Positions 1 to 36,348 of a DNA stretch of 36,348 bases are shown piece after piece; position 1 is the first letter of the stretch; each line of letters starts with the position of its first letter. A program made the translations under genes and the position numbers. The DNA is from Pseudobdellovibrionaceae bacterium (GTDB lineage Bacteria; Bdellovibrionota; Bdellovibrionia; Bdellovibrionales; Bdellovibrionaceae): positions 1 through 36,348 of the forward strand of contig JAHBUU010000010.1 in NCBI GenBank assembly GCA_019637895.1. Direction: 5' to 3'. The notes beneath the pieces were generated by a model that was not told the origin of the DNA, ran no database searches, and saw only the letters and a list, made by a program, of their open reading frames with translations.

Positions 1-32
1 TGATTTTTTCCCATTTGGAAAGGACCGCTTTC

Positions 33-1433
33 ATGCCGTCGCAAGAGAGATTGAGCGTCATCGTTCTGGCTGCGGGCAAAGGGACTCGAATGAAGTCCCC
101 GCTGCCGAAAGTTCTTCACCCGGTTGCCGGTCGTCCGATGCTTGAAAGTGTCGTCCGTGCCGCCAAAGGTGCCGGAGCCGAAGAGGTTCGCATCGTCGTC
201 GGTCACGGCTCGCAATTGGTGAAAACGGTCGCCGAAAACTGGGGTGTGACTTGCTGTGAGCAAAAAGAACAGCTCGGAACCGCAGACGCCGTTAAATCGG
301 CGCGCTTGAATGATCTTGAAGGTGATGTCGTCATCATGAATGGTGATCATCCTTTGATCGAGGCCGAAGACATTCGCGCCTTCGTCGCCGAATTTCGCAA
401 ACACAAAGCGGATCTCGCCGTGGTGACGTCCGACCTGAAAGAGCCGGGCCAGTTTGGTCGAATCATCCGCCACCAGGGTCAGATGGTCGCCATTGTCGAG
501 GCCAAAGATGCCTCCGCCGATACGCTCAAGATCCGCGAGGTCAATACGGGCATTTATGTGGTGAAGGCCTCGGTCCTCCGAAACGACATCGAGCGTATCC
601 AGAACAAGAACTCCAAAGGTGAATATTATCTCACGGACATCATCGCGATCTCTCTGGCTCATCAGCGCGAGGTCGAGGCGATCAAGGCTTCGCCAAAAGT
701 TGCCGTCGGTGTGAATACCCAGGAGGAACTGGCCCGCGCCACTCGCAAGATTCATTTGCGCAAGATCCGCCGTCTGATGGAAGAGGGCGTGGTGGTGATC
801 GATCCGAAAAGCACTTATGTCGAAGAAGCCGTCAAGATCGGCCCCGGCTCTGTTTTGTACCCGGGCTGTTTCCTGCGCGGCCGGACTCAGATCGGTTCCT
901 TCTCGGTGATCGAATCCAACGTATTCATTTCCGATAGTGAGATCGGGGACAGTGTGCAGATTCGCGCCGGGAGCTATCTCGAAAGTGCCAAGGTCCATTC
1001 GAAGTGCTCGGTTGGCCCTTATGCGCGGCTGCGGCCCGAGACCGTCATGCACGAAGAATCGCAAGTTGGAAATTTTGTTGAACTCAAAAAGGTCAGCTTC
1101 GGCAAAAAGTCCAAAGCGGGCCATTTGACTTACTTGGGTGACGCCGAGATCGGCGAGAATGTGAATATCGGCTGCGGAACGATCACTTGCAACTACGCCG
1201 CCGATCGCAAGAAATACAAAACCAAAATTGGAAACAATGTTTTTGTCGGCAGCGATTCGCAATTCGTGGCCCCTGTGAGCGTCGGCGATCATGCCGTGAT
1301 CGGGTCCGGTTCGACGATCACGAAAGACGTGCCTGAGCACGCTCTGGCTGTTGCTCGTGCGAAACAGTTCGTCAAAGAGAACTACACTCCCAAGGCCCCT
1401 GCTGCCGAAGCCCCTGAGAAAAAAGAGGACTAG
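33..1433 (+). CDS. glmU: Bifunctional UDP-GlcNAc pyrophosphorylase / glucosamine-1-phosphate acetyltransferase
   Basis: GlmU acetylates glucosamine-1-phosphate and then uridylates it to UDP-GlcNAc, the cytoplasmic precursor of peptidoglycan and LPS. The N-terminal half carries the nucleotidyltransferase signature LAAGKGTRM followed by PLPKVLHP, the EQLGTADA uridine-binding stretch and NGDHPLI. The C-terminal half is a left-handed beta-helix of hexapeptide repeats with the acetyltransferase segment AGHLTYLGDAEIG, which includes the catalytic His, and GCGTITCNY. A TTG at 15 would add six residues, but ATG at 33 is preferred because a GGAAAGG Shine-Dalgarno lies about 9 bases upstream. About 466 residues, normal for the family. 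The acidic, alanine/proline-rich C-terminus looks disordered. glmS starts 4 bases after the stop, so the two genes form an operon that supplies consecutive steps of one pathway. Confidence 0.97.
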   Translation: MPSQERLSVIVLAAGKGTRMKSPLPKVLHPVAGRPMLESVVRAAKGAGAEEVRIVVGHGSQLVKTVAENWGVTCCEQKEQLGTADAVKSARLNDLEGDVVIMNGDHPLIEAEDIRAFVAEFRKHKADLAVVTSDLKEPGQFGRIIRHQGQMVAIVEAKDASADTLKIREVNTGIYVVKASVLRNDIERIQNKNSKGEYYLTDIIAISLAHQREVEAIKASPKVAVGVNTQEELARATRKIHLRKIRRLMEEGVVVIDPKSTYVEEAVKIGPGSVLYPGCFLRGRTQIGSFSVIESNVFISDSEIGDSVQIRAGSYLESAKVHSKCSVGPYARLRPETVMHEESQVGNFVELKKVSFGKKSKAGHLTYLGDAEIGENVNIGCGTITCNYAADRKKYKTKIGNNVFVGSDSQFVAPVSVGDHAVIGSGSTITKDVPEHALAVARAKQFVKENYTPKAPAAEAPEKKED

Positions 1434-1436
1434 TTT

Positions 1437-3320
1437 ATGTGCGGAATTGTTGGATATCTCGGCCCTATGAATCCCAAAGACGTCATCGTCGCGGGTTTGA
1501 AAAAACTTGAATATCGCGGTTATGACAGCGCGGGTGTCGCCATTCTTCATCAGGGAAAAACCAAACGCGTCCGCGCCGAGGGGAAACTCAAAGCTCTCGA
1601 AGAAAAGCTGCAAGCAGAGCCTTTCGATGGTCATCTGGGAATCGGTCATACACGCTGGGCGACCCATGGTGGTCCGTCCGAACGGAATGCTCACCCTCAC
1701 CAAGTGCGCGGGATCAGCCTTGTTCATAACGGAATCATTGAAAACTACGCTGACATTCGCGAAGCGCTGCTCGCCCGCGGAGCCGAGATTTCGTCTGACA
1801 CCGATTCCGAGCTGGTGGCCCACTTGCTGGCTGAAGAAGTCGAAAAAACAGGTTCCTTGCTCAAGTCCGTTCAAAACATCTTGGATCGGATTCACGGGGC
1901 CTTTTCCATCGTGGCGATGTGGGATCAGGATCCCGAAACGATGGTGGCCTTCAAAGATGGGCCTCCGCTGGTGGTCGGTCTTGGGGACAATCAAACCTTT
2001 GTGGTGAGCGACGTCCAAGCCTGCTTGCAATACACCAAGAAGTTCATCTATCTCGATGACCGCGAAGTGGTGCACGTTCATAAAAACAAAGTCCAAGTGT
2101 ATTCGGCCAAGGGCGAACCTTTGACGAAAAAAGTCGTCGAAGTCGACTGGAGCGAAGAGGCCGTTGAAAAACAAGGCCACGCCCACTTCATGCTAAAGGA
2201 AATCTATGAGCAGCCGCGTTCGGTGGCCGCCGCCATGGAGCCTCATCTCGACATCGACAAATTCAAAGTGCGTCTGAAGCGAGTCGGTTTCAATCAGCCC
2301 TTGGAGCGTCTCGAAGGACTGGATATCGAGGCCGACTGGCAGAACACCCAGAAGGTTTTGAAAGGTGTCGAACGCATTTTCATGATCGCTTGTGGAACGT
2401 CCAATTACGCAGCGATGGTCGGCAAATACTTGTTGGAAAAAATCGCCAAGGTGCCGGTGGAAACCGACATCGCCAGCGAGTTCCGTTACCGTGATCCCGT
2501 TTTGCCTCCGAATACTTTGGTTATGACGATTTCCCAGTCAGGGGAAACGGCAGACACCTTGGCCGCGATCCGTTTGGCGAAAGAAAAAGGGGCTTTGACC
2601 CTGAGTCTTTGCAACGTGCGCGGTTCCAGCATCGATCGCGAAGCTCATGGGCATTTGTACATGAACTCCGGTCCTGAAATCGGCGTTGCGAGTACCAAGG
2701 CCTTCACCTCGACGCTGACGGTGTTGAACTGTTTCGCCGCTGCTTTCGGACAAATCAAAGGAACGATTTCGCCCGGCGAAGAAAAAACCTATGTTCAAGC
2801 CTTGCTGGCCACACCTTCGCAGCTCGAAGGAGTTCTTGCCTATGACAAGTACTTCAGCGAAACCGCTGAGGTTCTGAAAACCTACAAAGGCTTTTTGTAC
2901 ATGGGCCGCGGAGTTAGTTTCCCGATCGCCATGGAAGGGGCGCTCAAGTTGAAAGAGCTCGCCTATCTTCATGCCGAAGGTTACGCCGCAGGCGAAATGA
3001 AGCACGGCCCTCTGGCCTTGATCGACGAGCGCATGGCAATCATCATGCTTGTTCCTGAAGATGGCCTTTATGAAAAATCCATGAGCAACCTCGAAGAAGC
3101 ACGAGCCCGAGGCGGAAAAATCATCGCCCTCGGAACCGGCGAAGACGAAAAACTCCGCCGCGTGAGTGCTGAATACTTGCCGTTGCCGAAAGCACTGTGG
3201 ACCGTGAATCCCATTCTGTCCGTCGTGCCTCTGCAACTCATGGCCTATCACCTCGCGGACAATCTGGGTTACGACGTCGATCAACCGCGAAACCTCGCAA
3301 AGTCAGTCACCGTCGAGTAA
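1437..3320 (+). CDS. glmS: Glutamine--fructose-6-phosphate aminotransferase (isomerizing)
   Basis: GlmS converts fructose-6-phosphate and glutamine to glucosamine-6-phosphate, the entry step of amino-sugar synthesis. The protein starts MCGIVGYLG, so Cys2 becomes the N-terminal nucleophile of the class II glutaminase domain; TRWATHG and HNGIIENY follow. Two SIS sugar-isomerase domains come next, with SQSGETADT in the first and AMEGALKLKELAYLHAEGY in the second. The C-terminus DQPRNLAKSVTVE is the very conserved family ending that closes over the active site. At 627 residues it is slightly longer than the E. coli enzyme. It sits 4 bases behind glmU. No riboswitch-ribozyme is possible in so short a gap, so any control of this operon lies upstream of the window. 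Confidence 0.97.
   Translation: MCGIVGYLGPMNPKDVIVAGLKKLEYRGYDSAGVAILHQGKTKRVRAEGKLKALEEKLQAEPFDGHLGIGHTRWATHGGPSERNAHPHQVRGISLVHNGIIENYADIREALLARGAEISSDTDSELVAHLLAEEVEKTGSLLKSVQNILDRIHGAFSIVAMWDQDPETMVAFKDGPPLVVGLGDNQTFVVSDVQACLQYTKKFIYLDDREVVHVHKNKVQVYSAKGEPLTKKVVEVDWSEEAVEKQGHAHFMLKEIYEQPRSVAAAMEPHLDIDKFKVRLKRVGFNQPLERLEGLDIEADWQNTQKVLKGVERIFMIACGTSNYAAMVGKYLLEKIAKVPVETDIASEFRYRDPVLPPNTLVMTISQSGETADTLAAIRLAKEKGALTLSLCNVRGSSIDREAHGHLYMNSGPEIGVASTKAFTSTLTVLNCFAAAFGQIKGTISPGEEKTYVQALLATPSQLEGVLAYDKYFSETAEVLKTYKGFLYMGRGVSFPIAMEGALKLKELAYLHAEGYAAGEMKHGPLALIDERMAIIMLVPEDGLYEKSMSNLEEARARGGKIIALGTGEDEKLRRVSAEYLPLPKALWTVNPILSVVPLQLMAYHLADNLGYDVDQPRNLAKSVTVE
3282..3320 (+). other. Potential Tn7-type attachment target (attTn7-like) at glmS 3' end
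   Basis: Tn7 TnsD recognises the conserved last codons of glmS (encoding NLAKSVTVE) and directs insertion about 25 bases past the stop. Those codons are present here in conserved form. No Tn7 genes or Tn7 end repeats are visible, but a fold-back repeat begins 14 bases after the stop, inside the zone where such elements land. Recognition is an inference; only the coding conservation is seen. Confidence 0.4.
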
Positions 3321-3333
3321 CCGTTCTCGAATC

Positions 3334-3554
3334 CAACCCGAGTTTTCCGAGGGGCTTTGGGTGCCAAGGGGCCGGTAGGCCCTGCCCTTTTCGGAGGACC
3401 CGCTCGTCCTTGAGCTATGACCGGGATTTTCATTCTGGGATCGCCTGTCGGCGTTCCCAGAATGAAAAACGCGTCACGCTTCCCGGATGTCCTCCGAAAA
3501 GGGCAGGGCCTACCGGCCCCTTGGCACCCAAAGCCCCTCGGAAAACCCGGGTTG
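3334..3554. repeat. Fold-back repeat 1: 66-base inverted arms around a structured core
   Basis: Arms 3334-3399 and 3489-3554 are reverse complements over 66 bases with a single mismatch (CCCGAG against CCCGGG). The 89-base interior holds a second hairpin at 3427-3468: a 14-base-pair stem, a 1-1 mismatch, a CGCC/GGCG stem and a 4-base loop. The block 3427-3497 recurs in inverted orientation at 36277-36347. The element lies between the convergent genes glmS and mltF, so it could also act as a transcription terminator. Small open frames across it are treated as by-products of the palindrome. Together with the neighbouring repeat it fills the 519-base gap, which has no credible gene. Confidence 0.9.
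3427..3468. repeat. Core hairpin of the dispersed repeat, copy 1
   Basis: TTTTCATTCTGGGA at 3427-3440 pairs perfectly with 3455-3468, and CGCC at 3442-3445 pairs with GGCG at 3450-3453. The flanking A and T tracts make it look like a bidirectional intrinsic terminator. It aligns base for base with the hairpin at 36306-36347, with compensated stem substitutions. Confidence 0.85.
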
Positions 3555-3642
3555 AAGTTCGCGATCAATTTCTTATTTTTAAAGTTCAAGAATGGCAGAG
3601 TTTCCGCGTTCCCCTTCTCTCTTTCTCAAATTCAACGATGAC

Positions 3643-3803
3643 CCTCTTTGATTTGTTTTTTTGGGTTGGGGGGATGGGCCCTCTCTGACTGGAGGGACCT
3701 CTGTGGCCACGACGGGAATCCCCACAGTAGAGCCCATGGATGGGCGTGTCCCTCCAGTCAGAGAGGGCCCATCCCCCCAACCCAAAAAAACAAATCAAAG
3801 AGG
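3643..3803. repeat. Fold-back repeat 2: perfect 56-base inverted repeat
   Basis: 3643-3698 and 3748-3803 are exact reverse complements over 56 bases, separated by 49 bases. The spacer has its own small dyads: CTGTGG with CCACAG, and GCCCAT-GG-ATGGGC. The right arm ends 36 bases past the mltF stop, so it may terminate mltF transcription. The loop-proximal arm ends (GGAGGGAC and GTCCCTCC) resemble those of fold-back repeat 1 (GGAGGAC and GTCCTCC), but the arms otherwise differ. Perfect identity implies recent formation, gene conversion, or possibly a fold-back assembly artefact. Confidence 0.9.
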
Positions 3804-3839
3804 CGCACCGCCACAATCTCAGTCAGCAGGAAGGAAAAA

Positions 3840-5228
3840 TCAGTCAATGATTCGCCAGAGACTGTGAAAGCCTCTGACTCGTTCGACGAATTGGACGGTT
3901 TCGCGGCCGCGGGCCATGCCGAGGGGCAGAGTGGCGGCGACTTCGCGATCTTCAAGGAGAGGATAAACCATTTTCAGATGGCGCCATGAGTAGGGGTTCA
4001 ATCCCTTGCGGAGCGCGAGAGTTTGGGCGCCTCGCAGGTGACCGAGGCCCGAGTTGTAGGCGGCCAGAGCGAGAGCGAGTCTTTCTTGGGGATCGAGGTG
4101 GCGAGGCATTCGATTCAGCAAGTAGCGTAGGTAGTACGAACCGCCCCAGATGCTTTGTTGAGGGTCGGTGCGGTCTTCGATGCCGACGGCGCGAGCGGTT
4201 TCATGAGTCAGTTGCATCATGCCGCGAACGCCGGTGAAGCTGCGGGCGTCTGGATTCCATTGCGACTCTTGATAGGCGATGGAGGCGACGAGTTTCCAAT
4301 CCAGGTGGTGCTCTTTTGCGGAACTCAGGAAAGAGCTCTTAAACTCGGGAAATCGCGAACGCAGATTCAGCAGAAACCTTTGGGCGTCATGGCGATCCAA
4401 TTCCGAAAGATTCGCATGGTGGTGATCCTGGATCCGCATGATTTCGTCATCTCGGCTCGCTCGTTGAAACCAGGCGTGCATCAAGGAGGCCAGATCCGAG
4501 CGGTCGTTATTGATGAGCCAGCTCAAGCCCCTCTGCGCGGTCATCGGCTGGTCGATTTTTTCGACCTTCGAGGACAGACGGGCATACAGAGAGCCATCAA
4601 TGTTTTCAGCAAAGGCGCAGTCCAGAGTTCCTTCGTGCATGTTTTGGAACAGCGGACGAAGTCGGTCTTGGTTTTCAAGTCTCAGCTTGATGTCAGGGAC
4701 GATCCATCGCAGGCGAGTGTCCACGGCTCCGATATTGTCCTTGGTCAAAAGGGCCACTCGCAGGTCGGCCAGGTCCGAGACATGGCGAACCTTGAGTTTG
4801 CGGCGGCAAAAAAGGCTGAGGTGGCTTTCTTCGAAGACCGGGCCTTGCAAGAAGGCCGTTCGACGGCTTTCTTGGGCCCAGAGGCGCCCGGCGGCGACGT
4901 CGCCTTCACCTTTGCGAAGGGCTCCAATCAGGGCTTCCAGGCTATCTTTTGGAATGAAGCTGATTTTCAGACCATAGGTGTCCGCGAAGTGGGTGAGCAG
5001 TTCCCGCTCCAACCCTTTGCGGGGGCCGGCTCGGCGAGGCTCATCCACCAGGGGATGCTTAAGAGTGAGGACCCGGACTTCACCGCGCTCTTTCACTTTG
5101 GAAGCGAGCTCGGCTTCATTCCAGGAGATCCCGTCGCAGCCGTTCATGCTGGTCACAAAGAAAGAAAGGCCCAAGGCGATCCCCAGGCGTCCCAAGCGAC
5201 GTGACGGGTCTAAAATACTGAAACCCAT
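3840..5228 (-). CDS. mltF: MltF-like membrane-bound lytic murein transglycosylase (lipoprotein)
   Basis: MltF enzymes cleave peptidoglycan glycan strands non-hydrolytically from the outer-membrane inner face. From ATG 5228 the 462-residue protein has a basic start, a hydrophobic stretch and a lipobox-like MNGC (Cys31), suggesting lipidation. Residues about 45-260 resemble a family 3 periplasmic solute-binding domain (RGEVRVLTL, then FIPKDSLEALIGALRKGEGDVAAG). Residues about 300-440 are an SLT lysozyme-like domain with AYQESQWNPDA, where Glu321 is the expected catalytic acid, then GVRGMMQLT and AAYNSGLGH. This order, solute-binding then SLT, defines MltF. A longer TTG start at 5267 would place 13 residues before the signal peptide and is less likely. 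It is divergent from the S1/P1 nuclease gene and convergent with glmS. Confidence 0.9.
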   Translation of the reverse strand: MGFSILDPSRRLGRLGIALGLSFFVTSMNGCDGISWNEAELASKVKERGEVRVLTLKHPLVDEPRRAGPRKGLERELLTHFADTYGLKISFIPKDSLEALIGALRKGEGDVAAGRLWAQESRRTAFLQGPVFEESHLSLFCRRKLKVRHVSDLADLRVALLTKDNIGAVDTRLRWIVPDIKLRLENQDRLRPLFQNMHEGTLDCAFAENIDGSLYARLSSKVEKIDQPMTAQRGLSWLINNDRSDLASLMHAWFQRASRDDEIMRIQDHHHANLSELDRHDAQRFLLNLRSRFPEFKSSFLSSAKEHHLDWKLVASIAYQESQWNPDARSFTGVRGMMQLTHETARAVGIEDRTDPQQSIWGGSYYLRYLLNRMPRHLDPQERLALALAAYNSGLGHLRGAQTLALRKGLNPYSWRHLKMVYPLLEDREVAATLPLGMARGRETVQFVERVRGFHSLWRIID

Positions 5229-5357
5229 GAGTCTCGGGGGAGTATCCAAATAAGAGGCAGAGTGCAAGACACAGGGCTTTTTCGTCAGGATCAGGTCAAT
5301 TTTTCAAGGAGCTCCGGGTCAAGAGCCACCTTTTTCAGAGATCCTTATAGGAAAAAC

Positions 5358-5371
5358 GCATCAAATGATGC
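5358..5371. promoter_or_regulatory. Short palindrome in the mltF / nuclease divergent region
   Basis: GCATCA-AA-TGATGC lies in the roughly 170-base gap between the divergent mltF and nuclease starts, 29 bases before the nuclease GTG. It could be an operator half-site pair, but no known regulator motif is recognised. No convincing -35/-10 pair was seen in this gap. Confidence 0.25.
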
Positions 5372-5399
5372 ATGAATTGCATAACAAAAAGGGGGCCGT

Positions 5400-6353
5400 G
5401 TGAGGGGTGTATCACGGATTTTGGGTTTTTCTTTCTTGTTGGTCGCGATGGCTCAAGCCGCTTGGGGCTGGGGGCAAATCGGACACCGGGCGAGCGGTTA
5501 TGTCGCCGAGGCCTTCCTGACCCCTCAGTCCAAACAGGCTCTCCAGCAGCTTCTCGGTAAACAGCGTCTCGCGGACATTTCGACTTGGGCCGACACCCTT
5601 CGCGGTGACGAGACCCTCAAGCACATCTCTCCTTATCATTATGAAAGCGTGCGTGAAGGCACGGCTTACTTGGACCATCTTCGCCGTCTGTCCCACGATG
5701 AAATTGCTCGTGGGGGCGTTTTGCAGGCGATTCTGGTGGCCGAGCGCCAAATGGAAGATCCCAAGGTTCCCATGAAACAGAAAGAGATCGCTTTGCGCTT
5801 TCTGGTTCACTTCATCGGCGATCTGCACCAGCCTCTGCATTCTGGTCGTCCCGAAGACAAAGGTGGAAATGCGATCCGCGTGAAGTGGTTCGGTTTCGAC
5901 GGATCCCTGCACTCGATTTGGGATACCGGCATGATCCTCTCTGGTCATGACGACATTTTCGGTCGTCGCGAAAACAACGTCGATCAATCCCTCGTCTACG
6001 CTCGTAAGCTCTTGGAAACCCATCGCGGTCTGATGCAGCCTCGGGCGACTCGTGACAATCCGGAAGCCTGGTTGATGGAGTCCGTGCAGTCCCGCGTTCC
6101 GGCTTACAATACGGATTACAAAAACAACCCGATGGCTTATCAGGAACGGAACCTGCCGACGATTGATGGTCGTGTCTATGCGGCGGGCCTGAGAATCGCG
6201 GACGTTCTGAACCGGATTTTCGCAAACGTGGCTCCGCCGGATTCACAAACTTTGCTGGTGAAAAACATCGAAGCCTTGATCGGAAAGATCGAAAGCATCA
6301 TCACACTCGGTCCGCGCAAGCCGGCCGGTCCTTCCCAAGAATACTGGCACTAA
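5400..6353 (+). CDS. Secreted S1/P1 family nuclease
   Basis: S1/P1 nucleases are trinuclear-zinc enzymes that degrade single-stranded DNA and RNA. The signal peptide (residues 1-23) can be cut at AWG|WGQIGH so that Trp24 becomes the mature N-terminus, as in nuclease P1 (WGALGH). All expected zinc ligands are visible: Trp24, His29, Asp65 (STWAD), His80 (SPYHYE), His137, Asp141 and His147 (HFIGDLHQPLH), and His171 and Asp175 (HSIWD). The spacings 137-141-147 and 171-175 match those of P1. At 317 residues it has normal length. The GTG start at 5400 has an AGGGGG Shine-Dalgarno directly upstream. It lies beside a lytic transglycosylase; a role in digesting external or prey nucleic acid is an inference. 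Confidence 0.93.
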   Translation: MRGVSRILGFSFLLVAMAQAAWGWGQIGHRASGYVAEAFLTPQSKQALQQLLGKQRLADISTWADTLRGDETLKHISPYHYESVREGTAYLDHLRRLSHDEIARGGVLQAILVAERQMEDPKVPMKQKEIALRFLVHFIGDLHQPLHSGRPEDKGGNAIRVKWFGFDGSLHSIWDTGMILSGHDDIFGRRENNVDQSLVYARKLLETHRGLMQPRATRDNPEAWLMESVQSRVPAYNTDYKNNPMAYQERNLPTIDGRVYAAGLRIADVLNRIFANVAPPDSQTLLVKNIEALIGKIESIITLGPRKPAGPSQEYWH

Positions 6354-6372
6354 GCGGTTCTTCGGAAACGAT

Positions 6373-6403
6373 AAAAAAAGGGACCTCGTGAGGTCCCTTT
6401 TTT
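6373..6403. terminator. Bidirectional rho-independent terminator
   Basis: GGGACCTC-GT-GAGGTCCC with seven A upstream and six T downstream lies between the convergent nuclease and trmFO genes, 20 bases after the nuclease stop. The symmetric A/T flanks allow it to work for both strands. Confidence 0.9.
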
Positions 6404-6406
6404 ATT

Positions 6407-7717
6407 TTAAATCCAGGCTTCGAAAACCCGACGGGCTCTGGCGAGCTGCAGGTCTTTTTTGACGGCCTTTTTATGCCGTTGTTTTTTGAGCGCCAAGAGA
6501 TCGTCCCCTTCGAGGGGCGGGAACAGACCGAAGTTGATATTGGTGGGTTGAAAGCGTTCGGCCCTGGAGGGGTCGGTGATCGCTTCCAGCAGAGAGCCCA
6601 AGGCGGACGCCCGTGGAGGCGCTTCAAACTCCAAACCTTTGAGTCTTCTCTCGAGAAAGCGTGCGACGAGGATTCCGATACAGGTCGATTCGAAATAGCC
6701 TTCGACACCCGTGATCTGGCCCGCGAAAAAAAGCCAAGGATCATTCTGGCTCGAAAGATCGCGGTTCAGACGCTTCGGAGAGTTCACATACAGATTGCGA
6801 TGGATGCTTCCGAGTTTCAGGAATTCGGCGTTTTCGAGTCCAGGGATCATCCGGAAGACCCGGGTTTGCTCGCCATAGGCCATTCGAGTTTGGAAGCCGA
6901 CGATATTGTAGGCCGTGGCTTCCTTGTTGTCCTGACGAAGCTGGACGACGGCATGGGGTTCGCGGCCCGTGCGGGGATCCTTGAGGCCGACTGGTTTCAT
7001 GGGACCGAAGCGCGGTGTTTCCGGTCCTCGTTCCACCATCACTTCGATGGGCATGCAGCCTTCGAAAAACTCGGTGGTCTCGAAATGTTTCGGTTCGATT
7101 TTTCGAGCGTCGGTGATTTCTTTGATGAAGGTGTCGTATTCGTCCTTGCTCATCGGGCAGTTGAAATAATCGGCGGTGCCTTTGTCGTAGCGATCCTGTT
7201 TCCAGGCGATCTCGGTGTTGATCGTGTCGGCATCGATGATCGGGGCGATGGCATCAAAGAAGTACAGGAATTCGTCGCCGAAATGTTTCCGCAGGTCTTC
7301 GGCAAGCGACTCATGGGTCAGGGGGCCTGTCGCGATCACTGTGGGACGGGGAACCTGATCCAAAGACAAAACGGGTTCATGGTGAATCTCGATGCGAGGA
7401 TGAGCTTTGATTCTGGCCGTGATCGACGCCGCGAATTTTTCGCGGTCAACGCCGAGAGCCTGGCCTGCGGGAACGGCGGCGATTTTCGCCTCTTGCAGAA
7501 TGAAGCTCCCGAGCTTTTCAGCTTCCCATTTGAGCTGGCCGGGGGCCGACGCTTCTCCGAGGCTGCCGAAAGAGTTGGAGCAGACGAGTTCGGCGAAATC
7601 TCCGGTTTTATGTGCGGGGGTCATGACATGCTGTCGCATTTCGTAGAGCACAACGCTAAATCCTCGATCCGCCAACTGAAGGGCACACTCGCTGCCCGCG
7701 AGACCCGCGCCAACCAC
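6407..7717 (-). CDS. trmFO: Methylenetetrahydrofolate--tRNA-(uracil-54-C5)-methyltransferase, FAD-dependent
   Basis: TrmFO makes ribothymidine at tRNA position 54 using methylenetetrahydrofolate and FADH2. The N-terminus has the FAD dinucleotide-binding motif GAGLAGSE, then YEMRQHVMTPAHKT and the family-typical LVCSNSFGS. Further family segments are YFDAIAPIID, YFNCPMSKDEY and GRGPE-like EVMVERGPETPRFGPMKP, and near the end GQITGVEGYFES and PTNINFGLFPPL. The 436 residues are about normal. The only conventional start seen is GTG 7717, which removes the first residues of the Rossmann beta strand (in-frame KISVVGAG continues upstream without ATG, GTG or TTG), so the true start may be a rare codon. 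It is divergent from the DUF721 gene. Confidence 0.95.
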   Translation of the reverse strand: MVGAGLAGSECALQLADRGFSVVLYEMRQHVMTPAHKTGDFAELVCSNSFGSLGEASAPGQLKWEAEKLGSFILQEAKIAAVPAGQALGVDREKFAASITARIKAHPRIEIHHEPVLSLDQVPRPTVIATGPLTHESLAEDLRKHFGDEFLYFFDAIAPIIDADTINTEIAWKQDRYDKGTADYFNCPMSKDEYDTFIKEITDARKIEPKHFETTEFFEGCMPIEVMVERGPETPRFGPMKPVGLKDPRTGREPHAVVQLRQDNKEATAYNIVGFQTRMAYGEQTRVFRMIPGLENAEFLKLGSIHRNLYVNSPKRLNRDLSSQNDPWLFFAGQITGVEGYFESTCIGILVARFLERRLKGLEFEAPPRASALGSLLEAITDPSRAERFQPTNINFGLFPPLEGDDLLALKKQRHKKAVKKDLQLARARRVFEAWI

Positions 7718-7771
7718 GGAAATCTTGGAATTTTGGGTGAATTGCGGGGTTCCTATGATACACCTCGAACG

Positions 7772-8173
7772 ATGGATGACGCGGATTACAAGTCCAAATT
7801 CAAACAGGGTTCGGAAGTCCTACAAGCTCTTTTCGAGGATGGCAAGTCACCCTTGTCGGGCCCTTTTTTGCGCTGGAAGCTGTGGGCCCGTTGGAAAGAA
7901 GTGGTCGGTGAAACCATCGCCGCGTCGACCGAGCCCGTGAGCTATCACAGGGGCATCTTGTGGCTGTGGGTGCGGAATAGCGCATGGATGCAGCAGATGG
8001 TGTTCATGCGCGAGGACATTCGCAACACGATCAATAAAAAAATGGGTGTGAACTTTGTCCACACCCTTCGTTTCACCTTGGATCGTCGGGCCGTCCCCTC
8101 TGAAGCGGGCGAGCAGCAGCAGATCAAACACCTGCTCGGGAAGATGGCTCCCGAGTCGGGCGATAAGTCCTAG
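7772..8173 (+). CDS. DUF721 / DciA-like protein
   Basis: A 133-residue cytoplasmic protein. Residues about 30-105 match the DUF721 pattern: a tryptophan-rich helix (WKLWARWKEVVGE), then GILWLWVRNSAWMQQM and EDIRNTINKKMG. DUF721 proteins include DciA, which loads or controls the replicative helicase DnaB in many bacteria lacking DnaC/DnaI. Whether this short one does so is an inference, as it is little more than the core domain. ATG 7772 is chosen because the conserved helix begins soon after and the upstream frame is antisense to trmFO. No clear Shine-Dalgarno is seen. The last four bases overlap the convergent outer-membrane protein gene. Confidence 0.8.
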   Translation: MDDADYKSKFKQGSEVLQALFEDGKSPLSGPFLRWKLWARWKEVVGETIAASTEPVSYHRGILWLWVRNSAWMQQMVFMREDIRNTINKKMGVNFVHTLRFTLDRRAVPSEAGEQQQIKHLLGKMAPESGDKS

Positions 8174-8949
8174 AACAACCAACCGATTTTGAGCAACGCG
8201 AGATAGGGAAGTCCCATTTTGCCGTATTTTTTGCCCTCATCTTGGACGTCCTTGCGGAACCGGTTGTACTCGGGAAGCAGTGTCGCCGCCGTCGGAGCAT
8301 TGTCGTTGTACTCGACGGTCGAATTCATCGGAGACTGATATCCGATTTCAAAGCCGCCAAAGAATCCGCCGCCCTCCATGCCCCACATCCATCCGACGTG
8401 TGGAGTGAGATAGTCCGCTTTGACTTTCGCGGTCCCGGTGACATCGCCGAAGCCGGTGATGCTTTCTGTTTTTGTCGCGGTCACGGTGTGCTGACCTAGC
8501 AACATACCGACAAAGAAGCTGCCGCTCCAGGGGTGCCAGCGAAGACCGAGCTCGATGTTTTCAAGTTTGGCATCGACATCGTCGATCTTGTGTTTGAACG
8601 AACCTGTCGAGATCTCGGCACTGAACAATCCCGAAGAATGAACGTAGTTCAAGCCGTAGTTGATCGGATGCGGAATTTCGACACCGCCATGAAAACCGAA
8701 ATAGTGCGAACCTTCGCTAGAGCTCGCAACCGAAGCCGGCATTGGTTTTTCCACCGTCTTCTTTTCCATCTGGCCATTGGCTTCCAAGGCCTCTGGTGGA
8801 ACGGCGGGGGTGTCTTTGACTTGCACGGCACCTTGAACGTCATTGGTGGGCGCGGTGTTTGGGCGTGGGGGATGTTTTTCGGGGCCAGCCGCCATCAGCG
8901 CCAGAGGGGCGGACAACACCAGCAAAGAAACCAACAATGCACGAATCAA
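8170..8949 (-). CDS. Predicted outer-membrane beta-barrel protein
   Basis: The function is not recognised. The 259-residue product begins with a clear Sec signal peptide (MIRALLVSLLVLSAPLALMAA), followed by about 60 residues of proline/lysine-rich linker. Residues about 85-259 contain alternating amphipathic strands rich in Gly and aromatics (HYFGFHGGVEI, LELGLRWHPW-like IELGLRWHPW, HVGWMWGMEGG). The chain ends KIGWLF, with the C-terminal Phe typical of BAM-inserted barrels. About eight strands seem possible. The start is TTG 8949, supported by a perfect AAGGAGG Shine-Dalgarno 5 bases upstream. Its tail overlaps the convergent DUF721 gene by 4 bases, and it is separate from the Mla operon by 145 bases containing a stem-loop. 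Confidence 0.75.
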   Translation of the reverse strand: MIRALLVSLLVLSAPLALMAAGPEKHPPRPNTAPTNDVQGAVQVKDTPAVPPEALEANGQMEKKTVEKPMPASVASSSEGSHYFGFHGGVEIPHPINYGLNYVHSSGLFSAEISTGSFKHKIDDVDAKLENIELGLRWHPWSGSFFVGMLLGQHTVTATKTESITGFGDVTGTAKVKADYLTPHVGWMWGMEGGGFFGGFEIGYQSPMNSTVEYNDNAPTAATLLPEYNRFRKDVQDEGKKYGKMGLPYLALLKIGWLF

Positions 8950-9045
8950 GGAAGCCTCCTTATAATGATGAGCTTCCCATTTTAGACAGGAGATCTCAAA
9001 AAAGGCAGAGCGGATTTCTTCCTATCCTGGCGCGCCAAACGATCC

Positions 9046-9081
9046 GGCAAAACCAAAGTCGAGGAGTTCTTTGGCTTTGCC
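9046..9081 (-). terminator. Stem-loop behind the mlaD-like gene
   Basis: 9046-9058 (GGCAAAACCAAAG) pairs with 9069-9081 over 13 positions with one mismatch and a 10-base loop. It begins 13 bases after the mlaD stop on the minus strand. There is no following T tract, so it is a candidate factor-assisted terminator or mRNA-stabilising hairpin rather than a classical one. Confidence 0.55.
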
Positions 9082-9094
9082 ATGTTCGAGGGAT

Positions 9095-9910
9095 CTAAGG
9101 GCGGTCTGACTTTTCGATGGAGGTGCGGATCATCGACTTGATCTGTTGTTTGCGAGGCGAAACGCCCAGGAAACTGCGGAGCTGATCGTGCAAAGACGAA
9201 TCGTTGATGAGGGCTCCGAGTGTCCCGTCGCCACGGTCGATTTTTTCCATGATGCTGTCCAGACGACGAACCGAAGCACGAAGCTCTGCCGATGTCTTGT
9301 CGCTCTCGAGGCCCGACGTGAAAGTTCGGGCTTGATCCGAAGCCACTTTCAGATTCCCGCTCGCCAAAGACAGATTCGTCATCGTCTTTAGCAGAAGTCC
9401 ATCGTGGTTGACGGCTTTCGCCATCGTGTGCAGCTCGTTGATGATGTCGAAGATTTTTTCGGTCTCTTTGCCACGTTCGGAAAAAATCGACAGCAGATCC
9501 GAAGCTGGCGCGATCCCAAGAATGTCGCCGTCCTTCATCGGAGGATTTCGTGGATCCGAAGGCAGGATGTAGATGAACTTGTCGCCAAGGGCCCCTTGAG
9601 TACGGATTTCAACCAGAGCCCCCTCAGTGATCCGGGGAGAATAGCGGGCATCGATTTTCATGACGACATCGAGCTTGTTCTGTTCGGGCAGGAAGTTGAT
9701 GCTTTCGATGTTTCCGACGGACAGACCGGACAAGGAGACGACACTCCCGGGGGCCAGTCCTTGCACCTGATCGAAGTGGGCATGCAGTCTAATCTGGCTT
9801 GCCAGCAAAGAGCTGTTCCCGCTGATCATAAAGATCGAAGTGAGGATGACCAGAAGTCCCACCGCCATGAAGATTCCGACTTTCAGTTGGGTTTTCGTGG
9901 TGGATTCCAT
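9095..9910 (-). CDS. mlaD: MlaD/MCE family lipid-transport substrate-binding protein
   Basis: MCE proteins form hexameric rings in the periplasm that carry phospholipids to or from an MlaE/MlaF ABC transporter. Here an N-terminal membrane anchor (residues about 11-30, VGIFMAVGLLVILTSIFMIS) is followed by one MCE domain at about 40-118, with HFDQVQGLAPGSVVSLSGL, VGNIESI and the conserved GALGDKFIYI. The C-terminal 150 residues are predicted helical and lack a second MCE copy. Its 271 residues make it longer than E. coli MlaD (about 183) because of this tail. The start lies 1 base beyond the mlaF stop. No mlaC or mlaB follows in this operon. Confidence 0.88.
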   Translation of the reverse strand: MESTTKTQLKVGIFMAVGLLVILTSIFMISGNSSLLASQIRLHAHFDQVQGLAPGSVVSLSGLSVGNIESINFLPEQNKLDVVMKIDARYSPRITEGALVEIRTQGALGDKFIYILPSDPRNPPMKDGDILGIAPASDLLSIFSERGKETEKIFDIINELHTMAKAVNHDGLLLKTMTNLSLASGNLKVASDQARTFTSGLESDKTSAELRASVRRLDSIMEKIDRGDGTLGALINDSSLHDQLRSFLGVSPRKQQIKSMIRTSIEKSDRP

Positions 9911-9911
9911 G

Positions 9912-10637
9912 TTAGGCGGCCTCTCCGTTGATGAATTTCGCGATCAAACCTTTTGAGTCTTTTTCGAGCTGTTCCATGGTCCCTTGGGCTTCGATGCGTC
10001 CGTTGAGCAGGATTGCAAGCTTGTCGCAAACCGCGAAGGCGGTCGGCATATCGTGAGTCACCAAAATGGAGGTGACGCCTCGGCGTTTCAGGTCGAGGAT
10101 GTGCTCCTGGATTTTTTTCGTATTGTAAGGATCAAGACCCGCCGTTGGCTCATCGTAGAGAACGACTTCGGGGCTCATCATCATCGCTCGGGCCAGGCCC
10201 ACGCGTTTTTGCATCCCACCCGATAGGCTGGCAGGGAGCAGGTTCTCGTTACCGCCCAGTCCGAATTCTTCGAGCTGGTGCAGGATTTTGCGACGGATTT
10301 CGGTTTCGGAAAGCTGTGTGTGCTCGCGAAGGGGATAGGCCAGGTTCTCAAAGACGGTCATAGAGTCGAATAAAGCTCCGCCTTGAAAGACATAAGCGAC
10401 TTTCTTGCGGACCTCGACGAGTTCCCGTTCTTTCAGGGCTGTGACCTCGGTTCCATCGATGACGATTTTTCCAGAGTCGGGGCGTTCAAGTCCGATCAGG
10501 CTTCGCAGGATCACGGATTTTCCGGCACCGGATCCTCCGATGAGACCCAGGCATTCGCCAGTCTTCACATAAAAGCTGACGCCCTTATGAACCTGCTTTG
10601 AACCGAAGGATTTTTTGAAGTCTTCCACTTCGATCAT
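9912..10637 (-). CDS. mlaF: MlaF-type ABC transporter ATPase
   Basis: Cytoplasmic ATPase energising MCE-type lipid transport. Walker A GGSGAGKS is at about residues 34-41, the Q-loop is in VFQGGALFDSMTVFENL, the ABC signature is LSGGMQKR, Walker B is VVLYDEPTAGLD, and the H-loop is in LVTHDMPTAF. The GALFDSMTV segment after the Q-loop is typical of the MlaF subfamily. From ATG 10637 it has 241 residues and overlaps the mlaE stop as ATGA; an ATG two codons upstream (10643) is also possible. The tail after the H-loop is short, without the long C-terminal extension some MlaF proteins carry. Confidence 0.93.
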   Translation of the reverse strand: MIEVEDFKKSFGSKQVHKGVSFYVKTGECLGLIGGSGAGKSVILRSLIGLERPDSGKIVIDGTEVTALKERELVEVRKKVAYVFQGGALFDSMTVFENLAYPLREHTQLSETEIRRKILHQLEEFGLGGNENLLPASLSGGMQKRVGLARAMMMSPEVVLYDEPTAGLDPYNTKKIQEHILDLKRRGVTSILVTHDMPTAFAVCDKLAILLNGRIEAQGTMEQLEKDSKGLIAKFINGEAA

Positions 10638-11422
10638 ACCCATCGTTCCACCACCCAGAAGAGTTTCGACAGGAAGAAGTCGCCGACCAGAATCAGGATC
10701 GAGGCGACAACGACAGCTTTTGTCGTGGCCGAGCCGACCTCTTTTGTTCCGTTTTTCACGTTGAGGCCGTAGTAGCAGGCGGGAATCGAAATGAAGATTG
10801 CAAAAAACAAGCTTTTCCCGATTCCAGAAACATAGTCGCTGATCCCGGCGGTCGAAAGAACCTTCAGATAATAGAAGTTAGCGTCGATGTTCAGTTCCGT
10901 CGCGCCGATGAGCAAGCCTCCGACGGTCGCAACGAAGTTTGTGACCCCAACCAAAAGAGGCAGTGTCACCAGGCAGGCGAGCACTCTGGGAATGACAATT
11001 TTTTTGATCGGAGAGGTTCCGAGTGCCCGGATTGCGTCGATTTGCTGTGTGACGACCATCGATCCGATTTCACTGGCGATCCCGGCCCCCACGCGAGCGG
11101 CGAGCATCAAACTGGTAAAGACCGGACCCATCTCGCGAAGGATGGTGGCGGTGACGAGTTTCGGAACGTACATTTTTCCGCCGAATTTTTCCAGTCCCAG
11201 GCCGAACTGCAGGGACATGACCATTCCGATGCTGGTGGCGGTGATCAGAATCAGAGGCAAGGACTTCATACCGATGACATAAATTTGTTCGACAACAAGT
11301 CGCAGATAGAACCGACCGATGAACAGATCCTTGAGGATCCGTCCGCTCAGAATCCCCATCCCACCTAGGATGTTCAGACTCTCAAAGAGAAAGGCCCCGA
11401 GAGGCGCGGCGAACACGCTCAT
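10634..11422 (-). CDS. mlaE: MlaE-type ABC transporter permease
   Basis: Inner-membrane permease of the MCE lipid transporter. It has five to six hydrophobic segments: around residues 45-70 (GMKSLPLILITATSIGMVMS), 140-175 and 195-220, and the last near the C-terminus (VVVASILILVGDFFLS). Family motifs are FGLGLEKFGGKMYVPKL, LREMGPVFTSLMLAARVGAGIASEIGSM and QIDAIRALGTSP, the coupling region that contacts MlaF. It has 262 residues from ATG 11422. A TTG one codon earlier is in frame, but the ATG overlaps the upstream lipoprotein stop as TGATG, which favours translational coupling. Confidence 0.93.
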   Translation of the reverse strand: MSVFAAPLGAFLFESLNILGGMGILSGRILKDLFIGRFYLRLVVEQIYVIGMKSLPLILITATSIGMVMSLQFGLGLEKFGGKMYVPKLVTATILREMGPVFTSLMLAARVGAGIASEIGSMVVTQQIDAIRALGTSPIKKIVIPRVLACLVTLPLLVGVTNFVATVGGLLIGATELNIDANFYYLKVLSTAGISDYVSGIGKSLFFAIFISIPACYYGLNVKNGTKEVGSATTKAVVVASILILVGDFFLSKLFWVVERWV

Positions 11423-11919
11423 CAAGGCGCCTCGAAGGAATCCAGAAATTTCTGGAAGAAAGAGGTTTCCGCATCGAAGGTCTTTTCGAGACCCGAATAG
11501 GTGAGGCTGTAGTTACAATCGTTCTTTTTAAGGGTCAGAAGACTCATTTTGACGGCGACACCGTCGACCTCTCCGCGAGCTGTCACGAGCAAAGCTCTGC
11601 GTCCATTGAAGTCGAGGTTTTTTTCCTCTTGGACCTGCAGTTTCGTCAGAACATTCAAGGCTTCGGATTGCAATGACTCCAGGCTGCGATCGGCGGTGGA
11701 ACTGCATTCAGACAAATAAGAGATCGTATTGCCCGTTTTTTTGCTCATCCAGGCTTGGTCGATGGCCGTGTCATTGAGGTTTTCAAAAGGAGATGCGGGG
11801 GCGTTCCATTTGACGCCTTTGGCTTTGGAGGATTTCGCGCTCGGTAAAGAGACGCTCACGCAACCGGAAAGAATTGCGGACAGAATGAGAAGCTTCAGGA
11901 GGTTCGTGCAGCACATCAT
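11422..11919 (-). CDS. Lipoprotein of unknown function leading the Mla operon
   Basis: The function is not recognised. ATG 11919 gives a 165-residue protein with a lipoprotein signal peptide ending LSGC (Cys20), preceded by two cysteines at positions 3-4. An AAAGG Shine-Dalgarno lies about 10 bases upstream. The in-frame extension to 12060 would put 47 polar residues before the signal peptide and is rejected. The mature part has two further cysteines (YLSECSS and KKNDCNYS) that could form a disulfide, and a mixed alpha/beta pattern with GRRALLVTARGEVDGVAVKMSL. Its stop overlaps the mlaE start, so it probably serves the transporter, perhaps on the outer-membrane side in place of MlaA or MlaC; that role is an inference. 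Confidence 0.75.
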   Translation of the reverse strand: MMCCTNLLKLLILSAILSGCVSVSLPSAKSSKAKGVKWNAPASPFENLNDTAIDQAWMSKKTGNTISYLSECSSTADRSLESLQSEALNVLTKLQVQEEKNLDFNGRRALLVTARGEVDGVAVKMSLLTLKKNDCNYSLTYSGLEKTFDAETSFFQKFLDSFEAP

Positions 11920-12140
11920 GTTGTTGAAACCTTTCAGTTCATCGACACTCTTCGGAGCTTTTTCCATGGGAGGCGAGTCCTGAATCGATTCGTCCAAGGA
12001 CTTTGGTCCCGTCCGAGAGTGACTCTGAGTATGAGTGATTTCAGGACGTGAGGGTGTCATGACTTTGTCAGGACCGGCAAAGAACCGATGTCATTTTTTG
12101 CCCAAGTGGAACTAATTGACCACGGGACCTGCGAACAGGC

Positions 12141-12156
12141 TGGCATTCCTCGTGCT
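12141..12156 (+). promoter_or_regulatory. Candidate sigma-54 promoter for the TPR-flagellar operon
   Basis: TGGCATTCCTCGTGCT fits the -24/-12 consensus TGGCAYRN4TTGCW: the essential GG and GC dinucleotides are present at exactly the right spacing, with two mismatches elsewhere. It lies 38 bases before ATG 12194, so transcription would start near 12168. Sigma-54 control of rod, hook and basal-body genes is well known in polar flagellates. Confidence 0.6.
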
Positions 12157-12193
12157 ATGAAATTTTCCAGAACAAGTTGGTCTTTCAGGAGTG

Positions 12194-14956
12194 ATGGACA
12201 AGATGCCAGGATGGCGTTTGCAAATCATACTTATCGCAGTGCTTTTCTCGATGAAGGTCGAGGCGGCCCCTCTTTCCGGTTCGATGAGCTTCCAGGCGGA
12301 CACCGTGCATGCGGAGTTCGAAGGACGTCCGACTTGGAATTACACGCTCAACCGAAAATCCGACGCCGGAAAAAAATACGTCGAGCTTTTGATCGAGCCT
12401 CTGGATAAAAAATCCGTTCAAGCGATGGAAGGTTTTTCTTCGGAGTTCGTGAAGTCCGTTAAAATCCTTCCGCAGGGAACTGATGCCAAGACCTTGGTCC
12501 GTTTTGAGCTTGCCCACGATGACGTCGAGTTTTTCGACTATCTGACAGATCAGCCGTCACGATTGATCGTGGACTTCTATGTGACCGAGGCCGCGAAAAA
12601 GAAACAGGCCTCTGTGAAGCCCGTGCAGAAGGCGCCGAAAACACAGGCAAAAAAGAAAACCACAGACGTTGCTGAGCAAGAACGGAATCCAGCGGCGGAT
12701 GCCTTGAGCGTAGCGGCCAATGGGGCGCCGATCGCGCCGTCTTCGGAGGCGAAGGGTGGATTGTTCGACGGTTCAGATCCACAGTTCGAGCGTTTCGGAA
12801 TCAAGGATTATGAAATCAAAGAAGACGCGATTTTGCGCGCCCGGGACAACGATTATATTCCGTTCCCGATGCTCTTTAGTGGAAACGACGCTCTTGAGCA
12901 GGTGAAGCAAGCAAAGCCGATCTACGAGATCGCGCCAAAGTCCGGTGACGAAGAGAACAAGATGGCCCGTTTGCTTTTGACCTTGTTCGAGCGGAAACGT
13001 GATTCCGTCTATTTGAAAACTTTGACTTGGTTCAACGAAAAGTATCCGGACTCGCGTTACAATGACCTTTTGGCTTATCTGACCGGTGATGTTCATCTTC
13101 GAAAATGGGAAGAAAGCGGCCGTCTTGAGGACTATGAGCGGGCGATTCAGGCTTACCAAGAAGCCGTTCGAAAGTATCCGAAGGCGCCGCCCGCGGAACG
13201 CACCTCTTTGATGTTGGGAATTTTGGCGATGGATCGGGGCGACTTGATTGCGTCGATTCGGTCTTTCGATGCTCATCTCGCGAACAAGGATTTCGAAGCC
13301 AAGAATCAGTTCTCTAAGGACCTTGCAAAGCTGGGATCTGGAATTGCATACATGAAGTTGTTCCGAACCAACGAAGCTTTGCAGGCCTTCAATGAGCTTG
13401 AAAAGAGCACTTCGTATCCCGATCTTAAGGCGGATGCAGCCTATCGAAAAGGGGACGTCTACACAGCTTCAAAGCAGTATGTGAAGGCGATCGAGGAGTA
13501 TCAGAAAGCCCAGAAGGCCTATCCGGCGGGGCGAGAGTCCCATCCCGGTTCTGTTTTCAATCAGGGTGAAGCGATGTTCTGGACCGGCGATCATCGCAAT
13601 GCCTTGAATCAGTTCCGTGAGTTCGTCATGAGTTTTCCGAATGATGCCCATGCCCCGTTCGCGATGACCAGACTGGGAGAAATCCTCGATGTTCTGGGCG
13701 CGGACTCGACCCGTGTCGTCGGGGCCTTCTTGGAAACCTTTTTCCGTTACGGCGAGAATCCACGCGCGATCATCGCTCGCCTGCGTTTGCTGTCGACGCG
13801 GATGAAGAACATGAAGCCCAAGGAATCGGATCTTGCGGTCCAAGAGATCCTGTCTTTGGCCCAAAAATCGGATCTTCCAAACATCGAGCAATTCGCGACG
13901 ATTTTGGTCGCGGATGGGTACACGAGCCGCGGTGAATATCCGAAAGCGATCGATCTTTTGACAGGCTTTTATCAGAAGAACCCGACGTCTCCAGATCTCG
14001 GTCCTTTGAAAAAACGCATCGTTTCGAATATCGCCGAAAAGATGAGTCGTGAAGTCCAAGCCGGTGATTTTATCAAGGCCTTGAAGACTCATCAGCAATA
14101 TGCCGACAGTTGGCTGAAAAATACCGATCGGCTTGACGTTCAATATTCGCTGGCAAAGTCTTTCGAGCTGGCGGGCGTTCCGGTCGAGTCGCAAAAGCTG
14201 TATCAAGGTGTTTTGAACAAGATCCACTCGGCCAAAGGAACCCCCGAGGAAAAAAATCTCAGGCTCCTGAGAGATCTGCCATCCGAAGAAAGTTTGAATC
14301 TGCGACTGGCGGAAGTGGCGAACGATCAGAAGAACTATCAAAAAGCTTACGATCATCTGCGGATGATCAAAAATCCGGGAATCATGACGGACGAAGAGCA
14401 GGTCGAGCGGGTAGAGCTGGCAGTGCGTCTGCTTGAAAATCGCGGGGATCTGGATTCCGCCGTTCGTTATCTGACCGAGCTTTTGAAAGCATGGCAGGGA
14501 AAACCAGAGTTGGTCGCTCATCCTTATGCAGAGTTGGCCCGACTCGAAACAAAAATGGGTCGCAAAAAAGATGCGATCACTTCTTTGCAGAAAATTGACG
14601 TTTTGATGAAGGATTCCGGCGGCAAGGTTCCAGAGTCCGTCCATGCGGCAGCTCTTGAAGAGCTGGGGAAACTCCAGTTTGAAACCGGCGATGTTCAGGC
14701 CGCGGCTCGGACTTATGAAAATCTTCTGACGGCGTACGAGGATAAACGGCCACTGGCTTCGATCCGTTATCGTTTGGGCCGTATCCAATTCGATCGCGGA
14801 GAGATTCAGAAAGCCGCCAACATCTGGAACGAGTTCAAAGGTGAGCGAACCGAGTTTTGGAAAAATCTTGCCCAAGAACAGTTGAAAAACTCGGAATGGC
14901 GCGAGGACTACAAGCGCTACATCCAACGTATACCAGCCATGGAAAACAGGGAGTGA
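12194..14956 (+). CDS. Large secreted TPR-repeat protein heading the flagellar operon
   Basis: About 920 residues with an N-terminal signal peptide ending near VEA|APLSG. Residues about 30-125 form a beta-rich, AMIN-like domain (FEGRPTWNYTLN, YVELLIEPL, RLIVDFYV). A Lys/Ala/Gln-rich disordered linker follows at about 130-165. Many tetratricopeptide-type helical pairs fill about 280-900 (YERAIQAYQEAVRKYP, YVKAIEEYQKAQKAYP, HRNALNQFREFVMSFP, YQKAYDHLRMI, AARTYENLLTAYED). It therefore looks like a periplasmic scaffold binding peptidoglycan or protein partners. It lies 6 bases before the AAA+ regulator and leads the flagellar cluster, suggesting a role in assembling or anchoring the motor; this is an inference. 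Start options are GTG 12191, ATG 12194 and ATG 12203. AGGAG at 12187-12191 is too close for the first two and suits 12203. Confidence 0.8.
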   Translation: MDKMPGWRLQIILIAVLFSMKVEAAPLSGSMSFQADTVHAEFEGRPTWNYTLNRKSDAGKKYVELLIEPLDKKSVQAMEGFSSEFVKSVKILPQGTDAKTLVRFELAHDDVEFFDYLTDQPSRLIVDFYVTEAAKKKQASVKPVQKAPKTQAKKKTTDVAEQERNPAADALSVAANGAPIAPSSEAKGGLFDGSDPQFERFGIKDYEIKEDAILRARDNDYIPFPMLFSGNDALEQVKQAKPIYEIAPKSGDEENKMARLLLTLFERKRDSVYLKTLTWFNEKYPDSRYNDLLAYLTGDVHLRKWEESGRLEDYERAIQAYQEAVRKYPKAPPAERTSLMLGILAMDRGDLIASIRSFDAHLANKDFEAKNQFSKDLAKLGSGIAYMKLFRTNEALQAFNELEKSTSYPDLKADAAYRKGDVYTASKQYVKAIEEYQKAQKAYPAGRESHPGSVFNQGEAMFWTGDHRNALNQFREFVMSFPNDAHAPFAMTRLGEILDVLGADSTRVVGAFLETFFRYGENPRAIIARLRLLSTRMKNMKPKESDLAVQEILSLAQKSDLPNIEQFATILVADGYTSRGEYPKAIDLLTGFYQKNPTSPDLGPLKKRIVSNIAEKMSREVQAGDFIKALKTHQQYADSWLKNTDRLDVQYSLAKSFELAGVPVESQKLYQGVLNKIHSAKGTPEEKNLRLLRDLPSEESLNLRLAEVANDQKNYQKAYDHLRMIKNPGIMTDEEQVERVELAVRLLENRGDLDSAVRYLTELLKAWQGKPELVAHPYAELARLETKMGRKKDAITSLQKIDVLMKDSGGKVPESVHAAALEELGKLQFETGDVQAAARTYENLLTAYEDKRPLASIRYRLGRIQFDRGEIQKAANIWNEFKGERTEFWKNLAQEQLKNSEWREDYKRYIQRIPAMENRE

Positions 14957-14962
14957 CCGGAA

Positions 14963-15844
14963 ATGTCCGACTTTGATTTTCTTTCTCAGAAGACGCGCAA
15001 CCTCAAGATGAAAGAGGCCCTCGAGATCGGTCTTTCGACCGCGTCGTCGCCTTCGAATCTTTTGATTGTCGGTGCGAACGGGACTGGAAAGACGGCCTTT
15101 GCACGCTGGATCCATCAGACCGGCCGCTTGGGCAAGCCCATGAAATCCGTTTCGGCCCGCGAGATCCGTGAGCGCCTTCAGAATCTGACGGATGCGATGG
15201 TGGAAGCCAAGGACGGAACTCTGATCCTTGAGGATGTCGATCTGTTGCCGGAGTCTGCTCAGTTCGCCTTGGTCGAGGCTCTGGAAAACCGGGGTGGGTA
15301 TCAGACCCGTTGCCGTTTGATCTGCACCAGCCGTCGTGATCTCCGGGCTCTGGTTCGTGGGGGGCAGTTCCGACAGGATCTTTATTACAAAATCACCGTG
15401 ATGACCGTCGTGTTACCAAGCCTCGCTGAGCGCCTGGAAGACCTTGAGTCCTTGCTGCAGTTCATGATCGAAGTTCATTCGATCCTTCAGGGAAAACAAG
15501 GACTTGTCATGAGTGCCGAGGCGATGAGCTTTCTGCGGTCTTGGGACTGGCCGGGCAATATCCGCGAGATGGAAAATGTCATCGAGCGGGCCGTGACCCT
15601 GACCTCTGGAAATGTGATCGAGGGCTCCAGCATTCGGTTCGAATCCACAGAGACGGTCGAGGGTCCTGAATTTGGTCCAGGAATGTCCCTTTCCGAGGTT
15701 GAACGACGTCTTATTCTTCAGACGCTGGAGCTGACCTCGCAAAACAGAACTCGCGCTGCCCAGATGCTGGGAATCAGCATCCGCACGCTCAGAAACAAGC
15801 TGAACGAATACAAAGAGGAGGGCACTCATGAGTCTCTTCGATAA
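14963..15844 (+). CDS. Degenerate sigma-54-activator-like AAA+/Fis regulator
   Basis: 293 residues resembling the AAA+ and DNA-binding parts of FlrC/FleR/NtrC proteins, without a receiver domain. Visible are Walker A GANGTGKT (37-44), a Walker B-like GTLILEDVDLL (85-95; usual GTLFLDEI, so the acidic pair is swapped), sensor I CTSRRDL, an arginine-finger region FRQDLYYKI (136-144), sensor II WPGNIREMEN (196-205), and a Fis-type helix-turn-helix at about 247-284 (RTRAAQMLGISIRTLRNKL). The GAFTGA loop that contacts sigma-54 is absent: only about 41 residues separate Walker A and B, far fewer than usual. It overlaps flgB by 17 bases, so it is translated with the structural operon. It may be a co-regulator or partner of a full activator rather than an activator itself. 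Confidence 0.85.
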   Translation: MSDFDFLSQKTRNLKMKEALEIGLSTASSPSNLLIVGANGTGKTAFARWIHQTGRLGKPMKSVSAREIRERLQNLTDAMVEAKDGTLILEDVDLLPESAQFALVEALENRGGYQTRCRLICTSRRDLRALVRGGQFRQDLYYKITVMTVVLPSLAERLEDLESLLQFMIEVHSILQGKQGLVMSAEAMSFLRSWDWPGNIREMENVIERAVTLTSGNVIEGSSIRFESTETVEGPEFGPGMSLSEVERRLILQTLELTSQNRTRAAQMLGISIRTLRNKLNEYKEEGTHESLR

Positions 15845-16232
15845 AACGGCCCAAGCGCTCCAGACATCGCTCAACATGAGGCAGATCAAGCAAACGGTCA
15901 CCTCGAGCAATATCGCGAACGCCGAAACGCCCGGCTATCACGCGCAGAAAATGGACTTCGAGGAAGCTCTGTCGAGATCCCTCGATATCGATGGTTTGCG
16001 TTCGATGAGTGCCAATCATGGCGACCACTTCAGTGTCGGTGGAAAAACTGCTCGCGTCCGTCCCGAGATTTACGACAATCCGGAAGGCGCGGTGAACAAC
16101 GACGGGAACACGGTCGATCTGGAAAAAGAGATGTCCGCGCTCTCCGAGAACGCGATCATGTACAAAGCGGCTTTGCAACTCATCAACAAAAAGATGGCGG
16201 CGCTCAAATACGCGGCCTCCGAAGGTCGGTAA
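15828..16232 (+). CDS. flgB: Flagellar basal-body rod protein FlgB
   Basis: FlgB is a proximal-rod subunit exported through the flagellar type III system and polymerised in the periplasm. The N-terminus has the rod/hook motif SSNIANAETPGYHAQKMDFE, and the C-terminus is the amphipathic helix ENAIMYKAALQLINKKMAALK that pairs with it. The 134 residues are normal for the family. Its ATG lies inside the 3' end of the regulator gene in another frame, so it is probably translationally coupled. flgC follows after 10 bases. Confidence 0.95.
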   Translation: MSLFDKTAQALQTSLNMRQIKQTVTSSNIANAETPGYHAQKMDFEEALSRSLDIDGLRSMSANHGDHFSVGGKTARVRPEIYDNPEGAVNNDGNTVDLEKEMSALSENAIMYKAALQLINKKMAALKYAASEGR

Positions 16233-16242
16233 GGAGTAAGTC

Positions 16243-16686
16243 ATGGCTGATTTCATAAGCGGTCTTAGAATCAGTTCGAGCGGGATGGCGGCACAGCGGA
16301 TGCGCATGAACACCATCTCGAGCAATATCGCGAACATCAATACGACCCAGACTCCCGAGGGTGGTCCTTATCGTCGGAAAGATGTCGTTTTCGAAGCCAT
16401 GCCGGACGGCAAGAACTTCGGAGAGGTCCTTTCCACGACGGATCCCAAATACGATTTCAGACGGGTCCAGGTGACAGATGTTGTCTCGGATATGAAGGCT
16501 CCCATTTTGAAATATGAACCGGATCATCCCGATGCGAATCCAGACGGTTATGTGGCCTATCCCAACATCAATTTGATGGAGGAGATGACCAATATGATCC
16601 AAGCCAGCCGGGCTTACGAGGCTAACGTCTCGGCCATGCAGGCTTCGAAAGACATGGCGCTTTCCGCATTGGAAATTGGAAGATAA
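16243..16686 (+). CDS. flgC: Flagellar basal-body rod protein FlgC
   Basis: Proximal-rod subunit. It contains SSGMAAQRMRMNTISSNIANINTT near the N-terminus, YRRKDVVFEA, the FlgC-specific YVAYPNINLMEEMTNM, and a C-terminal ASRAYEANVSAMQASKDM helix. Its 147 residues are within the family range. A Shine-Dalgarno-like AAGGAG lies just upstream of the ATG. Order flgB-flgC-fliE is the classical rod gene order. Confidence 0.97.
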   Translation: MADFISGLRISSSGMAAQRMRMNTISSNIANINTTQTPEGGPYRRKDVVFEAMPDGKNFGEVLSTTDPKYDFRRVQVTDVVSDMKAPILKYEPDHPDANPDGYVAYPNINLMEEMTNMIQASRAYEANVSAMQASKDMALSALEIGR

Positions 16687-16709
16687 AATAAAACGAAGAG
16701 GGTGATGCC

Positions 16710-17057
16710 ATGGACGGTTTCACGGTCACAAATGCGAATAAGTTCCTGCAGACCGGATCGATGTCGGATGCGAAATCTTTGAAGATTGAGCAACCGTCGA
16801 TATCCGGTATTTCAGGAAAAAACGATTCCGTCGTCGGAGCTAACTTCGCGGACACTCTCAAGACAGCGATCGACAAGGTCAATGACCTTCAAAAAGCTTC
16901 GGATAAAGGCATGCAGGATCTCGCCACGGGACGGACTGACAACGTCGCCGACGTGATGATCGCCGCTGAAAAAGCGGACATCGCTTTGCGTGTCATGGTC
17001 CAAGTCCGGAACAAAGTGATCGACGCTTACAATGAAATCATGAAGATGCAGGTTTAA
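16710..17057 (+). CDS. fliE: Flagellar hook-basal body complex protein FliE
   Basis: FliE joins the MS ring to the rod. The 115-residue product has a variable N-terminus and then the family core: FADTLKTAIDKVNDLQKASDK, LATGRTDNVADVMIAAEKADIALRVMVQVRNKVIDAYNEIMKM. It lies between flgC and fliF, 12 bases before the latter. An AAGAGGGTG stretch before the ATG is a plausible ribosome-binding site. Confidence 0.96.
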   Translation: MDGFTVTNANKFLQTGSMSDAKSLKIEQPSISGISGKNDSVVGANFADTLKTAIDKVNDLQKASDKGMQDLATGRTDNVADVMIAAEKADIALRVMVQVRNKVIDAYNEIMKMQV

Positions 17058-17069
17058 CGGGGGGAATTC

Positions 17070-18722
17070 GTGAATAAAATTATCGGCGGTCTGGTTGTTC
17101 AGTTCCGCGAATTTTTTAAGAACTTAGGTCCCACCAAGCGACTGTCCGTTGTTGCTGTGACTTTGATCGCCGTTGCTGCATTGGTGATCATGGTGCTCAT
17201 GTCTTCGGGTCGTGACTATGCTCCGCTGTTCACGAACGTGCAGCCGGATCAGGTTTCCATGATGGTCGCCAAGCTGAACGAGAAAAACGTTCCGTTTCAG
17301 CTTCGTGATTCAGGAAAAACCATCGCGGTTCCAAAGGACCTTCTGTATAGCACGCAGATGACTTTGATGTCCGAGATCGGCGGTCCGAAAATGGGCAGCA
17401 TCGGTCTGGAGATCTTCGACAAACAAGACTTTGGCGTGAATTCCTATGTTCAGAAAATCAACTATCAGCGTGCCCTTCAGGGTGAGTTGATGAGAGCGAT
17501 CAACACTTTGACCGCAGTTAAGCAGTCGAAGGTGATTTTGGCCCTTCCGAACAAAAAGACCTTCTTGGAAGAAGGCGGTCAGGCTTCGGCTTCCGTCGTC
17601 TTGGAACTTCGTCAAGGCAAAGAGCTGACTGGTGATCAGATCCGTGGGATTCGATTCCTTGTGGCGAACGCCGTCGAGGGTCTCGATTCCGATCGTGTGA
17701 CGGTTCTGGATGAGCGTGGAAAGATTTTGAGCCGTCAGACCAATGGTGCGACGGCCGGTTCCGATGAGTTCCTCGAACTCAAAGGCAAGATTGAACGTGA
17801 CCTCGAAGGCCGGATCGAAGCGATCCTGTCCAAAGCTGTCGGTCATGCGAAAGTGGTGGCAAAGGTTGATGCCACCTTGAACCAGCGAGTGATTTCCTCT
17901 GTCGAAGAGACCGTCGATCCGGATCGCACCGCGATCCGCAGTCAACAGTCCGAAGAGGAGTCCTTGGATGGGTCGCGCACGAACCCTTCTGGTGTTCCCG
18001 GATCGCGGGCAAATATTCCCGGAGCCGAAGACAACGCCGGTCAGGTCGGTTTCAAGCAGGACGTCAAACGTGAGATCAAGACGACGAATTTCGACGTTCC
18101 AAAAACTGTTCGTAATATCCGCGAAGGTGCGGGTGGCATTGAGCGCTTGAGTGTCGCGGTTCTCGTTGATGGAGCTCATCAAAACATCACGAATGCTGAC
18201 GGGAGCATCACCGGCAAATGGTCGCCACGCACAGCTGAAGAACTCAAAAAGTACGAAGATCTGGTTCGTAATGCCATCGGCTTCAAGGCCGATCGCGGCG
18301 ATTCCGTGAAGATCGAGAACATCCAGTTCCAGCCTGAGGATTTTTCCGAGGCCGAGCGTCTTCTCACCACTCTTGAGCGTCGCAAACTGCTGCACGCCCT
18401 GTTCAAGTGGGCTTTGCTGGGCTTCTCGCTGGCCTTGTTCTTCTTCATCGTTGTTCGTCCCTTCATGCAATGGATTACCGATAGCTTCCAGGATTCCGTC
18501 GAGGAAATGCTTCCTCGCACGATCGAAGAGCTCGAAGAACTTCAGTCGGTGGACAATACCCTCCCTGGGATGTCGGCGGCTTTGCCGGTCTTGCAGGAGT
18601 CGGTGGATCCGGAAAAGGCAGAAGCAGAACTCCTCAAGGACCGCATCATGGGTCTTATGCAGCGTGATGAAGAAAAGGCCTCGAATGCATTCGGCATGTG
18701 GCTCGTTAGAAAGGATCCGTAA
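17070..18722 (+). CDS. fliF: Flagellar MS-ring protein FliF
   Basis: FliF forms the inner-membrane MS ring that houses the export gate. At 550 residues it has a first membrane helix at about 24-45 (LSVVAVTLIAVAALVIMVLM) and periplasmic ring-building domains containing YAPLFTNVQPDQ, FGVNSYVQKINYQRALQGEL and ASVVLELRQGKELTGDQI. A second membrane helix is near 447-467 (WALLGFSLALFFFIVVRPF). The cytoplasmic C-terminal peptide, ending MWLVRKDP, is where FliG binds. It starts with GTG at 17070 after a GGGGGG-rich ribosome-binding site. fliG begins at the next base after the stop. Confidence 0.97.
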   Translation: MNKIIGGLVVQFREFFKNLGPTKRLSVVAVTLIAVAALVIMVLMSSGRDYAPLFTNVQPDQVSMMVAKLNEKNVPFQLRDSGKTIAVPKDLLYSTQMTLMSEIGGPKMGSIGLEIFDKQDFGVNSYVQKINYQRALQGELMRAINTLTAVKQSKVILALPNKKTFLEEGGQASASVVLELRQGKELTGDQIRGIRFLVANAVEGLDSDRVTVLDERGKILSRQTNGATAGSDEFLELKGKIERDLEGRIEAILSKAVGHAKVVAKVDATLNQRVISSVEETVDPDRTAIRSQQSEEESLDGSRTNPSGVPGSRANIPGAEDNAGQVGFKQDVKREIKTTNFDVPKTVRNIREGAGGIERLSVAVLVDGAHQNITNADGSITGKWSPRTAEELKKYEDLVRNAIGFKADRGDSVKIENIQFQPEDFSEAERLLTTLERRKLLHALFKWALLGFSLALFFFIVVRPFMQWITDSFQDSVEEMLPRTIEELEELQSVDNTLPGMSAALPVLQESVDPEKAEAELLKDRIMGLMQRDEEKASNAFGMWLVRKDP

Positions 18723-19754
18723 ATGAAGATCTTCAAAGTCGAGAACGTCGAATACGAGGCGCTCAAAGGTTTTGAGAAAGCTGCTATCCTGGTGAACTAC
18801 CTGGGAAAAGACGCCCTGAAGACCTTCCTGAAAAACATGGAGGACGGGGATATCCGCAAGCTCATCAACATCATGAGCAAGTACCGCGTCGTTCCCGTGC
18901 ACGTGACGAAGCGCGTGCTCGAAGAGTTTTACGAGATGATCAGTGAAACCGAAGAGTACATCTTTTCGGAGCAGGTCTCCCACAAGGATTCCATCGTGGA
19001 TGCTCTCGGTGAAGAGCGCGCTCGGGGGATCCTGGGCGGTTTGAACATCACTTCCGGTGCCCGGTCTTTGGAATCCCTCGAGATGGTGGATGCGAAGTCG
19101 TTGGCGACCTTCTTGGTGAACGAACATCCACAGACTGTCGCCGTGATTCTGGCGCACTTGGAGCCTGAGAAAAAAGGCGAGGTTCTGAAGCGTCTGCCAG
19201 AGTCCTTGCAGGCAGAAGTCGTCCTCCGGATGGCCAATTTGGAACACGTCGATCCAGAGTTGATCGTCGAGATCGACAAGGTTCTCCGGAACCAGTTGTC
19301 GAATACGGCAACCATGGATCAAGCGACTCTGGGCGGTGTTCAGCCGGTTGCAGAGATGCTCAACGTCATGGACAAGAATACCGAGACCAGCATCATGTCG
19401 CGCCTCGAAGAGAAAGATCCTTTGCTGGCGGAAGAAATCCGCAAGCTGATGTTCGTCTTCGAAGACATCGCAAAAATCGACGATCGCGGGATTCAGGCTC
19501 TTCTCAAGGAAATTCCGAACGAGAAGTTGCTCTTGGCTCTCAAGACAGCGAACGACGATATCAAAAACAAAGTCTTCAAGAATATTTCCCAGCGTGCGGC
19601 GGAAATGCTGCGCGAGGACCTCGGGAACATGGGACCATCTCGTCTGTCCGACGTCGAGTCGGCGCAGCAGGAGATCGTCAATGCGGCCCGACGTCTCGAA
19701 GCCGAAGGAAAGATCTTGATCGCGAGAGGCGGTTCGGAAGATGCCATGGTCTAA
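18723..19754 (+). CDS. fliG: Flagellar motor switch protein FliG
   Basis: FliG is the rotor protein that couples FliF to the C ring and interacts with the stator. Of 343 residues, the N-terminal part binds FliF (GFEKAAILVNYLGKDALKTF), the middle domain has EHPQTVAVILAHLEP, and the C-terminal domain has the charged torque helix region (NDDIKNKVFKNISQRAAEMLREDL) followed by GPSRLSDVESAQQEIV. These charged positions match those that meet the stator in characterised FliG proteins. It overlaps fliH by 14 bases. Confidence 0.97.
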   Translation: MKIFKVENVEYEALKGFEKAAILVNYLGKDALKTFLKNMEDGDIRKLINIMSKYRVVPVHVTKRVLEEFYEMISETEEYIFSEQVSHKDSIVDALGEERARGILGGLNITSGARSLESLEMVDAKSLATFLVNEHPQTVAVILAHLEPEKKGEVLKRLPESLQAEVVLRMANLEHVDPELIVEIDKVLRNQLSNTATMDQATLGGVQPVAEMLNVMDKNTETSIMSRLEEKDPLLAEEIRKLMFVFEDIAKIDDRGIQALLKEIPNEKLLLALKTANDDIKNKVFKNISQRAAEMLREDLGNMGPSRLSDVESAQQEIVNAARRLEAEGKILIARGGSEDAMV

Positions 19755-20511
19755 ATCTTATCTGCCGAAAGAGATCGCGAGCGAGAAGGTGCTGGAGTTC
19801 GTTCCCCAGAAGATTGATCTGGGGACTCCGGAAACCGCGAAGCAGTACGTTCAACGGAAACCGGGTTCGGATTTCCGCATGAACGAGCAGGTTCAGATCC
19901 ATACCGGCGTCGATCAGATTGAAAAGGCTTCCGATGAAGAGCGCAGCGAGCGTCGTGCTCTCGAGATGATGGCCGAGATGCAGGAAAACGCCTATCAAGA
20001 GGCCTATCAGTTGGGCCTTGATGACGGTCGTAAAAAGGCTTTCGACGAAAACTCGTTGATGATCGAGAAAAAGATGGGCGAGTTGGACGATCTGTTAAAA
20101 CGGATCGCCACCATGAAAGAGCAAATCCTGTCGCAGAACGAAACCCACATGGTGAAGCTGCTTTTCCATATGGCCGCAAGAGTGGCGATGAAAGAGCTGT
20201 CACAGGACGAAAAGTCCATCGTGGATGTCATTCGCAGCGCGGTTTCTCTGGCGCAAGAAGAAGAGGACGTTCGGATCCAACTGAGCCCCGATCAGATCGA
20301 CTTTATTGAAACTCTTAAAAAACAAACGGGTCGTGAGATCGAGTTTCTGAAAAAGATCCGCTTTGAGCCGAATCCTGAAATTCAACCCGGCGGCTGTGTT
20401 GTCGAGACGAACTACGGTGAGATCGACTCAAGGGTTGAAACTCGCATCGCACAAATTTGGGATTCCATCGTTGATACTCTTCCACGCGTGAAGGATCGGA
20501 TCACCGGATAA
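19741..20511 (+). CDS. fliH: Flagellar export apparatus stator protein FliH
   Basis: FliH is the peripheral stalk that binds and regulates the export ATPase FliI. The 256-residue chain has a long charged helical middle (about 55-130), including a stretch with repeated small residues (AYQEAYQLGLDDGRKKA) as in FliH GxxxG-type helices. The C-terminal domain (about 130-250) contains VKLLFHMAARVAMKEL, IRSAVSLAQEEEDVRIQLSP and the family ending GGCVVETNYGEIDSRVETRI. Its stop overlaps the fliI start as TAATG. Confidence 0.92.
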   Translation: MPWSKSYLPKEIASEKVLEFVPQKIDLGTPETAKQYVQRKPGSDFRMNEQVQIHTGVDQIEKASDEERSERRALEMMAEMQENAYQEAYQLGLDDGRKKAFDENSLMIEKKMGELDDLLKRIATMKEQILSQNETHMVKLLFHMAARVAMKELSQDEKSIVDVIRSAVSLAQEEEDVRIQLSPDQIDFIETLKKQTGREIEFLKKIRFEPNPEIQPGGCVVETNYGEIDSRVETRIAQIWDSIVDTLPRVKDRITG

Positions 20512-21833
20512 TGGCGAATATTGACTTTGCAAAATATGACGAGCTGATTGCCTCCAGTCACTTGTCCCGGGATACGGGAAAAGTCACCGAGGTCACGGGA
20601 ATGCTGATCAAAGGCACGCTCCCTGGGGCTGCCGTTGGTAGTATTGTTCGGATCCATCCCGCCGGTGTTGAAAAGTCCTATTTGGCTGAAGTTGTCGGTT
20701 TCAAGGACAAGCACGTCCTGATGATGCCTTTGACGGAGATGCGTGGGATCGGACTAGGTTCCAAGATCATTTTGACCCGTCAGATTGCGACGGTCAGAGC
20801 TTCCGAAGAGCTTTTGGGTCGTGTGGTGGATGGCCTGGGCCGTCCTCTGGATCATGCGGGTGATCTTGAGAATTTCCGCGAAGTGCCTCTTTATAGCGAA
20901 GTCAGAAATCCGCTGAAACGTCGTCCGATTCGGGAATCCCTGGATTTGGGCGTGCGGGCGATCAACGGGTGTTTGACTGTCGGTCAGGGACAGCGGGTCG
21001 CCATCATGGCGGGTTCCGGTGTCGGTAAGTCGGTTCTTTTGGGGATGATTGCACGTTCGACCACGGCCGATGTGAATGTCATCGCCATGATCGGTGAGCG
21101 GGGCCGTGAGGTCCGCGAGTTCATTGAGAATGATCTGGGTCCTGAGGGGATGGCTCGTTCTGTCGTGGTTTGTGTGACCAGCGATCAAAGCGCTCTTTTG
21201 CGGATGCGTGGGGCCTATGTCGCCACCGCGCTGGCCGAGTACTATGCGTCTCATGGAAAAAACGTCCTCTTGATGATGGATTCGGTGACTCGGTTTGCGA
21301 TGGCACAACGAGAAATCGGATTGTCCACAGGCGAGCCGCCGTCTTCGAAGGGTTATACTCCAAGCGTCTTCGGAATGTTGCCGAAGCTTCTGGAGCGTGC
21401 CGGATCTTTTGAAGGCGAAGGCAGCATCACGGGTCTTTACACCACTCTCGTCGAAGGTGATGACATGAACGATCCCATTGGGGACTCCGTTCGTTCCATC
21501 GTCGATGGTCACATCGTTTTGAGTCGGGCCTTGGCGCAAAAAGGTCACTTCCCTGCGATCGACGTTTTGCAGAGTGCAAGCCGGGTGATGAAAGCGGTTT
21601 CAAAGCCCGATCAAGTCAAGCTCGCTCAAAAGCTGCGTGAAACATTGGCGACCTACAAAGATGCCGAGGATCTCATCAATATCGGCGCTTACAAGCCAGG
21701 GTCGAATCCCAAAATCGACCGGGCCGTCAAGATCATCGATCAGGTGAACGAGTTCCTGCGCCAGGCGGTCGAAGACCCGACGGACATGGCGACGACTCAG
21801 AAATGGATGCAACAGATTCTGGCCGGAAGTTAA
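20511..21833 (+). CDS. fliI: Flagellum-specific export ATPase FliI
   Basis: FliI is a hexameric F1-beta-like ATPase that powers or primes export of flagellar substrates. Walker A is GSGVGKS after GQRVAIMA, Walker B is NVLLMMDSVTRFAMAQREIG, and family landmarks include ERGREVREFIENDLG, PSSKGYTPSVF and LVEGDDMNDPIGDSVRSIVDGHIVLSR. The 440 residues are normal. FliH precedes it with overlap and FliJ follows 12 bases later, so the whole ATPase complex is encoded together. Confidence 0.98.
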   Translation: MANIDFAKYDELIASSHLSRDTGKVTEVTGMLIKGTLPGAAVGSIVRIHPAGVEKSYLAEVVGFKDKHVLMMPLTEMRGIGLGSKIILTRQIATVRASEELLGRVVDGLGRPLDHAGDLENFREVPLYSEVRNPLKRRPIRESLDLGVRAINGCLTVGQGQRVAIMAGSGVGKSVLLGMIARSTTADVNVIAMIGERGREVREFIENDLGPEGMARSVVVCVTSDQSALLRMRGAYVATALAEYYASHGKNVLLMMDSVTRFAMAQREIGLSTGEPPSSKGYTPSVFGMLPKLLERAGSFEGEGSITGLYTTLVEGDDMNDPIGDSVRSIVDGHIVLSRALAQKGHFPAIDVLQSASRVMKAVSKPDQVKLAQKLRETLATYKDAEDLINIGAYKPGSNPKIDRAVKIIDQVNEFLRQAVEDPTDMATTQKWMQQILAGS

Positions 21834-21845
21834 GGAGCCTCGAAG

Positions 21846-22298
21846 ATGAAGTTCAAATTTCCTCTTCAGAAAGTGCTCGATCACCGCATCGTCATGCAGA
21901 ATATCGCGCAAAAAGATTTCCAAGATGCCCAGGCTATTTTGCTGGAACAAGAAGGCGTCTTGCGAAAAATGATCGGCGACCTCAAAGAGGCTCGCGAAGA
22001 GGCGGGGGCTTTGGCCCTGAAAACCGCGCCAGATGCGCCTGGCCGGTGGAAACAAATACACGAATTCACCATTTTGCAGGATCGCAGGATCGAAATGCAG
22101 AGGGCTAAGGTCCGGGATGCCGAGAAATTGGTCGAGGATAAACGGGATATTTTGCGGCAGAAAGCCATTGATTCTAAAATGATGGAAAGGCTCAAAGAAC
22201 GTCGCCGTGAGCAATTCATCGAAGAGATGAAGGCCACCGAACAAAAAGACGTCGATGAGCTCAACATCTTGCGCTTTGAATCCAAGGACGGAGAATGA
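21846..22298 (+). CDS. fliJ: Flagellar export chaperone/stalk protein FliJ
   Basis: FliJ is a small antiparallel coiled coil that inserts into the FliI ring and helps couple ATP hydrolysis and proton-driven export. The 150-residue product is almost wholly helical and highly charged. It begins MKFKFPLQKVLDHR, the typical FliJ start, and has a conserved MMERLKERRREQFIEEMKATEQKDVDEL C-terminal helix. Identification rests on the N-terminal pattern, length and position after fliI. A GGAGCC ribosome-binding site precedes the ATG. It overlaps the following gene as ATGA. Confidence 0.9.
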   Translation: MKFKFPLQKVLDHRIVMQNIAQKDFQDAQAILLEQEGVLRKMIGDLKEAREEAGALALKTAPDAPGRWKQIHEFTILQDRRIEMQRAKVRDAEKLVEDKRDILRQKAIDSKMMERLKERRREQFIEEMKATEQKDVDELNILRFESKDGE

Positions 22299-23086
22299 AG
22301 AGCAATTACGATCAGTTTTTTAAGAACGCTCGCAAGGCTGCCCAAGGCGGAAAGCCGCAGGCGTCGTCTCCGAAAAAGTTCTCGATGAAAGAACCCTCTT
22401 CGTCGCGTTTCCAGATGACGGAAGCTCAGATCGAAGAACGTTTGAAAAGCAAAGCAGGCGTCCCCAAACGTCGTCGCAAGAAATCAACGCCATGGTCGTT
22501 GATCATTTTCTCGATGATCGGTCTGGCGATCGCCGGTGCGGGCATGATGCACTCTGAAAAACTCGAATTCATCCTCAAGAATATCGAAATCTCTTTCATG
22601 GGTGGAACCGCCATGGCGGAAACTCCGGCCGTCACGAAAGAGGCCGCTCCGGCAGCAGAGGCCGCTCCCGCCGTTGCCAGACAGCCGTCTTCCTCGGATC
22701 TTGATCATCTGTCTAAGCTCACTGATCGTCAGAAAGAGTTGGATGCACGGGCCGAGGAATTGGCCCGGCAGGAGATGGAACTTGGGAAGATGAAAGAAGA
22801 GCTTGAGCGCCGTCTCAAGGAACTCGAAGGGATGAGAAACCAGATTTCCGAGATCTTGGCCGAGCGTGTGAAGGTCGATGCCGAGAAAGTCGAGACCCTA
22901 GTCCAGATGTACTCGAACATGAAGCCTCCACAGGCGGCAAAGATCTTCGAGTCCTTGGACGAGGATTTGGCGGTCGAGCTCTTGAGCCGTATGAAAAAGA
23001 AGAGCGCAGCTGATATCATGAACCTGTTGCCTGCGGAAAAGGCTCAAATCTTTTCTGAAAGGTATGCGGGATACAAACGCAAGTAA
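22295..23086 (+). CDS. MotE-like membrane protein with MgtE-N-type domain
   Basis: A 263-residue protein with a basic cytoplasmic N-terminus (residues 1-65), one membrane helix at about 66-85 (PWSLIIFSMIGLAIAGAGMM), an Ala/Pro/Glu linker, and a coiled coil at about 140-205 rich in Leu and Glu. The C-terminal domain at 206-258 has YSNMKPPQAAKIFESLDEDLAVELLSRMKKKSAADIM, the signature shared by MotE, FlbB-type proteins and the MgtE N domain. MotE assists the periplasmic motility protein MotC in rhizobia, and FlbB recruits motor parts in spirochetes. Here it sits between fliJ and fliK and overlaps fliJ, so a stator- or basal-body-associated role is likely but inferred. Confidence 0.82.
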   Translation: MKSNYDQFFKNARKAAQGGKPQASSPKKFSMKEPSSSRFQMTEAQIEERLKSKAGVPKRRRKKSTPWSLIIFSMIGLAIAGAGMMHSEKLEFILKNIEISFMGGTAMAETPAVTKEAAPAAEAAPAVARQPSSSDLDHLSKLTDRQKELDARAEELARQEMELGKMKEELERRLKELEGMRNQISEILAERVKVDAEKVETLVQMYSNMKPPQAAKIFESLDEDLAVELLSRMKKKSAADIMNLLPAEKAQIFSERYAGYKRK

Positions 23087-23116
23087 CGAAACCGATTTCC
23101 AAGGAAGGAGGACGGT

Positions 23117-24850
23117 TTGATCGAAAAATTAGCGGTCGGACCCCCGATACAGGGGTTCCCCGGGACGTCTCCGCGCGATGCGCTGAGGGAGTCCGCGAGG
23201 GAAGGACGGTCTGACTCTTTCTCGAGAGCACTTGAGGAGAAAATTTCCTTAAGGAACTCGGAACCGCCAAGGGGCAAAGAACCTCCGGCGATGAGGAAAG
23301 AGATCGAAGATCGACCTTCAAAGGCGGAAGCTTCAGAGGTGCGGGAAAGACCGGGTGAGAAACGAGCGACGACGGCTCGAGAGAAAGCGATCCAGAAATT
23401 CATGGACTCCTTCGAGAGTGAATTCGGGATCCCTGCTACCAAGATGGTAGAGGCGATGGCTCTCCTCAAGCCCCAAGACCTCGATAAAGTTCCGGAAGAA
23501 ACGGCGTCGATCGTTGTCGAGAATTTGGATTTGTCGGAAGACGACGAAGCCAGAGCTCAGGCGATGTATGCATCGTTGCTCGTCGATTTGCAGCGCATCG
23601 ATCGGGTGGAGCAGCCTCCTGAGTTCATTGCTCAGAGTCCGGCGGCGACGACCCCCTTTATGCAGGAACGCTTGCAGTCGACACAGATGAAGCGGGATGC
23701 GATGAATCGATCCGTCGATCTGCTGAACAAAAACTTTTGGAAGACGGCACCGAGCGAGACGGCTTCTGAGGCCTTGGATCCAATGGCGTCGCAAGCGTTC
23801 TCGTCCGAGCGTTGGGCGATGGAAGACGGTGCGGATCTGACCGGAATGTCTTTGGCCGAGGACCTGATGGAGGGACTTCCTCCGGAGGCTGCTCAGAAAG
23901 TGGCTGATGCCCTTTCCGCAGCGGAAAAGGCTCCGACTCCCGAGAATATGCAGCGCCTGATGGACGAGATGAAAGCGGTCGCAGAGCAAAGAGAAACAAA
24001 GTCTCCTCCGGAGACGATGGCTCTGGGTGCGAAGCTGACCGAGCAGGGCTCTGAGGCGAAGGTTTCCAAGGAAGCTCTCGTGCGAACGGAGGCATCGGCC
24101 CCATCCGCTCCATCGATGCCGATGGCGAAGATGGCCTCGGCCGAGAAGTTTGGCCAAGAGAGTGGCAAAGAGGATCGCTCCTCTTCCGACGGAAATTCTT
24201 CGAAAGAGGTGGTGAAACCTCTGACCGGACAGTTGGCTCCTCTGAAAATGGAGGATGTCGCAGCGGCGTTGAAAGCCTCAGCTCCTGTTGCGGCCCCTGC
24301 GGCTGCAGCGGCGATGAGCATGACTCCGGCGGATAACGAAGCCAACGTTCGTCAGTTGATGAACCAAGCGCAGTATCTGATCAAGAAGGGCGGGGGAGAG
24401 GTCAAAGTCGAGATGACACCCGAGGGAATGGGCAAGATCCAGATGAAGGTCTTGCTTCAAGACGGCAAGGTGAACGTCCAGATGTCGACCGAAACCCACG
24501 AGGCCAAGAAGGCGATCGAAAGTTCTCTCTCTGAACTGAGATCCAGTCTTGCCGCTCAGAAGCTGTCGGTGGATCATGTAAAGATCGACGTCGTGAACGG
24601 TCCGAACACGGATAGTCAGGCGCGGAACGACACGAACATGAATCAGCAGGGACGCGACACCCGTCAGTTCTGGAATCAGTTCCAGGAGCAGTTCGGGAAT
24701 CGCGGCGCTCGTGAAGGCATGTGGGACGCTCCGAACTTGAAAGGTTATCGGCAGTTCAAGTCGCCGCAGCCATTGGAGCCTTTGGAAACCAAAGTCGCTT
24801 CGATGAGTCGCTCGGATGGCAAGGGACGTGGGATCGATCTGGTGGCTTAA
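23117..24850 (+). CDS. fliK: Flagellar hook-length control protein FliK
   Basis: FliK is secreted during hook growth and switches export specificity when the hook reaches full length. The 577-residue chain has a long low-complexity, Ala/Glu/Met-rich ruler region (about 1-410) and a conserved C-terminal Flg_hook domain at about 425-500 with GGGEVKVEMTPEGMGKIQMK, VQMSTETHEAKKAIESSL and LRSSLAAQKLSVDHVKIDV. A Gln/Asn-rich tail follows. The start is TTG 23117, backed by a strong AAGGAGG 6 to 7 bases upstream. It directly precedes flgD and flgE, its substrates and partners in hook building. Confidence 0.93.
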   Translation: MIEKLAVGPPIQGFPGTSPRDALRESAREGRSDSFSRALEEKISLRNSEPPRGKEPPAMRKEIEDRPSKAEASEVRERPGEKRATTAREKAIQKFMDSFESEFGIPATKMVEAMALLKPQDLDKVPEETASIVVENLDLSEDDEARAQAMYASLLVDLQRIDRVEQPPEFIAQSPAATTPFMQERLQSTQMKRDAMNRSVDLLNKNFWKTAPSETASEALDPMASQAFSSERWAMEDGADLTGMSLAEDLMEGLPPEAAQKVADALSAAEKAPTPENMQRLMDEMKAVAEQRETKSPPETMALGAKLTEQGSEAKVSKEALVRTEASAPSAPSMPMAKMASAEKFGQESGKEDRSSSDGNSSKEVVKPLTGQLAPLKMEDVAAALKASAPVAAPAAAAAMSMTPADNEANVRQLMNQAQYLIKKGGGEVKVEMTPEGMGKIQMKVLLQDGKVNVQMSTETHEAKKAIESSLSELRSSLAAQKLSVDHVKIDVVNGPNTDSQARNDTNMNQQGRDTRQFWNQFQEQFGNRGAREGMWDAPNLKGYRQFKSPQPLEPLETKVASMSRSDGKGRGIDLVA

Positions 24851-24873
24851 ACGCAAGGATGCGGAGGAATTGA

Positions 24874-25905
24874 ATGGGAACAATGGGTGTGAAACTGGGC
24901 ACGAAAGCCTTCGGGGTCAGTCCGGAGAAGCAAACGGGCACGGCCAACCTGCCATCCAATATCAGTGCGACGGATAAGGACAAGATCGGCGGTGAAAACG
25001 TCGGTGATGTTCTGAACAAGATCGCGGATTCGAATTGGGTCGATCCGAGCAAAAAAATGCGAACGGCCGGAAACGATAAACTCGATAAAGACGCGTTCTT
25101 CCGTCTGATGCTCGCGCAGATGAAAAACCAGGATCCGACGAATCCGCTGAAGCCGCATGAGATGTCGGCACAGCTTGCGAATTTCTCGGCGCTGGAACAG
25201 ATGCAGAACATGAATACCACTTTGACCGAGATGAAAAATGGTCAAAAGCCGACAGAGCAATTTCAGGCTTTGAACCTCCTCGGAAAGGCGGTTTCCGGAG
25301 ACTCGGCCCGAGTGGTTCGGATGAAGGGCGACAAGTTCCACGACTTCAATTTCAATCTTCCTAAGAACGGCGATGTCACCTTGAAGGTACGCGATGCCGC
25401 CGGAGAGATCGTTCGCACATACGATCTCAAAAATCTGAAAGAAGGTTCAAATAAAATTAGTTGGAACGGTCTCGATGAACGTGGTCTTCCTTCGAGCGCA
25501 GGCGAGTATGCCTTCATTGTCGAAGCAAAAGACGCCGCAGGACAGAAGTTGCACGTCAAAACAGACTTCGAGGGAACGATCACCGGAGTGAACTATACGC
25601 CGGAAGGACCTGTCCTTTTGATCGGGAACCAGACTGTTCGTTTGTCCGACGTGAAGAAAATTGTAGACCCAAGTCTTATGAAGAACGACCAGATTTCAAA
25701 ATCTGTTCCTTTGCAGGACTTGAAAAACATGAACGGTGCGCAGCAAACTGAGAATGTACAGACACAAGGCTCTTCGCCTTCAGCAGGAAACACGGATGAT
25801 CCGGCTCCTGCGGGGGAAGCACTCGGGTCGAATCTTCTCAGTGATGTCGGTCTCTCTCGGGAGATGATGTCGAGGCTGAGCAAAGAGACGGGCCAAGGTG
25901 GATGA
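24874..25905 (+). CDS. flgD: Flagellar hook capping/scaffold protein FlgD, with long C-terminal tail
   Basis: FlgD caps the growing hook and is needed for FlgE assembly. Residues about 68-117 hold the FlgD N-domain (DKDAFFRLMLAQMKNQDPTNPL, then LANFSALEQMQNMN). The Ig-like/tudor part follows at about 150-265 (FNFNLPKNGDVTLKVRDAAGEIVR, ISWNGLDERGLPSSAGEY, VLLIGNQTVRLSDVKKI). The last 75 residues are polar and probably disordered (QGSSPSAGNTDDPAPAGEA) and are not part of the usual family, which is about 220-240 residues long. ATG 24874 has GGAGGA upstream. The stop overlaps the next gene as ATGA. Confidence 0.95.
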   Translation: MGTMGVKLGTKAFGVSPEKQTGTANLPSNISATDKDKIGGENVGDVLNKIADSNWVDPSKKMRTAGNDKLDKDAFFRLMLAQMKNQDPTNPLKPHEMSAQLANFSALEQMQNMNTTLTEMKNGQKPTEQFQALNLLGKAVSGDSARVVRMKGDKFHDFNFNLPKNGDVTLKVRDAAGEIVRTYDLKNLKEGSNKISWNGLDERGLPSSAGEYAFIVEAKDAAGQKLHVKTDFEGTITGVNYTPEGPVLLIGNQTVRLSDVKKIVDPSLMKNDQISKSVPLQDLKNMNGAQQTENVQTQGSSPSAGNTDDPAPAGEALGSNLLSDVGLSREMMSRLSKETGQGG

Positions 25906-26336
25906 AGATGGACTTGAAGAAGCTGAACGGACTTGAAAGTCTGCAGCCCCAGCAGCCGGTGCAAAAGACACCGAATCTGGGAAGCGGACCTTCCTTCCGG
26001 GACACTCTCCTGCGGGAAGTGACCGGAAACGGTCTCGGAAGCCAGATGCCGAATCCTGCGAAGTCAGGACTGGGCGGGGCGGACGGGGTCAAGTTCTCGA
26101 ACCACGCGATCGAACGGATGAGGACCCGAGGGATTTCTTTCAATCCCGAAGACCTCAAAAGACTCGAAGGCGCGATCGAGAAAGCCGCGGCGAAAGGGAG
26201 CAAAGACTCGCTCATCTTGATGAACGAATCGGCTCTGATCGTCAGCGTGAAAAACAATACGGTCGTGACCGTGATGGATAAAAACGCTCTGAAAGAGAAT
26301 GTTTTTACCAACATCGACTCGACGATTGTGATGTAA
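25902..26336 (+). CDS. Flagellar operon protein (TIGR02530-like)
   Basis: A 144-residue protein. The last 85 residues match a small family found between flgD and flgE in many bacteria: VKFSNHAIERMRTRGISF, LKRLEGAIEKAAAKGSKDSLILM, ALIVSVKNNTVVTVMDK, ending NVFTNIDSTIVM. The first 60 residues are variable. Its biochemical role is not established; position suggests hook assembly. Start codons at 25902 and 25908 are both possible; 25902 overlaps the flgD stop and is preferred for coupling. Confidence 0.87.
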   Translation: MKMDLKKLNGLESLQPQQPVQKTPNLGSGPSFRDTLLREVTGNGLGSQMPNPAKSGLGGADGVKFSNHAIERMRTRGISFNPEDLKRLEGAIEKAAAKGSKDSLILMNESALIVSVKNNTVVTVMDKNALKENVFTNIDSTIVM

Positions 26337-26364
26337 GTTTTAATTTTCGCTGAAGATCCCGACG

Positions 26365-26393
26365 TGGTCGACAGCGAGGGGTGTTACTAAAAT
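26365..26393 (+). promoter_or_regulatory. Weak sigma-70-type promoter candidate before flgE
   Basis: TGGTCG at 26365-26370 and TAAAAT at 26388-26393 are 17 bases apart; the -10 is 5 of 6 to consensus but the -35 only 3 of 6. The 134-base gap before flgE is the largest inside the flagellar cluster, which makes an extra promoter plausible. No sigma-54 or sigma-28 match was seen here. Confidence 0.3.
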
Positions 26394-26395
26394 TA

Positions 26396-26421
26396 AGGGC
26401 TGGTCCTCACAAGGGAGCCCT
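26396..26421 (+). other. Small hairpin in the flgE leader
   Basis: AGGGCT at 26396-26401 pairs with AGCCCT at 26416-26421, loop 14 bases. It could stabilise the flgE mRNA 5' end or weakly attenuate read-through. There is no T tract. Confidence 0.3.
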
Positions 26422-26470
26422 CCAAATGATCCGCCGATTGATTGAAGCGGGTCGATGACATGGAGGTCAT

Positions 26471-27754
26471 ATGGGTATTCTTTCGTCTTTGTATACCGGT
26501 GTATCCGGTTTGTCCGCACAAGGTGAAGCGCTCGGTGTTGTGGCAGATAACATCGCAAACGCAAACACCACAGGTTTCAAAGCATCACGCGCAGAATTCC
26601 AAGACATTATCTCTAAGAACCTGAAAGGGATCTTGGGCGGTAACCAAATCGGTCGTGGTGTGAAGATCGGTGCTGTTAACCCCATCCTCATCCAAGGTAA
26701 CGTCGATGCGACGGAAAAGGTCACTGACCTTGCGATCTCCGGAGACGGTTACTTCAAAGTGCGCGGAAGCGACGGCGAGTCCTACACTCGTGACGGTTCC
26801 TTCCACTTCGATCGTGAAGGATATCTCGTCACCAACGACAACCAGCGCGTTCAAGGTTTCGAGACAGACGAAAAAGGCAATATCATCAACAAGACCGGTG
26901 ATATCAAATTCCCACGTGCCCTCATCCCAGCCAAAGCGACCACTGAACTGAAAATGGATTTGAACTTGGATTCACGCGTTGAGCCGACCAAGAAATTCGA
27001 TCCGAAGGATCCATACTCCACGTCGCACTACTCGACCGGTGTTGAAGTTTACGACTCTCAAGGGAACAAGCACTTGGTCACTTATTTCTTCAATAAAACG
27101 GCCGATCGTAAGTGGGAATACCGTGGTTTGGTCGATGGCAAAGAAGTCACTGGCGGAGAAGCTGGCGAGTTGTCCCAGGTTTGTAAGGGATCTCTCGAGT
27201 TCACCGTTGACGGTAAATTGAACTCTCATAGCCTCGACGAGAGTGATTTCAACTTCACCGGTGGTGCTTTGCAGAACCAAACGATCAAGCTGAACTTCGG
27301 TGATGCGATCGCTGACGGTGGCAAAGGAATCGATGGAACTAAACAGTACGGCCGTCAATCTGACCTCATCAGCTGGAACCAAGATGGTGCGGCTGCAGGA
27401 ACGATCACGGGTCTTTCTTTCAACGACGAAGGGATCCTGACCGCCGTTTACTCGAACGGTCAGTCCGCGGATCTCGCCCAGATCACTCTGGCGAAATTCG
27501 AGAACCCGGAAGCGATGTTCAAAGTCGGTAACAACCGATTGAAAGAATCCCGTGATTCCGGTTCTCCGGCCCTTGGCGCCCCAGGCAACAACGGTCGCGG
27601 TAAGATCTTTGCGAAGTCTCTCGAGCGTTCGACGGTGGATCTGGCTTCTGAATTCGTGAACCTGATCCAGAACCAACGGAGCTTCCAGGCGAACGCCAAG
27701 ACCATCACGACGACCGATGAGCTTCTGAACGAAGTCATCCAGTTGAAGAGATAA
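26471..27754 (+). CDS. flgE: Flagellar hook protein FlgE
   Basis: FlgE polymerises into the curved hook. The 427-residue protein starts MGILSSLYTGVSGLSAQGEAL and has the axial-protein motif ADNIANANTTGFKASRAEF. The central hook domains contain the typical YFKVRGSDGESYTRDGSFHFD and TGVEVYDSQGNKHLVTYFF. The chain ends SEFVNLIQNQRSFQANAKTITTTDELLNEVIQL, the family's C-terminal helix. TGGAGG lies 6 bases upstream of ATG. Codons appear more biased (many AAC, GGT, CGT) than in neighbouring genes, consistent with high expression. It ends the cluster, with a strong hairpin after it. Confidence 0.98.
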   Translation: MGILSSLYTGVSGLSAQGEALGVVADNIANANTTGFKASRAEFQDIISKNLKGILGGNQIGRGVKIGAVNPILIQGNVDATEKVTDLAISGDGYFKVRGSDGESYTRDGSFHFDREGYLVTNDNQRVQGFETDEKGNIINKTGDIKFPRALIPAKATTELKMDLNLDSRVEPTKKFDPKDPYSTSHYSTGVEVYDSQGNKHLVTYFFNKTADRKWEYRGLVDGKEVTGGEAGELSQVCKGSLEFTVDGKLNSHSLDESDFNFTGGALQNQTIKLNFGDAIADGGKGIDGTKQYGRQSDLISWNQDGAAAGTITGLSFNDEGILTAVYSNGQSADLAQITLAKFENPEAMFKVGNNRLKESRDSGSPALGAPGNNGRGKIFAKSLERSTVDLASEFVNLIQNQRSFQANAKTITTTDELLNEVIQLKR

Positions 27755-27771
27755 TTTCTAGATAAAATAAA

Positions 27772-27793
27772 GGCGGCTCTGAAAAGAGCCGCC
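27772..27793 (+). terminator. Terminator hairpin behind flgE
   Basis: GGCGGCTCT-GAAA-AGAGCCGCC forms a perfect 9-base-pair stem with a GNRA tetraloop, 17 bases after the flgE stop. A run of six T follows 13 bases later (27807-27812). It separates the flagellar cluster from the convergent protease gene. Confidence 0.75.
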
Positions 27794-27860
27794 GAAAGAT
27801 TCCGAATTTTTTACGCCTCGTTCTTCACTCCATGGGAGCGGGGCGAACCCCTGGGAGCCG

Positions 27861-29375
27861 CTACTTGATGTGGTAAGGTGTTCCAGATTTTTGTCGATTT
27901 CCCGCAGAGTCGTATCCGACGATGCACAGATATTTTCCCTGCTGATCTTTCACCGGAACTGAATTTCTGCCCCAGAAGACGGGTGGGTTTTGATATCCAC
28001 CTTGAGTGGAGCAGTCACGTTCTTGACTCACGAATTTGTACTGATAACTGATGACGGGATCCGTGGGGTCTGTTCCGCTGATGTTCAATGACTTTCCGTT
28101 GCTACTGAGGGCAATCTTTGTGACTGGCGGGGTTTTGTCTAACCGCACACCCAACCCGGAGGCGTCTTTCGGTGTTTGCCATGTCCCATTTTTTTCCTGT
28201 CCATAGCTGCAAACGATATAGGCACCCTCGGCTCGGTTCTCTTTTGGAGGGGTGTACCGGAAACTATCCACTTGCGTGTAACCGGACGGGTCCGAGCAAT
28301 CGGTGGTGGAAGCGGGACCCATCTTGACCCGGTAAGCTTTGAACCTTCTTTCGAAGATCGGGTTTTCCAAATTGATTGGTTCATCAAAGGAGTTCATCGG
28401 TGAGGAGAGGATCGGCTTCACCTGATCGGAAGACGGCAAGGGGCAACTGCTTTGAGTCGGATCGATTTCACAGGACTTGGTTGCGCACTGATGCAAGAAG
28501 CTGAGATCGAATCCGTATCTAACATCTTTTCCCGGCTGAATTTTGTTTGAGTCGATGGAGCAGGGACCGTTGAATCTGCAAGGCATCCGAGGAGTCTCAT
28601 CATTGATTCCCGTATTCAGAAGACCCATTAATTCACCGGTCTTTTCGTTGAAGACGCCGGATCCCGAGGAACCACCGACGGCCGGGCAGTCGAAGGCGAT
28701 CTGCTGTTTCCACAGAAAGGTATCTTCCAAAACATCCCGACGAGGACCAGACTCGCAGTTATTGCCACGCAGGTAGCGTTGGTTCTCGGGCACACCATCC
28801 GTCGGAACGGCGATATTTCGAAGAGGACCATTCTCGAATTTTTTGGCGATTTTGAAGGGTTTGATGCCTTTTTTCTTCAGTTCTCCGTAAGTCATATTCA
28901 AGCGAAGGACGGCCAGATCTTTATTCAGCATGTTGGCGTACAAGATGCGGTCGACTTTCGCCGGAACGTGCTTATTCTGACTGTCTTGAAAGTGATTGAA
29001 GCTGACGTCCGCCGAAAACTCTTCATTAAGTCGGACATAGGGAGCCTTCGTCGCAAGACCGATGCAGTGACCGTTGGTTGCCACCATGGCCGGTGAGTCA
29101 TCAGACGGTTCACAGCCGCCCGGAGGCTCGATTAAGTTCACGGTGCAGGTCATGGGTGCATTCAGCAAGGCGCCGACTCCCATCCACTGCCGGTTCTCCC
29201 CGTTGGCATTTTCCAGCAAAGGGCCCAGCTTGTGATCGAGCGTCGAGACCTCGGAAATGGATTTCAACTGATCTTTCAAAGACGCGAGCGGCGAAGGCTC
29301 GCAGGTCATGGGATCGGCCACAGCGAAAGATCCTGAAAGAAGAAACAAAAAGGCGAGAGATCCTGATTTTGTCAT
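27861..29375 (-). CDS. Secreted trypsin-like serine protease with C-terminal extension
   Basis: A 504-residue secreted protein with a Sec signal peptide (cut near AVA|DPM). The S1-type catalytic triad is visible: His103 in ATNGHC, Asp153 in NKDLAVLRL and Ser237 in GGSSGSG. Asp230 and Cys230-region spacing (AFDCPAVGGSSG) fit a chymotrypsin-like fold. Many cysteines suggest disulfides. Residues about 300-504 are an extension with two Tyr/Cys-containing segments of similar layout (TDCSDPSGYTQVDSF and RDCSTQGGYQNPPVF, each later followed by a short IVCSYG or CIVGYD strand), suggesting a duplicated module. Substrate unknown. It lies 24 bases after the ycaQ-like stop on the same strand and may be co-transcribed. 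Confidence 0.85.
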   Translation of the reverse strand: MTKSGSLAFLFLLSGSFAVADPMTCEPSPLASLKDQLKSISEVSTLDHKLGPLLENANGENRQWMGVGALLNAPMTCTVNLIEPPGGCEPSDDSPAMVATNGHCIGLATKAPYVRLNEEFSADVSFNHFQDSQNKHVPAKVDRILYANMLNKDLAVLRLNMTYGELKKKGIKPFKIAKKFENGPLRNIAVPTDGVPENQRYLRGNNCESGPRRDVLEDTFLWKQQIAFDCPAVGGSSGSGVFNEKTGELMGLLNTGINDETPRMPCRFNGPCSIDSNKIQPGKDVRYGFDLSFLHQCATKSCEIDPTQSSCPLPSSDQVKPILSSPMNSFDEPINLENPIFERRFKAYRVKMGPASTTDCSDPSGYTQVDSFRYTPPKENRAEGAYIVCSYGQEKNGTWQTPKDASGLGVRLDKTPPVTKIALSSNGKSLNISGTDPTDPVISYQYKFVSQERDCSTQGGYQNPPVFWGRNSVPVKDQQGKYLCIVGYDSAGNRQKSGTPYHIK

Positions 29376-29399
29376 GGGTCTCTTATCGGACCGGACAGA

Positions 29400-30578
29400 C
29401 TATTTAATGAACGAAAACTTGTTCGACAAAGGTCCGGGTTCTTTGGCGAGCTGGAACTTGGCGAAGCGATCCAGTTCAGCCTCGAGTTTTCGCTTGAGGG
29501 CGGGCGTTCTTTTTCGAGGCAGCCAGGTCATCTGCTGAATGAGAACCTTGGCCCGCTCCCGATCCGTTTTCAAATCGATAAGGGCCACGATCTCGTCACC
29601 GGCAAGAATGGGCAGGGCGAAGTATCCGAAACGACGCTTTTCCTTAGGGAGGTAAGCTTCAAAGCGATGGTCGTGATCGAACAGCTCAAGCAGCCTTTTC
29701 CGCTGAATGACCAGGGGATCAAAGGGTGACAGCAAGTGAAGCAATTCGGAGGGTTCCGGCTCTTTCTGATCCAGAAGCGAAGTTGAAATCCAGTGAGCCT
29801 TGCCCTCGAGATCCTGGATTTCGATAGGTCGAATTTCTTGCCGCCGCACTTTCCATTCAAGCCTCTTCAGGATATCGGCCTTCAGCTTTGGTCGTAGATA
29901 ACAGATTGAATCAAGGCTGACGATCGCCTGCGAGCGCAAGGCTCTGTCGATCAGGTAGTCCAAGCATTCCTTTAGGGATGGAGTCTTGGGGGGATGTTCC
30001 CAGTCGAAATGCCGATCCATCAGTTCATATTTCTTCAGCATTCCTTGGCGTTCGCTAACGGTCAGCTTCCCGCAATAGAAAGCGTGCTGCAGGACTTTCT
30101 TGGAGGGCTTGCGGCTTTCCCATGGGTGATCTTTTTCCTTGAGCACTTCGTCCTCGATGTCCCGGATTGAAAGAGGCCCTTCTTTGCGGATGCGAGTCAG
30201 CATCGCGCGGGTGTCTTTCTGGGGGACCGACCGAAACCAGGCGCGGGGATCTTTCGCGTAGGCTTTCATGCGAGGAAGAAAATACTTGAAGTCCGTTGTC
30301 GGCACATAAGCAAGGGCATGAGTCCAATACTCGAAGACGGATTTATCGCGGCTTTGAGCGAGACGAAGATCCATTCGTCGATAAGACGGAATTCGCGTAA
30401 AGAGAATATGATGGTGACAGCGTTCGATGACGTTGATGGTGTCGATCTGGACATAGCCCAGATGTTGAATCGCTCGAACCGTGGCGCCGGGCCCTTTCCC
30501 GAAGGGCTCGGGATCATTTAAGCCCTGGGCCTGGATGAAAAGATTCTTTGCCTGTTTCCTGGAGAGCTTGAGCTTCAA
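29400..30578 (-). CDS. YcaQ/AlkX-like winged-helix DNA glycosylase
   Basis: HTH_42-family proteins such as E. coli YcaQ (AlkX) unhook DNA interstrand crosslinks and excise alkylated bases, using a QxD motif. The 392-residue protein contains LGYVQIDTINVIERCHHHILFTRI near the N-terminus, giving Gln44-Ile-Asp46, followed by YWTHALAYVP and a tandem winged-helix region. The C-terminal domain has LLSPFDPLVIQRKRLLELFDHDHRFEAYLPKEKRRFGYFALPIL, the strongest family segment. The start is TTG 30578, immediately after the livF TGA (stop ends at 30579); no clear Shine-Dalgarno is seen. It is thus the last or near-last gene of the liv transcript, an unusual partner for an amino-acid importer. Confidence 0.85.
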   Translation of the reverse strand: MKLKLSRKQAKNLFIQAQGLNDPEPFGKGPGATVRAIQHLGYVQIDTINVIERCHHHILFTRIPSYRRMDLRLAQSRDKSVFEYWTHALAYVPTTDFKYFLPRMKAYAKDPRAWFRSVPQKDTRAMLTRIRKEGPLSIRDIEDEVLKEKDHPWESRKPSKKVLQHAFYCGKLTVSERQGMLKKYELMDRHFDWEHPPKTPSLKECLDYLIDRALRSQAIVSLDSICYLRPKLKADILKRLEWKVRRQEIRPIEIQDLEGKAHWISTSLLDQKEPEPSELLHLLSPFDPLVIQRKRLLELFDHDHRFEAYLPKEKRRFGYFALPILAGDEIVALIDLKTDRERAKVLIQQMTWLPRKRTPALKRKLEAELDRFAKFQLAKEPGPLSNKFSFIK

Positions 30579-31292
30579 TCAAATCCCGAGATAGCTGCGG
30601 CGAACCTCTTCGTTGGAGAGCAGGTCTTCTCCGCGGCCTGACAGAGTGATTGATCCTGTTTCAAGGACATAAGCGCGATGGGACACCTTCAGAGCCATCT
30701 GTGCGTTCTGTTCGACGAGGAGAACGGTCATGCCTTCTTTGTTGAGCTTTTTCACGATCTCGAAGATCTGAGCCACGATCAAAGGCGCAAGCCCCAGCGA
30801 GGGCTCATCCAAAAGAAGCAGACGTGGACGGGACATCAGGGCTCGGCTGATGGCGAGCATTTGCTGTTCACCACCGCTCAGGGTTCCCGCCATTTGTTTT
30901 TCCCGCTCTTTCAGTCGGGGAAACAGGCTATAACAATTCTCGAGATCCCTTTTGATCCCGTCGCGGTCAGAGCGAGTGTAGGCACCCATATCCAAATTCT
31001 CACGGACCGACATCGCGGGGAAAACCCCACGGCCTTCCGGAGATTGAGACAGACCTTTTAGGATCCGCTTATAAGAGGGAATCGAGCCGATATTTTCACC
31101 GCGCAGGCTGATCAATCCCTTGGAGGCAATCAAGCCTGAAATCGCACGCAGGGTGGTCGTCTTGCCGGCGCCGTTCGCGCCGATCAGGGAAACAATCTCG
31201 CCCTCTCGCACATCGAAGCTGATGCCTTTGAGTGCGTGAATCGAGCCATAAGAGGCTTCGAGCTGTTCGACTTTCAGAAGAATTTCGCTCAT
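30579..31292 (-). CDS. livF: Branched-chain amino-acid ABC transporter ATPase LivF
   Basis: One of two ATPases of a Liv-type high-affinity importer. Walker A is GANGAGKTT, the LivF-typical SQSPEGRGVFPAMSVRENL follows, the signature is LSGGEQQMLAISRALMSRPRLLLLDEPSLGLAP with Walker B included, and the end is VEQNAQMALKVSHRAYVLETG. The 237 residues are normal. The ATG overlaps the livG stop as ATGA. Confidence 0.96.
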   Translation of the reverse strand: MSEILLKVEQLEASYGSIHALKGISFDVREGEIVSLIGANGAGKTTTLRAISGLIASKGLISLRGENIGSIPSYKRILKGLSQSPEGRGVFPAMSVRENLDMGAYTRSDRDGIKRDLENCYSLFPRLKEREKQMAGTLSGGEQQMLAISRALMSRPRLLLLDEPSLGLAPLIVAQIFEIVKKLNKEGMTVLLVEQNAQMALKVSHRAYVLETGSITLSGRGEDLLSNEEVRRSYLGI

Positions 31293-32065
31293 ACGGACTC
31301 CTCGACGCCCAAGTAGGCCTCGATGACCTTCTGAGAGGATCGGACATGCTGGGCATTTCCTTCCTCGATTTTTACACCGTGATCAAGAACGATGATGTTC
31401 TCGCAAATGCCCATCACGAGCTTCATGTCGTGTTCGATCAGCAGGACGGTCAGATCGAAATCTTTGCGGATCTGAGCGATGGTTTCCATCAATTGATGGG
31501 TTTCGCTGTGGTTCATCCCAGCCGCTGGTTCATCGAGCAGGATCAGTTTCGGTTTCGTGGCCAGAGCACGGATGATTTCGAGCTTCCGCTGCTCACCGTA
31601 AGGGAGGGAGGACGCGATCTCGTCCGCTTTTCTGTCGAGACCGAAGACTTTCAGCAGAGCGAGTGCCTTTGAGCGCAGTTCGGCTTCTTCATCGAGGAAG
31701 CTCTGGGTTTGCAGAATGGCCGACCAAGTTCCTGATTTCACGTGCTGGTTGAAGGCGATCAAAACGTTTTGCAAAACAGACAGTTCGCGGAACAGCCGGA
31801 TATTCTGAAAAGTCCGTGCGATTCCATTCCGAGAAATTTGATAGGGGCGTAAGCCCACCATGGACTGACCGGCAAAAAGAATATCTCCGGAGGTCGGTCG
31901 GTAAACTCCGGTCAGCATATTGAACGCGGTCGTTTTGCCCGCACCATTCGGTCCGATCAGGCCGACCAGTTGGCCTTTTTTGATTTGAAAGGCCAGGCTG
32001 TCGACGGCCTTCAAGCCACCGAACTGCATGGTGATCGAGCGAACATCCAAAAGCACGTCGCTCAT
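31289..32065 (-). CDS. livG: Branched-chain amino-acid ABC transporter ATPase LivG
   Basis: Second ATPase of the importer. Walker A is GPNGAGKTT, GIARTFQNIRLF is the LivG Q-loop region, the signature is LPYGEQRKLEIIRALATKPKLILLDEPAAGMN, and the H-loop is in LIEHDMKLVM. The LPYG in place of LSGG is usual for LivG. At 258 residues it is full length. It overlaps livM by ATGA and livF likewise. Confidence 0.96.
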   Translation of the reverse strand: MSDVLLDVRSITMQFGGLKAVDSLAFQIKKGQLVGLIGPNGAGKTTAFNMLTGVYRPTSGDILFAGQSMVGLRPYQISRNGIARTFQNIRLFRELSVLQNVLIAFNQHVKSGTWSAILQTQSFLDEEAELRSKALALLKVFGLDRKADEIASSLPYGEQRKLEIIRALATKPKLILLDEPAAGMNHSETHQLMETIAQIRKDFDLTVLLIEHDMKLVMGICENIIVLDHGVKIEEGNAQHVRSSQKVIEAYLGVEESV

Positions 32066-33039
32066 TTTTTCCTCCAGAAATCACGCAGCTCTTTGCTGCC
32101 GAAAATTCCTTGTGGGCGCAAAATCATGACAAGGACCAGAGCCAAGGCATAAATCAACATCCGCAAATCCACTCCGGTAACCTGCTGAACGGTCCGGAGA
32201 AGTTCGGGCATGATCGTGATCAAAATGGCGGCCACGATCGATCCCGTAAAGCTGCCCATCCCGCCGAGCACGACCATGATGACCGCATCCACCGAGCGCA
32301 GGAAGCCGAAAGAGCTGGGATTGATGTAACGAACGAAGTAGGCGCTGAGAACACCGGCGACGCCGGCAAAGAAGGCCGAGACGACAAAGGCGCGAACTTT
32401 CACGGCGGTCGTATTGACCCCCATGGACTCAGCAGCAATTTCGTCCTCGCGCACGCTCAGGAAGCCACGTCCTTGGTTGCTGTGAACCAGGCGCCACAGG
32501 AAGAAGAAGCAGAGGATGACCCAGAAAGAACCAAATAAATACTGAGCCATGAAGCGGGAAAGTCCAAAGCCGTCCGGGACGGTGGGGATTCCATGAATTC
32601 CCCGAGCACCGCCCAAAAAATCCATGTTCAACAAAGCGACACGGATGATTTCGCCGAAACCAAGAGTGACGATGGCGAGGTAATCGCCCTTGAGTCGCAG
32701 GGAGGGCTGTCCGACCAAAAATCCGAACACAGCCGCCAAGGACCCGCCCAAGAGGGTGTAGACGAAAAAATTCAAGGCGGTCAGGCCTTCGGGAAACAGA
32801 GCCCAGTGCTGACTCAGGTAAGCGCCGACATAGGCGCCGATGGCCATGAAGCCTGCATGGCCCAGCGAGAACTGTCCGCTGGTTCCATTCACCAAGTTCA
32901 GACTCATCGCCATGATCATATTCACCAGAACGAACAAAGCGGTGATTTGAATGAAGGCTGAAAAGCCGAACTCAAGAACAAGACCGACGGCGATCAGACC
33001 GAGAAAACTCAAGAAGGGAAGTTTGAGTGATCGCAACAT
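32062..33039 (-). CDS. livM: Branched-chain amino-acid ABC transporter permease LivM
   Basis: Inner-membrane permease with about eight to nine hydrophobic segments over 325 residues. Landmarks are NGTSGQFSLGHAGFMAIGAY, LRLKGDYLAIVTLGFGEIIR, and, in the cytoplasmic coupling region, VREDEIAAESMGVNTTAVKVRAFVVSAFFAGVAG, with GGMGSFTGSIVAA near the end. It pairs with LivH in the membrane. TAATG overlap with livH and ATGA overlap with livG indicate one transcript. Confidence 0.96.
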   Translation of the reverse strand: MLRSLKLPFLSFLGLIAVGLVLEFGFSAFIQITALFVLVNMIMAMSLNLVNGTSGQFSLGHAGFMAIGAYVGAYLSQHWALFPEGLTALNFFVYTLLGGSLAAVFGFLVGQPSLRLKGDYLAIVTLGFGEIIRVALLNMDFLGGARGIHGIPTVPDGFGLSRFMAQYLFGSFWVILCFFFLWRLVHSNQGRGFLSVREDEIAAESMGVNTTAVKVRAFVVSAFFAGVAGVLSAYFVRYINPSSFGFLRSVDAVIMVVLGGMGSFTGSIVAAILITIMPELLRTVQQVTGVDLRMLIYALALVLVMILRPQGIFGSKELRDFWRKK

Positions 33040-33941
33040 TAGACTTTTTCCACCTGATAGCGGCCGAGCAGTCCGGCGGGTTTTAGCAACAGAATGACGA
33101 TCAGGATTCCGAAGGCCAAGGCATCACGATAGGTGCTGGAGAGATAGGCGACGACCATCTCTTCGGAAAGCCCCATCAGCAGTCCTCCCAGAACGGCGCC
33201 GGGGATGGAACCGATTCCCCCAAGGACGGCGGCGACGAAGGCTTTGAGGCCGATCATCATTCCCATTAAAGGTTCGATCTTTGGATATTTCATCCCGACA
33301 AGGACGCTGCCGACTCCAGCCAGAGACGAACCGACGACGAAGGTCATCGCCACGATCCGATCCGGATTCACACCCAGCATGGCGGCGACGGAGCTATTTT
33401 GGCTGACGGCTCTCATCGCTCGTCCGATTTTGGTGTGATGAATCAGAAAGTGAAGACCGACCATCGCTAACAGAGCGACGATGAGAACAGTGAAGTCAGA
33501 GCTGCGCAGGCTGAGATCACCCCATTGAAAGAAGGTGATGTCCGGCATGACTTCGGGGAAGACCTTGGGGTCCGCGCCGAAAACTAACTGGCCTGCGTAC
33601 TGCAGAAAGAGACTCACGCCAATAGCGGTGATGAGAATATTCAGCTTTGGAGCTTTGCGCAGAGGGCGATAGGCCAAACGCTCAATGGTCAATCCGAGCA
33701 GGGCGCAAGCCACCATCGAGACGACAAGAAGAGTTGCCAGAGACATCAGGCCCGGTTGGTTTTCGATCCCGAGCCATTTGGCGGCGTAGTAGGCGGCGAA
33801 AGCGCCCACCATATAAACGTCGGAGTGGGCGAAATTGATCATCTGGAGGATTCCGTACACCATCGTGTACCCAAGAGCGATCAGAGCGTAGATACTTCCA
33901 AGGCTAAGGCCATTGACCAGATGCTGTACAAAATCTTGCAT
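33039..33941 (-). CDS. livH: Branched-chain amino-acid ABC transporter permease LivH
   Basis: Second permease subunit, 300 residues, about eight membrane segments. It starts MQDFVQHLVNGLSLGSIYALIALGYTMVYGILQMINFAHSDVYM, the classical LivH N-terminus, and has the coupling stretch MRAVSQNSSVAAMLGVNPDRI and GGIGSIPGAVLGG. A stem-loop lies between it and livK. No strong Shine-Dalgarno is seen before ATG 33941. Confidence 0.96.
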   Translation of the reverse strand: MQDFVQHLVNGLSLGSIYALIALGYTMVYGILQMINFAHSDVYMVGAFAAYYAAKWLGIENQPGLMSLATLLVVSMVACALLGLTIERLAYRPLRKAPKLNILITAIGVSLFLQYAGQLVFGADPKVFPEVMPDITFFQWGDLSLRSSDFTVLIVALLAMVGLHFLIHHTKIGRAMRAVSQNSSVAAMLGVNPDRIVAMTFVVGSSLAGVGSVLVGMKYPKIEPLMGMMIGLKAFVAAVLGGIGSIPGAVLGGLLMGLSEEMVVAYLSSTYRDALAFGILIVILLLKPAGLLGRYQVEKV

Positions 33942-33954
33942 GCCGCAATCTTAG

Positions 33955-33988
33955 GGCGCTTCACGCGTTTTTCCAAGCGCGAAACGCC
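33955..33988 (-). other. livK-livH intercistronic stem-loop
   Basis: On the minus strand the 34-base segment folds with GGCG/CGCC closing pairs and about 12 base pairs, including G-U wobbles, around an A-rich loop, 5 bases after the livK stop. Hairpins in this position often stabilise the upstream mRNA so that the binding protein is made in excess over the permease; this use is an inference. Confidence 0.6.
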
Positions 33989-33993
33989 TGAAT

Positions 33994-35115
33994 TTACGGA
34001 TGAATCGTGGTCACGAACTTGTTGGATTTTCCCTGGACCTGAACCACGACGGCGGATTTCACGGCATCTCGATTTTCGTTGATGCTGATCTTTCCGGTGG
34101 CGCCTGCGAAATCTTTCGTTTTGGCGATCTCGTCACGGATGAGGTTCGGTTTGATCTCTTGAGCCCGCTCCATGGCAAGGATCAGGATGCGAGCGGCGTC
34201 ATATCCCATGGCAGCCAGGCCATCTGGAGTATCGCCGTATTTGGCTTGAAAGCGGGTGATGAAGTCACGAACGACTGGATCTGTGGATTCGCTGGTATAG
34301 TGGTTCGAGAAGTAGGCTCCATCGATAGCTTCTTTGCCGATCTCGGACAGCTTCGTGGAATCCCAGCCGTCTCCGCCGAGCAGGGGGACTTTGATTCCAA
34401 GATCGCGGGCTTGTTGGGCGATCAGGCCTACTTCGGTGTAATAGCCTGGGATGAAGATCGCGTCGGGAGCTTTCGAGCGAATTTGAGTGAGTTGGGCTTT
34501 GAAGTCGACGTCTCCGGCTTGATAGCTGAGATCGGCGATGATTTCACCGCCCATTTTTTTGAGATCGGCCGCAAAGACATCAGCCAAGCCCACCGAGTAG
34601 TCATTTTTCACGTCGCGCAAGATCGCTGCTTTTTTGACCTTCAGGTTCTCACTGGCGAATTTCGCCATGACGAAACCTTGGAAGGGGTCGATGAAGCAAA
34701 CGCGGAAAATATAATCGCCGATTTTGGTGACTTCCGGATTGGTGGAAGAGGGCGAGATCATCGGAATTTTATATTCCTGAGCGATGGGAGCGGCGGCTTT
34801 CGAGCGGCTTGAGGCCACTTCGCCGAGGACAGCGACCACGTTCTCTTGTGTGATCAGGCGAGTGACGACCTGAACTGCTTCGGTGTCACGGCCTTGGTCG
34901 TCGAGGGTGATCAGCTTGATTTTTTTGCCCTTGATGCCACCTTTTTCATTCACTTCGTCGATGGCCAACCGGATGCCTTTGTTGGTGGACAGACCAAAAG
35001 TCGCATCATTTCCCGTCAAGGAGCCGAACTCACCCACGCGGATTTCATCGCCGGATTTTGTGCAGCCCGACAGAAGGGGAAGCGAAAAAAGGATGGCAAA
35101 AAAGAGTTTTTTCAT
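33994..35115 (-). CDS. livK: Branched-chain amino-acid binding lipoprotein LivK-like
   Basis: Periplasmic ligand-binding subunit of the importer. From ATG 35115 (GGAGG 9 bases upstream) it has 373 residues, with signal peptide ending LLSGC so it is probably lipid-anchored, unlike the soluble E. coli LivK. Motifs are IRVGEFGSLTGNDATFG, KGIRLAIDEVNEKGGIKGKKIKLITLDDQG, VVAVLGEVASSRSKAAAP, ISPSSTNPEVT, and YDAARILILAMERA. An in-frame extension to 35247 would add 44 basic residues overlapping the upstream hairpin and is rejected. Ligand cannot be fixed from sequence; leucine/isoleucine/valine or neutral amino acids are most likely. Confidence 0.93.
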   Translation of the reverse strand: MKKLFFAILFSLPLLSGCTKSGDEIRVGEFGSLTGNDATFGLSTNKGIRLAIDEVNEKGGIKGKKIKLITLDDQGRDTEAVQVVTRLITQENVVAVLGEVASSRSKAAAPIAQEYKIPMISPSSTNPEVTKIGDYIFRVCFIDPFQGFVMAKFASENLKVKKAAILRDVKNDYSVGLADVFAADLKKMGGEIIADLSYQAGDVDFKAQLTQIRSKAPDAIFIPGYYTEVGLIAQQARDLGIKVPLLGGDGWDSTKLSEIGKEAIDGAYFSNHYTSESTDPVVRDFITRFQAKYGDTPDGLAAMGYDAARILILAMERAQEIKPNLIRDEIAKTKDFAGATGKISINENRDAVKSAVVVQVQGKSNKFVTTIHP

Positions 35116-35130
35116 TCGGATGGACCTCCG

Positions 35131-35176
35131 TCCCAGATTGTGAATGTCCCGGTCATGTTCATAGACCGGGCTGGGA
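35131..35176 (-). promoter_or_regulatory. Nested stem-loop in the pfkA-livK gap
   Basis: CCCGGTC at 35148-35154 pairs with GACCGGG at 35164-35170, and the outer TCCCAG at 35131-35136 pairs with CTGGGA at 35171-35176. It lies between the pfkA stop and the livK ribosome-binding site on the minus strand. It may terminate part of the pfkA transcript or act as a leader element for livK; no T tract is present. Confidence 0.4.
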
Positions 35177-35191
35177 TGGTCAATGCTAAAT

Positions 35192-36181
35192 CTAAGTCGC
35201 GAGCTGATTCGCGAGATGGATGTAATCGAGAGGGGTTTTCTTTTCATGAGAAATCGCCTCTTCGAGAGGAACGAGCACGAGCTGATTGCCCTCTGTGCCG
35301 ACCATCAGGTCGCAGTCTCCCTTGAGCAGGGTCTCGACGGCGGCTCCGGCCATGCGACTGGCAAGAATACGGTCGTTGGCTGTGGGTGAACCACCGCGCT
35401 GTTGATGGCCGAGGATACAGACTTTGGCATCGAGACCGGATTTTTTCCGGATCGCATCGGCCAGATCATAGGCGCGACCGGGCTTCTGCCCTTCGGCCGT
35501 GATGATGATCGAACTTTTTTTGCCGCGCTTTTGCGCCTCTCGGATGCGATCCACCGCTTTATCCACAGTGGTGTTCACCTCAGGAGTGAAGATTTCTTCA
35601 GCGCCACCGGCGAGGCCAACCCAGGCGGCGATGAAACCAGAGTTACGACCCATGACTTCGACGATGAAGAGACGATCATGGCTGTCAGCGGTATCGCGGA
35701 TTTTATCGATGGCGTCCAAGGCGGTATTGACCGCAGTGTCGAAGCCGACGGTGCGATCGGTGCCATAGATATCATTGTCGATGGTGCCGGGAATCCCAAT
35801 GACGGGAATCCGATGTTCTTCCCAAAGAGCGTGGGCGCCGCGGAAGGAGCCGTCCCCACCGATACAAACAAGGGCGTCAATGCCCGCTTGTTTCAGATTC
35901 TCGGCGGCGACTTTTCGAACTTCGGGTTTATGAAAATCGGGAGCCCGACCGGTTTTCAGAATGGTGCCACCACGTTGGATGATGTTCCCCATTCCGCGGG
36001 GACTTAATTCGATGAATTGCTTGTCCAACATGCCAAGATATCCAGAGAGGATCCCGACCGTCTCAAGATTTTTTGAAGCCGCTATCCGAACGACCGCGCG
36101 AATCGCCGCATTCATGCCCGGCGCGTCGCCACCACTGGTATAGATGCCGAGCTTCCGGATTTGCGTCTGAAATTTTCCCAT
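35192..36181 (-). CDS. pfkA: ATP-dependent 6-phosphofructokinase
   Basis: PfkA phosphorylates fructose-6-phosphate in glycolysis. The 329-residue protein has YTSGGDAPGMNAAIRAVVR, then GGDGSFRGA (108-116), whose Gly111 is typical of ATP-using enzymes (PPi enzymes carry Asp). PGTIDNDI follows (131-138; Asp135 catalytic), with Gly132 again pointing to ATP, and later VEVMGRNSGFIA and LGHQQRGGSPTANDRILA. Length is close to bacterial PfkA. It is upstream of livK on the same strand, separated by 76 bases with a hairpin. No strong Shine-Dalgarno is seen before ATG 36181. Confidence 0.96.
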   Translation of the reverse strand: MGKFQTQIRKLGIYTSGGDAPGMNAAIRAVVRIAASKNLETVGILSGYLGMLDKQFIELSPRGMGNIIQRGGTILKTGRAPDFHKPEVRKVAAENLKQAGIDALVCIGGDGSFRGAHALWEEHRIPVIGIPGTIDNDIYGTDRTVGFDTAVNTALDAIDKIRDTADSHDRLFIVEVMGRNSGFIAAWVGLAGGAEEIFTPEVNTTVDKAVDRIREAQKRGKKSSIIITAEGQKPGRAYDLADAIRKKSGLDAKVCILGHQQRGGSPTANDRILASRMAGAAVETLLKGDCDLMVGTEGNQLVLVPLEEAISHEKKTPLDYIHLANQLAT

Positions 36182-36276
36182 GGAGTCGACTTTGCCAGGT
36201 TTGCTCTTGGGAGACTAGGGAAAAGGCCTTTCTCCAGCGATGGATTTATTTTGGGGGTGCGGGGGCCCTGCCGGTC

Positions 36277-36348
36277 TCGGAGGACATCCGGGAAGCGTGA
36301 CGCGTTTTTCCTTTTGGGAACGCCGCCAGGCGATCCCAAAAGGAAAAT
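36277..36348 (+). repeat. Dispersed structured repeat, copy 2 (cut by window end)
   Basis: 36277-36347 aligns over 71 bases with the reverse complement of 3427-3497, with 66 identities: the first 34 bases are identical and the five differences fall in the hairpin 36306-36347. Four of them form two compensated pairs (A-T to C-G and C-G to T-A) and one is in the loop. It lies about 95 bases upstream of pfkA. A G/C-rich segment at 36254-36276 (GGGGGCCCTGCC) parallels an arm of copy 1, so the closing arm is expected just outside the window. Confidence 0.85.

Follow-up and report, generated by a model that had tools for sequence, protein, structure and literature searches.

The second gene of a flagellar operon in the window, a 36,348-nucleotide stretch of contig JAHBUU010000010.1 from a Pseudobdellovibrionaceae bacterium, encodes what may be a decommissioned FlbD-like activator that now binds DNA and regulates its own operon, probably negatively; comparison among relatives leads us to hold this with about even confidence. 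A more specific reading is offered only tentatively, namely that the Bdellovibrio family turned a sigma-54 activator into a promoter-proximal brake on a promoter that is still sigma-54-dependent, with a new operator, the promoter element E2, arising together with the loss of the loop and vanishing with the gene, and with one genus reduced to the AAA+ lid and helix-turn-helix (HTH).

The regulator ORF is real and conserved. It begins with an ATG about 6-7 bp after the end of a gene encoding a 921-aa TPR-repeat protein and runs into flgB (Table 1), which bears out the original prediction that it is embedded in the structural operon. Downstream of flgB lie flgC, fliE, fliF, fliG, fliH, fliI and fliJ, and further on fliK-, flgD- and flgE-type genes, fliE and fliG being identified by gene order. 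The ORF after fliJ (22295-23086) weakly matches FlbB, a collar protein of spirochaetes. The TPR-repeat protein, which has an apparent signal peptide, may be a flagellar motor scaffold protein; no specific solved relative was found for it. All Pfam domains of the regulator scored above the curated cut-offs: Sigma54_activ_2 (PF14532; 72 bits, 7e-20), the AAA lid (PF25601; 63 bits, 2e-17) and the Fis-type HTH_8 (PF02954; 49 bits, 5e-13). No receiver domain was detected in the Pfam search. Against the NCBIfam FlbD model (NF050807) the protein reaches 173 bits, where the cut-off is 750 bits, and it does not qualify as an FlbD equivalog. The window's genome lies in the Bdellovibrio family: the protein shares 49% identity with its named matches, in B. 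bacteriovorus and Bdellovibrio sp., and 59% with that of a genus mate.

Table 1. Features of the flagellar operon start and of the regulator, in window coordinates
Feature	Coordinates	Strand	Basis or remark
Candidate upstream activating site, TGTCA-N5-TTGTC with a weak inverted half-site, -86 from the -24 TGG	12055..12081	+	Motif conservation
E2, candidate operator: TTTTGCC at -45, degenerate copy ATTGACC at -26 from the -24 TGG	12096..12121	+	Comparative motif
Sigma-54 type -24/-12 promoter, TGGCATTCCTCGTGCT, 50 bp 5' of the operon's first ORF	12141..12156	+	Position conserved in relatives of every class
TPR-repeat protein gene, gene 1 of the operon	12191..14956	+	Adjoins the regulator or flgB in relatives
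Loop-less, receiver-less AAA+/Fis regulator, 293 aa	14963..15844	+	Gene 2 of the TPR-flgB-flgC-fliE-fliF operon
Walker A, GANGTGKT, residues 37-44, intact	15071..15094	+	Sequence, alignment
L1/GAFTGA deletion site, ~18 residues fewer than loop-bearing orthologs from Walker A Lys to Walker B	15143..15208	+	Alignment
Walker B, TLILEDVD, acidic pair DE to ED (E90-D91)	15218..15241	+	ED fixed in genera g1 and g6
Pre-sensor I loop (L2), ~8 residues missing	15290..15325	+	Alignment
Sensor I region, TSRRDL, Asn of TTNRDL replaced	15326..15343	+	Alignment
Arginine-finger region, FRQDLYYK, first Arg (R137) kept, second replaced by K143	15368..15391	+	Sequence, alignment
Fis-type HTH, residues 240-287	15680..15823	+	Near-invariant in loop-bearing, loop-less and mini orthologs
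flgB, sharing 17 bp with the regulator	15828..16232	+	ORF calls, homology

The usual definition of a sigma-54 activator rests on its ATPase and its GAFTGA loop. This loop had been predicted to be missing from the window protein, and alignment with its syntenic orthologs confirmed this, with no GAFTGA-like loop elsewhere in the regulator. Walker A had been read correctly as intact and the acidic pair of Walker B as swapped (TLLLDEIG in the loop-bearing orthologs), and the sensor II motif WPGNIRE and the Fis HTH are both present, as proposed. The arginine-finger region, described as intact, is so only in its first arginine, as the second is a lysine; we take R137 and K143 to be the equivalents of R162 and R168 of PspF. 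The receiver domain is indeed absent, but it was not lost here: no member of the ortholog group has one, the loop-bearing orthologs included, and the receiver-less state is ancestral. Three changes had gone unnoticed in the original prediction, namely the shortened L2, the replaced sensor I Asn and the second finger Arg turned to Lys. Among the hallmarks of a functional bEBP, the window protein thus has Walker A, but not GAFTGA, the DE pair of Walker B, or the sensor I Asn and both fingers. An AlphaFold2 model of the protein (pLDDT 89.5) nevertheless shows a complete AAA+ core, lid and HTH, and its structural matches include NtrC1, FlrC, ZraR and PspF as well as the non-canonical VpsR and NtrX. 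As the model is confident and its Foldseek TM scores are about 0.75-0.80 on isolated AAA+ chains (0.74-0.80 on FlrC chains), the AAA+ fold appears to have survived the deletions.

Relatives were read via flgB, taking the gene just upstream of it and not relying on similarity alone. Among 36 Bdellovibrio-family genomes with flgB, the regulator is kept in 28 (23 near full length and 5 shortened forms, or minis) and absent in 8, where the TPR gene abuts flgB within a few tens of bases. Of the flagellated genomes read from the order's other families, 21 in all, 18 encode a protein of 310-382 aa with an intact GAFTGA or GSFTGA loop in the same place; of the remaining three, one has no gene and two, in family f2, have a degenerating one. 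In L110 the loop is broken and Walker B reads KD, L113 has GAFVGA with DD, and the sister genome L117 is intact. This degeneration is independent of that in the Bdellovibrio family and less advanced. FlbD is the nearest NCBIfam family to the loop-bearing orthologs (407-420 bits).

The GAFTGA loop was found in none of the 51 Bdellovibrio-family orthologs, from 28 initial and 23 held-out genomes, so that the suggested check for conservation of the deletion among relatives came out in its favor; across these sequences the deletion is more than chance. The ED form of Walker B is fixed in every member read of genera g1 and g6, and elsewhere in the family the pair is EN, DN, SE or others. Most full-length family members still have both Walker A and the first arginine finger; G008, G015, G019 and G031 have lost the Walker A Lys. 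The regulators of genus g2 are 233-241 aa long, or just 137-141 aa, consisting of lid and HTH; one mini was predicted to fold as these two parts (pLDDT 85.7). The shortest minis start 2-3 bp after the TPR gene, and therefore have no hidden upstream half.

In a tree with 52 other bEBPs, all 48 regulators included form one clade with support 99. With the three domains above cut-offs, this clade, which includes the loop-bearing orthologs, places the window protein in the bEBP superfamily by descent; the lineage-wide L1 deletion and the kept HTH place it with the GAFTGA-less bEBPs. A tree of FlgB, FlgC and the TPR protein separates the loop-bearing families from the Bdellovibrio family with support 99, and on it the minis form one clade and regulator loss recurs. 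Synteny and trees show vertical, in-place descent from a receiver-less FlbD-like sigma-54 activator, with the sigma-54 contact loop and catalytic residues lost at the base of the Bdellovibrio family, after which the regulator would no longer open a sigma-54 promoter. The prediction that the known mechanism of sigma-54 remodeling should not operate in it has good support in the family-wide L1 loss, the short L2, the Walker B and sensor I changes and the core-less minis. Relocation of the regulator in genomes without a copy beside flgB was considered and rejected, as the search turned up, besides weaker matches, solely a GSFTGA paralog (L007 type) that is universal. This paralog (L007, 1381-2457), a second receiver-less bEBP with a similar Fis HTH, occurs across the order, including in two genomes without flgB. 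One genome of the Bdellovibrio genus (G065, genus g6), 95% complete, has no flgB match, possibly through flagellum loss or a gap.

The two halves of the regulator have evolved differently. In the segment spanning Walker A through the arginine finger, genera of the Bdellovibrio family are 26% identical vs 69% in the loop-bearing families; for the HTH the figures are 72% vs 75%. In the window genus pair the core has a dN/dS ratio of 0.27 and the HTH one of 0.05; the still constrained core of genus g6 has 0.05 (one measurable pair), and the HTH about 0.01-0.05 where measurable. As most synonymous distances were saturated, these ratios are indicative only. Because the HTH is conserved, the core has diverged and the minis are lid plus HTH, DNA binding is, on these comparisons, the conserved function, with ATP binding and the arginine finger optional at family level; what selection has preserved is the DNA binding. 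It is highly improbable that the regulator is a decaying gene with no present function: the gene has been lost in eight genera of the family and its ATPase half eroded stepwise, but the reading frame is open in 51 of 51 orthologs, the HTH ratios are low and ED is fixed across genus g6.

The core of the window protein is intact enough that it may bind nucleotides or oligomerize. In the window genus and in Bdellovibrio, the AAA+ core probably folds and is under selection, and ATP binding or oligomerization may tune DNA binding; in part of genus g2, lid and HTH would suffice. Three roles had been proposed originally. A DNA-binding repressor with ATP sensing fits best in its first half, a DNA-binding regulator; ATP sensing is not the conserved function, as several genera have no Walker A Lys and part of g2 has no core at all, but is possible in g1 and g6. 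A dominant partner of a full activator is inapplicable to the minis and possible for the window protein in mixed rings. Nothing was found for a checkpoint coupled to rod assembly.

A sigma-54 site of the form TGGCAY-N6-TGCW, whose chance of occurrence we estimate at ~0.002 per 600 bases, lies 5' of the TPR gene in nearly every genome; in G016 it has one mismatch, and the short stretch covered for G056 shows no site. The motif is retained whether the regulator has the loop, has none, is a mini or is absent altogether, and the operon is probably still sigma-54 driven. Because this promoter persists and the regulator is loop-less, another, loop-bearing bEBP would fire the operon. Alternatively, the regulator could be a GAFTGA-less bEBP working with the housekeeping or another sigma factor, possibly at other promoters, as do the NtrC of Rhodobacter capsulatus and Caulobacter or VpsR. 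These precedents have lost the same loop (PMC10274813), and the close structural matches of the model include VpsR and NtrX; however, the operon retains its sigma-54 promoter, E2 is located on it, and a scan of the operon start revealed no sigma-70 site beyond chance. We consider this alternative unlikely.

The genome of the window encodes 12 other proteins that strongly match the sigma-54 activator domain. In a screen for proteins present in flagellated genomes and absent from two aflagellate ones, the L002 type fits and the L001 type fits partly, a result that is suggestive only. One candidate activator of the flagellar operon is the L001-type protein, a response-regulator bEBP (L001, L305, L306) conserved between the genome of the window, one of Bdellovibrio and that of a loop-bearing relative; in L001 and L306 its gene adjoins one for a histidine kinase. 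A published map of Bdellovibrio attack-phase promoters stresses FliA and leaves about a third of the promoters unassigned (PMC3627812).

A candidate upstream activating site has the consensus TGTCA-N5-TTGKC and, in most cases, a position of -86 relative to the TGG, a helically phased distance. It was found in 21/24 regulator-keeping, 5/6 mini, 7/12 loop-bearing and 5/9 gene-loss genomes, with an expectation below 0.4 in each class. By genus it does not track the regulator (9/12 keeping vs 4/8 lost, p = 0.36), and its role as the regulator's exclusive operator is unsupported, as roughly half of the genera without the gene still have the site. The regulator could instead be the DNA-anchoring subunit of a mixed AAA+ ring, binding this site and recruiting a loop-bearing bEBP that makes the contact with sigma-54, similar to the heteromeric FleQ/FleT activation of flagellar genes in Rhodobacter sphaeroides (PMC7277832). 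The phasing of the site, the complete AAA+ fold of the model and the Walker A and first arginine finger kept in most full-length members would suit such a ring. It is nonetheless a rather unlikely arrangement, as the minis keep the HTH without the AAA+ core, four genomes have lost the Walker A Lys, the promoter persists where the gene is gone, and no paired bEBP was found.

In contrast to the upstream site, E2 follows the regulator. The motif, [AT]TTT[GT]CC (TTTTKCC) at -45 and often repeated at -26, occurs in 31/33 regulator-keeping genomes (4.0 expected), 7/11 with minis, 0/8 that lost the gene and 2/14 loop-bearing ones. By genus, it is present in 12/12 keeping the regulator vs 0/8 that lost it (p = 8e-6, uncorrected for ancestry). 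It should be noted that E2 was noticed after inspecting the sequences; both copies were present in all four genera fetched after that (g8, g12, g14 and g19). In a test of independent branches nearly all pairings agree, with three fully supported pairs (p = 0.25), too few for significance. Some members of g2, g4, g5 and g10 have a weaker E2 or none, and in the window its second copy is degenerate. The tandem is of no use as a genome-wide regulon marker, as other hits are numerous and mostly unshared between genomes; the single recurrent extra hit falls at the start of a thiolase-like coding frame.

E2 is likely the operator of the loop-less regulator, between the upstream site and the polymerase, an assignment that reflects correlation only. 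The recognition helix of the HTH is identical in loop-bearing relatives without E2, which argues against this assignment, and binding to E2 would therefore need relaxed specificity or a secondary site. It is also conceivable, if quite improbable, that E2 is bound by some other protein, for example IHF, and only accompanies the regulator, which itself binds the upstream site in competition with the true activator. That site is present in loop-bearing relatives with the same recognition helix and, in the window's genome, was seen together with the promoter solely at the flagellar operon, but it persists in 4/8 gene-loss genera and E2 in none. The placement of E2 would suit a brake or an architectural factor; of these, a brake, occupying promoter-proximal DNA or hindering looping, would be more likely than an IHF-like bending aid.

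One order and one locus present a full activator, a loop-less protein, a lid and HTH binder and gene loss, while the promoter stays of the sigma-54 type; this graded series makes the conversion of an activator to a simple regulator directly testable. It also implies that, in the Bdellovibrio family of predators, some activator other than the regulator fires the flagellar genes, and the annotation "sigma-54-dependent regulator" is probably wrong for such genes in this family. Loss of the sigma-54 loop in bEBPs and mixed activator rings in flagellar control are already known. What seems new is the family-wide conserved conversion at a flagellar locus, with graded loss down to lid and HTH and a linked promoter element; the literature searched held no earlier report of a loop-less flagellar regulator in Bdellovibrio.

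Caulobacter FlbD (NF050807) is the best family match of both the window protein and its loop-bearing orthologs, and shares the flagellar context and Fis HTH, but the ortholog group is without a receiver, and the window protein lacks GAFTGA and falls far under the 750-bit cut-off. FlrC of Vibrio and FlgR of Campylobacter share the AAA+ fold and the rod/hook-gene context; the structure prediction that had been suggested as a check matched NtrC1 and FlrC in this fold. Unlike the window protein, both FlrC and FlgR have a receiver and GAFTGA, and activate transcription. VpsR, TyrR and NtrX, which also combine AAA+ with an HTH, are bEBP-like regulators that have no working sigma-54 loop and do not drive this sigma factor. 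Of these, VpsR and NtrX come close to the model in structure, but all three carry N-terminal sensory domains and have different targets, in which they differ from the regulator. Fis has the same type of HTH, and the minis resemble a small Fis-like DNA binder; in contrast to Fis, they carry an AAA+ lid bundle and descend from a bEBP. A parallel in loop loss is the GAFTGA-less NtrC of Caulobacter and Rhodobacter, a DNA-binding regulator without sigma-54 and with a lineage-wide L1 deletion (PMC10274813). This NtrC keeps its receiver and regulates sigma-70 promoters, whereas the regulator described here has no receiver, its target operon is of the sigma-54 type, and its relatives lose the whole ATPase core.
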